A program made the position numbers and the translations under genes. From Myxococcales bacterium (GTDB lineage Bacteria > Myxococcota_A > UBA9160 > SMWR01), in NCBI GenBank assembly GCA_022561775.1, contig JADFQO010000003.1, positions 1 to 64,000 on the forward strand: 64,000 nucleotides of DNA, read 5' to 3'. Below the pieces are notes generated by a model. It was not told the origin of the DNA. It ran no database searches and saw only the letters and a list, made by a program, of their open reading frames with translations. Numbering within the stretch: position 1 is the stretch's first letter; each line of letters begins with the position of its first letter. This document shows, piece after piece, positions 1 through 64,000 of the stretch.

Positions 1-2
1 GT

Positions 3-335
3 GCCCGAAAGATGGAATGGGACGCCGCCTCTGAACTCGCCTATGCGGCGCTCGGGTGGCGGCCGGAAGGCCAGGTCTACTACGCCTACGACACCAACAC
101 CGGTGCCACGCCCTGCACCTGCTCGATGTGTTTTACCGCCACGGCGGCCGGTGATGTCGACGACGACGACCTGAACTCTGCGGTCATGTACGTTCATCCC
201 GAGACGACTCCAGAGGGTGTGGTGCTCGGGGAGTGTCCATCGGGCCTGTTCGGATTCGGTACGCCCGTTGACTACGGAACCGGTCTACCCGTCTACAACG
301 CGGTGGCCATCCAGCGATCTCTCGACGAATACTGA
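3..335 (+). CDS. Type IV pilin-like protein, C-terminal part (gene starts before the window)
   Basis: The frame is already open at base 3 and ends at TGA 333-335, leaving 110 residues. The prepilin leader and hydrophobic N-terminal helix would lie upstream of the window. The visible part fits a pilin head: a Tyr-rich strand (QVYYAYDT), a close Cys pair (CTCSMC), a GDVDDDD turn and a late Cys (GECPSG) that could close the C-terminal loop. The call leans on context, because the next four genes match the pilG-pilH-pilI-pilD order that follows pilA in Myxococcus xanthus. It could be a minor pilin rather than the major subunit. Family membership is fairly likely; the exact role is inference. Confidence 0.6.
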   Translation, partial: ARKMEWDAASELAYAALGWRPEGQVYYAYDTNTGATPCTCSMCFTATAAGDVDDDDLNSAVMYVHPETTPEGVVLGECPSGLFGFGTPVDYGTGLPVYNAVAIQRSLDEY

Positions 336-383
336 TCGCCGCTCTAGCGGGCGCTGACCGAACGGCTTTAGGGGGGGTGGGCG

Positions 384-1334
384 TTGCACTCGGCGTGTTT
401 GCGAAAGCGTGGCTGGCTGCGCATGACGCTCCTCGTCGCGGCCATCGCGACGACCGCTGCCGCTCACTCGCAATTCGATACCACCTCGCGCGTGGGATTG
501 GGTCAATTGCGCGTACCCAGTCCGGACCAGGTGCGGTTGTGGTCGCTGGGCTTCGACGCTGCCGTCGCTGACTATTATTGGTTGCGCGCAATCGGAATTG
601 TGGGTGGCGAAACCGGCTCGATCGCGCAGCACGAGGAAGTGCTCGCGGATCTGATCGACGTCGTGACGGAGGTCGACCCCTGGGTCGACCACCCCTACCG
701 CTTCGCGGCCGTCTGGCTCACCCGCGATCGGGAGATGGTCGAGCGCGGCAATCGACTGCTCGAGCGCGGCATCAGCTACCACCCGCTCGATTGGCGCAAC
801 CGCTATCACCTCGCTTTCAACTACTTCTACTACCTCGATGAGCAACCGCGCGCCGCGGACGTGCTGGAAGGAGCGATCGGACTGGAGGGTGCGCCGCTTT
901 ATCTGGCGCCGTTGGTGGCCCGATTGCGCAGCGAACGGGGAGGGTTGCAGGTAGCCGCCGCTTTCCTCGTGCAGATGGTGGAATCGACCGAAGACCAATA
1001 CAAGAGAGCTGAATACCTGAAGGCTCTGGACGAAATCCAGATCGAAGAGCGGGCCCGGCTTCTCGACGCGGCCCGCGCGGAATACTGGCGGCGCAATGGC
1101 CGCGACATCGAGCGGGTGGCGGATCTGCTCGCGGGGCCTGATCCGGTTCTGCAGCGCCTGCCGCGCGCTCAGCTATACCTCGACGGATTCGAGTGGATCC
1201 TGGAACCGGAGACCGGCCAGATCGTCTCCTCCTACTACCGGGGTCGCTACCGGCTTCACGAGACGCAGACCGACCGCGCGCGCAAGCAGCGCTGGCGGGA
1301 GAAGCGCGAAGGCGTCGAAGGGGAGGGCGCGTGA
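384..1334 (+). CDS. PilG-like exported helical-repeat protein
   Basis: A 316-residue protein. A Lys/Arg n-region followed by a short hydrophobic stretch (MTLLVAAIATTAAA) suggests export or N-terminal membrane anchoring. The rest is alpha-helical and TPR-like (YRFAAVWLTRDREMVERGNRLLERG; WRNRYHLAFNYFYYL), without a motif I can assign to an enzyme. The start is uncertain: TTG 384 follows a G-rich stretch, and ATG 423 is in frame. It sits between a pilin and an ABC transporter pair, the place held by pilG in the M. xanthus pilus cluster, where pilG, pilH and pilI are all needed for pilus assembly. The stop overlaps the GTG of the next gene by 4 bases. Confidence 0.6.
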   Translation: MHSACLRKRGWLRMTLLVAAIATTAAAHSQFDTTSRVGLGQLRVPSPDQVRLWSLGFDAAVADYYWLRAIGIVGGETGSIAQHEEVLADLIDVVTEVDPWVDHPYRFAAVWLTRDREMVERGNRLLERGISYHPLDWRNRYHLAFNYFYYLDEQPRAADVLEGAIGLEGAPLYLAPLVARLRSERGGLQVAAAFLVQMVESTEDQYKRAEYLKALDEIQIEERARLLDAARAEYWRRNGRDIERVADLLAGPDPVLQRLPRAQLYLDGFEWILEPETGQIVSSYYRGRYRLHETQTDRARKQRWREKREGVEGEGA

Positions 1335-2287
1335 GCGCTTCGGCCGAAATCGTTCGGGTCGATGACCTCGTCAAGGACGTGCGCCCGGGCTTCGGGTTGC
1401 GCAAGAAGCGCGTTCTCGACGGCATTTCCTTCCGGGTCCGCGAGCGCGAGATCTTCGGCTTCATCGGACCCAACGGCGCCGGCAAGACCACGACCCTGAA
1501 GGTCCTGATGGGCCTGATCCGAGCCACTTCTGGCAAGGCCTCGATCCTCGGCCACGACGTCAGCGAGACCACCTTTCGGCGTCAGATCGGGTTCCTCCCC
1601 GAGCAACCGTATTTCTACGACTATCTCACCGGGCGCGAGATCCTCCGCTTCTACGCGAAGCTCTCGGGCGTCTCTCGGGGATGCCGAGAGCGGCGAGTGA
1701 CGCAGCTGTTGGAGCTGGCGGGTCTCTCCGCGGAAGGCAACACGCGTCTGCGCAGCTACTCCAAAGGCATGCTGCAGCGCATCGGGATCGCGCAGGCCCT
1801 GGTCCACGACCCCCAGGTGGTCTTTCTCGACGAACCCATGAGCGGGCTCGACCCGGTCGGCCGCAAGGAGGTGCGGGACATCATCCTTCGTCTGCGCGCC
1901 GAGGGAAAGACGGTCTTCATGAGCACCCACATTCTCTCGGACGTGGAAATGCTATGCGACCGGGTGGCCATCATCGTCAACGGGAGAATCCGCTACGAGG
2001 GTGCCATCGACGAGTTTCTCCACGCTGGGGAGCCGGAGGCGGACCTGGTGTTCGCCAATCTGCCCGCGGAAACCGCGACTCGATTGGAAGAGCGTTTCGA
2101 AGCGCGGCTGCGCGGGCACGGCGATCACATCGAACTTCGGATCGCGGAGAAGGATTCGAGCGAGGCGCTGCGGGTTGCGCTCGACGCGGGCGCCGATGTG
2201 ATTTCCGCAACACCCCATCGCGTCTCACTGGAGTCAATTTTTTTGTCCACGGTGAACGAAGCGGACACCGAGGAGGATTCTCGGTGA
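1331..2287 (+). CDS. pilH: ABC transporter ATP-binding protein (PilH-type)
   Basis: A 318-residue ABC ATPase. Walker [10 protein letters not shown] is at residues 46-54, the Q-loop follows (GFLPEQPY), the signature SKGMLQ is at 144-149, Walker B VVFLDEP at 163-169, and the switch His is in STHILS. It resembles single-domain ATPases that pair with ABC-2 type permeases. I chose GTG 1331 because it gives a normal N-terminus ([15 protein letters not shown]) and a 4-base GTGA overlap with the gene before; the frame is open further upstream but that part is in the previous gene. Its stop overlaps the GTG of the permease. Context (pilin before, prepilin peptidase after) points to the PilH role in type IV pilus biogenesis; the substrate is unknown. 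Confidence 0.85.
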
Positions 2288-3051
2288 TCGGTCGGATCTG
2301 GGCAATGGCCGTCAATACGGCCCGAGAAGCGATTCGCAGCAAGCTTCTCTACACGCTTTTGTTTTTCTCACTGGCCATGATGCTTCTCGGCAGCGTCCTT
2401 TCGATGCTTTCGTATGTCGAAAGGGAACGCATGGTGCAGGACTTCGCCTTTGCGTCGATTCGACTGTTCTCCGTGGCGATTGCAGTTTTTATCGGCGTCG
2501 GCCTGATCCACAAGGAGGTCGAGCGGCGAACCGTCTACACGATCTTGTCGAAACCACTCTCGCGGGCGGAGTTCCTGATCGGAAAATACACCGGGCTGCT
2601 TCTGATCATCTGGCTTCAGGTCGCGATCATGGCGTCCTTCTTTGCGGGGGTCTCGCTGCTGATGGGCGCACCCCTCGGATTCACCCACCTCGCGGCGCTC
2701 GCCCTGATCGCTGTCGAAGTTGCTGTCGTCGTGGCTCTCGCGACGCTGTTTTCGTCGTTTACGACACCGCTCCTCGCGTCGTTCTTTTCGTGTGGCCTCT
2801 GGTTCGCCGGCCACCTGACGCGGGACCTCCGGGATCACGGCGCCAATTCGTCGAGTGCGCTGGTGCGCGAGGGAACTGCCTGGATGCACCGCATCCTGCC
2901 GGATCTCGAGAGCTTCAACCTTTCCATCGAGGCGTCCCACCAGCTTTCCGTCGCCGCCTCGGACATCTGGTTTCCCGCGCTCTACGGTGCCGGTTACGTG
3001 GCGATCATCCTCGCGTCCGCGGCGATGATCTTCGAGCGGCGGGATTTTTGA
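2284..3051 (+). CDS. pilI: ABC-2 type transporter permease (PilI-type)
   Basis: A 255-residue membrane protein with about six hydrophobic segments, among them one near the N-terminus (LLYTLLFFSLAMMLLGSVL), two in the middle (LLLIIWLQVAIMASFFAGVS; VEVAVVVALATLFSSF) and one at the C-terminus (ALYGAGYVAIILASAAMIF). The motif KEVERRTVYTILSKPLSRAEF is typical of ABC-2 permeases and contacts the ATPase. Start GTG 2284 overlaps the ATPase stop by 4 bases, so the two are coupled. In M. xanthus the matching PilH/PilI pair is required for type IV pili. A general exporter role unrelated to pili cannot be excluded. Confidence 0.8.
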   Translation: MIGRIWAMAVNTAREAIRSKLLYTLLFFSLAMMLLGSVLSMLSYVERERMVQDFAFASIRLFSVAIAVFIGVGLIHKEVERRTVYTILSKPLSRAEFLIGKYTGLLLIIWLQVAIMASFFAGVSLLMGAPLGFTHLAALALIAVEVAVVVALATLFSSFTTPLLASFFSCGLWFAGHLTRDLRDHGANSSSALVREGTAWMHRILPDLESFNLSIEASHQLSVAASDIWFPALYGAGYVAIILASAAMIFERRDF

Positions 3052-3074
3052 TTGCACCGCTCTAGACTATCGGG

Positions 3075-3950
3075 ATGAGCGAGCTCAGCGCGCTCCCTGC
3101 CGGCTTCATCACCATCGCCGCTCTGGGGTTTGGGCTCGCGATCGGATCCTTTCTGAACGTCGTGATCTATCGGCTTCCCCGAGGTGAGTCGCTCGTCCGC
3201 CCGGGGTCTCGTTGCCTCAGTTGCCGAGCGGCGCTGTCGCCGTGGGACAACGTGCCCGTACTCGCCTACCTGTGGTTGCGCGGGCGTTGTCGTCGCTGCG
3301 GGTCGAAGATTTCGATTCGCTACCCCACGGTCGAACTCTTCACCGGGCTGCTCTTCGCCGCGATCGCCTGGCAGCACGGAGCGACGCCGATGACACCCGT
3401 CTGGTGCGTCTTTGCGGCCGCGCTCATCGCGGCGTCGGTGATCGACATCGACCATCGGATCATCCCCGACGAGATTTCCGTTGGGGGTCTCGTGGTTGCC
3501 CTGGTCGTGGTGCCCGCCGTCGGGTCAGTTTCGGGCGCGCCATTCGTCACCGAATTGCTCCGTTCGAGCCTCGGAGCCCTGGTGGGTGGCGGCGCACTCT
3601 GGTCGGTCGGATTCGCCCACGCGCGCTTGTCCAGCGCGATGGGTCGCCGTTTCGAACACTGGCCCGGACCGGGCGAGGACATCCCCAAGCCTTCGAGCCT
3701 GGACTACTGGGTCTGGTTTCCCGGGGTGGGTTTTGGAGACGTCAAGCTCCTCGCGATGATCGGCGCGGTGCTCGGGCCGATCGGCGTGATGGAAACGATC
3801 CTGGCGGCCTCGCTGATGGGCCTGGTGCTCGGCGTGGGCTGGGCGTTGGCGACCCGCAAATGGGACGCGCCCTTCGGGTTCGGGCCCGCGATTGCAGCGG
3901 GCGCGCTGCTGGTCGTGCTGCTGCCGGGCGGGCTCTTCTTCCCCTACTGA
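3075..3950 (+). CDS. pilD: Prepilin peptidase / leader-peptide methyltransferase
   Basis: A 291-residue polytopic aspartic protease of family A24. It cleaves the positively charged leader of prepilins at the inner membrane and usually N-methylates the new N-terminus. The N-terminal cytoplasmic domain carries two CxxC pairs (C47/C50 and C72/C75) that bind zinc in bifunctional family members. The conserved acidic motifs are present: IDIDHRIIPDE (124-133) and GFGDVKLL (D222). The GSFLNVVIYRLPRGESL stretch at residues 24-40 is diagnostic. It starts at ATG 3075, 23 bases after the permease stop, and closes the pilus gene block. Confidence 0.93.
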   Translation: MSELSALPAGFITIAALGFGLAIGSFLNVVIYRLPRGESLVRPGSRCLSCRAALSPWDNVPVLAYLWLRGRCRRCGSKISIRYPTVELFTGLLFAAIAWQHGATPMTPVWCVFAAALIAASVIDIDHRIIPDEISVGGLVVALVVVPAVGSVSGAPFVTELLRSSLGALVGGGALWSVGFAHARLSSAMGRRFEHWPGPGEDIPKPSSLDYWVWFPGVGFGDVKLLAMIGAVLGPIGVMETILAASLMGLVLGVGWALATRKWDAPFGFGPAIAAGALLVVLLPGGLFFPY

Positions 3951-3974
3951 CCGCGGATGACCACGTCGCGGGCG

Positions 3975-4048
3975 TGGATCCCCGGGGAGGATTCGAACCT
4001 CCATTGACAGGTTCAGAGCCTGCTGTCCTGCCGTTAGACGACCGGGGA
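3975..4048 (-). tRNA. tRNA-Gln (anticodon CTG)
   Basis: Read on the minus strand this folds as a full cloverleaf: acceptor TCCCCGG/CCGGGGA, D arm GTCT...GGAC, anticodon arm with loop CTCTGAA (anticodon CTG, reading CAG), and T arm GGAGG-TTCGAAT-CCTCC. The discriminator base is T and CCA appears to be encoded (4048 is the 5' end, 3975 the final A). It lies 34 bases after the gltX stop on the same strand, so the two may share a transcript. Confidence 0.93.
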
Positions 4049-4082
4049 ACTGGGATTTCTATAACCGAGCCACCCGGGAATC

Positions 4083-5492
4083 TCAACCGACGTCGATGAG
4101 TTCGAGTGCGCGGTTGATCCTCGCGAGCGTGCGCGACTGGCCGAGGACGTCGAGGGTTTCGAAGATGCCCGGCGACACGGTGCCGCCCGTTACCGCAACA
4201 CGCACCGGCTGGGCGAGCCTACCCATCTTCATGTCTCCCTGAGCGGAGAGAACGCTCAGAAACACCGCCTCGATCGCATCTCTCGACCAGGTATCGAGCT
4301 TGGCGAGGCCGTCGCGCAGCTCGCGCAACGCGGGCTCGACGGTCGGCTTCAGATGCTTCGCGACGGCCTTCGCATCGTAATCGACTTCCTCGACGACGAA
4401 CCAGCGCGACAGGCGGGCCATCTCCGACAGGGTCTTGCCGCGTTCGCGCTGCAGCTCCGCGAGCGCGGTGAGTTCGGCGTTGACGGGCACTTCGCGGCCA
4501 ACCTCGGCGGACAGAAAGGGCGCGAGCATTTCGGCCAGGCTCGACGCGGGAAGCTCCTTCAGGTAGTGCTGATTGAGCCACAGCAGCTTGTCACCATCCG
4601 CCCGCGCGGCGGAGCGGTTCACCGCGGCGAGGTCGAAGAGCGCGCAGATTTCGTCGGACGAGAAGACCTCCTGGTCGCCGTGCGACCAACCAATGCGGAT
4701 CAGCCAGTTTCGCAGCGCTGGGGCCAGGTAGCCCTGTTCGCGGAAGTTCTGGACGGAGACCGGATCCCGCCGCTTGCTGAGTTTCTTGCCGCTGGCAGCG
4801 ACGATCAGTGGAACGTGGGCAAACTCGGGGGGCTCCGCTTCCAGCGCGCGGTAGAGCGCGATCTGGAGCGGTGTGTTGGGGTGGTGGTCGGCGCCGCGGA
4901 TCACGTGGGTGATTCCCATTGCGAGATCGTCCACCACCACGGCGAGGTGATAGAGCGGCTGCCCGTCGCTGCGCTGGATGATCCGGTCTCCGATCTCTGA
5001 GGCGTCTTGGCCGCTCTTGCCGAAGACCAGGTCGTCCCAGCCGAGATCGCCGCTCTTGGGCAGCCGCAGGCGAACCGTGTGCGGCCCCACATCGGCGCCG
5101 AGGTCGAGATCCCGGCAGCGCCGGTCGTAGGTCCACTTCTCGCCAGCCGCGATGGTCGCCTGGCGGCGCTCTTCGAGCTGCGCGGCCGTGCACACGCAGC
5201 GGTAGGCGCTCCCGCTCGCGAGCAGGCGCTCGACCGCCGCTCGGTGGCGGTCCGCGAACGCGCTCTGGCGCAGCGGGCCCTCGTCCCAGTCGATTCCGAG
5301 CCATTCGAGCCCCTCGATGACCGCGCGCTCGGATTCGGGGGTCGATCGATCGCGATCGGTGTCCTCGATGCGCAGCAGGAGCTTTCCGCCGTAGCGACGG
5401 GCGAACGCCCAGTTGAAGAGGGCGGTTCTCGCCGATCCCACGTGGAGGAAGCCCGTGGGGCTCGGCGCGAATCGGGTGCGGACCTCGGACAC
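4083..5492 (-). CDS. gltX: Glutamate-tRNA ligase
   Basis: Class I aminoacyl-tRNA synthetase of 469 residues that charges tRNA-Glu, and in organisms without GlnRS also tRNA-Gln. The HIGH-type signature PSPTGFLHVG is at residues 10-19 and KLSKR at 237-241; the length is normal. The start is GTG 5492. A tRNA-Gln gene follows directly on the same strand, which raises the possibility of a non-discriminating enzyme working with GatCAB; this is inference, and no gat or glnS gene is in the window. The 147 bases between this gene and the divergent yceD must hold both promoters, but I find no convincing -35/-10 pair there. Confidence 0.96.
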   Translation of the reverse strand: MSEVRTRFAPSPTGFLHVGSARTALFNWAFARRYGGKLLLRIEDTDRDRSTPESERAVIEGLEWLGIDWDEGPLRQSAFADRHRAAVERLLASGSAYRCVCTAAQLEERRQATIAAGEKWTYDRRCRDLDLGADVGPHTVRLRLPKSGDLGWDDLVFGKSGQDASEIGDRIIQRSDGQPLYHLAVVVDDLAMGITHVIRGADHHPNTPLQIALYRALEAEPPEFAHVPLIVAASGKKLSKRRDPVSVQNFREQGYLAPALRNWLIRIGWSHGDQEVFSSDEICALFDLAAVNRSAARADGDKLLWLNQHYLKELPASSLAEMLAPFLSAEVGREVPVNAELTALAELQRERGKTLSEMARLSRWFVVEEVDYDAKAVAKHLKPTVEPALRELRDGLAKLDTWSRDAIEAVFLSVLSAQGDMKMGRLAQPVRVAVTGGTVSPGIFETLDVLGQSRTLARINRALELIDVG

Positions 5493-5639
5493 GGCGAGTC
5501 AGCATACCGGAAGGCGTGTGGTTGCCTCGGAGAGTGCGCTTTGCTATTTCACCAGCCCACCCAAGCTACCGTTTTTGCTCACTTTCCATACTTCGGAGTG
5601 AGGCGCGCGGGCCGGCGCGAGCTTCGAGCGGTGCAGAGC

Positions 5640-6218
5640 ATGAAAATCCCGGTCAATCGACTGACAGAATCGCCGGCTTCGTTTTCGTTCCAAGGCGACG
5701 CTGCCTGGTGGCACTCGGCGCTCGCGACCGAGTCCGGCTTGCCGGGTGAACGCGCGGAAGCCGTCCGGTTGTTCTGTCAGGCCCAGCGGATCGGAGACGA
5801 TATCGGGCTCGAGGGCGGCGTCGACGGTGTCGTGGAACTCGAATGCGGGCGCTGCCTCGCGCGCTATCGTCACCGATTCAGCGAGGAGTTCCGTTTCGTC
5901 CTCGAACCGGCGGGAAACCGGGTGCCCGCGGATCCGGAAGGAGCTGCGGCGTTGTCTCGGGACGGTCTGTGTCTGGGTGACGAATTGGAGGCCGGCTGGT
6001 TTCAGGGCAGTGAGATCGATCTAGGGTCGATTTTCGTCGAGCTCGTATCGCTGGCGCTTCCCGTGAAGCCACTGTGTCGCGAAGATTGTCCGGGCCTGTG
6101 TGCCGGGTGTGGGGCGAATCTCGCCGTCGCGGGTTGCGGCTGCGGGGAAATAAAGTCGGATTCTCCGTTCGCGGTGCTCGCGGGAATCCGAGGCGATCTG
6201 GTCCGAGGAGACGACTGA
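5640..6218 (+). CDS. yceD: YceD/DUF177 family protein (23S rRNA accumulation)
   Basis: A 192-residue DUF177 protein. The family is linked to 23S rRNA accumulation and is almost always encoded just before rpmF, as here (4-base ATGA overlap). Visible features are the [10 protein letters not shown] motif in the middle and a C-terminal Cys cluster ([16 protein letters not shown]) usual for the family. I chose ATG 5640 because it gives a standard N-terminus (MKIPVNRL); the reading frame is open upstream but that region is the promoter side of gltX. It is the first gene of a probable yceD-rpmF-fabD-acpP-fabF transcript. Confidence 0.85.
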
Positions 6219-6400
6219 TGGCTGTTCCGAAGCGGCGTACGTCCAAGTCCAAGCGCAACAAGCGGCGGTCACACGACGCGATTGGGATCCCCGCGCGGAG
6301 CACCTGTCCGCAATGTCGGGAGCCGAAGGCACCGCACCGCGTATGCCCGAACTGCGGCAACTACCGAGGCCGCGAAATCATCCGGACCGAAGAGGAGTAA
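6218..6400 (+). CDS. rpmF: 50S ribosomal protein L32
   Basis: A 60-residue protein with the typical L32 start ([20 protein letters not shown]) and two CxxC pairs (CPQC, CPNC) forming the zinc ribbon, so it is the zinc-binding (C+) form. The length is normal. The ATG overlaps the yceD stop; the fabD start lies 8 bases downstream, and the end of rpmF (GAAGAGGAG) supplies fabD's ribosome binding site. Confidence 0.96.
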
Positions 6401-6408
6401 CGCGGCCC

Positions 6409-7365
6409 GTGCTCGCACTGCTCTTTCCCGGCCAGGGATCCCAGCAAGTCGGAATGGGATGCGAGTTTTATCACGCCTCGTCGGCTGCCAAGGAAACCTT
6501 TGACGCCGCCGACGCTGCGTTGGGCTTTGCGCTTTCGAGGATCTGCTTCGAGGGACCCGACCAGGAATTGCTGCGGACCGAAGTTCAGCAGCCCGCGATT
6601 CTCACCACCGGTATCGCGCTTTTGCGCGCATTTCGGGAGCGCAATCCGATCGCTCCGAATTTCGTCGCGGGCCATAGCCTCGGCGAATACACGGCGCTCG
6701 TAGCGAGTGGTGCTCTCGACTTCGAGGATGCCGTCCGGTTGGTACACGCGCGGGGGAGATTCATGCAGGAGGCGGTTCCGGAAGGGCGCGGCGCGATGGC
6801 GGCGGTTCTCGGCCTGGCTCCGAGCGATGTCGAGCGCGTTTGTGATGCCGCGTGCGCCGCGACGGGCGGCGTGGTCGCTCCCGCCAACTACAACTCGCCA
6901 CAGCAGACGGTGATTTCGGGCGACGCGATGACCGTCGAATTGGCGTGCTCACGCGCGCTCGAGGAGGGTGCGAAGCGAACCATTCCGCTGGCTGTCTCCG
7001 CGCCTTTCCACTGCCCGTTGATGGCGCCCGCAGCGGAGAAGCTCGCGACGGAGTTGGGCCGCGTTCGGTTCTCCGAGGCCTCGCCGCCGGTCGTCACCAA
7101 TGTCGAAGCGGAGCCCAACCGCGATCCCGAGCGGATGGCGGCGCTGCTGGAGACGCAGGTCACGGCCCCCGTGCGATTCGTGGAAATGATCGAGCGGTTG
7201 ATGGCGTTGGGTGTGACGCACGTGCTCGAAGTGGGGACGGGGCGGGTGCTGAGCGGCCTGGTGGCGCGGATCTCACGTGAGCTGGAGCGTGGCTGGCTGT
7301 CGTCACTGGATGATTTTGCGGCTGCCGAGAGCTTCGCCCTCGCGTCCGCTGCCGAGCCAAGCTAA
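6409..7365 (+). CDS. fabD: Malonyl-CoA:ACP transacylase
   Basis: A 318-residue enzyme that moves malonyl from CoA to acyl carrier protein. The N-terminal signature LFPGQGSQQVGMG is present, the nucleophile is S90 in GHSLGEY, and the catalytic His lies in SAPFHCPLM. The start is GTG 6409, preceded by AGAGGAG inside the rpmF tail. Upstream ATGs in the frame fall within rpmF and would add a foreign N-terminus. The usual delta/gamma order rpmF-plsX-fabH-fabD-fabG-acpP is shortened here: plsX, fabH and fabG are absent. Confidence 0.95.
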   Translation: MLALLFPGQGSQQVGMGCEFYHASSAAKETFDAADAALGFALSRICFEGPDQELLRTEVQQPAILTTGIALLRAFRERNPIAPNFVAGHSLGEYTALVASGALDFEDAVRLVHARGRFMQEAVPEGRGAMAAVLGLAPSDVERVCDAACAATGGVVAPANYNSPQQTVISGDAMTVELACSRALEEGAKRTIPLAVSAPFHCPLMAPAAEKLATELGRVRFSEASPPVVTNVEAEPNRDPERMAALLETQVTAPVRFVEMIERLMALGVTHVLEVGTGRVLSGLVARISRELERGWLSSLDDFAAAESFALASAAEPS

Positions 7366-7389
7366 ACCGTTCATTCCGGAGGTGGGAAG

Positions 7390-7626
7390 ATGGGTCTGGA
7401 AGACCGCGTTTCAGCGATCATCGTCGAACAGCTTGGCGTGTCGAAGGAAGAGCTCGCGCCGCAGGCCAGCTTCATCGATGATCTCGGTGCTGACTCGCTC
7501 GATATCGTCGAGCTCGTGATGGCGATCGAAGAAGAGTTCGACATCGAGATCCCCGACGACGACGCGGAGAAGATCCAGACGATTCAAGATGTGGTCAGCT
7601 ACGTAAAGCGTAAGATCGGGGCCTGA
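7390..7626 (+). CDS. acpP: Acyl carrier protein
   Basis: A 78-residue ACP with the phosphopantetheine attachment serine S36 in DDLGADSLD. It is acidic and of normal length. A ribosome binding site GGAGGTGGG precedes ATG 7390. It sits between fabD and fabF, so it is the carrier for fatty acid synthesis. Confidence 0.97.
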
Positions 7627-7630
7627 CGGG

Positions 7631-8884
7631 ATGCCCCGCCCCCCCACCGGTCGACGGGTCGTCATTACGGGTTTCGGTTGCGTGAGCCCGCTCGGAGTGA
7701 CCGCGGACGAAACCTGGAACGCCGCGATCGCGGGCCGATCCGGTGTCGGCGCGATCCAGCGATTCGACACTTCCGAATTTCCGGTCAGAATCGCCGCCCA
7801 GGCTCCGGACGATTTCGATTTCGGCAACCTGCCCGCCAAAGAGGCACGTCGTCTCGACCGCTTCACATTACTGGCCCTGGCAGCCGCGCGTGAGGCGATG
7901 CGGGATGCGGGCCTGGATCTCGGGAGCGCGGAGAGCGAGCGCTGTGGAGTGGCGATCGGCTCGGGGATTGGCGGACTCGGGCTCCTCTCCGAGTCCATCG
8001 CGATGCTGAAGACATCCGGCCCGCGTCGGGTATCCCCGTTCACGATTCCGATGTCGATCTGCAACATGGCGAGCGGCTACGTGGCGATCCAGCACCGCTT
8101 GCGCGGACCCAATCTCTGCCAGACAGCGGCGTGCGCGTCGGGTGCTCATTCCATCGGTGGGGCCGCTCGCGCCATCGAGCGCGGCGATGCGGACGTGATG
8201 CTCGCGGGTGGAGCCGAAGCTCCGATCACCGAACTCGCCCTCGCGGGATTCGCGAGCATGAAGGCGCTTTCGACGCGCAACGAAAGCCCCGCCACCGCGA
8301 GTCGCCCATTCGACGCCGATCGCGACGGCTTCGTGATCGGGGAGGGCGCCGCGGTTCTGGTCCTCGAAGACCTGGAGGGCGCGCGCGCGCGCGGTGCCAA
8401 CATCCAGGCCCACCTTCTCGGCTACGGGATGACATCCGATGCCACCGCGATCGCACAACCGACCGAGGATGGCGAAGGCGCCCAGCGGTGTATGAGTCTC
8501 GCGATTGCAGACGCGAGCTTGAATCCGAGCGATGTCGATCATTTGAACGCCCATGCGACCAGCACGCTACAGGGTGATCCCTCCGAGGCGCGCGCGATTC
8601 GGGCGGTGTTTGGCGAGCACACCAAACGGCTGTCGGTGTCGGCGACGAAGTCGATGACCGGGCACCTGCTCGGTGCGGCCGGGGCCGTCGAGGCACTCCT
8701 GTGTGTGAGGGCGCTGCAGACCGGAATCCTACCGCCAACCATCAATCTGGACCGACCGGATTCCGAATGCGAACTCGATCATGTGGCCAACAAGGCCCGC
8801 GAGACTCACATCAGAGTTGCGCTTTCGAACTCTTTCGGCTTCGGTGGAACCAACGCGACGCTGGTCTTCGGGCGAGCGGAATAA
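7631..8884 (+). CDS. fabF: 3-oxoacyl-ACP synthase II
   Basis: A 417-residue condensing enzyme that elongates acyl-ACP with malonyl-ACP. The catalytic Cys is C168 in TAACASGAHSIGG; the two His are in NAHATST and KSMTGHLLGAAG; the C-terminal NSFGFGGTNAT is typical. It begins 4 bases after the acpP stop. It closes the fab block, and a 171-base gap without a clear promoter or terminator separates it from the next gene. Confidence 0.96.
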   Translation: MPRPPTGRRVVITGFGCVSPLGVTADETWNAAIAGRSGVGAIQRFDTSEFPVRIAAQAPDDFDFGNLPAKEARRLDRFTLLALAAAREAMRDAGLDLGSAESERCGVAIGSGIGGLGLLSESIAMLKTSGPRRVSPFTIPMSICNMASGYVAIQHRLRGPNLCQTAACASGAHSIGGAARAIERGDADVMLAGGAEAPITELALAGFASMKALSTRNESPATASRPFDADRDGFVIGEGAAVLVLEDLEGARARGANIQAHLLGYGMTSDATAIAQPTEDGEGAQRCMSLAIADASLNPSDVDHLNAHATSTLQGDPSEARAIRAVFGEHTKRLSVSATKSMTGHLLGAAGAVEALLCVRALQTGILPPTINLDRPDSECELDHVANKARETHIRVALSNSFGFGGTNATLVFGRAE

Positions 8885-9055
8885 CGACGAGAGGCCACCG
8901 CTCCCAGCGGAGTGGTCGCCGACTCAGCGCGGGCGCTGCGCGGGCGAAGGCCCTCAAAAATTGGCAAACTGGACCCGTCGGCGACGGTGCCTGCCACTCC
9001 GGGGTGACCGGGATCACGGGTTCGGGATCGGATATTCGAGCGGGAGAGCGGAGCG

Positions 9056-10798
9056 ATGAGCAAATTGATCGTGATGGCGAGCGACCACCGCGGTGCCAAC
9101 CTGAAGGTCGAGCTGAGCAAACGACTCGAGGCCAGTGGCTACACGATTCGCGATTACGGAACCCACGGCGCGGACTCCGTCGACTATCCGGTATTCGCGG
9201 CGCCTGCTGCGCGTGCGGTCTCGAGCGGAGATGCCGAGCGCGGGATCGTGATCTGCGGCAGCGGTTTGGGGGTGATGTACACCGCGAACCGATTTCCCCG
9301 GGTGCGAGCCGCGCTGGTTCACGACGTGGACACGGCGAAGCTCGCGCGCCGGCACAACGACACCAATGTTCTAGCGCTTTCGGCGGACCGCCTCGACCCA
9401 GCCCGAGCCTGGGCGATCGTAGAAGCGTGGTTGGAAGAGCCCTTCGAGGGGGGCCGCCACGCGAAGAGGATTGAGTTGATCGATTCACTGACGGATCCGA
9501 ATGTCAGCGACGGTTTCAGCAACCCGGCTTCGCCGGGAATGACCCGAACCCTCGCCGAGGCGGATCCGGAGATCGCGAAGTTCGTCGCCCTGGAGGCCCG
9601 CCGGCAGGCGCTGTCGCTGGAACTCATCGCGTCGGAGAACTTCGTTTCGGAGCCCGTCCTCGAGGCGGCTGGCTCGGTGTTGACGAACAAATACGCCGAG
9701 GGTTACCCGGGCCGTCGCTACTACGGTGGATGTGAGCAGGTCGACGAAGTCGAGAACCTCGCGATTTCGCGCGCGAAGGAGCTCTTTGGCGCCGACCACG
9801 TCAACGTGCAGCCGCACTCGGGATCCCAGGCCAACGAGGCCGTTTACCGCGCCGTGCTCGACGTCGGAGATACCGTGCTCGCGATGAATCTCGATCACGG
9901 TGGCCACCTCACCCACGGCAGCCCCGTCAATTTCTCGGGAAAGCTCTACAAGATCATCCCCTACGGCGTTCGCGAGGAAGACGAGCGCATCGACTACGAT
10001 GAAGTGCGTCGGCTCGCGAAAGAACATCAGCCCAAGCTGATCCAGTGCGGCGCCACCGCCTATTCGCGCATGATCGACTTTGCGGCGTTTCGATCCATCG
10101 CGGACGAAGTCGGCGCGATCTTGTTCGCGGACATCGCGCACATCGCGGGTCTCGTCGCGACCGGTTTGCATCCGAGCCCGGCCGGTCATGCCCAGATCTT
10201 CACGACGACCACCCACAAGACCCTGCGCGGGCCTCGGGGGGGGTTGATTCTCTGCGACGCCGAGTACGCAAAGAAGGTCGACAGCGCGGTCTTTCCGGGT
10301 GGTCAGGGAGGGCCCCTGATGCACGTGATCGCCGCCAAGGCGGTTGCTTTTCGAGAGGCCCTGCAACCCTCTTTCAAACGCTACTGCGAGCAGGTCGTCA
10401 AGAACGCGCGAGCGCTCGCCGAGTCGATTGCAAACAGAGGCTTCAAGATCGTTGCTGGGGGTACAGACAACCACCTCTTCCTGTTGTCGCTGGTTGGGCG
10501 GGATACCACCGGCAAGGCGGCGCAGATTGCGCTCGAGCGGGCCGGTATCACCGCCAACAAGAACATGGTTCCGTTCGACCCCCGCAAGCCGATGGTGACA
10601 TCGGGAATCCGCATCGGAACGCCGGCGGTCACCAGCCGCGGTATGCGCGAGTCGGAGATGGTGGAAATCGGCGGCCTGATCGTTCGGGCTCTCGAGCGGC
10701 CTGGTGACGTCGAGACGCTCGACGCGGTACACGTCGACGTAGAGGCGCTGTGTCGACGCTTCCCCTTGTACCCGGGTCGCTGGAACGACTCCGCCTGA
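9056..10798 (+). CDS. RpiB-GlyA fusion: ribose-5-phosphate isomerase B joined to serine hydroxymethyltransferase
   Basis: One uninterrupted 580-residue frame holds two enzymes. Residues 1 to about 145 are an RpiB/LacAB isomerase: [10 protein letters not shown] at the start, the active-site Cys C67 in [14 protein letters not shown], and the NDTNVLAL motif. Residues from about 162 are a full SHMT (glycine/serine and one-carbon metabolism): [23 protein letters not shown] and the PLP lysine K388 in [11 protein letters not shown]. The junction (about residues 145-161) is a short linker with no stop codon. An internal ATG at 9539 would make GlyA alone, but I see no Shine-Dalgarno before it. The genes rpiB and glyA are commonly adjacent before nrdR in related bacteria, so loss of one stop codon is a simple origin. 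A missed stop through sequencing error is the alternative. Confidence 0.88.
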
Positions 10799-10801
10799 GC
10801 C

Positions 10802-11257
10802 GTGCGCTGTCCGTATTGTTCCGACTCAGCAAACCGGGTGATCGACTCGCGCCTGGGCCGAGACGGCAACGAGATCCGCCGTCGCCGAGAGTGCCTCGAG
10901 TGCGAACGTCGATTCACAACTCGTGAGCGCGTCGAAGAAGTCTTTCCGAAGGTCGTCAAGCGCGACGAGCGACGCGAGGATTACCAGCGCCAGAAGCTGC
11001 TGACGGCTGTGCAGAAAGCCTGCGAGAAGCGACCCGTCAGCGCATCGGCGCTCGGCCAACTCGTCGATCGCGTCGAGCGACACGTGCAGGAACTCGGCGA
11101 AAAAGAAGTGACGAGCGGACTGATCGGCCAACGAATGATGGAAGAACTCGTCGGCCTCGACCATCTTGCAGCGGCGCGCTTCGCGTCGGTCTTCCTCGAT
11201 TTTCAGGGCGCCGAAGACTACCGCCGATTCTTCGAATCGATCGAGCACCCGCGATGA
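10802..11257 (+). CDS. nrdR: Transcriptional repressor NrdR
   Basis: A 151-residue repressor of ribonucleotide reductase genes. The N-terminal zinc ribbon has four Cys (RCPYC and ECLEC, about residues 3-6 and 31-34), followed by RRFTTRERVEE and an ATP-cone domain (residues about 49-139) that senses ATP/dATP. It starts at GTG 10802, 3 bases after the preceding stop, and overlaps ribD by 4 bases. No NrdR box or nrd gene is visible in the window. Confidence 0.95.
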   Translation: MRCPYCSDSANRVIDSRLGRDGNEIRRRRECLECERRFTTRERVEEVFPKVVKRDERREDYQRQKLLTAVQKACEKRPVSASALGQLVDRVERHVQELGEKEVTSGLIGQRMMEELVGLDHLAAARFASVFLDFQGAEDYRRFFESIEHPR

Positions 11258-12402
11258 CGCCCGAAGCGGCGATGAAGGTCGCCCTGAGCGCAGCGCGCCG
11301 GGTAGCGGGGAGCACGTATCCGAATCCTTCGGTCGGCGCCGCGGTGTTTCGCGGCGATCGCTTATTGGGTCGCGGAGCAACGCGGCCGGCCGGCGGGCCA
11401 CACGCTGAGATCGTTGCTCTGGTACGCGCGAAGCGCCGCTTTGGCATCAACAGCCTGCGCGGTGCGTCGCTCGCGGTCACGCTCGAACCCTGCAACCGGG
11501 TGGGGCGCACGGGCCCCTGTACGGACGCGATCCTGGAGGCGGGTATCCGCCGCGTATTCGTCGGCCATCGAGATCCCCACCCGGCCGGTTCGGGGGCGGG
11601 CGTCCGTCGCTTGCGGCGCGCGGGAATCGAAGTCCAGCTCGGCGTGCTCGAGGAAGCCTGCCGCGAGCAGCACCGCGGTTTTTCGATGGTGTGCGCGCTC
11701 GGGAGGCCGTTTGTGATGCTCAAGCTGGCCAGCTCGCTGGACGGTCGGATCGCGACTGCGAGCGGCGAGTCGCGCTGGGTCACCGGGCCCGACGCGAGGG
11801 CCAAGGGGCACCTGCTGCGCTCCCGAGTGGATGCGATTGTCATTGGGTCGGGGACGGCTCTCGCGGACGACCCGGAACTCACCGCTCGTCGGGGTGGGCG
11901 CGTCGTTCGCCGGCCCATCCGGGTTCTGGTCGACTCCACGCTGCGCGTGCCGCCGAGCGCGAAACTCTATCGTGAGGGCGCCAATCGAACCTGGGTGTTG
12001 TGTGGCTCGAGGGCCGGGGCGCGTCGTCGCAGGGTTCTGGAGGACCTCGGTGCGCGATTGCTCGAGACGCCGACGCGCGCAGGGAAGTTGGACCTGAAGC
12101 GCGCCGCCGCGAGGTTGGCCCGCGAGGGCCTCACCGAGATTCTCGTCGAGGGAGGCGGAAGCCTCGCGGCTGCGCTGTTGCGGGCTCGCCTGGTCGACGA
12201 ACTCCATTGGTTCGTTGCGCCCCGGGTGTTGGGGGGCGATGGACGACCTTCGATCGCGGATCTGGGTCTGAGGTCGCTCGTCGAGTCCCCGCTGCTGAAC
12301 GGGCGCTTGGGGCGTGCGGGCTGCGATCTGTACATTCGCGGTCCCGTCGAATACCCGGCGAGCCGTGGCAGACGCGCCAGAAGCCGAGGAGCGAGTCGGT
12401 GA
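11254..12402 (+). CDS. ribD: Bifunctional riboflavin biosynthesis deaminase/reductase
   Basis: A 382-residue protein with an N-terminal zinc-dependent pyrimidine deaminase (GGPHAEIVAL; EPCNRVGRTGPC with the zinc-binding Cys pair) and a C-terminal NADPH-dependent reductase (MLKLASSLDGRIA; SRWVTGPDAR; EILVEGGGSLAAALL). It catalyses the second and third steps from GTP to lumazine precursors. The deaminase motif is usually EPCSHxGRTPPC, so N-R replaces S-H here, which is minor. It overlaps nrdR before and ribH after, both by 4 bases. ribE and ribBA, normally in this operon, are missing. Confidence 0.94.
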   Translation: MTPEAAMKVALSAARRVAGSTYPNPSVGAAVFRGDRLLGRGATRPAGGPHAEIVALVRAKRRFGINSLRGASLAVTLEPCNRVGRTGPCTDAILEAGIRRVFVGHRDPHPAGSGAGVRRLRRAGIEVQLGVLEEACREQHRGFSMVCALGRPFVMLKLASSLDGRIATASGESRWVTGPDARAKGHLLRSRVDAIVIGSGTALADDPELTARRGGRVVRRPIRVLVDSTLRVPPSAKLYREGANRTWVLCGSRAGARRRRVLEDLGARLLETPTRAGKLDLKRAAARLAREGLTEILVEGGGSLAAALLRARLVDELHWFVAPRVLGGDGRPSIADLGLRSLVESPLLNGRLGRAGCDLYIRGPVEYPASRGRRARSRGASR

Positions 12403-12884
12403 ATACCTACGAGCGTTCTGAAGATGCGAGCGGCCTGCGCTTCGCGATCGTGGTCTCGCGTTTCAACCCGCTGATTGCGGAGAAACTGCTCGACGCGTGT
12501 TCGGCGGAGTTGATCCGCTGCGGCGCGCGTCGGGAAGATATCGATGTTGCGTGGGTGCCCGGCGCGTTCGAGATTCCGATCGCCGCCCGCGCGTTGGCGT
12601 CGAGCGGTCGCTACCACGCTCTGGTAACACTGGGATTGGTGATTCGCGGCGAGACCCCCCATTTCGACTACATCTGTCGGGGCGTCACCGATGGGCTGCG
12701 GGAAGTCATGCGAGACACCTCGGTGCCCGTCGGATTCGGCGTGCTGACCACGGATGATGTCGGCCAGGCACTCGCGAGGGCCGGCGGAGAACACGGCAAC
12801 AAGGGTGAAGAAGCCGCGCGGACGGCGATCGAGATGGCCCGTTTGATGACCCGTCTGGGGAAAGCACCCGGGGTGGACACGTGA
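12399..12884 (+). CDS. ribH: 6,7-dimethyl-8-ribityllumazine synthase
   Basis: A 161-residue lumazine synthase. Family motifs are FAIVVSRFNPLIAEKLL near the N-terminus, VPGAFEIPIAA in the middle, GLVIRGETPHFDYI and GVLTTDD, and GNKGEEAARTAIEMA at the end. The start GTG 12399 overlaps the ribD stop by 4 bases; the open frame continues upstream but only as an out-of-frame copy of ribD. It forms the penultimate riboflavin step. It is followed by nusB with another GTGA overlap, as in many bacteria. Confidence 0.95.
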   Translation: MNTYERSEDASGLRFAIVVSRFNPLIAEKLLDACSAELIRCGARREDIDVAWVPGAFEIPIAARALASSGRYHALVTLGLVIRGETPHFDYICRGVTDGLREVMRDTSVPVGFGVLTTDDVGQALARAGGEHGNKGEEAARTAIEMARLMTRLGKAPGVDT

Positions 12885-13372
12885 GTCGATCGGACCGCGC
12901 CCCGCGCCAACGCTCCCGCCAGGTTGCGCTGCAAGCGCTCTTCGCGTGCGATTTCGCCAACCAGCAGCAGGCCGGTGGAGAGATCGGTATCGAGGAGCTC
13001 TTCGAGCGGGTCGCGCAGAACTTCGATCTTCCGGCGGGCGCTCGCGATTTCGCGCTGAAGCTCGTCTGCGGTACGACCTCCGAGCTCTCGAATATCGACG
13101 ACCTGCTGGCCGCGAACGCCACCAACTGGAAAATCTCCCGGATGGCGGTGGTCGATCGCAATGTTCTTCGGCTCGGCATTTACGAGTTGACCCAAACCGA
13201 CACGCCGGTGTCCGTGATTCTCGACGAGGCGATACAGCTCGCGAGGCGCTTTGGCGGCGAGTCCTCGCCGGGCTTCGTGAACGGCGTGCTCGACGCCGTC
13301 GCGAAGCAGGTTGGAAAGCGCTTGGAGCCCGACGCGGAGGCCAGCCGGGAATCGGGTCGGGGGGTCGGCTGA
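12881..13372 (+). CDS. nusB: Transcription antitermination factor NusB
   Basis: A 163-residue all-helical NusB (RQVALQALFACDF at the N-terminus; WKISRMAVVDRNVLRLGIYEL and PVSVILDEAIQLARRFGGESSPGFVNGVLD in the C-terminal half). It acts with NusE (S10) at boxA in rRNA transcription. The last 20 residues (from about GKRLEPDAEAS) are an extra polar tail. The gene is coupled to ribH and to the following M17-like gene. Confidence 0.93.
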   Translation: MSRSDRAPRQRSRQVALQALFACDFANQQQAGGEIGIEELFERVAQNFDLPAGARDFALKLVCGTTSELSNIDDLLAANATNWKISRMAVVDRNVLRLGIYELTQTDTPVSVILDEAIQLARRFGGESSPGFVNGVLDAVAKQVGKRLEPDAEASRESGRGVG

Positions 13373-13989
13373 TGGCGTCGATCGTCGTCGAACTCGACGA
13401 CAAACCGCTCGAGCGGGTTCCCGCCGACCTGGTGGTGGTCGGCTTTTCGCCCGACGATCGACCGCTGCGAGGCAGTGCCGGTCGCGCCGACTGGCGGCTT
13501 TGCGGTGATCTCTGGGGGCTCGTCACTTCGCGGAAATTCAACGGGACGCTCGGGCAAGCGGCGCTGCTCTCGGCCGCGGGGTCGTTGCGATCCCCTCTGC
13601 TGCTGGTTCTCGGCCTCGGCCACCGGGCTGAGCTCGTCGTCGATACCTGGCGCGAGCTGGGTCGCGACGTTGTCCGGCGCGCGCTCGACCTACGGGTGAA
13701 TCGCGCCGTCTTGGGGCTCGTATCCGACGCGGCAAACCTCGGGCCCGAGGGCACCCGCGCGCTGTTCGGCGGCGCCGCCGTCGCCGCCGCCGAGCGCCGC
13801 GCCGAACTCCGTGTCGCGATTGTGGGTGAGGGGGCGTTGGCGAGAGTTTCTGAACTGCGATCGCTTGCCAAGGCCGGGCTGCCCGCCGGGGCGAGCCTGA
13901 GGCTGCCAGAGGCCCCCGAAAAGCCCACTAAATTTCCACCCATTAAAGCGGGTGATTTTACCTACAATCAGGGTCTTCGGTTTAAGTAA
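13372..13989 (+). CDS. Stand-alone N-terminal domain of the M17 leucyl aminopeptidase family
   Basis: A 205-residue protein that reads like the N-terminal, macro-domain-like region of leucyl aminopeptidase: PADLVVVGFSPDDRPLRG at the start, then the GTLGQAALLSAAGSLRSPLLLVLGLGHR core. The frame ends before any M17 catalytic domain (no NTDAEGRL or metal-ligand motif follows in any frame), so it cannot be a peptidase by itself. It starts at ATG 13372 overlapping the nusB stop by 1 base and is the last gene of the rib-nusB run. The tail (about residues 180-205) is locally AT-rich. Its function is unknown; a binding or regulatory role is conceivable. Confidence 0.6.
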   Translation: MASIVVELDDKPLERVPADLVVVGFSPDDRPLRGSAGRADWRLCGDLWGLVTSRKFNGTLGQAALLSAAGSLRSPLLLVLGLGHRAELVVDTWRELGRDVVRRALDLRVNRAVLGLVSDAANLGPEGTRALFGGAAVAAAERRAELRVAIVGEGALARVSELRSLAKAGLPAGASLRLPEAPEKPTKFPPIKAGDFTYNQGLRFK

Positions 13990-14145
13990 GTCCTCGGCTC
14001 GCCGATTCTTCTAGGCGGTAAGCCGAAGTGCGGAGAGCCGTCGGTCTCGCGGCGCCGAAATCGGGTCGACCCGAGGGTCACGCGATTGGCGGGTTTCTTC
14101 GTCTCTGGTGCGAGTTGATCGCGCGAGTGGCTGCGGAGTCGCCAG

Positions 14146-15993
14146 ATGAGTTTGGTCGGAAGCCTCGAGGATCTGGGTCTCGGGGATATCCTGCAGATCA
14201 TCAGTCTATCTCGGAAGTCGGGTCTCTTGTTGGTTCACTCCGAACAGGGCGAGGGCCGGATCGTCTTCTGCGAGGGTCTGGTTCGGGCCGCCTATGTGAA
14301 AGGCGAGCCGGAAGATCTTCGTTCGCTTCTCGTAGACGCCGACTTCCTCCGCGCTGAAGATTTCGATCGTGCGGCGGAACTCTCGAGCGAGCGCGGCGTG
14401 CCCGTGGATGAAGTCCTCCCCGAGTGTACCTCGCTGACCTCGGAGAGCCTCGATTGCCTGCGTCGCGAACAGGTCGAGCGCGCGGTGTTCCGCATCTTCT
14501 CATGGGTTTCTGGCGAATTCAGTTTCGAAGTGCGCGAGCAGATCGACGCGCGCGATCTCGAGATCGCGATCCAGCAGGGAATCAACGCCCAGTACCTGAC
14601 GATGGAGGCGGCGCGCCTCGTCGATGAAGGGGACGGCGGTGAAGGAGAGCCGGAGGCGGCGCTTACCGAAGAACCCTCAGCGATTTCTGCGGTGGATGAC
14701 GGGTCGAAATTTTTCAGTGGCGAGGCGGATTCCGATGGACCTTCGGACTCCAGTTCCCCGCTCAGCGCCAGCGAAATGACCGAGCCCACCGACGCTGTCG
14801 AGCCCGAAATTACCTCGGAGGAGCGCGATTCGAGCGGCAACGCCGAGGCGACCGAGGACGTGCTGGCGTTTGCAGCGACTCGAAGAGAAGCGCCCGAGTT
14901 GGAGGTAGAGGAGCGCGCTGGCGCCCTCGTCGAGCAGAGCCCACACGAGGAAGCTGCGTCCCGGCCGGGTGTTGCCGCCGCTAGCCTGATCGCAATCGAT
15001 CCGAATCTCCGCAGCCTCGAATGGCAGAAGCAGAACCTCTCCGAAATCTTCCCGCGCGTGCACATCTTCCAGAACGGCGAGAGTGGGATTGCGCGGATTC
15101 GCCAGTATCTGCGTCGGGGGGAGATCCCCGTCGTTCTCGTGTCGATCGATCTGGCAACAGCGAAGGCGTCTGGCGTCGAAAGCCTCGCCGAGTTCATCCG
15201 ACGCATCAAACTTCTCGCGCCATCCATGCCCGTGTTGATTGCGCGATACGAAGAAGCGCAATCAGACGAATCCGTCGATGCCGCCGATTCCATACTCACC
15301 GGACCGGATCCCGCTCTTCTCGCCGATCAAAACGATTGGCCGAAGCTCGCCGAAGAGGCGGAGCGCTTTCGAACCGAGGTCGCTGGGTTTCTCAAACGGC
15401 CGCTGCACCCAACGAGCGACTCGAAGCGCGCCAACCGGCCGTCTGCTTCCAGCGACGCTGAGGGTTCGGCGAAGCTGCAAAACCTGCGGGCCGTGAGCGA
15501 GCGCATCCGCGATCCCGCCAATCGAGGAGAGGTTCTGAAGCTCGTGCTGAAATTCGCCTCGGAGACCCTTTCGCGGGTCGCCATGTTCATGGTGCGAGAC
15601 GAGATCGCCCTGGGCGTCGCACAGATCGGATTGCCCAGCGGGGGAGGGCCCGACGACGCCCAATTTCGGGAGATCGAACTGCCCGTCGCGGAAGTTGAAT
15701 GGTTCCGGCATGTCCTCGAGGCCCGTACCTCACTCTGCTCGCCCGCGACCGGCGATGGCGACCGGGCTCTCGCGTGCCGGATCGGCGATCGGGAGCCAGC
15801 CCAGGCCTATATCGCACCGGTCTTGAGCGGTGGACAGGTGGTGGCACTCTTGTACGCAGACAACCTACCGGGTGCGGAACCCATCGGAGACACGTCGGTC
15901 ATCGAGATCGCACTACACGAGGTCGGACTGGCGCTCGAGCGGGCGCTTCTACAGCGCTCCCTTGCGCAGATCGGAGACCTCTCCGCGTCCTGA
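14146..15993 (+). CDS. DUF4388 / degenerate receiver / GAF protein of the chemosensory cluster
   Basis: A 615-residue soluble protein. Residues 1 to about 150 are a DUF4388 (PATAN-type) domain (SLVGSLEDLGLGDILQIISLSRKSG; GRIVFCEGLVRAA). Residues about 160-275 are an acidic, low-complexity linker. Residues about 279-415 look like a response-regulator receiver (LIAIDPNLRS, later PVVLVSIDLA and PSMPVLIAR), but the acidic pocket is poorly kept, so phosphorylation is doubtful. The C-terminal part (about 440-610) resembles a GAF-like sensor. DUF4388 proteins are frequent in Myxococcota two-component and Mgl/Rag-type circuits. It stands first in the chemosensory block, 143 bases before cheY, and may be on its own transcript. 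Confidence 0.7.
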   Translation: MSLVGSLEDLGLGDILQIISLSRKSGLLLVHSEQGEGRIVFCEGLVRAAYVKGEPEDLRSLLVDADFLRAEDFDRAAELSSERGVPVDEVLPECTSLTSESLDCLRREQVERAVFRIFSWVSGEFSFEVREQIDARDLEIAIQQGINAQYLTMEAARLVDEGDGGEGEPEAALTEEPSAISAVDDGSKFFSGEADSDGPSDSSSPLSASEMTEPTDAVEPEITSEERDSSGNAEATEDVLAFAATRREAPELEVEERAGALVEQSPHEEAASRPGVAAASLIAIDPNLRSLEWQKQNLSEIFPRVHIFQNGESGIARIRQYLRRGEIPVVLVSIDLATAKASGVESLAEFIRRIKLLAPSMPVLIARYEEAQSDESVDAADSILTGPDPALLADQNDWPKLAEEAERFRTEVAGFLKRPLHPTSDSKRANRPSASSDAEGSAKLQNLRAVSERIRDPANRGEVLKLVLKFASETLSRVAMFMVRDEIALGVAQIGLPSGGGPDDAQFREIELPVAEVEWFRHVLEARTSLCSPATGDGDRALACRIGDREPAQAYIAPVLSGGQVVALLYADNLPGAEPIGDTSVIEIALHEVGLALERALLQRSLAQIGDLSAS

Positions 15994-15996
15994 GAC

Positions 15997-16023
15997 TCCG
16001 CTTCGGCGGAAGCTCGATCGAGC
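15997..16023 (+). terminator. Hairpins just after the DUF4388 gene (weak terminator or attenuator)
   Basis: Five bases after the stop codon there is a short stem TCCGC/GCGGA (15997-16010) closed by a stable TTCG tetraloop, followed at once by the 12-base palindrome GCTCGATCGAGC (16012-16023). No T-run follows, so it is at best a partial terminator, separating the DUF4388 gene from cheY. Confidence 0.3.
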
Positions 16024-16136
16024 GGGGTTCAATGCGCGGGAAATCGCCCGAAGTACCGAGACTCCCTCAAGAAAAGCCTTGAACGTCCGATACGAAGTGC
16101 GGCCGAATCGGCGCCGAACAGCTCCCGGAGGGGTCC

Positions 16137-16523
16137 GTGAAGCGAATTCTGATCGTAGAAGATTCTCCTACGATGCGGGCGCTGCTCAACTCCGCGCTCG
16201 AGGATCTCGAGGTTCCGGTGAAGATCACGGAGGCCTCCAGCGGCTTCGAGGCACTCCGCTGTCTGCCGCGCGAGTCCTTCGACCTGATCGTGACCGACAT
16301 CAACATGCCCGATATCAACGGTCTGGAGCTGGTGTCGTTCGCGAAGAGCAATGACGCCTACCGATCGATTCCGCTGGTCATCGTGTCGACTGAGGGGACC
16401 GAGCGAGATCGCGAGAGAGGCCTCGAATTGGGTGCCGATGCCTACCTCGCCAAGCCCTTCGAGCCCGAGACCCTGCGGGAGGTCGTGGCGGACCTGCTTT
16501 CCCGCGGCGTGCAGAGCGAGTAG
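16137..16523 (+). CDS. cheY: CheY-like single-domain response regulator
   Basis: A 128-residue receiver with no output domain. The acidic pair is E8/D9, the phospho-acceptor D54 (VTDINMPD), the switch T85 (VSTEG) and K106 (AKPFEP), so phosphorylation and acetyl-phosphate/CheA signalling are expected. It starts at GTG 16137 behind a strong GGAGGGG site. It sits 6 bases before cheA and is the first of two CheY proteins in the cluster (compare 28310-28696). The output partner is not visible; there are no flagellar genes. Confidence 0.93.
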   Translation: MKRILIVEDSPTMRALLNSALEDLEVPVKITEASSGFEALRCLPRESFDLIVTDINMPDINGLELVSFAKSNDAYRSIPLVIVSTEGTERDRERGLELGADAYLAKPFEPETLREVVADLLSRGVQSE

Positions 16524-16529
16524 CGGCCC

Positions 16530-18578
16530 ATGGCGACTCGTGGCGGCCGATCGCGTTCTGGGCGCAAAGCGGACCAGGAGTTCGTATCGGAGGCGGAGGA
16601 GATCCTCGAGCGCATGCGCGAGGATTACGCCGACCTCGACGACCAGAGGGCCGCCGGTGGCGAAGTCGAACCCGATCTGATCAACCGGCTGTTTCGCTCC
16701 GCTCACTCGCTCAAGGCACTGGCGGGGATGTTTGGGCTCGAGTCGATCCAGGATCTCGCCCATCACCTCGAGGACATTCTCGATGGCCTGCGACTCGGCA
16801 GGGTGTCGCTGGACTCGCCGTTGATTGGACTGATCGACGAGGCGATTCACACCTTCGCGAACCTGCTCGAATCCGTGGGCGACGAGGAGGCTCTGGCCGC
16901 CTTCAACGAGCCGGTGGAGGATCTCGCGAATCGCATCGAGGCATCCGCCAAGGAGGCCTCCGCCGGCGGCGAATTGCAGTCCCTGGAGATCGATGACGCA
17001 CTGCTGCGGGCGTTGACCGAATACGAGGAACACCGGCTCCGCGAAAACATTCAACGCGGACGGCACATCATGCTGGTCGTCTCGACGTTCGAAATCATGT
17101 CCTTCGACGAGGGGCTTTCTGAACTCTCCGATTCGATTCGCGAGTTTGGAGAAGTGATTTCGACTCTTCCAGCTCCCGGGGAAACCCCAGAGTCGCAGAT
17201 CCGTTTCTCGTTGCTGGTCGCCTCCGATCTGAACGTCGCGGAACTCACCGAAGCGTTCGACTTTCCGGACGCCGAAGTAGAATCGGTGCGGGAGGGCGGC
17301 CTGGCTGTGGAGGCGATTGCAGAGCCCTCCGCGAGCGAACCCGCGCCGCAAGCGCCGCTCGCTTCCGAGCAGGAGTCGCTGCGATCGATCAGCGAGACGG
17401 TGCGAGTCGACATTCACAAACTCGACGAACTGATGATTCTGGTCGGCGAGTTCGTGATTCAGCGTGCGTCGATCGGTGAAATTGCCGCGCGGCTCCTAGC
17501 CCAGCCCCAGAACGCCAAGATCGGCGCCGAGTTGTCAAAAATCCACAAATCGTTCGATCGGAAGCTCAAGGGCATTCAGTCTGCAGTGTTGGAAGTCCGG
17601 ATGGTTCCGATGCGGCAGGTCTTTGACAAGGTCTCCCGCGTGGTGCGTTCGCTGCGGCGGGACCTGCAGAAGGACGTCAGACTCGAAGTGTCTGGCGCTG
17701 ATACCGAACTCGACAAGTTGATCGTCGAGGAGTTGGTCGATCCCTTGATGCATATCGTCCGCAACTCGATCGATCACGGGATCGAATCCGTCGAGGAGCG
17801 ACTGGCGGCGGGCAAGGCTGCCCAGGGCTGCACCAAAATCAGCGCATTCCAACGCGGAAACCACGTGGTCATCTCGGTTTCCGACGATGGCAAGGGAATC
17901 GATCGAGCCGCCCTATTGGCCCGCGCGGAGTCGCTCGGTCTGGTCTCCGCAGACACCGAGTTGAGCGACCGCGAGACCCTGAATCTGATCTTTGTGCCGG
18001 GCCTTTCGACCCAGGTAGGAGTCAGCGAGACCAGCGGTCGAGGGGTGGGGATGGACGTGGTGCGGGAGAACGTGGCGGCGCTGGGAGGCGCCGTCGAGGT
18101 GGAGTCGATTCCGGATCGCGGCACCACGATTTCGATGACCCTGCCGATTACGCTCGCGATCATTCAATCCCTGATCGTCTCAGTTGGTGAGCATCGATTT
18201 GCGATTCCGATCAACGCCGTGCACGAAACCCTGCTGATCGATACCAGCGAGATCCAGCGCAGCGAGGGCCGCAAGATTCTCAACCTTCGTGGAGACGCAC
18301 TGTTGCTGCGAAGTTTGGCCGAAGAATTCGAACTCGGAGTATCGGAATCATCGGAGAAGCAATTCGCCGTGATCGTGGGCCTGGGCGAACAGCGAATCGG
18401 GTTACTCGTCGACAGCTTGGAGGGTCAGCAGGACACGGTGATCAAGCCGATCCAGGGCCCGGTCAAGAACATGCGCGGCTTCTCCGGAGCGACGGAGTTG
18501 GGCGATCAGGATGCCGTGCTGGTTGTCGATATCGCCAGCCTGCTAGAGGACGCCCTGAGCAGGAAGGAATCCGCATGA
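16530..18578 (+). CDS. cheA: Chemotaxis histidine kinase CheA
   Basis: A 682-residue CheA. The P1 HPt domain has the phospho-acceptor H59 in RSAHSLKALAGMFG. Residues about 150-280 are a ferredoxin-like region with GEVISTLP in place of a classical P2, as seen in other deltaproteobacterial CheAs. The P3 dimerisation helices follow (HKLDELMILVGEFVIQRA). The P4 ATPase has the N box (HIVRNSIDHG), G1 (SDDGKGID) and G2 (SGRGVGMDVV). A P5 CheW-like domain ends the protein (IQSLIVSVGEHRFAIPI). All catalytic boxes look intact. It overlaps the first cheW by 4 bases. Confidence 0.95.
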   Translation: MATRGGRSRSGRKADQEFVSEAEEILERMREDYADLDDQRAAGGEVEPDLINRLFRSAHSLKALAGMFGLESIQDLAHHLEDILDGLRLGRVSLDSPLIGLIDEAIHTFANLLESVGDEEALAAFNEPVEDLANRIEASAKEASAGGELQSLEIDDALLRALTEYEEHRLRENIQRGRHIMLVVSTFEIMSFDEGLSELSDSIREFGEVISTLPAPGETPESQIRFSLLVASDLNVAELTEAFDFPDAEVESVREGGLAVEAIAEPSASEPAPQAPLASEQESLRSISETVRVDIHKLDELMILVGEFVIQRASIGEIAARLLAQPQNAKIGAELSKIHKSFDRKLKGIQSAVLEVRMVPMRQVFDKVSRVVRSLRRDLQKDVRLEVSGADTELDKLIVEELVDPLMHIVRNSIDHGIESVEERLAAGKAAQGCTKISAFQRGNHVVISVSDDGKGIDRAALLARAESLGLVSADTELSDRETLNLIFVPGLSTQVGVSETSGRGVGMDVVRENVAALGGAVEVESIPDRGTTISMTLPITLAIIQSLIVSVGEHRFAIPINAVHETLLIDTSEIQRSEGRKILNLRGDALLLRSLAEEFELGVSESSEKQFAVIVGLGEQRIGLLVDSLEGQQDTVIKPIQGPVKNMRGFSGATELGDQDAVLVVDIASLLEDALSRKESA

Positions 18579-19087
18579 GTGCGGTGAGACCGTCGAGCGA
18601 CGAGGTGCGAGAATGGGACGATCTTGCGCGCTCAGCGTCTGATCGCGGCGATTCGGCCGAATCGTTCGACGAGATTCATCAATTGCTGTGTTTCGAAATC
18701 GCAGGAGCGCCCTATGCGGTACCCGTGGAGCGGGTGCGGGAAATCGTTCGGATGCGCCCCGTCACTCCGGTTCCGCGTACCCCCGAGGTTGTTCGCGGAG
18801 TCATTTCGCTGCGCGGTGAGATGATTGAATTGATCGACCTTCGTCGTCGACTCGACCTCGGGTCGATCGAGCCGTCTCGTCGGACCCGGATCATCGTGGT
18901 CAAGACGGATGACGACGAAGTCGTGGGGCTACTCGTCGACGCCGTGAGAGAGGTCTTGCGGGTTTCCGATGAGGCGATTCAGTCCGCCACGGGTTCCGAT
19001 ACGGGTGCCGTCAGCGAACTCTGCACATTCCGGGACGAGTTCGTGTCGATCATTGAGCTGGACAGGTTGCTGGCTCTCGATGCCTGA
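18575..19087 (+). CDS. cheW: CheW coupling protein (first copy)
   Basis: A 170-residue CheW scaffold linking receptor and CheA. The CheW fold begins near residue 27 (HQLLCFEIAGAPYAVPVERVREIVR); RTPEVVRGVISLRGEMIELIDLRRRL and VGLLVDAVREVLRVSDEAIQ are the family motifs. A polar 25-residue N-terminal tail precedes it. It overlaps cheA before and the second cheW after, the latter by 8 bases. Confidence 0.93.
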   Translation: MSAVRPSSDEVREWDDLARSASDRGDSAESFDEIHQLLCFEIAGAPYAVPVERVREIVRMRPVTPVPRTPEVVRGVISLRGEMIELIDLRRRLDLGSIEPSRRTRIIVVKTDDDEVVGLLVDAVREVLRVSDEAIQSATGSDTGAVSELCTFRDEFVSIIELDRLLALDA

Positions 19088-19574
19088 CGCAATTTCCATA
19101 ACCTCCGCAGAAAACGACGTCACGCTCGGCTGCTTCGAGGTAGGAGGTCGCTTGATAGCGATCGACGTTGTGAACGTTCGCGAAGTCGTTCGGTGGCAGC
19201 CCGTGACTCCCCTGCCCAAATCGCCGGCACTGATCGATGGTGTCGTCGACCTTCGCGGCATCCTGGTGCCCGTCGTTGACCTCGGACGAGCGTTGAACGA
19301 TCGCAAGGTGGATCCGTCGAGCGCTACGCGAATCGTGGTGACCGAGACGAATGGCCTCATTGTCGGTTTGACGGTCGACTCTGCGGTCGAGGTTCTGCAG
19401 GTCGGCGCCGCCAGCATGGAAGATCCGCCGCCCCTTGCTACCCACGCGGGCTACGAAGCGGTCCGGGCCGTGATTCGAAGGCCCGATTCGGAACCGATCA
19501 TGGTTCTGTCGTTGGAGTATCTGATCGAGAGCGTCTACCGCTCGGTGCTGACCGACCGTGAGGACGCGGCATGA
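19080..19574 (+). CDS. cheW: CheW-like coupling protein (second copy)
   Basis: A 164-residue CheW-domain protein with a divergent sequence: [23 protein letters not shown], then [25 protein letters not shown] and [20 protein letters not shown]. It starts at ATG 19080 inside the end of the first cheW; the open frame extends upstream but only as an out-of-frame copy of that gene. Two CheWs in tandem before a single receptor suggest mixed or specialised arrays. It overlaps the receptor gene by 4 bases. Confidence 0.9.
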
Positions 19575-22144
19575 GTCCGGCTCTTCCCAATTCGTCCGAA
19601 TTCAGGTGGCGCATTTTTTTGCTCTACTACGGCATCTCGCTGCCGGGCCCCGCTGTCCTGGTCGCGTCTCTCTTCGCCCTGCTGGATCTCACGAGCGTGG
19701 CGTGGCTCTGGCTCTGCTCATTCGCCGGGGGTTACGCAGTACTCGCCTCTACGATGGCGACGAAGAAGCAGCTCTCCAGCATCGATCCGATCATGACCTT
19801 TTTGGATCGCTGCTCCGCAGACCGGGTCGATGATGAAGATTGCCGGGCTGGCTTTGCGGCCGCTCTGGACTTGCCGCGGAGCCTGGCAGTGGCTGCCATG
19901 GTCAGCTGGCTGGCGACGGGTGGTATGACGGCCGTCTCGATGGCGCTTCTATTCGAGTCATTCGGCTTGGCGGAGAGCGCGATTGTGGTCGTCGCGGAAT
20001 TGATTGCGGGCTTCGTCTCTGGGGGCATCCTGTTCTTCGTGGTAAAGCGCGAAGTCGAGGAGATTCGCGTGGCGCTCACCGTGAAGATTCCCGACCCGGA
20101 TGTACGCCGCGCCCAACTGAAACCGATCTCGCTCCGGAGCAAGATAATCTGCGGTGCCGTAGGTGTGACGGCCGTTCCGATGATCGTTGCACTGGTGTTC
20201 TTCTCTGTGAAGATAAGCGATGGCATCGAAGGCTTTGCGATGCGCTGGCAGAATGACGTTCTCGATGCGTTGATTGACCGACTTGACGAGCAGGAGCTGA
20301 GCGCTGCCACGACTTCGGTGCTCGGTGACAAGTCGACTCTTGCCGCACCTCTGGATGTAACGCTGCTGGACCTCGCCACGCCCAATGCAGCTAGGCGTGG
20401 AATCCTCGACGCTCAGCTCGTCGCGGAAATCAGGGCCGAGCGCGAGAGTGGCGTCGAGCGTGGCAGCCGAGGATCTCGGTTTTTTGGACGCGTCTTCTCG
20501 TGGCGAGCTCTCGACAACGGCAGCGTTCTCGTGGTGTCTACGCCTCTCCGCGCGTTGAAGTTCGAGACGGGTCGAGCCTCGATTGCATTCGCTGGTCTAC
20601 TCGCTGTCGCGATCGCAATCGGTGGTGTCTTGGCGTGGCTGGTATCGAGCGACATCACCCGCGGGTTGGGTCAGCTGAATACCGAAGTCGCACGGATGGC
20701 TTCCGGTGATCTTCGCCGAGACCGCGTGTTCGATTCGGAGGATGAAATCGGAGAACTCTCGAGATCCTTCGAGTCCATGGCTGGATCGCTTCGCTCGGTG
20801 CTTTCTCGGATCTTCGGGGCAGCTGACCAGCTCGAAGAAACCGCTGTGGACATCGCATCGATCTCGCAGGGAGTGGCATCGGTTACCAAGGATCAGGTTT
20901 CTGGGATTCAGCAAGCAGCGCTTTCCATGGAGGCGATCGACACCCAGGTGCGGGGGATCGCGGGCTCTGCGGGGGTGCTCACTAGCTCGGTCGAGGAGTC
21001 TTCCAGCTCGATCCTGGAGTTGGGCGCCGCAAGCGACGATCTGAACGAGACTGCAGTGACCCTGTCCGAGAAAGTCGACGAAGTTTCCACGTCGATGGAG
21101 CAGATTGTTCGAAGTGTCAGTCAGGTCGTCGAAAGCACTCTGGCGCTTTCTGAAGCTTCATCGGAAACATCGTCATCAATGGAGTTGATGGCCAACTCTC
21201 TAATCGCAGTAGACGAGAGTGCCGAGGAGTCGGCCCGATTGTCCAATTACGTTGTTTCGACTGCCGAGAGAGGCCAGGAAAAAGTTCGACAGACCATTGA
21301 GGGAATGGATGCGATCCGGCTCGCTACCGAAACCGCCGCGAAGGTGATTCGAAATCTTGGCGGACGAACGAAGGAAATCGGTGCGATCGTCGACGTGATC
21401 GATGACGTAGCGGATGAGACGAGCCTCCTCGCGCTGAACGCCGCGATCATCGCTGCACAGGCCGGCGAGCACGGGCGTGCATTCTCGGTCGTGGCGGACG
21501 AGATCAAGGATCTGGCGGACCGGGTGTTGGCGTCGACGAAGGAGATCGCAGATCTGATCCGCGCCGTCCAGGAAGAGGGGGCAAACGCAATCGGGGCGAT
21601 TGAGACCGGAACCGAAAGCGTGGCGTCCGGCGTCGATTTTTCTGCGGAGGCGGGTGTCTCGCTCGAGGAGATCACGCGCGCTTCACGGGATAGCGGTGAG
21701 CGCATCCAGGGGATCCTCACAGCGGTGCGGGCGCAAGCTCGCGCGGCCTCCCACGTGGTCGAGCTGATGGAGAAGGTCCGCGGCGGCGTCGACGAGATCC
21801 GCAGCGCCGCGGCCGAACAGGAGCACGGAAACACGGTCGTCTACCGCAGCACCACCGTGATGCGTGACGTCGCCCAGCAGGTGCGCGGAACGACCGAAGA
21901 ACAGGCTCGCGGATCAGGCCGGATTCGGGAGAGCGTCGAGGGACAGCGAGACGCAGTCGAGCAGATCAACCAGGCGCTGCAGGAGCAGGCAGCGGCGTGT
22001 CGGTCGGCGGTCGAATTCATCGAGGAAATCTTTGCGCAGACACTGTCAAACGAGGAGTCGGCGAGCCGCATGGAAAAGGCCTCGAAGGGATTGTTGAAGC
22101 AGTCAGCCGGGCTGAGAGAAGACGTGCATCGATTTCGGCTCTGA
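19571..22144 (+). CDS. Methyl-accepting chemotaxis protein with six predicted membrane segments
   Basis: An 857-residue receptor. Hydrophobic segments are near residues 17-38, 44-61, 104-126, 134-158, 190-212 and 337-358. The only sizeable outside loop lies between the last two (about 213-336). HAMP follows (about 359-412), then a long signalling helix pair. The hairpin tip (609-640) is recognisable ([21 protein letters not shown]) but departs from the consensus: I627 and Q630 stand where E. coli Tsr has the trimer-contact residues E385 and R388. No C-terminal CheR-tethering pentapeptide is visible. Four N-terminal segments before the usual two are unusual and could sense within the membrane. 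It is the only receptor in the cluster. Confidence 0.9.
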
Positions 22145-22210
22145 AGTGGTGAGCGTCGATGAGGGGACGATGACAGCTGTAGTCAGGGATTGCAGAGTGG
22201 GAGAGGCGCG

Positions 22211-23326
22211 ATGATCGCCGCTTGCCCCGGATGTAGTGCGCGCTATCGAATCGAAGCGGGCCGCCTGCGTCCCGAGGGCGTGCGGTTGCGCTGTTCTCGC
22301 TGTGAGGCGGTATTCCGGGTCAGCCCGCCCCCGGTTGCAGCCCAAGGCGCGGGTGTGTCCCCCGCTGGTTCCACTCCGCCGGTTCCGATGCCGCAGCCTG
22401 AAGCCTCCGGAGAACCCGCGCCCTCGCTGCCGCCGCCCATGTCTCGCCCAGCGCCGCCGGATTCCCCATCCCCTCCGGTCGATCGGGAGCGGTTGGTTCT
22501 GATCGCAGACTCCGAGGTCGAACAGGGCAAGTCGACGGCCAGCGCTCTGGCCCAGTGGGGATTCCAGCCGACGCTCGTTCACGACGGAGTGGAGGCCATG
22601 TTGGCGATCCAGAGATTGTTGCCGCGAGCCATTGTGATTGATGCGGCCTTGCCAAAAATGTTCGGTTTTCAAGTCTGCGAGATCATAAAGAGAAACGAAA
22701 GTCTGTGCGACATACACGTGGTGCTCGTGGGTGCGGTTCACGATCGAACCCGTTACCGACGCCCGCCCGAAGAGCTCTACGGAGCCGATGCGTACATCGA
22801 ACGCCAGGAGCTACCCGAATCTCTTCTATCGATCCTTCAGGGATTCGGAATGCTCTCTTCGGCCCGTCAACTACCTGCGGTTCCGGCTGTCGCCGCCACT
22901 CCATTGACGCCACCCGTTGCCGCACCCGCCTCGGAAATTGCACCCGCCGTGGAGGCGATTCTCGAACCCGAGGCTCCCGCTGCGCCGGAAGTTGTCGAAA
23001 CAGTCGGTTCCGCCGAACTCCCGGTAGCACCGCCGACGCCCAAGAGTGTTGAACCTCCCGCGCCGGGTTCGGGGGGCCCCGGAATCGACGAAAAAATCGA
23101 GCAGGCGGAACGCTTGGCGAGAATTGTGGTGTCGGACATCGTTCTCTACAGCAAGGAAAAGTTCGAAGCCGCTGTCCAGGCGGGCAACGTTCTCGAGGCC
23201 ATGCAGCCCGAGATCGCGGAGGGGCGTACGCTCTTCGTAGCTCGGGTCGATCCTTCGATACAGGAAATCCGGGATTTCCTGACTGAAGAGTTGCTTCGGG
23301 TGGCGGAAGCAACCGGCAAGCCATGA
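22211..23326 (+). CDS. MJ0042 zinc-ribbon and receiver-domain protein
   Basis: A 371-residue protein. Residues 1-36 form an MJ0042-type zinc ribbon (C5, C8, C28, C31). A Pro/Ala-rich linker leads to a receiver domain (about 95-215; LVLIADSEVEQGKSTASALA, phospho-acceptor likely the D of VIDAALPKM). After another Pro/Ala linker comes a helical C-terminal module (DEKIEQAERLARIVVSDIVLYS) seen in related deltaproteobacterial regulators. I chose ATG 22211 because a GGGAGAGG site precedes it; an in-frame TTG lies 21 bases upstream. It lies between the receptor and the HEAT protein and overlaps the latter by 4 bases, so it is likely a signalling partner or extra phosphate acceptor of CheA. Confidence 0.82.
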   Translation: MIAACPGCSARYRIEAGRLRPEGVRLRCSRCEAVFRVSPPPVAAQGAGVSPAGSTPPVPMPQPEASGEPAPSLPPPMSRPAPPDSPSPPVDRERLVLIADSEVEQGKSTASALAQWGFQPTLVHDGVEAMLAIQRLLPRAIVIDAALPKMFGFQVCEIIKRNESLCDIHVVLVGAVHDRTRYRRPPEELYGADAYIERQELPESLLSILQGFGMLSSARQLPAVPAVAATPLTPPVAAPASEIAPAVEAILEPEAPAAPEVVETVGSAELPVAPPTPKSVEPPAPGSGGPGIDEKIEQAERLARIVVSDIVLYSKEKFEAAVQAGNVLEAMQPEIAEGRTLFVARVDPSIQEIRDFLTEELLRVAEATGKP

Positions 23327-25437
23327 GCCTAGAATTCGACCAGAGAGACCGCGAAAGCATCACCCGGGACCTTCGAGATCGCGATGAAGAGGTGCGCCGC
23401 CTGGCGGTGGAGCGGGTCGATGCGCTTCCCGTGGAGGACGCAATCCGCTATCTGATCGAATGCCTCGGTGATTCGAGCTGGCGGGTACGAAAGACTTCGA
23501 TCGAGCGTCTCGTCTCGCGCAGTGAAACAGCAGATGTGGCGAACGCGCTCGTTGATGCACTCGGCGACGGTGAGAATACCGGGCGGCGAAATGCTGCGGT
23601 CGATGCGCTCATACACTTCAGAGAGAAAGCAGTTCCGGCCCTCCTCGCGGAATGTTCGAGCAGCGATATCGATGTTCGAAAGTTGGTAGCCGATGCCCTT
23701 GCGGGCATTGCGGATTCGCGCGCCAGAGAACCGCTCCAGGAGATGCTCGACGACCCAGATTCCAATGTTCGCGCGTCCGCAGCCGACGCGCTCGGCGCGA
23801 TCGGTGGAGATGGTGTGCCGGAGGCCTTGATTCGCAAGGCGGCCGACAGCGGAGAGGATCAGTTGGTGCGGTTCTCCGCGATCCATGCACTGAATGCGTT
23901 GGAGTTTCCGATTCGCGCCAGTGAACTCGGAACCGTGTTGCAAGATCCGATTCTCGGCCACGCGTGTCTGGCACTGCTCGGCCGCACCGAAGGCGACGAA
24001 GAGGGCATCGCCATACTCCTCAAGGCCCTCGGATCCGGATCCCGCTCCAGTCGCGAGGCCTCGATACGCTCGCTGCTCAGGATCGTCGGACAGATCGGGC
24101 CCGAACAAAACGATTCGCTCATTGCGCGAATTCGAGCTGCCGCTCTGGTGAACGACCTGGTGGTTGCAAGCGCAGTCGAGCGGCTTCCCGAAGCGGATCT
24201 TTCGATGAAATTGATCCTGATTCAATTCCTCGGGATCGTGGCAACGCCCAGCGCCGTGATGCCGATCCTCCTGGCTGGACGCGATGAGGCGCTCTCTGGA
24301 TCGGCGCTCTCGACCCTCGAGTCGTTGGGCGACGTTGCCGAGGAAATCATCGACGCGGAGTGGTCGGAACTCGACGCTGATGCCAGGCGAGACGCTTGCC
24401 TGTTCTTCGGTGGAATCGACGGAGAGAGAAGCGCTGCTCGACTGCTCTCATCGCTCGAGCATCCATCGAGCGATGTTCGGTCCACAGCCGCTCGATCGAT
24501 AGGCCGTCGAGGCCTCGCGTCGGGGCTAGCACCACTCGTGGTGCAACTTGCCGCTGCAGCAGCCGAGGATGATTTCGAAGCGGAAGAAGAACTCGCGGCG
24601 ATTACCGATGGCTTGATCGCGCTGGCAGCGCCCGGACCCAAGACGGGAACGGCGGTGACCGCACGAGCGATCGAACTCCTGACTGCCTGCCTCGACAGAG
24701 CTGCAGAGAGTGTTCGAATCGCAGTCGCCACGGTCATCGGGCGCATCGGTCGCCCTGAGGATTCGCAAATCGTCAGCTTTCTGATGAAGGATGCCAGTTC
24801 GTCAGTCCGGCGGGCGTCGCTCGAGGCGCTCGCGCGCCTCGAGCCCGGAACCGCTGCGGAGCCGCTTCGGCTCGCCCTCGCGGACGAATCGCCGATGGTT
24901 CGGATTGCGGCAGCCCGTGCCCTGGGCGCATCCGAGAGCGTTGAAGTGGTCGATGACCTGAGACGGCTCGCGGACGACGAAGACTCGGGAGTTCGCGCTG
25001 CGGCGGTGCGGTCCGTGGTCTTCCGCTTCAGCCAATCGAGCACCGACCGGAGCTGGGGCGAGATGCTGCAGGTAATCGATGCCGCTCTGGCCGACGAACC
25101 GCCGGTAGCTCTTGCCGCGATCGAAGCGCTCTGCGAAGTGGGTGGAATTGCAGCGGAGCGCGCGGTGGGAATTCTGGAGCGACCGGAACCCGAACTGGTT
25201 CGCGCGGCTATTCGCTGCATCGGTCTCCATTCGGATTCGGACGGTCTGGAGGCGCTCTTCCCGCTGATCGGCCATCCCGACTGGTCGGTCCGCGCGGAAG
25301 CGATCCAGACGATTGCCGATCGCCGGTTGATTCGAGGGGTGCCTTCGATTCTTCGCCGCCTGGACGTGGAGCAAGATGATTTTGTGCGTGACGTGACGCT
25401 CTCGGCCCTCAAGCGACTCGAAGGCGAGGTTGGATGA
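23323..25437 (+). CDS. HEAT-repeat protein of the chemosensory cluster
   Basis: A 704-residue protein made almost wholly of PBS-lyase-type HEAT repeats of about 31 residues (for example DVRKLVADALAGIADSRAREPL; NVRASAADALGAIGGDGVPEAL; MVRIAAARALGASESVEVVDDL), roughly twenty copies, with no signal peptide or membrane segment. Such solenoids bind proteins; no enzyme is implied. It is coupled to the zinc-ribbon/receiver gene and to cheR (4-base overlaps on both sides), so it is an integral part of this system. HEAT proteins are known as accessory members of some deltaproteobacterial chemosensory operons, for example in M. xanthus; a role as docking platform for CheR, CheB or the receiver proteins is inference. 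Confidence 0.88.
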   Translation: MSLEFDQRDRESITRDLRDRDEEVRRLAVERVDALPVEDAIRYLIECLGDSSWRVRKTSIERLVSRSETADVANALVDALGDGENTGRRNAAVDALIHFREKAVPALLAECSSSDIDVRKLVADALAGIADSRAREPLQEMLDDPDSNVRASAADALGAIGGDGVPEALIRKAADSGEDQLVRFSAIHALNALEFPIRASELGTVLQDPILGHACLALLGRTEGDEEGIAILLKALGSGSRSSREASIRSLLRIVGQIGPEQNDSLIARIRAAALVNDLVVASAVERLPEADLSMKLILIQFLGIVATPSAVMPILLAGRDEALSGSALSTLESLGDVAEEIIDAEWSELDADARRDACLFFGGIDGERSAARLLSSLEHPSSDVRSTAARSIGRRGLASGLAPLVVQLAAAAAEDDFEAEEELAAITDGLIALAAPGPKTGTAVTARAIELLTACLDRAAESVRIAVATVIGRIGRPEDSQIVSFLMKDASSSVRRASLEALARLEPGTAAEPLRLALADESPMVRIAAARALGASESVEVVDDLRRLADDEDSGVRAAAVRSVVFRFSQSSTDRSWGEMLQVIDAALADEPPVALAAIEALCEVGGIAAERAVGILERPEPELVRAAIRCIGLHSDSDGLEALFPLIGHPDWSVRAEAIQTIADRRLIRGVPSILRRLDVEQDDFVRDVTLSALKRLEGEVG

Positions 25438-26372
25438 AATCGCCCCTCACAAACGACGGTCTGACGCTTACGGACACCGAATTTCGGATGTTTGCCGACC
25501 TCATTCGCAAACACTCCGGACTCGATTTCGATGAGGCTTCGCGCTTTTTGCTCGAGCGGCGCCTGGCTCGGAGGGTTCGCGAGCTGGAACTGGGGAGCTT
25601 TGCCGCTTACCACTATCGCATTCGCAATAGCAGTAGCGGACCCGATGAGCTTCCGAATCTCATTGACGAATTGACGACCAACGAGACCTATTTCTTCCGC
25701 GAGTACGGTCAGCTTCGCGCGTTGATCGATGAAATCTTCGAAGAACTCCAGTTCGATCGAGAGAAGAGGGGTGGCCGACCCATCAACGTCTGGTCGGCCG
25801 GATGCTCGAGCGGTGAAGAGCCCTACAGCGTAGCGATGCTCGCCCGAGAGGCGGGTCTGAAGCCCGGTGTCGATGTTCACGTGTATGCGTCCGACATCTC
25901 TCGCAGAATGCTGAGCAAGGCGCGCAAGGGGGTCTATCGGGAAGCGTCGTTTCGGGAGACCGATCCGCACCTGCGCGAAAAGTATTTCATCGAAAAGGAT
26001 CGACTCTGGCAGATATCCGATGATCTCAAGAGAGACGTCGACTTCATCCACTTGAATCTGCTGAACAACTCGAAGATGGCGCTTCTCAGAACCATGGATG
26101 TGATCCTCTGCCGAAACGTAATCATCTATTTCGACATCGACACCAAATGCCAGGTGATTGAGACCTTTTACGAGAAGCTTCGCCCGGGCGGGCACCTCTT
26201 GCTCGGCCACTCGGAGTCCCTGATCAATCTGTCGACCTCATTCGAGTTGCGTCACCTTCGGCGCGACATGGTCTATCGCCGCCCATTGCCTGGCATGGAT
26301 GCTGCGAATCCATGGAACATCGCTGCCGCCGCGGCGCTCCCGCGCAGCGATCACGATGGGATCGACGAATGA
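25434..26372 (+). CDS. cheR: Chemoreceptor methyltransferase CheR
   Basis: A 312-residue SAM-dependent methyltransferase that methylates receptor glutamates. The N-terminal helical domain is followed by TTNETYFFREYGQL, the SAM-binding motif WSAGCSSGEEPYSVAML and CRNVIIYFD. The length is slightly above the usual 270-290 because of a short C-terminal tail. There is no TPR extension. It overlaps the HEAT gene and cheB by 4 bases each. Confidence 0.95.
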   Translation: MKSPLTNDGLTLTDTEFRMFADLIRKHSGLDFDEASRFLLERRLARRVRELELGSFAAYHYRIRNSSSGPDELPNLIDELTTNETYFFREYGQLRALIDEIFEELQFDREKRGGRPINVWSAGCSSGEEPYSVAMLAREAGLKPGVDVHVYASDISRRMLSKARKGVYREASFRETDPHLREKYFIEKDRLWQISDDLKRDVDFIHLNLLNNSKMALLRTMDVILCRNVIIYFDIDTKCQVIETFYEKLRPGGHLLLGHSESLINLSTSFELRHLRRDMVYRRPLPGMDAANPWNIAAAAALPRSDHDGIDE

Positions 26373-27454
26373 TGTCGCGCTCATTGATTCGGGTATTGGT
26401 GATCGACGACTCCGCATTCAGTCGGCAGGCGATCACGCGCATGCTCGACGCCTCGCCGCTGATCGAGGTCGTCGGCGTTGCGCGCGATGGTGAGCAGGCC
26501 TTGCGGAAGACCTTCGAGCTGGAGCCAGATCTCATTACCGTTGATCTCGAGATGCCTCGCATGGACGGATTCACCTTCCTCCGGGTCGTGATGAGCAAGC
26601 GCCCGACGCCGGTGATCGTGATCAGCGGTCGGACCGGAAAAGAAGACGTCTTCCGCGCCCTCGAGCTTGGCGCCGTCGACTTCGTCGGCAAACCGAGCCC
26701 TCGCGCGACGCTGGAGCTCAACAACATCGAGCAAGAGCTGGTTCAGAAGGTGCACGCAATTCGCGATCTGAGGATCGAAAAGGTCCAAAATCGGATTAGC
26801 GCGACGCCCGCGGTGGTCCAAAAGGAAAGCGGCCCGCCGTTGTCGACACTCAGAGTCGTTGCAATCGGATCCTCGACAGGAGGGCCCGCCGCACTGATGC
26901 AACTCTTCAGCGCATTCCCAGACGCGCCCCGATGTTCATTCGTGGTCGCTCAGCACATGCCTGCGGGATTTACCCGCGGATTTGCGGAGCGCATCGATCG
27001 CCTGACCCGGCTGCGCGCGATCGAGGCTGAAGGCGGCGAGGCCTTGTCGCCTGGGACAGTACTGATTGCACCCGGCGGCAAGCACCTGGAATTCGAGAGC
27101 AGCGGAGGGCGTGTCGTGGCGAGGTTGATCGCCGCCGATGACCGGGACAGATACACGCCATCGGTTGATCGTATGTTCGAGAGTGCGGCAAAACACCTCG
27201 GCAAAGATCTTCTCGCCGTGGTGTTGACGGGAATGGGTGACGACGGACGATTGGGGGTCCGTTCGGTGAATCTGGCGGGTGGCAGTGTCATCGCGGAATC
27301 GGATAGTACGGCTGTCGTCTTCGGAATGCCTCAGCAGGCGATCCGAACGGGCCTCGTCGATCAGGTTCTTCCGTTGGGAGAGATCGCTGCGGCGATTCAG
27401 GTTGGATACCGGGACTCGTCGAGACGGGAACAGGGTGATGAGGGCACGTCATGA
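26369..27454 (+). CDS. cheB: Chemotaxis-specific methylesterase/deamidase CheB
   Basis: A 361-residue protein with an N-terminal receiver (acidic pair in VIDDS, phospho-acceptor D59 in TVDLEMPRMDG) and a C-terminal methylesterase. The catalytic triad is visible: S169 (AIGSSTGGP), H196 (AQHMPAGFT) and D292 (TGMGDDG). With CheR it supplies adaptation. It starts at the doubled ATG at 26369/26372, overlapping cheR. No cheD gene is present in the cluster. Confidence 0.96.
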   Translation: MMSRSLIRVLVIDDSAFSRQAITRMLDASPLIEVVGVARDGEQALRKTFELEPDLITVDLEMPRMDGFTFLRVVMSKRPTPVIVISGRTGKEDVFRALELGAVDFVGKPSPRATLELNNIEQELVQKVHAIRDLRIEKVQNRISATPAVVQKESGPPLSTLRVVAIGSSTGGPAALMQLFSAFPDAPRCSFVVAQHMPAGFTRGFAERIDRLTRLRAIEAEGGEALSPGTVLIAPGGKHLEFESSGGRVVARLIAADDRDRYTPSVDRMFESAAKHLGKDLLAVVLTGMGDDGRLGVRSVNLAGGSVIAESDSTAVVFGMPQQAIRTGLVDQVLPLGEIAAAIQVGYRDSSRREQGDEGTS

Positions 27455-28269
27455 GTGGTGATCGCAAAGACCTCTTCAAGAACGGAGAAGAGTTCTTGCA
27501 ACTCTTCTCCCGAGGCGCCGAGTTCACCAAGGAACTTCTCATCGAAAACGAGCGATTGCGCGCGAGTCTGGCGGTGCTCGAGCAGGAGCAGGCGGACGCG
27601 TCGAAAACGCCCGAAGAGTGGGACAAGTATCGTGATGAACTGCAAACGCGGTTGCAGGATCTGGAGGTGGAGTGCGAGGGCGTTCGAGTGCGCCTACAGC
27701 AGGTGGAAGCGGAGAATCAGCAGTTTGCGGCTCGCTACCTCGAGATCGAAGAGGAAAACAACAACCTCGCGAATCTATACATAGCCAGCTACCAGCTTCA
27801 TTCAACGCTCGACCTCGCTGAAGTCTTGAAGATCATCGTCGAAATCGTCATCAATCTCATCGGTGCAGAGATCTTTGCCGTGTACCTGTTGGATGGCGAA
27901 TCGGGGCAGCTCGATGTGGCGGTTTCGGAAGGAGCGGAACGGTCCGAATTTCCGAGTTGCTCGGACCCCGGAGGCATCATCGCGAAGTCGTTGGAGACCG
28001 CAGTGCCTGTGTGTGGGGACCCTACGCGGCCGTCAAACCTCGAGGAGCCGATCGTCTGCATTCCACTGATCGTCCAGAACCGACCGATCGGCTTGATCGG
28101 GATCTTCGGCCTGCTCCAGCAGAAAGACGGGTTCTCGGCGCTCGATCACGAGTTGTTCACCGTGATGGGTGGGCACGCCTCAACCGCTCTTTTCGCGGCG
28201 CGGCTCTACTCGCAATCGGAGCGGAAGCTAAACACCATCCAGGGGTTCATCGATCTTTTGACGGAGTGA
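27451..28269 (+). CDS. Coiled-coil/GAF-domain protein
   Basis: A 272-residue soluble protein. Residues about 18-110 form a long coiled coil (ERLRASLAVLEQEQ; ELQTRLQDLEVECEGVRVRLQQ) and residues about 115-265 a GAF domain (LHSTLDLAEVLKIIVEIVINLIGAEIFAVYLLD; VCIPLIVQNRPIGLIGIFGLL). There is no kinase, cyclase or DNA-binding output, so it probably senses a ligand or acts as adaptor. It overlaps cheB by 4 bases and precedes the second cheY by 40 bases, so it belongs to the same transcript. Confidence 0.8.
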   Translation: MSGDRKDLFKNGEEFLQLFSRGAEFTKELLIENERLRASLAVLEQEQADASKTPEEWDKYRDELQTRLQDLEVECEGVRVRLQQVEAENQQFAARYLEIEEENNNLANLYIASYQLHSTLDLAEVLKIIVEIVINLIGAEIFAVYLLDGESGQLDVAVSEGAERSEFPSCSDPGGIIAKSLETAVPVCGDPTRPSNLEEPIVCIPLIVQNRPIGLIGIFGLLQQKDGFSALDHELFTVMGGHASTALFAARLYSQSERKLNTIQGFIDLLTE

Positions 28270-28309
28270 CGAAGAACCCGTGTAATCTACGCGGAGCATG
28301 GAGTTGAGC

Positions 28310-28696
28310 ATGGACCGGAAAAGAATCCTGATAGTCGAAGACAGCCCGACGATGCGACAGCTTCTAGTGTTCGCTCTTCGTCGTCTAAAAGACGTCGACA
28401 TCATCGAGGCCCAGGATGGAATGGATGGGCTTCGCAAGGTGTCGAGTGACCATTTTGACCTGGCTCTGATCGATATCAATATGCCGGTGATGGATGGGCT
28501 CAAGCTGATCAGCCTGATTCGAGGTGAAGATAGCCTTCGCGACATTCCGATCGTGGTGATCACCACCGAGGGCGCGAAGGAGGATCGCGAGAGGGCACTC
28601 TCACTGGGGGCGAACGAGTATCTCACGAAACCCATTCAAGCGAATCGTGTGCTGAGGGTCGTACAGAGCCTGTTGAAGGGTGAGTCAAAGACGTGA
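28310..28696 (+). CDS. cheY: CheY-like single-domain response regulator (second copy)
   Basis: A 128-residue receiver ending the chemosensory cluster. The acidic pair is in IVEDSPTM; the phospho-acceptor is D55 (LIDINMPVMDG), the switch T86 (ITTEGAKED) and K107 (LTKPIQ). I chose ATG 28310 because GGAG lies 6 bases before it and the length then matches the first CheY; ATG 28298 is in frame 12 bases upstream but badly spaced. It resembles the first CheY closely enough to suggest duplication, with one acting perhaps as phosphate sink. Confidence 0.92.
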   Translation: MDRKRILIVEDSPTMRQLLVFALRRLKDVDIIEAQDGMDGLRKVSSDHFDLALIDINMPVMDGLKLISLIRGEDSLRDIPIVVITTEGAKEDRERALSLGANEYLTKPIQANRVLRVVQSLLKGESKT

Positions 28697-28891
28697 GACG
28701 GGGTTGGCGGAATGGCGCCCGTCGACAGAGCGCGCCGTCGATCGCATAAGCCGTGCACCCACCGAAACCTGTCGGATTCCAACACGCTTCACGGCCCTCC
28801 TGACGGCTCAAAACGGACTGTCTTCAGCCGCGCCCGGAACGTGTGCCGCGGGCGGCTGTGGTATACCTGCTCGGTGAATCGAAAGTGGGCA

Positions 28892-29413
28892 ATGCGTGGG
28901 TTTCGGCTGGTCGCGCTGGCGATCATTCAGCTCGCCGGCTCCGGTTGCGGCTACAAGCTCATCGACTACAGCGAGCCCATCGCGGGCCTGGGCTCGGTGG
29001 CGATTCAGACCTTCAAGAACGAATCCTACGAACCCGGCGTCGAGTTCGTCGTGGCGGATGCCCTGCGCCGGGAGTTCTTGCGACGCGGCGCGCTGGTGTT
29101 GGTCGACGATGCGATCGATGCCGATTTGGTCGTGTCGGGAGTCGTTGAGCCGATCGTCACGAGAGCCCGGAGTTTCTCGTCCATCGCGCTCGCACTCGAG
29201 TGGGAAGTCACGCTCGAGCTGGCCGTCTACGCGGAGTGGTCGGACGGTACCCGGACGCGCCTCGACGAGGACGCGACCCTGGCCAGGGAGCGTTACCTGG
29301 CGAGCGCGGATATCGAGGCGACCCGAAAGAATCGCGACGAAGCGATTCGGGTGATGGCGTCGGGCCTTGCCGCGCATGTCCACGACATGCTCTATGAGCT
29401 CACCCTGCCATGA
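28892..29413 (+). CDS. lptE: LptE-like outer-membrane lipoprotein
   Basis: A 173-residue exported protein in the place usually held by lptE, directly before holA. The N-terminus is a short lipoprotein-type signal with GSGCGYKL (Cys at residue 19); the lipobox is loose at -3 (G rather than L). The body matches the LptE pattern of a GYxL start, a segment on 'fkN.s.epg.e..v.dalr.efl' (VAIQTFKNESYEPG) and DADLVVSGVV. LptE plugs the LptD barrel during LPS delivery. An in-frame GTG at 28874 could extend the protein by six residues. It overlaps holA by 4 bases. The 195 bases before it hold no clear promoter. Confidence 0.78.
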   Translation: MRGFRLVALAIIQLAGSGCGYKLIDYSEPIAGLGSVAIQTFKNESYEPGVEFVVADALRREFLRRGALVLVDDAIDADLVVSGVVEPIVTRARSFSSIALALEWEVTLELAVYAEWSDGTRTRLDEDATLARERYLASADIEATRKNRDEAIRVMASGLAAHVHDMLYELTLP

Positions 29414-30384
29414 CCCTCGATGAGCTCCGCTCGGAGCTCGAGGCGGCCCAGGTGCGTTCCAGCTACCTCGTCGTTGGTGCGGAGCCGCTGCTGCGCGACG
29501 ACGCGTTGGAGGCGATCCGAATCGCCGTGCTTGGCGACGGCCCCTCGGATTTCGACTACGAGCGACTCGACGGAGAAATGATTACTGGCGCCGCGTTGCT
29601 CGATGCGGTGGGAACACTGCCGGTGTTGGCCCCCCGACGTCTCGTCGTGCTGCGCGGACCCGAGGCCGCGCGCGCCAAGGCGCGCGGGCTCACCGACGCT
29701 CTCGGTGAAGCACTGGTCGCACTGGAAGATAGTCGCGAAACCGTCCTCGTTGTCCTCGCGGAGAAGGTGGACGGGCGCTCCCGCTGGGTGAAGGCCTTTG
29801 GAAGTGCTTCAGTGGTACGCTGTGATCCACCGCGAGGAGGCCGGGCGCTCTCTGCCTTCATCGCTGCCGAGGCGAGTCGGCAAGGGGTCGCCCTCGACCC
29901 GGCCGCGATCGCATTGCTCGCCGAGCGGACCGGCCCCCAGTTGTTGATGCTGCGGCAGGAGATCGCGAAGGCCGCTCTGTTCGTCGCGCCCGGCGAACAG
30001 GTGAAAGCAAAACACGTAGCGGAGTCGACGAGCGATGTTGCCGAAGAGCCCATCTGGGATCTCACCGACGCGATCGGCGAAGGGCGTTGCGGCGATTCGC
30101 TGGCCCTGCTCGGGAAATTGCTGCGCTCGGGGAGTGCGCCGCCCGCGATTCTGGGTGCGTTCGTCGGGCACTTTCGAAAGCTCACGAGCGTGCGCAGCGG
30201 AGGTGTCGTCACAGGACCGCCCTTCGCGATTCGCAAACTGGAGGGCCAGTCGCTCAGATTCAGCCCGGGGCGCCTACTCTCTTGCCTCGCTGCGATTCAC
30301 CAGACCGACCTCGCCCTCAAGGGCGCGGGGGGGATCCCATCGGAACTCGCGTTGGAGAGCCTGGTGATCGCCCTCGCCAGCTGA
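29410..30384 (+). CDS. holA: DNA polymerase III subunit delta
   Basis: A 324-residue clamp-loader delta subunit. The N-terminal part has the usual SYLVVGAEPLLRDDALEAIR opening and an AAA+-like fold without a functional P-loop, as normal for delta; the middle part shows QGVALDPAAIALLAERTGPQLLMLRQEIAKAAL; the C-terminal domain has IWDLTDAIGEGRCGDSLALLGKLLRSG. It opens the sliding clamp. The order lptE-holA-rpsT is widespread, except that rpsT is on the opposite strand here. Confidence 0.93.
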   Translation: MTLDELRSELEAAQVRSSYLVVGAEPLLRDDALEAIRIAVLGDGPSDFDYERLDGEMITGAALLDAVGTLPVLAPRRLVVLRGPEAARAKARGLTDALGEALVALEDSRETVLVVLAEKVDGRSRWVKAFGSASVVRCDPPRGGRALSAFIAAEASRQGVALDPAAIALLAERTGPQLLMLRQEIAKAALFVAPGEQVKAKHVAESTSDVAEEPIWDLTDAIGEGRCGDSLALLGKLLRSGSAPPAILGAFVGHFRKLTSVRSGGVVTGPPFAIRKLEGQSLRFSPGRLLSCLAAIHQTDLALKGAGGIPSELALESLVIALAS

Positions 30385-30466
30385 CGGCGAGGCCATCGCG
30401 AACATCCGCTCCGAGTGCTGCCGATGGGCCTGGGGATGCGGGTAGCGCGGAGGTCGTTTCGCGGGA

Positions 30467-30736
30467 TCAGCTCGACGCGAGTCGATTCTGATTCTTGGCT
30501 AGGCGGGAGACCTGTCGGCTCGCGCGCTGCCGCGGGATCGCCCCCTTCGAGGCGGCCCGGCGCAGGACGCCTTCGGCGACCCTTAGTGCTGCCGTCGTCT
30601 CTCCTGCGTCACCCTCTGCCAGCGCGGACCGAGCGCTCTTGACCGCCGACTTGACTCGGCTACGCGTGCGGCGATTGCGCTCGGTGCGCTTGGGTGTCTG
30701 ACGGGCTCTCTTTTTCGCCGATTTGTGATATGCCAC
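30467..30736 (-). CDS. rpsT: 30S ribosomal protein S20
   Basis: An 89-residue basic protein with the S20 pattern HKSAKKRARQTPKRTERNRRTRSRVKSAVK; the helical C-terminal ends in RQVSRLAKNQNRLASS. The start is GTG 30736 (GTG GCA TAT CAC), preceded by GAGAGA. A strong promoter lies just upstream on the same strand (see 30766-30794). It converges with holA across an 82-base gap. Confidence 0.95.
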   Translation of the reverse strand: MAYHKSAKKRARQTPKRTERNRRTRSRVKSAVKSARSALAEGDAGETTAALRVAEGVLRRAASKGAIPRQRASRQVSRLAKNQNRLASS

Positions 30737-30765
30737 GGATTCTCTCTCGGAATTGACGGGGACCG

Positions 30766-30794
30766 ATCATAGGGAGCGCCAGCCCCGGTGTCGA
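30766..30794 (-). promoter_or_regulatory. Sigma-70-type promoter of rpsT
   Basis: On the minus strand TCGACA (30794-30789) and TATGAT (30771-30766) are separated by exactly 17 bases; each matches the consensus in 5 of 6 positions. The start point would fall near 30759, giving a leader of about 22 bases before the rpsT GTG. It is the best housekeeping promoter I see in the window. Confidence 0.65.
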
Positions 30795-30889
30795 CGGGAG
30801 CCTCCCGGGATCTGGGAGCAGCCTTCAGAGCGGGGCCAGGTTCACCGATAAGCACCGCGGGCCGGTGGGTTCCGGGGGGAATTGCGGTG

Positions 30890-32821
30890 ATGGGAAGCAG
30901 CAGTCGGGTCGTAGCCCTTGCGGCGGTCGGAGGTTGCTTCCTGGTATCTTGGGCACCCGCGAGCGCTCAGGATCTCACTTCCCCGGTCGAAGCGGCAGCG
31001 CCGGGCGGGCCCGAAGCGGGCCCCCCGGATCCAGTCGTCCAGGCTCCAGGTTCCAATCCAGTCCCGCCGGCGTACTTCGCGAGCGAACTGAGCCGAACGC
31101 CAGCGGCGGTTCGCCTCGCCTGGTGGGCCGAGTCCGAAGATCCGGCCGCGCGCAACCGGCAAGCCCGACGCGCGGCGCTGCGGCACGGGATGTGGAACTT
31201 CGACCCGGCTGCGCGCGTGCTGATCGGCCCCGAGTTGAAAGGTGCCGGTCTCGAGCAGGCACAAGCCGCGGTCGCGCTCTCCCCCGATCTTCCGGCGGCC
31301 CGAATGGCTTTGGCCCGGGAGATCTGGCTGGAGGGCGATTCACCGATCGCCGCGCTGCGGGGCGCGTTTGACGCGCTGCTCGCAATCCCGCGCCACTTCG
31401 AAGCGTCGATCTGGTTTTCGGCGACGACCCTGACCATCTGTACGCTGGCCCTGATCGCCGGCGGATTCCTGACGCTTGTCATTTTCGGCGTCTTCGCGTT
31501 TCTCCACGCAGCCCACGACATCGGGGACCTGATCCCGTCAGCGATGCCGACTTTCGCCCGCGCCGCACTGCTCGGTTCGGTGATGCTCGTGCCGCTCGTC
31601 TTGCAACAGGGCCTGCTCGGGCTCGCCCTCCCGCTTTTTGCCATCGCCTTACTCTACGGAGGCGCTTCACAGCGCCTGGTCGTGTGCCTGGCAGCCGGCG
31701 CAGTGCTGATCGGCGCGTTCCCGATGGCGCGGCTCACGGGCAGATTGCTCACCGCCTATGTCGATACCCCGATCGAGGCGGCGGTTTTGGCGACCGATGG
31801 ATTCGCGCTGCTCGGAGATATGCGTGTGCTCGAATCGGTAGCGGAAAGCGATCCGGTGGCCGCCATGGCGCTGGCTATGACGTCCCGCCGAGCGGGCAAT
31901 CTGGCCAAAGCCGACGCGCAATATCAACGTCTGCTCCAGCAGGAACCTGCCAATTACGCCGCCGCCAACAATGCGGCGAATGTGAAGCTGGAGCTCGGCC
32001 AGCTGGAGAGCGCCATCAGTCTCTACCGGAGGTCGTTGGAATTGGACCACTCCGCGACTGTGCTCTTCAATCTCTTCCAGGCTCAGGGGCAGGCGTTCAA
32101 GCTGGATGACGTCGGCCAGACCTTGGCCGCCGCACAGCAAGCGGATTCCGAGAGGATCGCCGAACTCACGCTGCTGCAGGGAAGCGACCTCGCAGGATTC
32201 ACGGTTGATCTCCCGCTGCCGCGTCGCATGCTCTGGGATCGGATCCTCGCTGCCCAGTCTGGCGAATCGTTCGTGACCGAGATTCGCTCGGCGATCGCGC
32301 CGGGCGTACTTGGCCAGAGCGCGCGGTTCTCGGCGGGCGCATTCGCTTCGATCGCAATCCTCTCGTTGGCGGGTGCTTCTCGATGGAAGAGGTCTCACTG
32401 GTGCGGTCGGTGCGGCAGAACGATGTGCCCCCGCTGTGAGCCGGAGCTCGGTGAAGAAGAGGATTGCGAGAGTTGCAATCGTCTTTTTCAACACCCCGAG
32501 ACCACTGCTCGCGCGATGCGAGCGGTGCGCGTCGGCGCACTGCGCTTTCGCGAGCAACGTCTGGCACGCGTTCGGTTGATCGTATCGATCGTCCTTCCGG
32601 GAGCCGCCGGCGCGCTGGCGCGATGCCCTTGGGCGAGTTTCATCGGGGCTCTTTCTGCCGCGATCGCGACCCTGGCGATTTACTGGCGCAACGGTGTCAC
32701 GCCGGATCCGCTTACTGCTGGTGCGGCGGCGCCAATGGCCTTCGGGTTGATCTCGGCTCTGGCATTGTTCTGCTACAGCGCTTCGGTCATTTTTTCGCTC
32801 GCTGCGCGGAGTAGGAGCTAG
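30890..32821 (+). CDS. Membrane protein with TPR region and embedded zinc ribbon
   Basis: A 643-residue protein. A signal peptide (VVALAAVGGCFLVSWAPASA) is followed by a Pro-rich stretch and helical repeats (to about 165). Several hydrophobic segments follow (SIWFSATTLTICTLALIAGGF; ALLGSVMLVPLVLQQGLLGL; LVVCLAAGAVLIGAF), then TPR repeats (LAKADAQYQRLLQQEP; LESAISLYRRSLELD). Later come another membrane segment, a six-Cys zinc-ribbon-like cluster (WCGRCGRTMCPRC...CESC) and two more membrane segments. Start ATG 30890 is chosen because it puts the signal peptide at the N-terminus. It is followed 2 bases later by a DUF4388 gene, a pairing that suggests a joint function; what that is I cannot say. 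Confidence 0.7.
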   Translation: MGSSSRVVALAAVGGCFLVSWAPASAQDLTSPVEAAAPGGPEAGPPDPVVQAPGSNPVPPAYFASELSRTPAAVRLAWWAESEDPAARNRQARRAALRHGMWNFDPAARVLIGPELKGAGLEQAQAAVALSPDLPAARMALAREIWLEGDSPIAALRGAFDALLAIPRHFEASIWFSATTLTICTLALIAGGFLTLVIFGVFAFLHAAHDIGDLIPSAMPTFARAALLGSVMLVPLVLQQGLLGLALPLFAIALLYGGASQRLVVCLAAGAVLIGAFPMARLTGRLLTAYVDTPIEAAVLATDGFALLGDMRVLESVAESDPVAAMALAMTSRRAGNLAKADAQYQRLLQQEPANYAAANNAANVKLELGQLESAISLYRRSLELDHSATVLFNLFQAQGQAFKLDDVGQTLAAAQQADSERIAELTLLQGSDLAGFTVDLPLPRRMLWDRILAAQSGESFVTEIRSAIAPGVLGQSARFSAGAFASIAILSLAGASRWKRSHWCGRCGRTMCPRCEPELGEEEDCESCNRLFQHPETTARAMRAVRVGALRFREQRLARVRLIVSIVLPGAAGALARCPWASFIGALSAAIATLAIYWRNGVTPDPLTAGAAAPMAFGLISALALFCYSASVIFSLAARSRS

Positions 32822-32823
32822 CG

Positions 32824-33945
32824 ATGGCTGCATCTCTCCGCGGCGATCTCAAGGACTTCGGCATCGCGGATGTCTTCCAGTTGATGGGACAACAGCGCAA
32901 GACCGGTGTTCTCGAATTCAACGGAGATGGTCAGCAGATCCAGATCCTCTTCGACCAAGGTGCAGTGGTGTCCGCCGCACCGGTCGGGTCCTGGCCCGAC
33001 GCGGCCTTTGGAGAGATGCTCATGCGGTGCGGATTGTTGAGCCGAGACCGCGTTGACGAATTGCGGCGAGAGTGCGGCGCTTCAGCGCGGACATTAACTG
33101 GTGTCGCTACTTCCCGAGGGTGGCTTGGTGAAGACGAGCTTCGAAAGATCGAAGAACTCCTCACGCGCGAGACCATCTTCTCGGTCCTGCGCTGGAGAGC
33201 CGGGTCATTCGACTTCACGACGAAGGAAATCGAACACGATCAGAGTGCCGACTCGCTTCTCGGAGCGGAGCAGATCCTGATGGACGGCCTCCGCATGATC
33301 GATGAATGGGAGAGCTTCGCCGATCTCGTTCCGTCCGAGGATACGGTCTTCCGTCGATTGCTCTCCTTCCAGCAATACGGCGAGCGGTGCAGCGGCGAGG
33401 CGCCCGGGCAGCTTGCGAATGCCGAGCGCATCTTCCAGCTGATCGATGGGCGTCTTCCGGTACGCCGCATCATCGACCTTTCCATGCTCGGTACCTTCGA
33501 TTCGGTTCGCGCGCTCGCTCGGCTACACCGGCACAAGATCATCGAAACCGTGGATCTCGAAATCCTGGCGTCATCCTCCGAGGTCGATCCAGGAGGGGCT
33601 CGCCAGTCGCCCCGACGCGGCATGCTCGCTGCGATCGCCTCGCTCGCGTTGCTCGCGGCTGTCACGGGATCGATCCCGCAGCGATTGGGCTCCGGGGACC
33701 CTCCGGATGCGTTTGCGATCCAGCGGCCCGCCGCCCTCGAGCTCGCCAGATACGCCCACGGGAAGCACCGGGTTCGCCACGCCCTCGGGATCTATTGGTT
33801 CACCCACGGTCGCTGGCCGACGAACCTCGCTGAGCTCGTGAACGACGGTTTTCTGTCGCATCGGGAATTGGCATCCGAGGATGGCCATCCCTACTATTTC
33901 GCGAATCGCGAGAACGGTACCTGGTTGCTCGCGCCGGACCGCTGA
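32824..33945 (+). CDS. DUF4388 protein with one membrane segment and pseudopilin-like tail
   Basis: A 373-residue protein. The N-terminal DUF4388 domain (ASLRGDLKDFGIADVFQLMG; GVLEFNGDGQQIQILFDQGAVV) matches the domain at 14146 and is followed by a helical region (about 90-260). One membrane segment lies near 262-280 (GMLAAIASLALLAAVTG). The tail (about 300-373) has the pattern of type II/IV pseudopilin heads (IYWFTHGRWPTNLAELVNDG; DGHPYYFANRENGTWLL). The cytoplasmic DUF4388 part would thus be tied to a periplasmic tail. It is paired with the TPR membrane protein gene upstream (2-base gap). Confidence 0.7.
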   Translation: MAASLRGDLKDFGIADVFQLMGQQRKTGVLEFNGDGQQIQILFDQGAVVSAAPVGSWPDAAFGEMLMRCGLLSRDRVDELRRECGASARTLTGVATSRGWLGEDELRKIEELLTRETIFSVLRWRAGSFDFTTKEIEHDQSADSLLGAEQILMDGLRMIDEWESFADLVPSEDTVFRRLLSFQQYGERCSGEAPGQLANAERIFQLIDGRLPVRRIIDLSMLGTFDSVRALARLHRHKIIETVDLEILASSSEVDPGGARQSPRRGMLAAIASLALLAAVTGSIPQRLGSGDPPDAFAIQRPAALELARYAHGKHRVRHALGIYWFTHGRWPTNLAELVNDGFLSHRELASEDGHPYYFANRENGTWLLAPDR

Positions 33946-33954
33946 GGAAATCCC

Positions 33955-34998
33955 CTGTCCAAAACCGACTCCACTGCCCGCCAGACCCTGATATTCGATG
34001 ACAACCAGAGTGCGGCTGCACTCTACGGAGAGGGAGACCGCATCCTCCGCGTGCTGGAGCGAGATCTCGGGGTCGATGCGAGGGCGCGTGGCAACGAAGT
34101 CCGGCTGGTGGGAGACGCCGACAAGGTCGAGCTCGCGCGCAAGGTCCTCGAAGAACTATACGGTGTTGTTCGGTCTGGGGGCGAGGTGCGCGCCCGCGAT
34201 GTTCGCCAAGCGGTGCGGATGGTTACCGAAGAGCCCGACGTAAACCCCGGGGAGGCCTCCGAGGACGTTCTGTCTTCGGTCGGCGGTCGGCGTCGAATCA
34301 AGGCGAAGAACCTCAATCAGCGTCGGTATATCGAGGCGATGAGCAAGAGCGACGTCGTCTTTGCGGTTGGCCCCGCCGGCACGGGCAAAACGTATCTCGC
34401 GATGGCGATGGCGATCGCGGCTCTCAATCGCCACGAAGTTTCGCGCGTCGTGCTGACCCGTCCTGCGGTGGAAGCCGGCGAGAAGCTGGGCTTCCTGCCA
34501 GGATCGATGGCCGAAAAGGTCAATCCCTATTTACGCCCACTCTACGACGCGCTGAACGACATGATGCCCTTTGAAAAATCCAGTCGCTTGATGGAGCGAG
34601 GTGTGATCGAGGTGGCTCCACTGGGTTTCATGCGCGGCCGCACGCTCAACGATTCGTTCGTGATTCTGGACGAAGCGCAGAACACGACCCATGAGCAGAT
34701 GAAGATGCTGCTGACGCGCCTCGGATTCGACTCGAAGGCGGTGATCACCGGTGACGTCACGCAGATCGACCTGCCTACTGACAAGCGCAGCGGACTGGTT
34801 GACGCAACGAAAATCCTGGCGGGTATTGAAGGGATCGACTTCCTCTATTTCAGTGAGAAGGACGTGGTTCGTCATCCGCTCGTCCAGTCGATCATCGTCG
34901 CCTACGATCGCTACGATGCGGACTCGACAAACGGCCGCGCTGATGACGCTCAGAGACAGCAGACAGTGCGTAAAGTGACGGATTCCGACGACGAGTGA
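33955..34998 (+). CDS. phoH: PhoH-like ATPase, probably with a CTG start codon
   Basis: A 347-residue PhoH/YbeZ ATPase. Walker A is GPAGTGKTY, Walker B FVILDEAQNTT. The family's conserved N-terminus (LTFDDN-type; here TLIFDDNQSAAALYGEGDRILRVLE) lies upstream of the first standard start (GTG 34051). No ATG, GTG or TTG occurs in frame between the preceding stop and that segment. A GAGGAAA site at 33945-33950 sits five bases before CTG 33955, which would start the protein at the expected place. It precedes ybeY, its usual partner in rRNA maturation, with a 4-base overlap. Confidence 0.85.
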   Translation: MSKTDSTARQTLIFDDNQSAAALYGEGDRILRVLERDLGVDARARGNEVRLVGDADKVELARKVLEELYGVVRSGGEVRARDVRQAVRMVTEEPDVNPGEASEDVLSSVGGRRRIKAKNLNQRRYIEAMSKSDVVFAVGPAGTGKTYLAMAMAIAALNRHEVSRVVLTRPAVEAGEKLGFLPGSMAEKVNPYLRPLYDALNDMMPFEKSSRLMERGVIEVAPLGFMRGRTLNDSFVILDEAQNTTHEQMKMLLTRLGFDSKAVITGDVTQIDLPTDKRSGLVDATKILAGIEGIDFLYFSEKDVVRHPLVQSIIVAYDRYDADSTNGRADDAQRQQTVRKVTDSDDE

Positions 34999-35438
34999 CG
35001 GTTCGAGTCACGGTGCCGCCGCGATTGCGACAGCTACCCCGGATCGACTCCCGCCTACTCCGGTCTCGCGCAGTTCGCGTGCTCAGAAAGGTGGGTCAGT
35101 CGAATTCGGAACTCTCGATCGCGATCGTGCTGGACGACGAGATTGCGGCGCTGAATTCCGAGCACCGGGGAATGCGTTTCGCGACCGACGTCCTGTCGTT
35201 TTCCCTGCTCGAAGGTGCGCACAGCGACCAGCGCGGCAAGCTTCTCGGCGATGTGGTGATCGGAATCGAGACCGCGGCTCGCCAGGCGCGGGTGGCCCAT
35301 AGGGGCCTGGAAGAAGAAGTGGCGAAGCTCCTGATTCATGGGATCCTCCATCTGCTCGGGTGGAACCACGAAGAATCTGCGGAGGCCAAGCTGATGCGCG
35401 CGGAAGAGCGGCGACTGTGGCGTGCGATTCGCTCTTGA
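34995..35438 (+). CDS. ybeY: Endoribonuclease YbeY (16S rRNA maturation)
   Basis: A 147-residue zinc metalloprotein. The three zinc-ligand histidines are in HGILHLLGWNHEE near the C-terminus; RFATDVLSFSL is the other family motif. The usual GYDH is GWNH here, keeping the ligand. It processes the 3' end of 16S rRNA. GTG 34995 overlaps the phoH stop, and the stop overlaps the TTG of lnt. Confidence 0.94.
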   Translation: MTVRVTVPPRLRQLPRIDSRLLRSRAVRVLRKVGQSNSELSIAIVLDDEIAALNSEHRGMRFATDVLSFSLLEGAHSDQRGKLLGDVVIGIETAARQARVAHRGLEEEVAKLLIHGILHLLGWNHEESAEAKLMRAEERRLWRAIRS

Positions 35439-37024
35439 CGAATCGGGCGCGGTTCGCGCTGCTGACCGCATATGGGGTCGCGAATTTCCTTTCGTTTCCG
35501 CATCCCATCGGGGAACGCGTGGTCGACCTCGGCCTGCTCTGTGGTTGGTTGAGTCCGGCGTTGCTGATCCTGGGGTTGAACGGCCAATCGCCCCGGGCCG
35601 CCGCGAAGGCCGCTTTTGTCGCCGGAACCCTCGCGCAATCCGCGATCCTGCATTGGATCTACGTCGTGGCCGTCACCTACGGCCACGCGGCGCCACCGAT
35701 CGGTGTGATCGGGGTCCTCGGGCTCGGCGCCCACGCGGGTTTGTTCACCGCGCTCTTTGCGATCGGGTGGACGGTGCTCGGGCGCCGCGGAATGGCTTCT
35801 CCCTGGGCGGCCGCGCTGCTCTGGACGGGTTTGGAGTACACGCGTTCCGCGGGCCAGCTCGGTTTTCCGTGGGCTGTAATCGGATACTCTCAACACGCCA
35901 ACCCCGCGCTGCTCTCGTTGGCCGCCTACACGGGTGTCTATGGCATGTCATTCACCGTCGTGCTCGTGGGTGCGACGCTGGCTGCAATCGTGCGGGATCT
36001 GCGGGCCGCGCGGAGATTGTCACAATCGTCGCGCGTCGCGCTCGCTGGAGTGGCGGTGATCGCGGCGGTGGGCTTCTTGCTGCAGTCGGCGCCCGATCGA
36101 GGCGCCGAGACGATTCGGGTCGCTGTCCTTCAGGGCAATATCGAGCAGGGGGTCAAATGGAACCCCGAATGGGCAGAGCGCACCTTCGCGATCTACGAGG
36201 ATCTTTCCCGCAGGGCTGTCGAGGCCGGTGCTGAAGTGGTGGTATTTCCCGAGACTGCGCTGCCGGGAGCGCTGAACCTGGATCCAGCCCTGCGCGATCG
36301 GATGGCACAGCTCGCGCGCGAGACCGGCGCCGCGTACGTGGTGGGCAGTGTCGCGGTGGAGCACGGGCCCGGCCGGGCCGCGCCCGAGTTTTTCGACAGC
36401 GCATACGTGATCCAGCCCGACGGCAGTTTCGGCGCCCGCTACGACAAATCCCAGCTGGTTCCCTTCGGCGAGTTCGTGCCGTTTGGCGATTGGCTCAGGT
36501 TCTTCTTTGAAGCGATCGCCCGGGGGATGGCGACCGAGCGCGTGTCGCCGGGCCCAGGGCCTCGCGCGCTTTCGCTTGCGATCCCTACCGCGTCGGCAGC
36601 GGGTGTGACTGCTGGAGTGCCGATTTGCTATGAACTGCTCTTCCCGGACCTCACGCGGCGTTTCGTAAGCGATGGTGCAGTCATGCTCCTCGCGATTACG
36701 AACGACGCCTGGTACGGGCGGACCGGTGCCCCCTATCAGTTTCTGGCGATGACGGCGGTGCGCTCGGCAGAAAACGGCGTCTGGACCGCGAGAGCCGCCA
36801 ACACGGGCGTGTCTGCGATCATCGATTCCCAGGGTCGTGTTCGATCCCGTACACGGATCTTCGAGCGAGACCTTCTGGTGAGTGACCTGCCGTTGCGCGC
36901 GTCGCCGCGGGGGGGGACATTCTACGCCCGACACGGTGACATCTTCGTCTACGGTTGCTGGGCGGCAATTGCGGCGCTCGCGGTGGGGAGCGTTGCACGA
37001 AAGGCGAGAAGCGATGAGTCCTGA
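35435..37024 (+). CDS. lnt: Apolipoprotein N-acyltransferase
   Basis: A 529-residue inner-membrane enzyme that adds the third acyl chain to lipoproteins. The N-terminal half holds about six membrane segments; the C-terminal nitrilase domain has the triad E273 (VVFPETALPG), K338 (YDKSQLVPFGE) and C398 (VPICYELLFPD), spaced as in E. coli Lnt. It starts at TTG 35435 with a TTGA overlap to ybeY, which puts the first membrane segment close to the N-terminus. The last 11 bases overlap prfB. LolC/E, LolD and BamA are encoded nearby, so the envelope lipoprotein pathway is clustered. Confidence 0.93.
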   Translation: MTNRARFALLTAYGVANFLSFPHPIGERVVDLGLLCGWLSPALLILGLNGQSPRAAAKAAFVAGTLAQSAILHWIYVVAVTYGHAAPPIGVIGVLGLGAHAGLFTALFAIGWTVLGRRGMASPWAAALLWTGLEYTRSAGQLGFPWAVIGYSQHANPALLSLAAYTGVYGMSFTVVLVGATLAAIVRDLRAARRLSQSSRVALAGVAVIAAVGFLLQSAPDRGAETIRVAVLQGNIEQGVKWNPEWAERTFAIYEDLSRRAVEAGAEVVVFPETALPGALNLDPALRDRMAQLARETGAAYVVGSVAVEHGPGRAAPEFFDSAYVIQPDGSFGARYDKSQLVPFGEFVPFGDWLRFFFEAIARGMATERVSPGPGPRALSLAIPTASAAGVTAGVPICYELLFPDLTRRFVSDGAVMLLAITNDAWYGRTGAPYQFLAMTAVRSAENGVWTARAANTGVSAIIDSQGRVRSRTRIFERDLLVSDLPLRASPRGGTFYARHGDIFVYGCWAAIAALAVGSVARKARSDES

Positions 37025-38160
37025 AAACACCAAGCGCGATTTGGATCCCAGCGAGCTCACGGATCGGTTGCGCAAGCTACGCGCCCAATTCGACGAGCTC
37101 CGGAGGCGTCTTTGACCTCGCTGCGTTGCGCCGACGCCTCGACGCGCTCGAGACCGAGACGGCCAGGCCTGACCTGTGGGAGGAGCGGGACGCTGCCGAA
37201 AAGATTCTGCGAGAGAAGCGATTCGTCGAGCGCGAAGTCGGGTTCTTTGACTCCCTCGAATCCAATCTCGAGGATGCCGAAGTGCTGCTCGACCTGGCCG
37301 CTGAAGCCGATGACGGGCAGACGCGTTCAGAGGCTGCGGAAAAACTCGAAGCCGCCGCGCGAGATCTGGAAGAGGCAGAATTTCGCCGGATGCTCGGTGG
37401 AGAGAACGACGCCTCCAACGCGATCGTCTCGATCAACTCCGGTGCGGGTGGTACCGACGCCTGCGACTGGGCGGAAATGCTGATGCGGATGTATCTACGC
37501 TGGTCCGAGCGGCATGGATTTCAAACCGAGATGATCGATCAGCAGGCGGGTGAAGAGGCCGGTTTACGGAGTGCCACCTTCACCGTCAAGGGAGAATTTG
37601 CGTTCGGTTATCTCAAGGCTGAAGATGGCGTACACCGTCTCGTGCGGATCTCCCCCTTCGACTCCCAGGCGCGCCGTCACACTGCGTTTGCGAGTGTGAC
37701 GGTCGCGCCGGAAATCGATGACGCAATCGAGGTGGACCTCGATGAAAACGACATTCGCGTCGACACCTATCGGGCGAGTGGCGCAGGCGGCCAGCATGTC
37801 AACAAGACCGACTCTGCGGTTCGCATGACCCATTTTCCGACGGGAATCGTGGTGCAATGTCAAAACGAGCGCTCCCAGCACAAAAATCGATCCGCCGCGA
37901 TGAAGATCCTGCGGGCTCGTCTCTACGAGCGCGCGCGGCAGCAAAGAGAGGCGGAACAGGCGGCTTTGCGAGGCGAGCAAAAGCAAATCGACTTTGGCAG
38001 CCAGATCCGCTCCTATACCCTCCACCCCCAGCAGCGGATCAAAGATCACCGGACCGATCTCGAGATCGGTAATGTGAGTGCGGTGCTCGATGGCGACATC
38101 GATCGATTCATTCGCGCCTTCTTGCTCAAGCGAGCCAGCGCGGAATTGGAGGGTGCGTGA
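37014..38160 (+). CDS. prfB: Peptide chain release factor 2 (made by programmed +1 frameshift)
   Basis: RF2 recognises UGA and UAA. The gene is in two frames: 37014-37112 (33 codons, [15 protein letters not shown]...ELRRRL), then an in-frame TGA at 37113-37115; skipping T37113 joins the second frame, 37114-38160 ([13 protein letters not shown]). The product has 381 residues. The SPF anticodon-like tripeptide (RISPFDSQ) and the GGQ loop (258-260, GAGGQHVNK) are intact. The ATG lies inside the end of lnt, and the stop overlaps lysS by 4 bases, so lnt-prfB-lysS are coupled. Standard single-frame annotation would truncate this gene at the N-terminus. Confidence 0.95.
37102..37116 (+). promoter_or_regulatory. 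prfB programmed +1 frameshift site
   Basis: The signal reads GGAGG-CGT-CTT-TGA-C. The internal Shine-Dalgarno GGAGG (37102-37106) is three bases upstream of the slippery CTT (37110-37112), which is followed by the in-frame TGA (37113-37115) and C. This is the same arrangement as the E. coli RF2 autoregulatory site: low RF2 lets the ribosome slip forward at CTT and read GAC. Confidence 0.95.
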
Positions 38161-39635
38161 GCGAACAGGAACGCGAAGCGCGGCGCGCTCGCCTCGAAGC
38201 CTTGCGGAGTGAAGGCGTAGATCCATTTCCCGCCACCGTCGGAGCCTGGCTGCCGATCGGCGAGTTGCGAGAGCGCTACGAACCCATGGACTCCGAGAGC
38301 CTGGAGGCAGAGGCTCAGTCAGTTGCAGTGGTGGGTCGCATCATGGCTTCGCGCTCCTTCGGCAAGTTACTATTCCTGCGGATCGTCGAGGCCGGCGAGT
38401 CGATTCAGGTGAGCGCGAAGAAGAACCAGCTGGACGATGCGACCTTCCGCTTCATTCGCGATCTCGATGTCGGAGATTTCGTTCGGTTCGAGGGGAACCT
38501 CTGGCGGACCAAGACCGACGAACTCACCGTCGATGCAACTTCGGTCCGGCTGCTTTCCAAGAGCCTGCGTGGCCTACCCGAGAAGTGGCACGGCCTGAGC
38601 GACGTCGAAATTCGTTACCGACAGCGCTACCTTGACCTGCTCGTCAACGAAGACGCGCGCCGCATCGCGGTCGTGCGAAGTCGAACCGTGAGCGCGATGC
38701 GCCGGTTTCTGGATGCGCGTGGTTTTCTGGAGGTCGAGACGCCGGTTCTTCAACCGCTCTATGGCGGCGCTGCTGCGCGCCCGTTCACGACCTGCCATAA
38801 CACCTATGATCAGGAACTTTATCTCCGCATCTCGGACGAACTCTATTTGAAGCGCTTGGTGGTCGGGGGGCTCGATCGGGTCTACGAGATCGGCCACGAT
38901 TTCAGAAACGAGGGAGTGTCGCGAAAACACAATCCAGAGTTTACCATGATGGAGTGTTATCAAGCCTACGCGGACTACCGCGACATCATGGAACTCGTCG
39001 AGTCGATGGTGCGCAGCATTGCGATGGAGGTGCGGGGAACGCTCCAGATCGAATATGATGGCGAGAAGATCGATCTCGCTGGTGCGTGGCCCCGCATCCC
39101 GCTCTGTCAGGCGATTGACGAGGCAACGGGAGTCGACGTGCTCGCCTGTGAGGACGTGGATTCTCTCCGCGCGGCGATCCGCAAGAAGAAACTGGGACCC
39201 GGCGATTCGTCAACCTGGGCGACGCTGGTCGACGACCTCTTCAGTGATCACGTGGAGCCGACGTTGGTCCAGCCCACCTTCATCACAGACCACCCCGTCG
39301 AATTGTCGCCGCTCGCCAAGCGATCGCAGGACGATCCCCGATTGGTGGAGCGATTCGAGCCCTTCATCGGCGCGATGGAAATCGGCAACGCCTTCAGTGA
39401 GCTGAATGATCCAGATGACCAGAGAGCGCGGATGGAAGAGCAGCTTCGGAGTCAGGCGGAAGGGGATGAGGAGGCCCACCCGGTCGACGAGGACTTTCTC
39501 CGGGCTCTCGAGCACGGAATGCCACCGACGGGGGGTCTCGGAATGGGAATCGATCGCCTCGTGATGATCCTGGCGGACGCTCCGAACATTCGGGAGGTGA
39601 TTCTCTTCCCGCACCTGCGTTCGGAGATCCGCTAG
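38157..39635 (+). CDS. lysS: Lysine-tRNA ligase (class II)
   Basis: A 492-residue class II synthetase. An N-terminal OB-fold anticodon-binding domain ([21 protein letters not shown]) is followed by the catalytic core with motif 1 ([17 protein letters not shown]), motif 2 ([19 protein letters not shown]) and motif 3 ([13 protein letters not shown]). The length is normal. GTG 38157 overlaps prfB; the stop overlaps the lolC/E start by one base. This lysS-lol-bamA order is common in deltaproteobacteria. Confidence 0.96.
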
Positions 39636-41620
39636 TGGAGAGCCTCGCGGGAGCGGCCTGGGGTGTGTTGAGCGCTACCGGCGGGACGCTCGCGCTCACG
39701 TTGATCGTCGCGCTCTTCCTCGGGATTGCCGCGCTCACCCTGCTCTTTCTCGGATCGGCGGTGGTCGCGCTCGAGCAGTTCGCACGGGTCTCCTCGAGCT
39801 GGCGAAACCTGGTCGGATTTGGCCTGTGCTGGTCGGGCGTCGTGGGCGTCGGCTATCTCTATCAGTTTCATCCGGAGCTTTCCGCCCAGCCCTGGACCGA
39901 GTGGCTGCGAAGCTGGGTGCTCGCGACCGGAGCGGCGATCGGGGTCGTGGCCGTCGCGACCCTCTCGATCCGGACTGTTCTCAAACGGGTGTCGCCGCCT
40001 CACCTCGCGATCGGGAATATCGTCGTGCTGGGGATCGGTTACTCGCTGGTGGTCGGCGGGAGCGACAGCATTGGCTACTCGGCCACGCCGCTGTTGATGA
40101 CCGCGGCGACCGCGAGCCTGCTCGCGCTGCGGCGCCGAAATCGTCTCGATTCGGAGCGGTCCGTACCGAGCGAAGGCGAGCGGCTGCTTCGCGTGCTCTG
40201 CGGCATGCTGGTTCCGGGGGTCGCAATCGCGCTCGCGCTTTCCGCGCCCAGTATCGGGGTGGCCACCGTTGGCGCGATGATCCTGCAGTTCTACCTCGCC
40301 GGCATCTTGCTCGCCTTGCTGCCCCTCGCCGCAGCCGGTCTTCTCGATTCTCGAGGAACCTCGGAGTGGTTCATCGCGATTCGCTACCTGATGGCGAAGC
40401 GTCGACAGACCTTCATTTCGGTGGTTACGGGAATTTGTGTAATCGGAATCGCAACTGGCGTGTGGCTCATCATCACCGTGCTATCGGTCATGAATGGTTT
40501 CGAGCGGACCTGGCGCGAGGAGATCATCGGTAACCGCGCGCACTTCACCGTGCACCACAGCCTGGGACCTTTCGGTGACTACGAGGAGATTCTCGAGAAA
40601 GTCACCGCCATGCCTGGCGTCGTCTCGGCCTCGCCCTACCTCGACGCCGAGGGGATGGTTCGCGCACCCGGAGGCCAGATCATGGCCGTGCGAGTGCGCG
40701 GAGTGGATCCCAAACGGGTAGGGGATGTCACGGATCTTCGCGAAGACCTGCTGAGCGGCTCGCTCGAGGACCTCGATCCCGAGGCTACCGCCGAGGGCGA
40801 GGATCCAGCGATCCTGATCGGGAATCAGCTCGCGTCTTCCGTGGGCGCCCGTGTCGGAGACTCGCTGTTGCTGATCTCTCCCTTCGGTGGCCCACAGACC
40901 CCCCTGGGCCCGGCTCCCCGACTCGAACGCTTCCGCGTTGCCGGAATCTTCCAATCCACTTTTTTTCAATTCGATGAGGTATTCACCTTCGTGAACCTCG
41001 CCGCCGCGCAGTCGTTCAAGCGCACGGGTGATGTGATCGACGGCATCGAGGCCAGGACCACCGACTTCTACCGCTCGCGGAGCGTCGCGGCCGAAGTTCG
41101 CAACGCGCTCGGCTTTCCGTATTTCACCCGTGACTGGAACGATTTCTTCCCCGCATTCTTTCAAGCGCTCAAGACCGAGCGGGTCATGATGTTCGTGCTG
41201 CTCATGATGATCATGGCGGTTGCGGCGTTCGCGATCGTCTCGACCCTGTTGCTGATGATCATGGAGAAGTCGGGCGACATCTCGATCCTGAAGACGATGG
41301 GGGCACGCGACGAGATGATCGAGCGGATCTTCGCGATCGAAGGAACGCTGATCGGTCTGGTCGGAACCGTTCTCGGCGTGATCGCAGGCGTGTCGGTGAC
41401 GAGCCAGATCGCCTGGGTCCAGCAACAGATCGAAGCGGTCATTGGTATCGACACGCTACCCGCGAGTGTCTACCAATTCGACACGCTCCCCGCGGAACTC
41501 GACTTCGGTCAGATTGCGATTGCGGTCGGGATCGCGATGGTCCTCGCATTGGGAGCGACGTTACTTCCGAGCCGCCAGGGTGCGCGCCTCGATCCCGTCG
41601 AGGCACTTCGCTATGAGTGA
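39635..41620 (+). CDS. LolC/E-type lipoprotein-releasing permease with an extra membrane domain
   Basis: A 661-residue protein. From residue 245 (WFIAIRYLMAKRRQTFISVVTG) it is a normal LolC/LolE permease: first membrane segment, a periplasmic MacB-type domain (about 285-500), and three C-terminal segments (FVLLMMIMAVAAFAIVSTLL; LIGLVGTVLGVIAGVSV; IAIAVGIAMVLALGATLLPS). Residues 1-244 are additional: about six hydrophobic segments, with no family I can name. It works with LolD to pull lipoproteins from the inner membrane. GTG 39635 overlaps the lysS stop, and no internal start with a good ribosome site splits off the extension. Only one LolC/E gene is present, as is usual in non-enterobacteria. 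Confidence 0.87.
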   Translation: MESLAGAAWGVLSATGGTLALTLIVALFLGIAALTLLFLGSAVVALEQFARVSSSWRNLVGFGLCWSGVVGVGYLYQFHPELSAQPWTEWLRSWVLATGAAIGVVAVATLSIRTVLKRVSPPHLAIGNIVVLGIGYSLVVGGSDSIGYSATPLLMTAATASLLALRRRNRLDSERSVPSEGERLLRVLCGMLVPGVAIALALSAPSIGVATVGAMILQFYLAGILLALLPLAAAGLLDSRGTSEWFIAIRYLMAKRRQTFISVVTGICVIGIATGVWLIITVLSVMNGFERTWREEIIGNRAHFTVHHSLGPFGDYEEILEKVTAMPGVVSASPYLDAEGMVRAPGGQIMAVRVRGVDPKRVGDVTDLREDLLSGSLEDLDPEATAEGEDPAILIGNQLASSVGARVGDSLLLISPFGGPQTPLGPAPRLERFRVAGIFQSTFFQFDEVFTFVNLAAAQSFKRTGDVIDGIEARTTDFYRSRSVAAEVRNALGFPYFTRDWNDFFPAFFQALKTERVMMFVLLMMIMAVAAFAIVSTLLLMIMEKSGDISILKTMGARDEMIERIFAIEGTLIGLVGTVLGVIAGVSVTSQIAWVQQQIEAVIGIDTLPASVYQFDTLPAELDFGQIAIAVGIAMVLALGATLLPSRQGARLDPVEALRYE

Positions 41621-42323
41621 ACCGCTCATCCGCGTCAGCGGGCTCCACAAATCATTCCAGACCGGGGATGGAACGATCGAGGTGCTGCGCGGGATCGACT
41701 TCGAGATTCAGCCCGGGGAATGTATGGCGATCGTCGGCAGTTCCGGTGTGGGAAAATCGACGCTGTTGCACATCCTCGGAGCACTCGATCACCCGACCTC
41801 CGGAACCGTGGAGTTTCGCGGCGAGGACCTCTTCGCGAACTCGAGCGACGAACTCGCGCGCTTTCGAAGCGAATGCCTTGGCTTCATCTTCCAGTTCCAC
41901 CACCTGCTTCCCGAATTCAACGCGGTCGAGAACGTGATGATGCCCGGATTGATCGCGAACGAATCCCGAGAGCCGCTGCGGGAGCGGGCGGTTGCCTTGC
42001 TCGGGGAAGTGGGCCTCTCGCACCGCGTCGAACACCCGGTGGGGAAGCTCTCGGGTGGCGAACGGCAGCGCGTGGCCGTGGCTCGCGCGGTGGTGCGCGA
42101 GCCCGCGCTGTTACTCGCCGACGAACCCACCGGAAACCTGGATCCCAAGACGGGTGACCAGATGCTCGAACTGCTGCTCGAACTCAACCGCACGCATGAG
42201 AGTGGGTTGGTCGTGGTGACCCACAGCCCGGAGATCGCCACCCGCCTCGGTCGAAAGCTGACCTTGTCGGATGGCTGCGTGGTGCGTACGGAGCGCTTCA
42301 CCGACGCTCCGTTTGCACCATAA
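41613..42323 (+). CDS. lolD: LolD lipoprotein-releasing ATPase
   Basis: A 236-residue ABC ATPase of the MacB/LolD group. Walker A is GSSGVGKST, the Q-loop FIFQFHHLLPEFNAVENVMMP is characteristic of LolD, the signature is LSGGERQRVAVARA and Walker B LLLADEPTGNLD. It overlaps the permease gene by 8 bases. It drives release of outer-membrane lipoproteins to LolA. The next gene, bamA, follows after 157 bases with its own likely promoter. Confidence 0.94.
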   Translation: MSEPLIRVSGLHKSFQTGDGTIEVLRGIDFEIQPGECMAIVGSSGVGKSTLLHILGALDHPTSGTVEFRGEDLFANSSDELARFRSECLGFIFQFHHLLPEFNAVENVMMPGLIANESREPLRERAVALLGEVGLSHRVEHPVGKLSGGERQRVAVARAVVREPALLLADEPTGNLDPKTGDQMLELLLELNRTHESGLVVVTHSPEIATRLGRKLTLSDGCVVRTERFTDAPFAP

Positions 42324-42361
42324 CCCTTTGACAAATCAGGGGAAATCCGACCCCAAGGGGC

Positions 42362-42390
42362 TTGTCACCCAGTTCGCAGACGACTAGACT
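42362..42390 (+). promoter_or_regulatory. Candidate sigma-70-type promoter of bamA
   Basis: TTGTCA (42362-42367) and TAGACT (42385-42390) are separated by 17 bases, in the 157-base gap between lolD and bamA. The match is 5/6 and 4/6. A second TTGACA at 42328 has no -10 at a proper distance. The leader to the bamA start would be about 85 bases. Confidence 0.45.
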
Positions 42391-42480
42391 TCAGGACGGC
42401 CCGAGGGATGGGGCCTGGACCGTACCGTCCCCCGAAGGCATCCGCTTCCGGTTCCCGGATTCCTGCGACGGCGGAGGTAG

Positions 42481-45400
42481 GTGTTGCGCGCTGCACCTTG
42501 TGCGGAGCGATTTCGAATCCGTTTCGCGCCGTCGCTCGCGCTCTGCGCGGCCGGTTTCGCGATGGCCGCGGCCGCCGTCGAGCCAGCGCACACCGTCGCG
42601 GTGCTTCCCTTTCGGGTCCACAGTGCAAAGCCCGTCGACTACCTCGGAGAATCGATCTCCAATTTGATCCGCTCGCGACTCGAGGCGCGCGGAGAAGTCG
42701 CTGTCATCGACATCTCCCTGTCGGCTGAGGCGAGCCGCCAGGCCTCGGACTCCGATCTGCGCGGCCTTGCGACGGGGGTCGGGGCCGACACGATCGTGAG
42801 CGGAAGCCTCACGGAGCTCGCGGGTCATTTCAGTCTCGACGTTCGCGTGACGCCCGCTGCGATCGGCCTGCGATCGCATACCTTCGTGCTCACCGCCCAG
42901 CGAGACGATGAGCTGCTGGAGCGCGTCAACGAATTGGCCGATCAGGTTCTCAATCAGATCGTCGGAGCAGCGCCCGCCAACGTGGCGGAAGTCCAGATCG
43001 TCGGACCGCCTGAAGCCATGGAGGATTTCGCTCCATTGCTTCAGACCCAGGCGGGGATGAGTTACGACTCCGCTGCGATTCACGATGATCTGACCATGCT
43101 GCGCGCGATGCCCGAGGTGGCAGACGCCGAGGTCGAGACCGAGCGCGGACCCGACGGCGTCGTCGTTCGTTTCAAAGTCGTCATGGCTCAACGCATTCTG
43201 CCGGAGCTGACGTCGAAGGAGGCCTCGGGCGAGCGGGTGGCTGAAGTTCGCGTGCGGGGCAACCGCAGGATCGAAGCCGAGGCCATCAAGGCCCGGATCA
43301 TGACCGAGGCGGGCAGCCGGTACAGTCCCAACCAGATCGCCAAGGATCTCACCGCCGTTCATTCGCTGGGATTTTTCAGCAACGTTCGAATCTTCCGCGA
43401 ATCCGGGCCTTCGGGTCTGATCGTGGTTTTCGAAGTCGAAGAGTATCCGGTCGTTCGTCAGATTTCGATTTCAGGCAACGAAAACCTGGACAGTGATGAC
43501 ATTCGCGACATCCTGACACTGACGACGGGATCCTCCCTCGACTACCCGTTGCTATTCGAAAACCGTGCGCGAATCGAAAGCCTCTACCGCTCCCAGGGTT
43601 ACTACCTGGCAGAGGTCAGCTACGAGATCGCGAACCTCGGAGAAGCGTCGATCAGTGTCGACTTCATTGTATTGGAAAACGAGAAACTCAAACTGCGCGA
43701 AATCCGGTTCAAGGGCAACGAAGTATTCACGGACAGGCAGCTCAAGCAGGGCTTCAAGACCAAGATCTGGAGATTCTGGTCGCTTGCGACCTCTTGGTTC
43801 GATCGATCCGGCACCTACTCTGAGCCGCTATTTGTCCAGGATCTCCGTCTCATCGAACAGCGGTATCACGAAAACGGTTATCTCCAGGTCGAGGTGGGCT
43901 ATCCCGAAGCCCTTCCCGTCGAGTCCGGGTTGATCGTGACGGTCGAGATCGTCGAGGGGAACCAATTTCGCGTCGGGAGTATCGACGTCGATGGTGACAA
44001 CACCGTCGATCTGGACGGCCTGCGTGAAAAACTGAGCCTCAAGGAAGGGGACATCTTCAACCGCACGTTTCTCACGGAAGATGTCGAAGGGCTACAGCGG
44101 CATTACACGGATCGCGGCTTCTTCCTGGCGGAAGTGACGCCGCTCACGGATCTCTCGGATCAAGATTTGACCGTCGGCGTCGTTTTTCAGGTCGAAAAGG
44201 GGCCGCTCTATTTCATCCGCGAGGTCGGAATTTCGGGCAACACCCGCACCGTCGACTCGGTGGTCCGGCGCGAAGTTCCCCTGGTCGAGGGGCAACTCTA
44301 TTCGTCGAGAGCCATCGAAATTGCGCGGGCGAGACTCCAACGCCTCAACTTCTTCGAAGAGGTCGAGTTGCGCCCAGAACCCACCGACGATCCGCAGCAG
44401 ATCGATCTCGAAGTCGAGGTCGTCGAACGCCCGACGGGATCGTTCAGTTTCGGCGCTGGCTTCTCGTCTCAAGACTCGTTTCTGCTGACGGGTTCCCTCG
44501 CGGAATCGAATCTCTTCGGCCGCGGATACGCGCTCAATCTGACGGCCGACCTCAGCTTCCGGAGTCAGCGCCTCTACATGCAATTCTCTGATCCCTACGT
44601 TCTGGGGTCGAACTTCAGCATGACCGGTACGGTCTTTCGGACGTCGATCCGCTTCGAGGACTTCGAGCAGGAACAGACGGGCGCGGAAGTCATCTTCGGC
44701 CACCCGCTGACCGAGGACCATCGAGCCCGCGCCTTCGCGCGGTACAGCATCCGGAGCCGAAAGATCGACCAGAACTCCAACGTCAACGCCGCAGGGATCA
44801 TTTTTCGCGAGATCCTCGGTGGATCGGAGGTCACGAGTTCCGGCGGGATCAATGTCGTCATCGACAACCGCAACCGCCGCCTGTCGCCCACCGCAGGCTA
44901 CGAGCTGAACGGAGCGCTGGAATTCGCCGGCCTGGGTGGCTTTACCCGCTATCTGCGCGCCGAGGCGCGAGGCATCTACTACATCCCCGCACCTTCGTGG
45001 CTGCTGGATCAGTCGGCGTTCTCGTTTCGGGCGAGCGTGGGGTACGCGCTCTCGCTGAACGAGATCTCCGACTTCAATTTTGATGTTCCTACGGGGTTCC
45101 CGGCGTTCTTCGGGGACGATCAGCTGCGTTCTCTCGATCAGATCGACACCGACAGCACCCTTCCGCTGAGCGAGCGGTATTTTCTCGGAGGGCTCGGCCA
45201 GTTTCAGCTGCGGGGATTCAAGGCGCGCTCGGTCGGGCCCAGGCGCCCCATCCTGCGGAAAGTCGAAATCGTTGGCCTGGGCACGCTGTTCACGCCGGTC
45301 GGCTACCAGCCCAAACCTGGTGGAGACGGCGTCTGCGTGCCGGCCGGCGCCCTCGACCCGCTTGGTGGCAACGGCAATGGCCTCTGCAACGACATCGACG

Positions 45401-45723
45401 CCGAGGACATCGACGATTTCGACGATCTGGACGAAACCGACGTGATCGGCGGGAACAAATTCATCAGTTCGAGCATCGAATATCGGTTTCCGATTTCGGA
45501 TACCATTGGACTCGAGGGGATCCTCTTCCTGGACGCGGGAAACGCCTTCGCGGAAGGGGATAATATGTTCGATGTTTCGGAGTGGCGGTGGGGATTGGGA
45601 GCTGGTGTATTGTGGTTTTCACCCTTCGGGCCGCTGGCGGTTGTTTTGGGATTTCCCCTGGACCCCACTTCCCAAGATGACTCGCCGGTATTCGAATTTT
45701 CCGTGGGCGGCCGGGGTCTCTGA
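42481..45723 (+). CDS. bamA: Outer membrane assembly factor BamA with an added N-terminal domain
   Basis: A 1080-residue protein; ordinary BamA has about 800. After a signal peptide (to about 35), residues 37-162 form an extra domain (HTVAVLPFRVHSAKPVDYLGE; GVGADTIVSGSLTEL) resembling the TolB/FlgO-type alpha/beta fold. POTRA domains run from about 168 (VAEVQIVGPPEAME; VAEVRVRGNRRIEAEAIKARI; VRQISISGNENLDSDDI). The C-terminal 16-strand barrel contains LRGF in place of the VRGF loop-6 motif and ends in an aromatic-poor FSVGGRGL. One barrel loop (about 45290-45440) is Asp-rich and has two Cys. It inserts outer-membrane proteins. The start is GTG 42481, close behind GGAGG; TTG 42484 would be better spaced. 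Confidence 0.92.
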   Translation: MLRAAPCAERFRIRFAPSLALCAAGFAMAAAAVEPAHTVAVLPFRVHSAKPVDYLGESISNLIRSRLEARGEVAVIDISLSAEASRQASDSDLRGLATGVGADTIVSGSLTELAGHFSLDVRVTPAAIGLRSHTFVLTAQRDDELLERVNELADQVLNQIVGAAPANVAEVQIVGPPEAMEDFAPLLQTQAGMSYDSAAIHDDLTMLRAMPEVADAEVETERGPDGVVVRFKVVMAQRILPELTSKEASGERVAEVRVRGNRRIEAEAIKARIMTEAGSRYSPNQIAKDLTAVHSLGFFSNVRIFRESGPSGLIVVFEVEEYPVVRQISISGNENLDSDDIRDILTLTTGSSLDYPLLFENRARIESLYRSQGYYLAEVSYEIANLGEASISVDFIVLENEKLKLREIRFKGNEVFTDRQLKQGFKTKIWRFWSLATSWFDRSGTYSEPLFVQDLRLIEQRYHENGYLQVEVGYPEALPVESGLIVTVEIVEGNQFRVGSIDVDGDNTVDLDGLREKLSLKEGDIFNRTFLTEDVEGLQRHYTDRGFFLAEVTPLTDLSDQDLTVGVVFQVEKGPLYFIREVGISGNTRTVDSVVRREVPLVEGQLYSSRAIEIARARLQRLNFFEEVELRPEPTDDPQQIDLEVEVVERPTGSFSFGAGFSSQDSFLLTGSLAESNLFGRGYALNLTADLSFRSQRLYMQFSDPYVLGSNFSMTGTVFRTSIRFEDFEQEQTGAEVIFGHPLTEDHRARAFARYSIRSRKIDQNSNVNAAGIIFREILGGSEVTSSGGINVVIDNRNRRLSPTAGYELNGALEFAGLGGFTRYLRAEARGIYYIPAPSWLLDQSAFSFRASVGYALSLNEISDFNFDVPTGFPAFFGDDQLRSLDQIDTDSTLPLSERYFLGGLGQFQLRGFKARSVGPRRPILRKVEIVGLGTLFTPVGYQPKPGGDGVCVPAGALDPLGGNGNGLCNDIDAEDIDDFDDLDETDVIGGNKFISSSIEYRFPISDTIGLEGILFLDAGNAFAEGDNMFDVSEWRWGLGAGVLWFSPFGPLAVVLGFPLDPTSQDDSPVFEFSVGGRGL

Positions 45724-45766
45724 CGCCTGATTCGCATTCGAGCTGCAAGTAAAGAGGAGTGAGGTC

Positions 45767-46285
45767 ATGAAAGTGTACAACGCAATCGTCGTATTCGCGG
45801 CGCTTGCGCTGCTTGTCGTTGGAACGGCAGCGCAGGACGAACCGATCAAGATCGGAGTGGTCGATCTCGATCAGGCCATCAGCTCCACCGAGGATGGAAA
45901 GGCCGCACGAGAGGAGATGGCCCGCAAGCAGCGCGCGGCCGAGGCCCAGATCGCACCGCTCTACGAGCGTTACCAGGCGCTGGATGAAGACCTCAAGGCG
46001 AAGAAATTCGTTCTTTCCGACGAATCCCTGTTCGAGAAACAGCTCGACATGGCGGAGGTTCGAAACCAGATCGAGAACAAGGTCAAGGAGGTCGAGGGCC
46101 AGCTCAAGGTCGACAAATTCCGGATCCAGGAGCCGCTACTCAACAAAATGCGGAAGATCATCGCCGAAACGGGCCGCGACCACGGATACACCTTGATCTT
46201 GCAGAAAGGCGCCGCCGGCGTGGTCTACGCCCGGGAAGCCCTCGACATCACCGATCTGATCATCGCCCAATACAACAAGAAATAG
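45767..46285 (+). CDS. OmpH/Skp-family periplasmic chaperone
   Basis: A 172-residue exported protein. A signal peptide (VYNAIVVFAALALLVVGTAAQ) precedes the conserved start IGVVDLDQAISSTEDGKAAREEM; a long helical hairpin follows, and VLQKGAAGVVYA-type sequence (LILQKGAAGVVYARE) and DITDLIIAQYNKK close it. Skp-type trimers hold unfolded outer-membrane proteins. It directly follows bamA with a GAGGAGTGAGG site, the standard arrangement. In related genomes lpxD-fabZ-lpxA come next; here they do not. Confidence 0.92.
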   Translation: MKVYNAIVVFAALALLVVGTAAQDEPIKIGVVDLDQAISSTEDGKAAREEMARKQRAAEAQIAPLYERYQALDEDLKAKKFVLSDESLFEKQLDMAEVRNQIENKVKEVEGQLKVDKFRIQEPLLNKMRKIIAETGRDHGYTLILQKGAAGVVYAREALDITDLIIAQYNKK

Positions 46286-46387
46286 TGGGACTCGGCGCGG
46301 GCCGGCGCGAATCCATGCATGCGGATCGCGGGCGGTGACCGCCGTGGTACCGGCCGCGAGCACCGCTGGCCGTTGAGGGATCGAGCA

Positions 46388-47440
46388 ATGTGGCTCGACG
46401 AGGGCGAAGAATCGCTTTGGCGGGCCGCGGCGCGACTCACGCTGGCCCCCGCATCCTGGCTCTTCGGTGCGGGAGCCCTGCTGCACCGCGCTCTCTACGC
46501 GCACGGAGCGCTGCGTTCGAGAGCGCTCCCGATACGCGTCGTCAGTGTTGGCAGTCTCGCGAGAGGCAGCGCGGGCGTCACCTTGACCGCCGCCTGGATT
46601 GCGAATGCATTGCATCGCCGCGGCCATCGAGTTGCGTTGGCGGCGCGCGGGGTGGGAGGAGCGCGCCGAGCGCGCGCTGCGGTGCTCGTGGTCTCGGATG
46701 GCCGCTATGTCAAGAGCCGCTTCGAGGTCGCGGGAGCCTCTGCGATGATTCTCGCCGCGCATTCTCCCGGGATCCCGGTACTCGTCGGGTACGATCGTTT
46801 CCACGTCGGAGTGCGTGCAGCCGCTGCTTTTGGCACGGAAATTCTCGTTCTCGATGATGGGTTTCAATGTCATCCGTTGGAGCGCGACGTGGACGTCGTC
46901 GCGATCGACGGCCCGTCGGGATTCAAAAATCGCTGGCTGCTGCCCCTCGGCCCTTTTCGGGAGCCGGTTCGGGCACTGTGTCGCACGGACGCTGTGGGTG
47001 TGATCGACGGCCCGCTCGATGAGAAAGATGCGGAGGTTCTTCAGCGCTTCGGTTCAGGGGCCTTTCGGTTTGCGGCTCATCGGAGGCCGGTTGCTGTCCG
47101 ACCCTTGAGGGGGGGCGCAGCCGATCCTCCCGAGGTGCTGGACGGCGCAGCCGTCGGTCTGATTTCGGAGCTCATTCGACCGACCTCTCTGCGCAACACC
47201 GTCGAACAGCTCGGTGCCGTGGTCGTCACGGAGCGGAACTTCCGGGACCACCACCGCTACGGCCCAAAAGACGTGCGCTACCTGTTTCGCAACGCCCCCC
47301 TGTGGATCACGACAGAAAGAGACGCCATCAGGATCAACCCCGACTGGATCGGCCGCGCTGACGTGCGCGTGCTATCCATCAAACTGGAAGTCGCGCAGGA
47401 AGGGCTGCTACTGGATTGGCTGGAGGCGAGCCTGCGCTGA
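46388..47440 (+). CDS. lpxK: LpxK homologue (tetraacyldisaccharide 4'-kinase family) with a degenerate P-loop
   Basis: A 350-residue protein of the LpxK family, which phosphorylates the lipid A disaccharide at the inner membrane. Family motifs kept are SVGSL, LVLDDGFQ (156-160), LPLGPFREP, ERNFRDHHRYGPKDV and TTERDAIRI. Two key sites are changed: the Walker A GGTGKT reads GSAGVT (60-65), so V64 replaces the nucleotide-binding Lys, and the DDGFQH histidine is C161. It also lacks the GDEP motif. I chose ATG 46388; the frame continues upstream with an Arg-rich stretch. No other lpx gene is nearby. It may be inactive, or altered in its reaction. Confidence 0.82.
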   Translation: MWLDEGEESLWRAAARLTLAPASWLFGAGALLHRALYAHGALRSRALPIRVVSVGSLARGSAGVTLTAAWIANALHRRGHRVALAARGVGGARRARAAVLVVSDGRYVKSRFEVAGASAMILAAHSPGIPVLVGYDRFHVGVRAAAAFGTEILVLDDGFQCHPLERDVDVVAIDGPSGFKNRWLLPLGPFREPVRALCRTDAVGVIDGPLDEKDAEVLQRFGSGAFRFAAHRRPVAVRPLRGGAADPPEVLDGAAVGLISELIRPTSLRNTVEQLGAVVVTERNFRDHHRYGPKDVRYLFRNAPLWITTERDAIRINPDWIGRADVRVLSIKLEVAQEGLLLDWLEASLR

Positions 47441-47441
47441 A

Positions 47442-47459
47442 ATCCGCATTTTGGCGGAT
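47442..47459 (+). terminator. Possible terminator hairpin after lpxK
   Basis: A perfect 6-bp stem ATCCGC/GCGGAT (47442-47447 and 47454-47459) with loop ATTTTG begins two bases after the lpxK stop. There is no T-run directly behind it; a run of six T lies about 25 bases further on. The remaining 200 bases to yicC show nothing else I can name. Confidence 0.35.
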
Positions 47460-47656
47460 CGGGTACCATCGAGTGCAGGTTCGGTTTTTTGGCGGTTTTT
47501 ACCCAGAATCGACCGAGTATCGGGTGATTCTCGCCCGGGCCGGGTCGGCGAGGCCGGAGCCGAGGCGTCGGGACGGGTTCGTCACGGTCGCCAGGCCGAG
47601 AGAGTCTTCTTGAGGATCTTTGCGAAAGCCGCGATAGAGGTGACAGAGAGGATCTC

Positions 47657-48547
47657 GTGATCTTGAGCATGACGGGGTTCGGCCGGGCATCCCTGCGCCT
47701 GGAGTCGCTCGGCTTCGACATTGAAGTGCGCTCCGTGAATCACCGCCATCTCGACGCGCGCGTGCGCGTGCCGCGCATTCTTTCGAGCTGTGAGGCCGAT
47801 CTGCGGGCGCGGATCCAGCACAGAATCGGTCGCGGAACGGTCGATCTAAACATCGCTACATCGGATGACAGCTCTGTTTCGGCTCGTGTGGATATCGATC
47901 GAGGTGTCGCCGAGGAGTACGGCCGCCTCGCCCGCGAACTGAGCGGCATCGACGGCGTCGAAGGTTCCTTGACGGTAGATGCCCTGATCGGGCTTCCGGG
48001 CGTGGCGCGCCTGGCGGAGCCCAAGTTTCCGGTCGATGAACTTCGCGACGCGCTGCTCGGCGAAGTCGACCGGGCCCTCGACGCGCTCGTGGCGATGCGG
48101 GCCTCAGAGGGGAAGGCGATCGAGCGGGATCTGATGTCGCGGCTCGATCGGGTGGAAGCCCTGGCGGATTCCATCGACCAGCGATCCGGACTGGTGTGCG
48201 ACGCGGTTCGCGACCGTTTGAGAAGGCGAACCGAACAACTGCGATTGGATACCGGGTTGCTCGATGAGGCCCGTCTCCACCAGGAAATCGTGATCGCAGC
48301 CGATCGCCTCGACGTGACCGAGGAGATCGTGCGTCTGCGCAGTCATATCGAACAATTTCGCGAGATCGTGCAGGCGGCGGGAGTCGGCCTACCCGTCGGC
48401 CGACGACTCGAATTCCTGCTGCAGGAATTCGGTCGCGAGGCCAATACGATCGGCTCCAAGGGCAGCGACGCACCGATCGCCCACGATGTCGTGGAACTCA
48501 AGGCCGAACTCGAGCGCATCCGCGAGCAGGTTCAGAACATTGAGTAG
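47657..48547 (+). CDS. yicC: YicC-family protein (endoribonuclease-related)
   Basis: A 296-residue YicC/DUF1732 protein. The N-terminus [30 protein letters not shown] and the C-terminus [22 protein letters not shown]...IREQVQNIE are the family hallmarks. E. coli YicC affects small-RNA turnover and members have been shown to cut RNA. GTG 47657 follows AGAGAGGA. It leads the conserved yicC-remA-gmk-spoT group and overlaps remA by 8 bases. Confidence 0.92.
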
Positions 48548-48806
48548 CCGGGTCCTCCTGAATATCGGCTACGGCAATTTCGTGGTCGCAGCCCGGGTGG
48601 TGTCGATTGTCTCGCCGCAGTCGGCGCCGATGAAGCGGCTGCGGGAGGAAGCTTCCGGCCGTAACAAACTGGTCGATGCCACGCAGGGCCGCCGCACCCG
48701 CTCCATCATCGTCACGGATAGTGACCATGTGATTCTCTCTGCCATCAACCCAGACACCGTTGCGGCGCGTTACCTCCACGAGGGACCTCTCGGGAGCGAG
48801 GAGTGA
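48540..48806 (+). CDS. RemA/DUF370 family protein
   Basis: An 88-residue protein with the RemA pattern: [47 protein letters not shown]. In Bacillus RemA is a DNA-binding regulator of biofilm genes; elsewhere the family sits between yicC and gmk, as here. The start is probably TTG 48540, overlapping the yicC end by 8 bases; no ATG or GTG lies near the conserved beginning. The GTGA overlap couples it to gmk. Confidence 0.85.
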
Positions 48807-49459
48807 GCGCGAACTCCGCGAAGCAGGGGATCCCCTTCGTGGTGGCCGCGCCCTCGGGAACCGGAAAGACCACGGTCTGTCGGCGGGTGGTGGAGCGAGA
48901 TGGGCGGATTTCGTTTTCGGTTTCGCATACGACGCGTCGAAAACGCAATGGCGAGGTCGAGGGTCGAGATTATTGCTTTGTCGATGAACCGGAGTTTCGA
49001 CGATTGGTGATCGAGAGCGCATTTCTCGAGTGGGCGGAGTACAACGCGCATCTCTACGGCACCAGCTGGAAGGCGATCGATCGCGGGCTCGCCGGCGGCC
49101 GCGAATTATTGCTCGAGATCGAGGTGCAGGGGGCCCGGCAGGTGCGGGCGCGGCGCTCCGATGCCCGATTGATCTTCTTGCTGCCGCCGTCGATGGAGGA
49201 ACTCGAGCGCCGCCTCCAGGGGCGTGGCACGGACTCCGCAGAGGAGATTCGGCGACGGCTCGAAGTGGCGAACCAGGAGCTGGAAGCGATCGGCGACTTC
49301 GATTACTCGGTAACCAACGACGACCTGAAGGGCTGCGTGGCGAATCTGCTGGAAATCATCCGCGCCGAGCGTGAGGGGTCGGTCGGCGAGTTGAGGGAAC
49401 GCTTCTCGCCTGTGGCTGCCGCGGAGAAGTTCCGAGGCTCGCGCGCCCGGAAGCCTTGA
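48803..49459 (+). CDS. gmk: Guanylate kinase
   Basis: A 218-residue kinase (GMP to GDP). The P-loop is APSGTGKTT; the GMP-binding part has [26 protein letters not shown]; the lid is [18 protein letters not shown]. The length is normal with a short C-terminal tail. Start GTG 48803. It is followed by the (p)ppGpp synthetase gene, so GTP and alarmone metabolism are linked in the same group. rpoZ, often between them, is absent. Confidence 0.95.
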
Positions 49460-49488
49460 TGGACGTCTGGCGGGCAGTCGGGTATTTT
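49460..49488 (+). promoter_or_regulatory. Weak candidate promoter before spoT/rel
   Basis: TGGACG (49460-49465) and TATTTT (49483-49488) are 17 bases apart in the 67-base gap between gmk and the alarmone synthetase gene; each matches 4 of 6 consensus bases. It may only add to read-through from gmk. Confidence 0.3.
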
Positions 49489-49526
49489 AGCCAAGCACCT
49501 GATCTGTAAGGGGAATCTCGCGGCGG

Positions 49527-51677
49527 ATGCTCCGATTCAACGACATTGCTGACCGTATCCTGGAGTACAACTCCTCGTGCGACCTCGCGCTCCTGCAGCG
49601 CGCCTACGTGTTCACCGCCAAGATGCACGAAGGCCAGGAGCGGCTTTCCGGAGAACCCTACCTCGTCCACCCGCTGGAGGTCGCGGGAATCCTCGTCGAG
49701 ATGAGAATGGATGACGTCACGGTGGCGGCCGGTTTGCTCCATGACGCGGTTGAAGACACGCTCACGACCATCGAAGAGATCGAGCGCCTGTTTGGCGAAA
49801 AAGTGGCCTTTGTGGTCGACGGTCTTACGAAGATCGCCAAGATCGAATTCACCTCCCCGCGCGAGCGCCAGGCCGAGAATTTCCGGAAGATGCTGGTCGC
49901 GATGTCCAAGGACATCCGCATTCTCGTCATCAAGCTCGCCGATCGATTGCATAACATGCGGACGCTCGACTTCGTGTCCGACGAGGCGCGCAACCGCATC
50001 GCGCATGAAACGCTCGACATCTACGCGCCGCTCGCGCACCGACTTGGAATCCACTGGATGAAGCAGGAGCTCGAGGATCTGGCGTTTCGGACCCTTCATC
50101 CCGAGGCCGTAACCGAGCTCGAAACGCGCCTGCAGTCTCAACGCCAACCCCGCGAGGAATACATCGAGGAAGTGATCGGTGTGCTGTCGTCTCGTCTCCA
50201 GAGTTCTGGACTCAACGCAACCATCACGGGTCGGCTGAAGGAACTATCATCGATACACGCAAAGATGGAGAGCCAGGGCCTTAGTCTCGACGAGATTTAT
50301 GATGTGATCGCATTTCGGATCACCACAGAGGGTGCTGCCGAGAATGTCTACGCGACTCTCGGGACCGTTCACTCGATCTGGCGACCGGTGCCCGGGCGCT
50401 TCAAGGATTATGTCGCGCTGCCGAAGCCCAACGGATATCAGAGTCTACACACAACCGTGATTGGTCCCTACGGCGAGCGGATGGAAATACAGATACGAAC
50501 GGCCGAAATGCATCGAAATGCGGAGTTCGGGATCGCCGCCCATTGGAAGTACAAGGAGGGGCATTCAGGCGATCCAGATGACGCCAAGTTCGCCTGGTTG
50601 CGGCAGTTGCTCGAGTGGCAGCGCGACGTCGCTGATCCGCACGAGTTCATCGATACCGTCAAGGTCGATCTCTTTCCCGATGAGGTATTCGTGTTTACCC
50701 CGAAGGGGGATGTCATCAACCTGCCAAAGAGCGCGACGCCAATCGATTTCGCCTTCGCGATCCACAGCGAGGTAGGATCGCATTGCGCGGGAGCACGCGT
50801 GAACGGGAAGATGGTGTCGCTACGCCATCGGCTGGTGAACGGCGACACCGTCGAGGTGGTCACGAGTCCCGCGCAGTATCCGCGAAAGGATTGGTTGGAG
50901 TTCGTCGTTTCGGGGCGCGCTCGCGGTCGGATTCGACATTCGATCCGCGCCTCAGAGCGGGAGCGGAGCCGCGAACTCGGCCGGGAGATCCTGGATCGCG
51001 AGTTGCGAAAGCACGGAATGTCGCTGGCGCGATTGCTCGAAGGAGAGGATCTGGCCGAGTTGGCCGCGAAGGAAGTCCACGGCCCGACTGACGTGCTGTT
51101 CGGTGCGCTGGGCTACGGGCGGATCAACGCCGTCGATATTGTGCGCAAACTTCGCGGCGAACAATCGCCCGACCCCGAACCCGAGCGAAAATCGGCCAGG
51201 TTGCGAGGTCTGTTCCGGCGCCAGGCCAAGTCGTCTCCGTCGGGTATCCGCGTCAGCGGTCAGCGCGATGTGCTCGTACGCATCGGACGCTGTTGCGCGC
51301 CGCTGCCCGGCGATGAAGTCGTCGGCTTCGTTACGAGAGGTCGGGGAGTGACCGTGCATGTGAGGGACTGTGTCAAGATCTACGAGTTGGATCCCGCCCG
51401 ACGGATCGAAGTGGATTGGGATTCAGACACCGCGACGCCCTATTGCATCAAGATGCGCGTTCGATCGATCGATCAGCCGGGCCTGCTCGCGAAGGTCACG
51501 AAGACGATCTCCGCCGCTGGCGTGAATATCGGCGCGGCCCGGGTTTCGACGACCTCTGACCAGAAAGCGCTGCAGACGTTCGACCTCTGGGTCACAGATG
51601 TCGGGACGCTCAACGCCGTGATGAAACAGATCGGGAAGATCAAAGGCGTGATCTCGGTCGACCGCCTGCGGAGTTGA
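49527..51677 (+). CDS. Bifunctional (p)ppGpp synthetase/hydrolase (RelA/SpoT)
   Basis: A 716-residue RSH enzyme. The N-terminal hydrolase domain has the HD motif (H72-D73, GLLHDAVEDT) and LADRLHNMRTL. The synthetase domain has GRLKELSSIHAKM, IYDVIAFRI, RFKDYVALPKPNGYQSLHTTV and EIQIRTAEMHRNAEFGIAAHW. TGS (VFVFTPKGDVINLP), a helical/zinc-finger region (VRIGRCCAPLPGDEVVGFVTRGRGVTVH) and ACT (RSIDQPGLLAKVTKTISAAGVNI) complete the regulatory half. Both halves look intact, so it likely makes and degrades the alarmone. No other RSH gene is in the window. Confidence 0.95.
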   Translation: MLRFNDIADRILEYNSSCDLALLQRAYVFTAKMHEGQERLSGEPYLVHPLEVAGILVEMRMDDVTVAAGLLHDAVEDTLTTIEEIERLFGEKVAFVVDGLTKIAKIEFTSPRERQAENFRKMLVAMSKDIRILVIKLADRLHNMRTLDFVSDEARNRIAHETLDIYAPLAHRLGIHWMKQELEDLAFRTLHPEAVTELETRLQSQRQPREEYIEEVIGVLSSRLQSSGLNATITGRLKELSSIHAKMESQGLSLDEIYDVIAFRITTEGAAENVYATLGTVHSIWRPVPGRFKDYVALPKPNGYQSLHTTVIGPYGERMEIQIRTAEMHRNAEFGIAAHWKYKEGHSGDPDDAKFAWLRQLLEWQRDVADPHEFIDTVKVDLFPDEVFVFTPKGDVINLPKSATPIDFAFAIHSEVGSHCAGARVNGKMVSLRHRLVNGDTVEVVTSPAQYPRKDWLEFVVSGRARGRIRHSIRASERERSRELGREILDRELRKHGMSLARLLEGEDLAELAAKEVHGPTDVLFGALGYGRINAVDIVRKLRGEQSPDPEPERKSARLRGLFRRQAKSSPSGIRVSGQRDVLVRIGRCCAPLPGDEVVGFVTRGRGVTVHVRDCVKIYELDPARRIEVDWDSDTATPYCIKMRVRSIDQPGLLAKVTKTISAAGVNIGAARVSTTSDQKALQTFDLWVTDVGTLNAVMKQIGKIKGVISVDRLRS

Positions 51678-51842
51678 CGCCCGCTTTCCCTGCTGCGAAC
51701 GGTGGTTTGCCAACCCAGTACTTGCGAATGAAATTCAGGCTCAGGCGGGCCTCCGTGAGGGGAGGATATTGCGATAGCGGCCGAAAGGTACCCCTTGCGC
51801 TGGCGAATTCGGCTCATTCGAGCGCCGGATCTTCGAATTGTC

Positions 51843-51868
51843 GTAACCGGTCGCGACCTCGATCCGTA
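51843..51868 (+). promoter_or_regulatory. Possible ECF-sigma promoter before yceI and the bufferin genes
   Basis: GTAACC (51843-51848) and CGTA (51865-51868) are separated by 16 bases, resembling the GGAAC-N16-CGTC layout of extracytoplasmic-function sigma promoters. It lies about 90 bases before the yceI start. Bufferin operons in other bacteria are often under ECF control. The rest of the 278-base gap shows nothing else I can assign. Confidence 0.25.
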
Positions 51869-51955
51869 CAGGAGGTGAGAATCGGGTACCGTCACGGGAG
51901 AGTGCCCCCGCCGATCGATTGGAGGCGTACCGGTTTTTGAGGAGAGGATCCAGGA

Positions 51956-52549
51956 ATGAGAAGAAGCGTGACTGTTTCATGCATTTTTGCACTGGTACTC
52001 GGATTTTCGGCAACCGCTCACGCTACGATTTGGAAGGTGGACCGATCCCACACCACGGTGGGGTTCGGCGTCAGTCACCTTTTCACCAGTGTGCAAGGAA
52101 GGTTCGATCGATTCGACGGCACGATCGAATTCGACCCGGAAAAGCCCGAGGCCGCGGTCGTCCGGGCAACCATTGACGCGGCGAGCATCAACACGAACAA
52201 CACGAAGCGCGATAAACACCTGAGAAGCGACGATTTCTTCGACGTCGAAAACTATCCAACACTCTCGTTCGAGAGCACTCGCGGTGTCACGGAGATGAAG
52301 GACAATCGCGGTAAACTCGCTGGCAACCTGACGATCCGCGGCGTGACGAAGCCCGTCGTTTTCGACGTCACCTTTCGTGGACAGGGAAAGGATCCGTGGG
52401 GCAACCTTCGAGCGGGTTTTGTGGCGAGCTTGAACATCAACCGCAAAGACTACGGGTTGAACTGGAACGAAGTGCTCGAGACGGGCGGGTGGTTGGTTGG
52501 CGACGAGGTGGAGATCCGGATCGACGTCGAGGGAATTCTCGAGGAGTGA
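51956..52549 (+). CDS. yceI: YceI-family periplasmic protein
   Basis: A 197-residue lipocalin-like protein. The signal peptide (VTVSCIFALVLGFSATAHA) is followed by WKVDRSHTTVGFGVSHLFTS, the family's opening, then IDAASINTNNTKRDKHLRS and TIRGVTKPVVFDV. YceI proteins bind isoprenoid-type lipids in a beta-barrel and are induced by stress or high pH. A GAGGAGAGG site precedes ATG 51956. The bufferin precursor gene follows after 50 bases, so it may be part of that operon. Confidence 0.93.
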   Translation: MRRSVTVSCIFALVLGFSATAHATIWKVDRSHTTVGFGVSHLFTSVQGRFDRFDGTIEFDPEKPEAAVVRATIDAASINTNNTKRDKHLRSDDFFDVENYPTLSFESTRGVTEMKDNRGKLAGNLTIRGVTKPVVFDVTFRGQGKDPWGNLRAGFVASLNINRKDYGLNWNEVLETGGWLVGDEVEIRIDVEGILEE

Positions 52550-52599
52550 TGCGGGCGCCGTGCCTGGCGCGGTAGTCCGATCTAAAAGGAGGAACGAAG

Positions 52600-52875
52600 A
52601 TGGCAAATGGCGTCAACAGAGGGGCAATGCTGCTGGCGTCTGCAGTCACCGGACTGCTGACGCTAGGAGTGCCAATCGGAACGGCCATGGCCGATCATCA
52701 TGCCGAAAACGTGCATTGCTACGGCGTGAACAAATGCAAGGGCGCGGGGGACTGCGGCGGAAAGGGCCACTCGTGCGCGGGCAAGAACGCCTGCAAGGGG
52801 CAGGGATATCTGGATATCGATAAAGAGACCTGCCTGAAAATCGCGGGCGGCAGACTCACTCCCGAAAAGAAGTAG
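52600..52875 (+). CDS. bufA: Bufferin precursor peptide (BufA2-like)
   Basis: A 91-residue exported peptide. After a signal peptide (AMLLASAVTGLLTLGVPIGTAMA) the mature part carries six Cys at 40, 46, 52, 59, 65 and 78 in the pattern HCYGVNKCKG, GDC, HSCAGKNACKGQGY and ETC, matching the BufA2 type of bufferin precursors. These peptides are modified at Cys by a DUF692 enzyme, are exported and bind copper. AAAGGAGG precedes ATG 52600. The DUF692 and DUF2063 genes follow directly, which supports the call strongly. Confidence 0.88.
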   Translation: MANGVNRGAMLLASAVTGLLTLGVPIGTAMADHHAENVHCYGVNKCKGAGDCGGKGHSCAGKNACKGQGYLDIDKETCLKIAGGRLTPEKK

Positions 52876-52885
52876 GGGTGAAGCC

Positions 52886-53767
52886 TTGAATGTGGGGCGC
52901 GCGGGTGCGGCGGCGAACTGGCCCAGGCTGGGGTTCGGCGCCGGCCTGCGCGCCGACCACTACGAAGCCGTTCTCGCGGGCTCGAAGGGGGTCGACTGGT
53001 TCGAGGCCATCACCGAGAACTACATCGACACGAAGGGCCGCCCCCTGGCTGTGCTCGAGTCCGTGCGACGGGATTATCCGATCGCGCTGCACGGCGTCGC
53101 TCTCTCGATCGGTTCCGCGGATCCGTTGGATCGGCGATACTTGAAAGCGCTCCGGGATCTGGTCGATCGAATCGAACCGGCGCTGATCAGTGATCACCTG
53201 TGTTGGAGCAGCGTCGATGGGCGCGCGCTATTTGATCTGCTGCCTCTTCCGCTGACCGAAGAGTGTCTGGTACACGTAGCGGAGCGCGTTCAGATCGTAC
53301 AGGACGCCCTGGGCCGCCGGATTCTACTCGAAAATCCCTCCACGTATCTGAGTTGGAATGCTTCGACGATTTTCGAGGCGGAGTTCCTGTCCGAATTGGC
53401 TGAGCGGGCGGACTGCGGCTTGCTGCTCGATGTGAACAACGTTCACGTGAGCGCCGTCAATCTGGGTTTCGATTCCAGGGCGTATCTCGAGGCAATTCCA
53501 GCGCACCGCGTGGCACAGATACACCTGGCGGGATTCACCGATATGGGAACGCATCTGTTCGATGCCCACAGTCGGGCGGTCTCCGATGAGGTCTGGGATC
53601 TCTATCGGTACGCGCTCGAGCGGATCGGATCGGTGGCCTCCATGGTGGAGTGGGACGACGACATTCCCCCGTGGTCGCGTCTCGTGGAGGAGGTCGATCG
53701 CGCCCGACAGATACACGCCGGGGTATTTTCCACAGGCGAGATCGGCCATGCAGCCATCGCTGGCTGA
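52886..53767 (+). CDS. bufB: DUF692 multinuclear iron oxidase, bufferin-modifying enzyme (BufB)
   Basis: A 293-residue TIM-barrel enzyme of the MbnB/BufB/TglH family, which uses a di- or tri-iron centre to convert peptide cysteines to heterocycles. Typical motifs are LGFGAGLRADHYEAVL, LHGVALSIGSADPLD, ISDHLCWSS, LLENPSTYLSW, LLLDVNNVHVSAVN, AQIHLAGFT and VEWDDDIP; the His, Glu and Asp ligands sit in these. TTG 52886 is favoured as start because of the GGGGTGAAG upstream; GTG 52892 is possible. The substrate is inferred to be the peptide encoded directly before it. Confidence 0.9.
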   Translation: MNVGRAGAAANWPRLGFGAGLRADHYEAVLAGSKGVDWFEAITENYIDTKGRPLAVLESVRRDYPIALHGVALSIGSADPLDRRYLKALRDLVDRIEPALISDHLCWSSVDGRALFDLLPLPLTEECLVHVAERVQIVQDALGRRILLENPSTYLSWNASTIFEAEFLSELAERADCGLLLDVNNVHVSAVNLGFDSRAYLEAIPAHRVAQIHLAGFTDMGTHLFDAHSRAVSDEVWDLYRYALERIGSVASMVEWDDDIPPWSRLVEEVDRARQIHAGVFSTGEIGHAAIAG

Positions 53768-54536
53768 ACTCCAGCGCGCCCTCGCAGCGCGCATCGTGGC
53801 CGGGGAAGGGCCCGATCTCGACGATTGGATTTGCGTGCCTTCCGAAGCGGACCTCGCAGCACGTGTGGCGGTCTACGTCCAGGGGTATCCCGCGCGCATC
53901 CGAGAGGCATTGCGTGAAACCTTTCTCGCGGTGGCGCACATCCTCGGCGACCGATCTTTTGCGGCGCTTGCCGACCGCTATGCGAGAGGCGTACCCGCCG
54001 ATCTCCGAAATCTCAATCTCGTCGGAGCGGCTTTTCCTGCACACCTCGAGTCGGACCGCGCGAGCGATGATTTGCCGTTCCTTCCCGCTCTCGCCGAGCT
54101 CGAGTGGGCGGTCGACCGGTGTTTCCATGCGGATCTTCTACCGGCGTTCGAACCTTCGGCCTGTAGCGGATGGTCTTGGGAAGATTGGGGGCGCGCGAAA
54201 ATCGGGTTTCAACCCGGGCTCGCGCTCGTTTGCGCCCCGTGGCCGCTGCGCGAGCTGCGCGAGACATGCCGGTGCGAGCGGTCCGAGATCGATGTGGACC
54301 TGGTCGATCGACACGACCGGGTGTTGGTTTACCGACGGGGCTTCGAAGTCGTCGTCGAGTCGATCGGGGCAGCCGAGGCCGAGGCCGCCGAATCGCTGCA
54401 AAACCGGGGCCTGCTCGGCGAAGTTACCGCGAAGCTTGCCGGTTCTGGCGCAGAGCCTGGATCCGTGGTCGGGTTCTTTGGCCGCTGGGTTTCTCTTGGG
54501 CTCGTCGTTTCTTGCGAGGCCTCTCCGTCTTCCTGA
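53748..54536 (+). CDS. bufC: DUF2063 bufferin partner protein (BufC)
   Basis: A 262-residue protein. The N-terminal DUF2063 domain (LAELQRALAARIVAG, then RVAVYVQGYPARIREALRETF and LPFLPALAELEWAVDRCFHA) is that of BufC/HvfC/MbnC-like partners, thought to present the precursor peptide to the DUF692 enzyme. The ATG is 20 bases inside the end of bufB, so the two are coupled. The C-terminal 120 residues are less conserved. No DoxX-family BufD or other export gene follows; the next gene starts 230 bases on. Confidence 0.85.
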   Translation: MQPSLAELQRALAARIVAGEGPDLDDWICVPSEADLAARVAVYVQGYPARIREALRETFLAVAHILGDRSFAALADRYARGVPADLRNLNLVGAAFPAHLESDRASDDLPFLPALAELEWAVDRCFHADLLPAFEPSACSGWSWEDWGRAKIGFQPGLALVCAPWPLRELRETCRCERSEIDVDLVDRHDRVLVYRRGFEVVVESIGAAEAEAAESLQNRGLLGEVTAKLAGSGAEPGSVVGFFGRWVSLGLVVSCEASPSS

Positions 54537-54766
54537 ACGCGCCCGCGGCAGATGCATCCATCTTCTCGATCCCAAGCAAGCGGAAATCTCGAGCGACGCT
54601 CGATTCGCCAGCGGTACTCGAAGGCTCCGCAGATCATTCCTCACCTTCCTGTATACTTCCCGCTAGGTCAAACGCGAGGTGTTTCGCTGCGCGGTAGCGG
54701 GGCGTCTGGCGATAGCCATCGCCGAATGCATCGGGTGGTTCGAGCGTTTGGGTTTCGGATCCTCTG

Positions 54767-56398
54767 ATGACTCTCCGGGCGCATCGATATCTGGCGATCG
54801 CGAGCGTTGTTGCAGGCATACTTGCGCACCGGTCTCTAGCGTTCTGGAATCCGGACCCGCACGGACAGGTGCGCTTCCAGGACTGGTTGTTCTCGTCGGC
54901 AGACGCCATTCCCCAGATTTATTTCGCGCTTGCAGCCGCGCTCGCCTATCGGAATCGGAAGTCGTTTCGCAGCGCGATGGAGCGGGCCGGTTCGCCGGCT
55001 CTGGCACTCCTCTCGTTGTCGCTGGGCTCGGCGTTATTCGTCTGGGGTCATTACGTAGATGCCACGGATCTGCTCCTCGCATCGTTCGTGCTCGTCTCGA
55101 TGGGCGTGGCGTTGCTCTGGTTCGGGATCGGCTTCGCGGCGGCGTGGTCGATTCCGTGTGTGATCCTCGCGTTCGCGTTTCCAATCCCGGCCGCGCTGAC
55201 CAACCAGATCTTCTATTCCCTCCGACTGTGGACGGCCGATCAGGCCACCGCGCTGCTCACCCTGGTCGGGTTCCCCGTGTATCACGAGGGGAACGTGATC
55301 TACGGCGCCGATGTGGTCGCGCAGGTAATCGATAGCTGCAGCGGCTTGCGGGCGATGGAGATGCTCACTCTCGCCGCGTTCCTCTACGTGCAGTGGTCTC
55401 CCGCCGACCGCCTCCGGGGATGGTTGCTGATCGCGTTGGCGCCGCCGATCGCCTACCTGTTCAACCTGCTGCGGGTGTGTTTCCTGATCCCGGATCCGAC
55501 CTCCGATCTCTCCGCGACGCATACCGTGCAGGGCTGGCTCGCGTTCTTTGGGGCGCTCACGGTTCTGATACTCGTCGATCGCGTTCTGGGCCGTCTGCTC
55601 TCGGGGCGATCCCACAGCGATTCCGTCTCTTCACCCGTGTGCGACCATCCGCAGCCGGCAGCTGACGCGGTGGCGTTGGCGAGCTCGAGGGCGGGTGGGT
55701 GGTCGATCGCGCTCGCGGCGCTGCTCGCCATGCTATTGGGCGTGTCCCTCTGGATGCCCCAATGGAGTTCAGCGGAGACCGAGGATTCCGCGAGCGCAAC
55801 GCCGATCTTTGGGCCCGTGGTCAACCTTCCGAGCGAAATGGCTGGGTGGAGGAAGGGTAGGGCGCTCCCGCTGGACCGCGATTTTCTCTGGACGGTGCGC
55901 TTTCCCCAGTACGCAAACCGGCCCTACCGCCTGGACGGAGAGACGGTGGATCTGTTCGTCGGTTACGGCGACCGACGAGATCGCAGCAGGAGCCTGCTCT
56001 CGCCCAAAAATGCGCTTCCGGGGCGCGGATGGCAGGTCGAAGAGCGAAGTTTCGCGAGACTCGACTCTTGGGATAACCGGGTGACGCGGGTCGTGGCGCG
56101 TTCTGGACAGCGCCGCATTCTCACCTACCACTGGTACGAGGGGACCGATTCGATGGCGCTGGAAGCGCTGCGAGCGCTGTTCGCCACCGACCAGTCTCCG
56201 CGCTGGCGGAGCCAGCGACCGCGGGTGATTCGGATCGGCACTCGGGTCGGTGTGGGAGCACTCGAGGAAGCCGAGGCAGATCGGAAGCTTCGAGCGTTTG
56301 CCGGCGCGCTCGCCACGGCTCTGCGGGATGGCGAATCGAGCCCGTTGGTTACCCCGCGGGATATCGGGGTTGGGGGACGTACATCTCGGCGCGACTGA
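54767..56398 (+). CDS. Exosortase fused to an EpsI-type domain
   Basis: A 543-residue membrane protein. Residues 1 to about 280 are an exosortase/archaeosortase-type transpeptidase with about eight membrane segments and the catalytic set C191 (IDSCSGLRAMEML), R236 (LFNLLR) and H252 (THTVQGW). Residues about 325-540 are a periplasmic EpsI (DUF3485) domain (VVNLPSEMAGWRKG; VDLFVGYGDRRDRSR; LTYHWYEGTDSM). Exosortases cut PEP-CTERM tails and attach the proteins during secretion, usually with exopolysaccharide. A PEP-CTERM protein is encoded at 57366. The 230 bases before the gene hold a TATACT (54652) without a good -35. Confidence 0.92.
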   Translation: MTLRAHRYLAIASVVAGILAHRSLAFWNPDPHGQVRFQDWLFSSADAIPQIYFALAAALAYRNRKSFRSAMERAGSPALALLSLSLGSALFVWGHYVDATDLLLASFVLVSMGVALLWFGIGFAAAWSIPCVILAFAFPIPAALTNQIFYSLRLWTADQATALLTLVGFPVYHEGNVIYGADVVAQVIDSCSGLRAMEMLTLAAFLYVQWSPADRLRGWLLIALAPPIAYLFNLLRVCFLIPDPTSDLSATHTVQGWLAFFGALTVLILVDRVLGRLLSGRSHSDSVSSPVCDHPQPAADAVALASSRAGGWSIALAALLAMLLGVSLWMPQWSSAETEDSASATPIFGPVVNLPSEMAGWRKGRALPLDRDFLWTVRFPQYANRPYRLDGETVDLFVGYGDRRDRSRSLLSPKNALPGRGWQVEERSFARLDSWDNRVTRVVARSGQRRILTYHWYEGTDSMALEALRALFATDQSPRWRSQRPRVIRIGTRVGVGALEEAEADRKLRAFAGALATALRDGESSPLVTPRDIGVGGRTSRRD

Positions 56399-56409
56399 AC
56401 CCGAGTACC

Positions 56410-56428
56410 TTTTCTCTTTTTGAGAAAA
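56410..56428 (+). terminator. AT-rich hairpin after the exosortase gene
   Basis: Perfect inverted repeat TTTTCTC-TTTTT-GAGAAAA, starting 11 bases after the exosortase stop. The stem is 7 bp but weak, with ATTTT a few bases after it. It may end transcription in either direction; alternatively it is a protein-binding site. Confidence 0.35.
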
Positions 56429-56521
56429 CATTTTCCCAAAGCGGCTGGCTTCCGAATCCCATTCCAGCCTAAAAAATCTTCAGAATCAGTTAGTTGCGAT
56501 ATCTGTAGGGTCTTCCACCGT

Positions 56522-56538
56522 TTGGCACCAGTATTGCT
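56522..56538 (+). promoter_or_regulatory. Sigma-54 (-24/-12) promoter of the PEP-CTERM transcript
   Basis: TTGGCAC-CAGTA-TTGCT matches the sigma-54 consensus TGGCAC-N5-TTGCW at every key base, with GG (56524-56525) and GC (56536-56537) ten bases apart. The start point would be near 56550. In other PEP-CTERM/exosortase bacteria a sigma-54 activator (PrsR) with its kinase PrsK controls such genes, which fits the place of this site. The activator gene is not in the window. Confidence 0.7.
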
Positions 56539-56557
56539 CTTCTAGACGCTGCGGGAG

Positions 56558-56673
56558 GGAGTGGGGGAGCGAAGAACGCCATTGACATTGGCAGCGGCTG
56601 TGTGGTCTTTGGAGTTTGGAGGAGTGGGGAAGCGAAGAACGCCGTTGACATTGGCAGCGGCTTTGTGGTCTTG
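56558..56673 (+). repeat. Two-copy 53-bp direct repeat in the leader region
   Basis: Copies at 56558-56610 and 56621-56673 (period 63) share 49 of 53 bases, including GCGAAGAACGCC and TTGACATTGGCAGCGGCT. The array lies between the sigma-54 promoter and the first gene, so it would be in the untranslated leader. It could be a duplicated regulator site or RNA element; nothing more can be said. Confidence 0.8.
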
Positions 56674-56792
56674 TGGGAGAGCTGGGTTTCCGCGGCAACA
56701 GGTGCCGGTGGGCAAATCGCAGATCTGGAATCTGAGTTGTGAGTGTTTCTGAGATTCGAGTGTTTCGGAGTGTTTCGAAAAGGAGATTGGTT

Positions 56793-57272
56793 ATGAAGTT
56801 ACAGCGCATAGTCAGCTGCATCACGGGCGTCTTCTTCGCGGTCGGCTTTGCCGCGTCCCAGGCGGGTGCGGGAACGGGGCCCGAGGGGTGCGACTTCACG
56901 CTTGAGTTCAAAGCGCTTCGCGGTGGCTCGCCCACGGTGAGCGTCGGAACGAAGAACATCACCGCCAAGGCCCTAATCGCGAAGGGGACGGCTACGAGCG
57001 ATACGACGATCGACGTGTCGCTGGTGATCGAAGCCCTTGTCGGAGGAGAGGTGGTCGACAGGCAGACTAGGGGCATACCCAATGAAGATGGCGGGAGCCT
57101 GATTCGGCTCGGAGTCGGTAAAGGTGGGCACGGCGACAAGCTCGCGATGATAATTCAATCGGGCGATTGCGTCACCGGCGAACCCGTGAACTTCACCGCG
57201 ACTTTCTCTGGACCGGACAGCGGCGGCGACCTCTGCATAGTAACCAAAACGATCACAAAGACCTGCAAATAG
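56793..57272 (+). CDS. Small secreted protein of unknown function
   Basis: A 159-residue protein with a signal peptide (IVSCITGVFFAVGFAASQAGA) and four Cys in the mature part (EGCDF, SGDC, DLCIVTKT, KTCK), which could form two disulfides. The body is beta-rich (SPTVSVGTKNITAKALIAKG; TIDVSLVIEALVGGEVV). It has no PEP-CTERM tail and no family I recognise. AGGAG lies 7 bases before ATG 56793. It is the first gene behind the sigma-54 promoter, followed 93 bases later by the PEP-CTERM gene. An upstream in-frame GTG at 56739 would put the signal peptide out of place. Confidence 0.7.
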   Translation: MKLQRIVSCITGVFFAVGFAASQAGAGTGPEGCDFTLEFKALRGGSPTVSVGTKNITAKALIAKGTATSDTTIDVSLVIEALVGGEVVDRQTRGIPNEDGGSLIRLGVGKGGHGDKLAMIIQSGDCVTGEPVNFTATFSGPDSGGDLCIVTKTITKTCK

Positions 57273-57365
57273 TCGCTGAATTATTTCAGTAATTCTCTGC
57301 TGGTGTTGGCGGGTCTACCCGGGGCTCGAGACGATGGATCGGGTGGACCCGCATCCGGGGTTCCC

Positions 57366-58355
57366 ATGAATGCTGAACGGCCTGTACGCTACCCGAACGA
57401 ACCGTCAAAGCGCGCGAGATCCAAAGGACCGAGTCGGTTGCCCCGCCTCAAGTGGCTGCTGGTTGCGGTCGGTCTGTGCTGGCTGTCTTGGCCCGCCCCG
57501 GCCGAGGCGCAAACCTGCGCGCATGACATCTGCGACGAGGGAATCAACCTGGATCAGAATTGCGATCCCTGCGTTGCCGACATCTGTGCTTTCTTTCCCC
57601 ACTGCTGCCAATTCGAATGGGACTTTGAATGTGTTGCCGAGGTCCTGACGACCTGTGAGGATTGGATCTGCGCCGCCGCCTGCAGCCATAATCTCTGCGA
57701 GATCGGGGAGCCCCTCGACTCCACGTGCACCTTTTGCGCCGCGAAGGTGTGTTTTAACGATCCCAGCTGCTGTGCGGATAGCTGGGACGCGTCTTGCGTT
57801 TTCAAGGTTCAACAGGAGTGCGGCTTCCAGTGTGCACCGGGAGCCAACAGATGCTCCGAAGCGCTCCCAATCACTCCGGGTAGGATCTTCGGCACCCTCA
57901 CCGATTCGACCAACGATGGCTGCGAGACCGCGCATGTCTCCTGCCAAAGCGGGGACGTGTGGTACGAATATACGCCGGTGGTAGTCCAGGATTTTGTGCT
58001 CTCCACGTGCTCGACCCAGCGCGCGTTTGGCATCGACACCGTGATATCGGTGCACGAGGGCTGCCCCGGGAACACGGGCAACGAGATCATCTCGAACGAT
58101 GACTACCGGCAAGGATTACTAGCGACGGAGTGCGCCAATGTCGCCACTCCCAACGTCCTCGACTCCGCACTCCCGCTCGGGGGGTTCTTTCAGCTTGCTG
58201 TCGGCGAGACCGTGCTCCTCCGGGTGTCCCACCACGAAGACTCCATCAAAGGCAACTTCGAACTCAGGCTCCTGCCGGAGCCCGAGGTCTGGCTGGCGTT
58301 CGTTGCCGGAGCCGGAGCGCTGGGCGCCCTCTCGCGGCGGCGGGCTCGGCGCTAG
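57366..58355 (+). CDS. Cysteine-rich PEP-CTERM protein (exosortase substrate)
   Basis: A 329-residue exported protein. The signal peptide (WLLVAVGLCWLSWPAPAEAQ) follows a basic n-region. Two tandem Cys-rich repeats come next, each of the pattern C-x3-H-x2-C-(D/E)-x-G...C-x2-C-x4-C-x5-CC-x4-WD-x2-C. Then follows a beta-rich domain (SGDVWYEYTP; FVLSTCSTQRAFGIDTVISVHEGCPG) of the kind found in bacterial surface proteins. The C-terminus is a PEP-CTERM sorting signal: LLPEPE, a hydrophobic stretch (VWLAFVAGAGALGAL) and SRRRARR. I chose ATG 57366 since the preceding open frame is Gly/Pro-rich leader. Confidence 0.85.
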   Translation: MNAERPVRYPNEPSKRARSKGPSRLPRLKWLLVAVGLCWLSWPAPAEAQTCAHDICDEGINLDQNCDPCVADICAFFPHCCQFEWDFECVAEVLTTCEDWICAAACSHNLCEIGEPLDSTCTFCAAKVCFNDPSCCADSWDASCVFKVQQECGFQCAPGANRCSEALPITPGRIFGTLTDSTNDGCETAHVSCQSGDVWYEYTPVVVQDFVLSTCSTQRAFGIDTVISVHEGCPGNTGNEIISNDDYRQGLLATECANVATPNVLDSALPLGGFFQLAVGETVLLRVSHHEDSIKGNFELRLLPEPEVWLAFVAGAGALGALSRRRARR

Positions 58356-58377
58356 CAATTCATCTAGATTCGCTGGG

Positions 58378-61300
58378 GTGGGTTTCAAAACCTCACGCGC
58401 ACAGGTGAAGTGCGCCCGCGCTCTGGTGGTGATGGCGGCCTTCGCGCTGCTGCCGAGTTCGGCGGCTCTCGCGCAGCAGGCGACCAAATCCGCGGAAGTC
58501 GAGACGCTCGATGCCGATGTCGACCCGCTCTACCGCGAGGGCCGCTTCGACGAGGCGATTGCGCTCGCAGAGCGCGCGCTCTCGATCCAGGAAAGAACAC
58601 TCGGCCCCGAGCATCCCGGCGTAGTCAACGCGATCAATAACCTCGCCCTGCTCTACCGGGCCGCGGGTGACTACGTGGCTGCGGAAACCCTCTTTGAGCG
58701 GGTGCTCGAGATCACGACGGACACCCTCGGACCCCGGGACCCCGCGATTGCGATCACGATCAACAATCTGGGGATGCTCTATTGGGAGCAGGGTGACCAC
58801 GCGCGCGCCGCTCGGTACCTGGACAAGGCGCTCTCGATCTGGGAACGCTCCCTCGGTCCCGATCGCCCCGAAGTTGCGGTCTCTCTCAGCAACCTGGCGT
58901 CGCTGTATCGAAAGACGGGGAATTTCGAGCGAGCCGAGCCACTCTACGAAAAGGCGCTCTCGATCTGGGAGAAGAGCCCGGACGCCATTCACGACCAACT
59001 CGTCGACGTATTGCACAGTCTCGCTGCGATCCGTCAGGGCAATGGCGACTACGAACGCGCTGAATCGTTCTTGAAACGCGCACTTGCCCTCGAGGAGAAG
59101 GCTCACGGCGCCGACCACACCGAGACCGCCGTCGCGCTCAGCAATCTCGCGTCGCTCTACTACGAGTCCGGCGACTACGCTCGTGCCAGGCCTCTGTTGG
59201 AGCGGGTGCTTGCGATCATGGAAGGCGCCCGCGGCCCCGATCACCCCGATGTCGCCTCCGCGTTGAGCAATCTGGCCTCGGTCCACGCCGCGATGGGCAA
59301 ACCCGCGAGCGCAGAGCCTCTCTACGAGCGAGCGCTCGAGATTCGGTCGGAGGCCCTGGGGTCGGATCATCTCGCCGTCGCGGCATCCCTCGAAAACCTC
59401 GCCTCACTCTATCGAGCGCAGGGCGAATTCGCGCGTTCACGACCGCTCTGCGAACGCGCGCTCGTGATCCGCGTGGCGAACCACGGGCCCGAGCATCTCG
59501 ATGTCGCCAGGATCACCAGTGATCTCGGCGCGACCCACTGGGCGCTGGGTGATTTCGCGATCGCAGAGCCGCTCTTCGAGCGCGCGTTATTGATCCGAGA
59601 GAAGGCTCTCGGTCCCGAGCATCCCGCGGTCGCCACTTCCGTCGACAATCTCGCCTCGGTGTACCTGGCGCAGGGCCATCACGCGAGAGCGAAGCCCTTG
59701 TACGAAGCAGCGCTCGCAATCCGAGAGAAGGCCTTCGGGCCCGAACATCCCGCCGTCGTGCAGTCGCTTCGCAATCTGGGCTTGATGCACTGGGCAAAGG
59801 GTGATTGGGAGCAGGCCGAGAGCTACCTCGTTCGCACCGCGGAGATCGAGGAGCGGCAGATTTCACTGCTGCCTCCGGTCCAGTTCGAAGATCGGGCGCG
59901 CGCGTTCATGGAGGCGCTCTCGAATACCACGAGCCTGATTCTGTCATTCCAGAGCAAGCGGCCCGACCAGCGATCGACGACTCGCCTGGCGCTTACGACG
60001 GTCCTCCGGCGCAAGGGGCGAGAACTGAGCGTGGAGGCTGGCGAATCGGCTGTGTTCCGTCGACGCTTGGGAGATCAGGAGCGCGCGGTTTTCGACAGCC
60101 TGCTCGCGCACCGCAACGAGCTTGGGCGCCTGATCGTGCGGGGATCTGATCGGCCTCGTTCCAGATCCCTTCGAGCAAGCGTCGAGAAGTTACGACGCGA
60201 AGTGGGTGATCTCGAAAAGGCAGCCGTGAGCGGGGGAGCTGCAAGGCGGTCATGGGCCGCTCCGATTCAAATCGAGGATCTTCAGCCGAGAATTCCCGCG
60301 GACGCCGCGCTGGTCGAGCTGGTCGAGTATCAGGACTTCGATCCCACCCGGATTTCGGCTGATCGCGCTCGCGGGATCGCGCGTCTAGCGGCCTTTGTTT
60401 TGCGCTCTTCCGGAGCACCGCGATGGGTCCCGCTCGGAGAGGCAGCGGCGATCAACGCGAGCGTCGGTGCGTTTCGGGAGGTACTGGTCGACCCGGATGT
60501 TTCCCTGAAGAAGCTGCGCGAGCGAGCCCGCGACCTGTACGATCGCCTGGCAGCGCCCCTCGACCCCCACCTGGAGGGGATTCGAGTCCTGTTGGTCGCT
60601 CCCGACGGTGCGGCGGTCCTGGTTCCGTTTGGCGCATTGATCGACCCGGATGGCCGCTATTGGATCGAGCGTTACGAATTTGCCTATCTGACCAGCGGGC
60701 GCGACCTGTTGCTTCCGAACTCGGCGCTCCCTTCGCCGGGGCCGCCGCTGGTAATTGCTGCCCCCGATTACGACGCGGAGCATCCGGCGGGGAGGAGGGC
60801 GATCGGCGAGGCTCCCACGCGGCTTTTGCCGGAAATCGCAGCGCCGCATTTTTCGCCGATCGCGTTGTCTCAGACGGGCGCTTTGGATGTCGGAAGGCTG
60901 TTGGGCGTCACGCCATTGACCGGCGCGCAGGCGAGCGATGCTGCGATCAAAACGGCGCGAGCGCCCCGTGTGCTGCATATCGCGGTGGATGGTTTCTTTC
61001 TGCCGGATCAGGCCCGGGAACCAACGGTGCGCTGGGGCTCGATTCTCGGCATCGATCCGGGCTTGCGACCTCCGAACTCCGAGAACCCGCTGTTGCGCTC
61101 CGGCCTCGCGCTGGCGGGTGCAAACCGTCGGGCGAATGACGCAGACCGCGGTCTCCTGACGGCCCTGGAGATCGCCGACCTCGATCTGTGGGGAACACAG
61201 CTCGTCGCGATTGCGGTTCGCGGGATCGGATCGGAGGAAGCCGCGGTCGATCAGGCCGTCTACGCGCTCCGGCGCTCGTTGGTGATCGCCGGGGCCCAAT

Positions 61301-61548
61301 CGCAATTCATGAACCTGTGGAAGACGGACCATCGAGCTGCGATCGAATTGACGACTACCTACTACGAGCGCCTGCTAGCGGGCGAAGGCCGCTCGGAGGC
61401 GTTGCGAAGCGTTCAGCTCGCAATGCTTCGAAGTGAGAGCCGCAGTCATCCCTTCTACTGGGCGGGCTTCATCTCGATCGGCGCGCGGGGCCCGATCGCG
61501 TGGACAGATTCCCGCGAGGCCGTTCAAGAGATCTCCAGCTCGCCGTAG
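58378..61548 (+). CDS. Exported TPR protein with a catalytically dead CHAT domain
   Basis: A 1056-residue protein. The signal peptide is ARALVVMAAFALLPSSAALA. Residues 55-474 are ten kinesin-light-chain-type TPR repeats of exactly 42 residues. Residues about 700-1050 are a CHAT (caspase-like) domain with GTQLV, AGAQSQFMNLW and HPFYWAGFISIG at the expected places. The catalytic His of the THG motif is D871 (HIAVDGFF) and the catalytic Cys of SACETG is R948 (AIAVRGIG), so protease activity is not expected. The start is uncertain: GTG 58378 lies 22 bases after the PEP-CTERM gene, with GTG 58405 in frame. It is probably in the same transcript. Confidence 0.85.
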   Translation: MGFKTSRAQVKCARALVVMAAFALLPSSAALAQQATKSAEVETLDADVDPLYREGRFDEAIALAERALSIQERTLGPEHPGVVNAINNLALLYRAAGDYVAAETLFERVLEITTDTLGPRDPAIAITINNLGMLYWEQGDHARAARYLDKALSIWERSLGPDRPEVAVSLSNLASLYRKTGNFERAEPLYEKALSIWEKSPDAIHDQLVDVLHSLAAIRQGNGDYERAESFLKRALALEEKAHGADHTETAVALSNLASLYYESGDYARARPLLERVLAIMEGARGPDHPDVASALSNLASVHAAMGKPASAEPLYERALEIRSEALGSDHLAVAASLENLASLYRAQGEFARSRPLCERALVIRVANHGPEHLDVARITSDLGATHWALGDFAIAEPLFERALLIREKALGPEHPAVATSVDNLASVYLAQGHHARAKPLYEAALAIREKAFGPEHPAVVQSLRNLGLMHWAKGDWEQAESYLVRTAEIEERQISLLPPVQFEDRARAFMEALSNTTSLILSFQSKRPDQRSTTRLALTTVLRRKGRELSVEAGESAVFRRRLGDQERAVFDSLLAHRNELGRLIVRGSDRPRSRSLRASVEKLRREVGDLEKAAVSGGAARRSWAAPIQIEDLQPRIPADAALVELVEYQDFDPTRISADRARGIARLAAFVLRSSGAPRWVPLGEAAAINASVGAFREVLVDPDVSLKKLRERARDLYDRLAAPLDPHLEGIRVLLVAPDGAAVLVPFGALIDPDGRYWIERYEFAYLTSGRDLLLPNSALPSPGPPLVIAAPDYDAEHPAGRRAIGEAPTRLLPEIAAPHFSPIALSQTGALDVGRLLGVTPLTGAQASDAAIKTARAPRVLHIAVDGFFLPDQAREPTVRWGSILGIDPGLRPPNSENPLLRSGLALAGANRRANDADRGLLTALEIADLDLWGTQLVAIAVRGIGSEEAAVDQAVYALRRSLVIAGAQSQFMNLWKTDHRAAIELTTTYYERLLAGEGRSEALRSVQLAMLRSESRSHPFYWAGFISIGARGPIAWTDSREAVQEISSSP
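58540..59799 (+). repeat. Ten tandem 126-bp units coding TPR repeats
   Basis: Ten back-to-back units of exactly 126 bases (42 residues), each of the type G-D-(Y/F)-x-x-A-x-x-L-x-E-R-A-L-x-I...GPEHP.VA..L.NLA.LY. An eleventh partial unit follows (GDWEQAESY). The exact period without any indel suggests expansion by duplication or gene conversion. Confidence 0.88.
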
Positions 61549-61579
61549 TTCTCGGCGAGTTCCGTGCTGGCTGAGAACT
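61547..61579 (+). terminator. Hairpin between convergent genes (bidirectional terminator candidate)
   Basis: AGTTCTCGGC (61547-61556) pairs with GCTGAGAACT (61570-61579) in 9 of 10 positions across a 13-base loop. It begins at the CHAT gene's stop and lies 76 bases after the end of the convergent enoyl-CoA hydratase gene. No T-run is present on either side. Confidence 0.4.
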
Positions 61580-61654
61580 CCCGCCGTCCGCCCGCCTCCG
61601 CGTCCGAGCCCCGGTCTGGCGCTGTAGGCTCGTTCGCGGGACCGACGAGCAGAA

Positions 61655-62464
61655 TCATTCGAACTGGCTTTCGCGCCAGCGGATCGCGGCACCGAGGCCG
61701 TCGCGTTCCCGCACTTCGTCGAATTTCCGGGAAGTCTCGGTTACGGTGCCGTCGAGAATCGCGCCGCTCTCGACCCCGTAGCGCAGGGCCTCGCGAAATC
61801 CCGCGATTTCTGCGCCGCGGTTGATCGAGGCCTTGGTGGTCTTGAGGCCCTCCAGCGAGATGGTTGCGACGCGGCGCGCGAAGCGCAGCGTTTCTTCTTC
61901 GAGCCGATCGTCCGGGAATACCCGATTGATCATTCCGACGCGGACGGCCTCTTCGGCGTCGATCAGATCGCCCGTGTAGAGCAGCTCGCGGGCCTTCTTC
62001 AATCCGACCAGCCAGGGCATGATCAGTGCGGGAGGCGAGCTGGAAAAACGGATTTCGGGCTCTCCGAACTTCGCGGTCTCCGAAGCGAAGGTCACGCAGC
62101 ACATCATCGCGAGTTCGCAGCTCCCGGCGAGACAATAGCCCCGCACCATCGCGATCACGGGCTTCGAACAATCCCAGGGGGTGAATTCGAACTCCAGGCA
62201 GTCGGTCAGCATGCGCCGCGCACCCATGGGGCCGCCTTCGGGATAGTGCTTGTCCCAGTCGAACTTGAGGTCGTAGCCCGCACCGAAGTTGGGCCCCTTG
62301 CCACTGAGCACGAGCACGTGGACTTCCGGATCCGCGTCCGCCTGCCCGATCGCCGAGGAGAGTTCTTCCATCAGGCCGGGATGGATCGCATTCATTGATT
62401 TGGGTCGATTGATCTGCAGCCGCGCGATCCGGTCGCGGACCTCGTACTCGATTTCGTTTGCCAT
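61655..62464 (-). CDS. Enoyl-CoA hydratase/isomerase family protein
   Basis: A 269-residue crotonase-fold enzyme. Motifs are INRPKSMNAIHPGLMEEL, the oxyanion-hole region GKGPNFGAGYDLKFDW, GYCLAGSCELAMMC (first catalytic Glu) and AKFGEPEIRF (second catalytic Glu), so both acidic residues of a hydratase are kept. Start ATG 62464 is preceded by GGTGGAG; a longer frame exists upstream but lacks a ribosome site. The substrate is unknown. The gene lies downstream of yhhQ on the same strand with a 115-base gap. Confidence 0.9.
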   Translation of the reverse strand: MANEIEYEVRDRIARLQINRPKSMNAIHPGLMEELSSAIGQADADPEVHVLVLSGKGPNFGAGYDLKFDWDKHYPEGGPMGARRMLTDCLEFEFTPWDCSKPVIAMVRGYCLAGSCELAMMCCVTFASETAKFGEPEIRFSSSPPALIMPWLVGLKKARELLYTGDLIDAEEAVRVGMINRVFPDDRLEEETLRFARRVATISLEGLKTTKASINRGAEIAGFREALRYGVESGAILDGTVTETSRKFDEVRERDGLGAAIRWRESQFE

Positions 62465-62579
62465 TTCGCTCCACCGCTTATGAAAATCCAGCGCCATTAT
62501 AACTGCTCTCGATCTCTTGGCATGCACGATCGCTTTGCCTGTGTGGGTAGCCCGACGCGCGTGGCAAGATGCCTGTCTT

Positions 62580-63368
62580 TCAACAGGCCTGCTCGGTGTC
62601 CGCTTCGTGTTCGAAGGTGGGGTCGATCTCGAGATAATCGCCGAGCCAGCGCACCCCGATGTAGAAGGGGAGGGTGTCGAGCAGCGCCACGCTGGCTTTG
62701 AACACGTAGCCCGATCCGATGAATACCCAGAGCTGCGGCCAGAGTGGCTCGCCGCCGTCGATTGGAAGGCCGCGAGCGTAGAAGTGCGTGATCGTAATGA
62801 CCGCGAAGGTATCCACGAACTGACTCACGAGTGTCGAGCCGTTGTTGCGGAGCCAGAGATGCCGCCCTTTGGTCAAGCGTTTCCAAAAGTGAAACAAAAA
62901 CACGTCACAGAATTGAGCGGCGAGGTAGGCGACCATCGACGCGACCACCGCACCCATCGTGAGCATGCGGATCCGGTAGAACGCAAAGTCATACGCATCC
63001 GCCGCCGGCAATCCCGTCGAAGCGTTCAACTCGGCAGCCGGCGGCAGAACTCCTCCGAGCCAGATGAAGAGCACGACCCAGAGATTCAGCAAGAGACCGA
63101 CCCATACCACGAAGCTCGCCCGACGGCGTCCGTAGAGTTCGCTGATGAAATCGGTGCAGAGAAATGTGATCGGATAGGGGAGGACGCCTATTGCCAGCGT
63201 CATGGGGATTCCGATTCCGAACCATTCGAACGAAAGGTCGATGAACCTGGACACTCCGAGGATGTTGAGCATGGTCATCGAGCCAAGGAAGATCCCGGCC
63301 AGGACGAGAAAAACGCGTTCGCGGCGGGCGTGTAACGCGGAAGCTTCGATCGAATGCAAGTGGCTCAC
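62580..63368 (-). CDS. yhhQ: Queuosine precursor transporter (YhhQ family)
   Basis: A 262-residue polytopic protein of the COG1738 family, taking up preQ0/preQ1 or queuine. About six membrane segments are visible; the family motifs GVLPYPITFLCTDFISELYGRRRA and NNGSTLVSQFVDTFAVITITHF are present. GTG 63368 overlaps the stop of the upstream gene by 4 bases (GTGA), which I prefer to ATG 63398. The C-terminal tail is acidic (EIDPTFEHEADTEQ). Confidence 0.92.
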   Translation of the reverse strand: MSHLHSIEASALHARRERVFLVLAGIFLGSMTMLNILGVSRFIDLSFEWFGIGIPMTLAIGVLPYPITFLCTDFISELYGRRRASFVVWVGLLLNLWVVLFIWLGGVLPPAAELNASTGLPAADAYDFAFYRIRMLTMGAVVASMVAYLAAQFCDVFLFHFWKRLTKGRHLWLRNNGSTLVSQFVDTFAVITITHFYARGLPIDGGEPLWPQLWVFIGSGYVFKASVALLDTLPFYIGVRWLGDYLEIDPTFEHEADTEQAC

Positions 63369-64000
63369 GGCGTCGAGGCCTTTCGGGCTTGGCGCCATTG
63401 CGCGCGTGTGTACTCGAGGTCGATGAGAATCCCGGATTGCAGCGGTCCGCCGAGTCGGAGGGCTCGCTCGAAACAATCGATCGCTTCGCGGTACTCGCCG
63501 CGAACCCGGTGGGCCTGCCCGGTCGATCGCAACCAGGTCTGGGTCTCGAGGCCTCTCGATCGAGCGAATTCGATCCAGCGCCCGGCGATCTCGTCGATCA
63601 GCTCGTGGAACACCGGTTCTCGTGAGATCGGTTCGAACCGTGGATCGGCTGAGAATCTCGCCATGTGGCCGAGGCTTCTATCTGCGGCTGCCCGCAGCTC
63701 TCTGACGGCGGTTTCTGCGTCTCGTTGCTGCGCGGCCAGCAGTGCGCGGTAGTAGGAGGCGTTCGCTCCGTTGGGGTATCGGAGGGCGCCGCTCCGGAGC
63801 AGCAGCACCTCCTCGTGCCACAGCGCGGCACGCGCGTGACTGCGAATCCCAAATCCGATCACCACGAGGGCGGTGCTGACGGCGACCAGCCCGTTCGCGA
63901 TCGACGTCCAGCGGATTCGGGCCTCGCGATCGGCAATCGTCGGCCACCAGCTCGCGCGAAATTCCGTCGCGGCCAATAGGGATCCACCGATCAGCCCGGG
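63365..64000 (-). CDS. C-terminal part of a TPR membrane protein (gene continues beyond the window)
   Basis: The frame is open to the window edge on the minus strand, giving 211 residues. It begins inside what may be a membrane segment (LIGGSLLA), then one clear segment (NGLVAVSTALVVIGFGI), then an outside helical-repeat region (LWHEEVLLLRSGALRYPNGANASYYRALL; HRVRGEYREAIDCFERALRLG) with at least two TPR-like repeats. The order of membrane segments followed by TPRs is like O-mannosyltransferase/TMTC-type or O-antigen ligase-type proteins, but the catalytic part is not visible. An in-frame TTG at 63976 is not a likely start. It overlaps yhhQ by 4 bases. Confidence 0.6.
   Translation of the reverse strand, partial: PGLIGGSLLAATEFRASWWPTIADREARIRWTSIANGLVAVSTALVVIGFGIRSHARAALWHEEVLLLRSGALRYPNGANASYYRALLAAQQRDAETAVRELRAAADRSLGHMARFSADPRFEPISREPVFHELIDEIAGRWIEFARSRGLETQTWLRSTGQAHRVRGEYREAIDCFERALRLGGPLQSGILIDLEYTRAQWRQARKASTP

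Follow-up and report, generated by a model that had tools for sequence, protein, structure and literature searches.

The locus at positions 54767-61548 of the window (the whole 64,000-nucleotide stretch that we analysed) probably encodes a stand-alone exosortase module, in which an EpsI-fused exosortase would work with exported proteins encoded downstream of it. Several lines of sequence evidence point to this reading: the domains and catalytic triad of the enzyme, the pairing of such enzymes with a small secreted protein across the order, a composite cis-regulatory element and its spacing classes, a domain swap at a PEP-CTERM junction, and the literature on sigma-54 control of PEP-CTERM genes. 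The source genome (2.72 Mb, 77% complete) belongs to an uncultured Myxococcota-like bacterium.

An EpsI-fused exosortase with exported partners

The locus comprises four co-directed genes, whose positions held as first given. Profile matches confirmed the gene set proposed by a sequence-only reading, namely an EpsI-fused exosortase (EXO) together with P2, which is small and secreted, P3, a Cys-rich protein with a PEP-CTERM tail, and P4, an exported protein of the TPR-CHAT type, and its statement that the partners of the exosortase are exported proteins only was borne out. EXO (54767-56398, plus strand, 543 amino acids) matched PF09721 (2.5e-35; 122.5 bits, cut-off 25.7) and DUF3485/EpsI (PF11984, 5.6e-20), and scored above the cut-offs of the EpsI and generic exosortase/archaeosortase models TIGR02914 (58.3 bits, cut-off 42.8) and TIGR04178 (50.6 bits, cut-off 23). 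No named Xrt type passed its model cut-off in the profile search. For XrtA (TIGR03109), EXO reached 75.7 of 208 bits and lacks the exopolysaccharide neighbourhood of that type, as none of the genes called around the locus was recognised as an exopolysaccharide gene. Cys191, N233xxR236, and H252xxxG256 of EXO were invariant in ten homologues and correspond to the Cys, NxxR, and HxxxG residues proposed to be catalytic in exosortases by Haft et al. (PMC1569441). By homology and with its triad intact, EXO would reside in the inner membrane, where it may cleave or re-attach PEP-CTERM tails, that of P3 at least and possibly others.

An MNIO/bufferin-like locus (window 52600-54536) adjoins the exosortase directly upstream and is conserved in the genus; it encodes a small Cys-rich exported precursor (52600-52875), an MbnB/TglH/ChrH-family enzyme (52886-53767, PF05114 2.1e-105), and a DUF2063 protein.

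The genome contains four exosortase-family genes. Two besides EXO are full-length, one of them in an exopolysaccharide locus: this XrtA-like gene on contig C42 (207.7 of 208 bits for XrtA) neighbours genes for a sigma-54 response regulator, a chain-length determinant, an XrtA-system ATPase, and a tyrosine kinase. The other is a second EpsI fusion on C24 (L030; G000:C24:1-7185), with its own small protein of the TSP3 (thrombospondin-3) type and a VPEPG-type PEP-CTERM protein. On C6, a short XrtH-like exosortase gene (L031:7334-8318; G000:C6:126333-127317) is accompanied by a small, overlapping partner gene.

A composite sigma-54 element precedes P2, P3, and P4

The claim that P2, P3, and P4 lie behind a sigma-54 promoter was well supported. 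A scan of the genome gave two perfect matches, of which the -24/-12 site TTGGCACCAGTATTGCT (56522-56538, plus strand) is one. This site scored 17.2 bits (99.9% background, 14.4), and both orthologues whose sequence spans its position conserve it. Control of PEP-CTERM genes by sigma-54 has been reported (PMC1569441), and pepA is RpoN-dependent (PMC9850573). Of the cis-regulatory site described for PEP-CTERM genes in 2006, the window promoter has motif 2, the -24/-12 element; motif 1, 17 nt long, ends in TTTACA about 63 nt upstream, and inspection of the 110 nt upstream by eye found no TTTACA and a different palindrome. This palindrome, TTGAGAAAACATTTTCCCAA (56420-56439, no strand), is a presumed site for an enhancer-binding protein and represents the element GGAAAANNTTTTCC, which is shared upstream of sigma-54 sites at exosortase loci across the order. 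Between palindrome and promoter lies the box TCAGTTAGTTGCG (56486-56498, plus strand), a TCAGNNANTTAGG-like sequence 25 nt before the -24 GG; in 30 loci, the box had a mean of 11.1 of 13 matches versus 8.9 in shuffles (maximum 9.3).

Of 15 gaps between an exosortase gene and a small-protein gene, all but three contained a sigma-54 site at, or close to, ≤5/300 shuffles. G073 and G051 were clear misses; read at a different locus, G073 does show a site. The sites lie 166-484 nt ahead of the start codon, hence the leaders are long. Reading these gaps also revealed the two further common elements, GGAAAANNTTTTCC and TCAGNNANTTAGG. We scanned 118 genomes with the strict composite pattern GAAAANNTTTTC-N60-90-GGCAYN5TTGCW and used the reversed pattern as a control. 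The pattern occurred 18 times and the control not at all. Exosortase loci accounted for 13 of the matches; a further 2 directly preceded PEP-CTERM genes, and the other 3 preceded TetR-type genes that are orthologues of one another. Because some of the matched loci had served to derive the pattern, matches at these are not independent evidence; its specificity, the lack of control matches, and the PEP-CTERM matches are independent. Within the window genome the strict element is present only at the window locus and at the C24 exosortase locus, which thus share it. The palindrome is mostly 64-68 or 85-89 bp from the GG and the box mostly 14-15 or 25 nt; these classes, two helical turns apart for the palindrome and one for the box, are as would be expected for activators bound on a fixed face of the DNA. 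Through the TetR-type orthologues (L333, L334, and L336, in three genomes), the regulon might be connected to a repressor.

In the mechanism that we propose, an enhancer-binding protein at the palindrome and TCAG box would activate the sigma-54 promoter, from which P2, P3, and P4 would be transcribed as one unit. The response regulator encoded on C42 is no more than a candidate for this activator. We rejected a genome-wide sigma-54 regulon of PEP-CTERM genes: the best scores in the other PEP-CTERM upstream regions scanned were mostly at background, several of these regions being shortened by uncertain starts.

The promoter is followed by a long leader (56539-56792, plus strand), which we analysed by three-genome alignment and blastn. 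It includes a 52-bp direct duplication (56558-56609/56621-56672), present only in the window genome among the three compared, and a 48-nt block (56682-56729) that is almost invariant in the three genomes and more conserved than the protein encoded downstream. A known riboswitch was considered and rejected, with 0 Rfam matches at E≤1 and a folding energy that was not unusual. A conserved hairpin separates P2 and P3 (57309-57352, plus strand); its 11-pair stem is kept in 4 genomes, with one broken cell in the comparison.

A genus-level form of an order-wide arrangement

Three other genomes of the genus keep the orders RelA-YceI-MNIO genes-EXO-P2-P3 and P3-P4-ECH-YhhQ, pieced together across contigs, with breaks at the exosortase or at P3. 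P2 and P3 evolve faster than their neighbours, with identities of ~55-63% versus ~76-89% within the genus. Gene order alone says little here because the flanking RelA, YceI, MNIO, ECH, and YhhQ genes are syntenic too. The expectation that the four genes stay together held within the genus, where they have one order, but such clustering was not seen beyond it. P4 was seen beside an exosortase only in this genus synteny, P3 has partial matches beyond the genus, P2 was absent beyond it in a search of 287 genomes save for one marginal match, and the closest EXO orthologue outside the genus (G017, 42% identity) has no PEP-CTERM neighbour.

Across the order we found a recurrent plan, in which an EpsI-fused exosortase is followed, after a gap of ~500 bp, by a small secreted protein, usually of the TSP3 type, and often then by a PEP-CTERM gene. 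In 29 genomes a TSP3-type small protein is encoded 331-824 bp downstream of an EpsI-type exosortase on the same strand. Such a position was found for 31 of the 48 stand-alone TSP3-type matches tallied, including two second copies located further down; TSP3-type domains also occur in many larger, unrelated proteins. A PEP-CTERM gene came next in 7 of the 20 neighbourhoods examined, typically with the tail VPEPTTALLxGLGLxGL..GRR. The C24 locus of the window genome follows this plan. The window locus itself is a genus-level variant of the order-wide module: P2 fills the slot of the small protein, P3 is its PEP-CTERM protein, and P4 is an addition. Where this genus has P2, the order-wide arrangement has the TSP3-type secreted protein. 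The view that exosortase loci normally carry exopolysaccharide genes fits the XrtA-like locus of this genome but not the EpsI-fused exosortases of the order, which typically have a small secreted protein downstream. We found no published description of the module, and a full-text search that combined exosortase and thrombospondin type 3 returned no paper.

An inherited neighbourhood could produce the same picture, if the exosortase merely lies beside an unrelated sigma-54-controlled operon for surface proteins and slow rearrangement has kept the two together in the genus. The equal synteny of all flanking genes and the failure of P2 to travel with the exosortase outside the genus fit such an explanation. 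We nevertheless consider it unlikely, as EpsI-fused exosortases throughout the order, including the second one of this genome, have this composite promoter element downstream, and P3 carries a sorting tail. Counting against the module that we favour are likewise the confinement of P2 and of the P4-exosortase adjacency to the genus, the equally syntenic housekeeping genes, and the lack of a PEP-CTERM neighbour in G017.

P2 domains replace PEP-CTERM tails

P2 (56793-57272, plus strand, 159 amino acids) matched no family in profile searches. Its AF2 model (pLDDT 81) has eight strands in a predicted beta-sandwich, and a fold search gave no PDB match below E 1e-3 and only generic beta-sandwich matches, the best at E 1.5e-3. 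Thirteen homologues are present in the genus: 4 are exosortase-linked, 2 represent another stand-alone gene, and 7 form the C-terminal domain of a secreted family with the N-domain SATIDLIW..TTTFNSA. At the same junction, other members of this family carry a PEP-CTERM tail (TTTFNSAFLINVPEPG..RRS), a TSP3-type module (DTTFNSAFLVNVSEPDFDGDG..PGPSGTTAGTTACP), or a fourth domain as their C-terminal part. Hence, both types of small protein found after EpsI-fused exosortases also replace a sorting tail. The plain reading is that the P2 domain and the TSP3-type module would be alternative surface-retention modules. Since the P2 domain takes the exact place of the PEP-CTERM tail elsewhere in the genus, P2 itself is most likely a secreted beta-sandwich that serves in surface retention and works with exosortase-sorted proteins.

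The N-domain family (L310, L311, L312, L118, L119, L036) is genus-specific, with about ten matches in the window genome and four interchangeable C-terminal modules. An apparently decayed stand-alone copy of the P2 gene (L309:4615-4920; G000:C42) lies upstream of an N-domain gene.

By inference from the swap, P2-type proteins may act as anchors, or possibly as acceptors, for sorted proteins. In the stronger form of this idea, P2 and its TSP3-type counterparts would be the acceptors (or dedicated anchors) of EpsI-fused exosortases, which would exchange the tail of a cleaved PEP-CTERM protein for the small protein by ligation, and the fusions of N-domain and P2 in the genus would reproduce the product. 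The fusion of both small-protein types at the exact tail position in one paralogous family, and the order-wide pairing of the TSP3 type with exosortases, speak for it. Fusion of neighbouring surface-protein genes could yield the same pattern, however, and TSP3-type domains are not restricted to small proteins. Nor was a nucleophile identified: we rejected the C-terminal Cys of P2 in this role, since Cys126 and Cys158 are invariant in all homologues and the other two Cys are lost together in one copy, which makes a disulfide more likely. We regard the acceptor role as very doubtful.

P3 is one of many PEP-CTERM proteins

P3 (57366-58355, plus strand) consists of two Cys-rich repeats, a further region, and a tail of the form LPEPEVW..RRRARR; its C-terminus reads LPEPEVWLAFVAGAGALGALSRRRARR. 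Against TIGR02595 (cut-off 16) it scored 15.0 bits by hmmscan and 18.1 in the genome search, which is borderline by model and clear by anatomy, as the tail has the PEP motif, the hydrophobic stretch, and the basic cluster of PEP-CTERM proteins; a signal peptide was recognised by eye. A PDB sequence search with P3 returned nothing, and its structure model (pLDDT 41) was unusable. With its tail, P3 would be the locally encoded, sorted surface protein of the module.

The sequence-only reading went further and proposed a dedicated one-substrate display system, in which EXO would act on P3 alone with P2 and P4 as helpers. The adjacency of enzyme and substrate is conserved across the genus, which is suggestive rather than decisive, and dedicated sorting systems with a neighbouring enzyme and target are known (PMC3237569). 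A count of PEP-CTERM proteins had been set beforehand as the check that could refute this claim. TIGR02595 had 20 matches at E≤0.05 in the genome, none in control genomes, and 13-22 in relatives of the genus; inspection by eye confirmed 21 tails, P3 included. The genome, at 77% completeness, thus holds ~20 other PEP-CTERM genes, a number sufficient to count against the claim, and has two other full-length exosortases. Moreover, the P3 tail (LPEPxxW..AGAGxLxxLxRRR) resembles many unlinked tails and belongs to a common class in the genome. A dedicated sorting system has a single target, and this genome does not show that pattern; we consider one-substrate display quite improbable. Sequence alone does not assign individual tails, including the ~20 others, to EXO or to another exosortase. 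The common type of the tail also bears on the module that we prefer, as the XrtA-like enzyme encoded on C42 could be the one that processes P3.

P4 has lost the CHAT protease dyad

P4 (58378-61548, plus strand) starts 22 bp after P3 with a GTG codon that is kept in its orthologues, and has an apparent signal peptide, TPR repeats (TPR_12, 2.5e-130), and a CHAT domain (PF12770, 2.4e-58). The suggestion of a dead protease is supported by the sequence: the His-Cys dyad of active CHAT proteases is missing, with THG reading VDG (His to Asp) and SAC reading AVR (Cys to Arg). The dyad residues are lost in both P4 orthologues of the genus, while the closest relatives outside keep THG and SAC. A PDB sequence search with the CHAT region returned nothing. 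P4 may act as an exported scaffold without protease activity.

Elsewhere in the genome (C48; L042:2575-10079), a gene for an exported TPR-CHAT protein with an intact dyad overlaps a PEP-CTERM gene by 4 bp. The pairing of P3 and P4 is therefore not unique to the exosortase locus. The C48 pair adjoins genes for a large secreted protein and a CHASE2-like protein, both named from sequence only.

Comparison with known systems

The partner to which exosortases attach their substrates is not known to have been identified, and the locus hints at a possible identity for it. A single small partner is suggested by the order-wide pairing of an EpsI-fused exosortase with one small secreted protein behind a distinctive sigma-54 switch. 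Given the replacement of PEP-CTERM tails by such domains, this idea is directly testable by mass spectrometry. The composite promoter element may serve as a regulon marker for these uncultured bacteria.

P4 shares the domain architecture of TPR-CHAT proteins (PF12770) but differs in the loss of the dyad in the genus, in being exported, and in adjoining a PEP-CTERM gene. Like pepA of Aquincola (PMC9850573), the PEP-CTERM gene of the locus has a -24/-12 promoter upstream; the promoter was mapped experimentally there and is predicted here, with a different upstream element. The rhombosortase with a single target (PMC3237569) has the near adjacency of enzyme and target gene in common with our locus, whereas the window genome has many other tails of the same broad class. 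XrtD, the VPLPA-CTERM exosortase (TIGR04152), is the nearest named type to EXO, as its best full-length model match and with an EpsI-type C-terminal region, but EXO reached 176 bits against a curated cut-off of 400, and its presumed substrate tail is LPEP, not VPLPA. With the XrtA-type PEP-CTERM/exosortase (EpsH) system (Haft et al. 2006, PMC1569441) the locus shares the Cys, NxxR, and HxxxG residues, a PEP-CTERM substrate, and sigma-54 control of substrate genes. It differs in lacking recognised exopolysaccharide genes, PrsK/PrsR, and PrsT, and in the fusion of EpsI to the enzyme, although such fusions were already noted in 2006 (PMC1569441). Its upstream element is a GGAAAA/TTTTCC palindrome instead of the 17-nt motif ending in TTTACA, and several genes of the window locus probably form one operon, preceded by a long leader.
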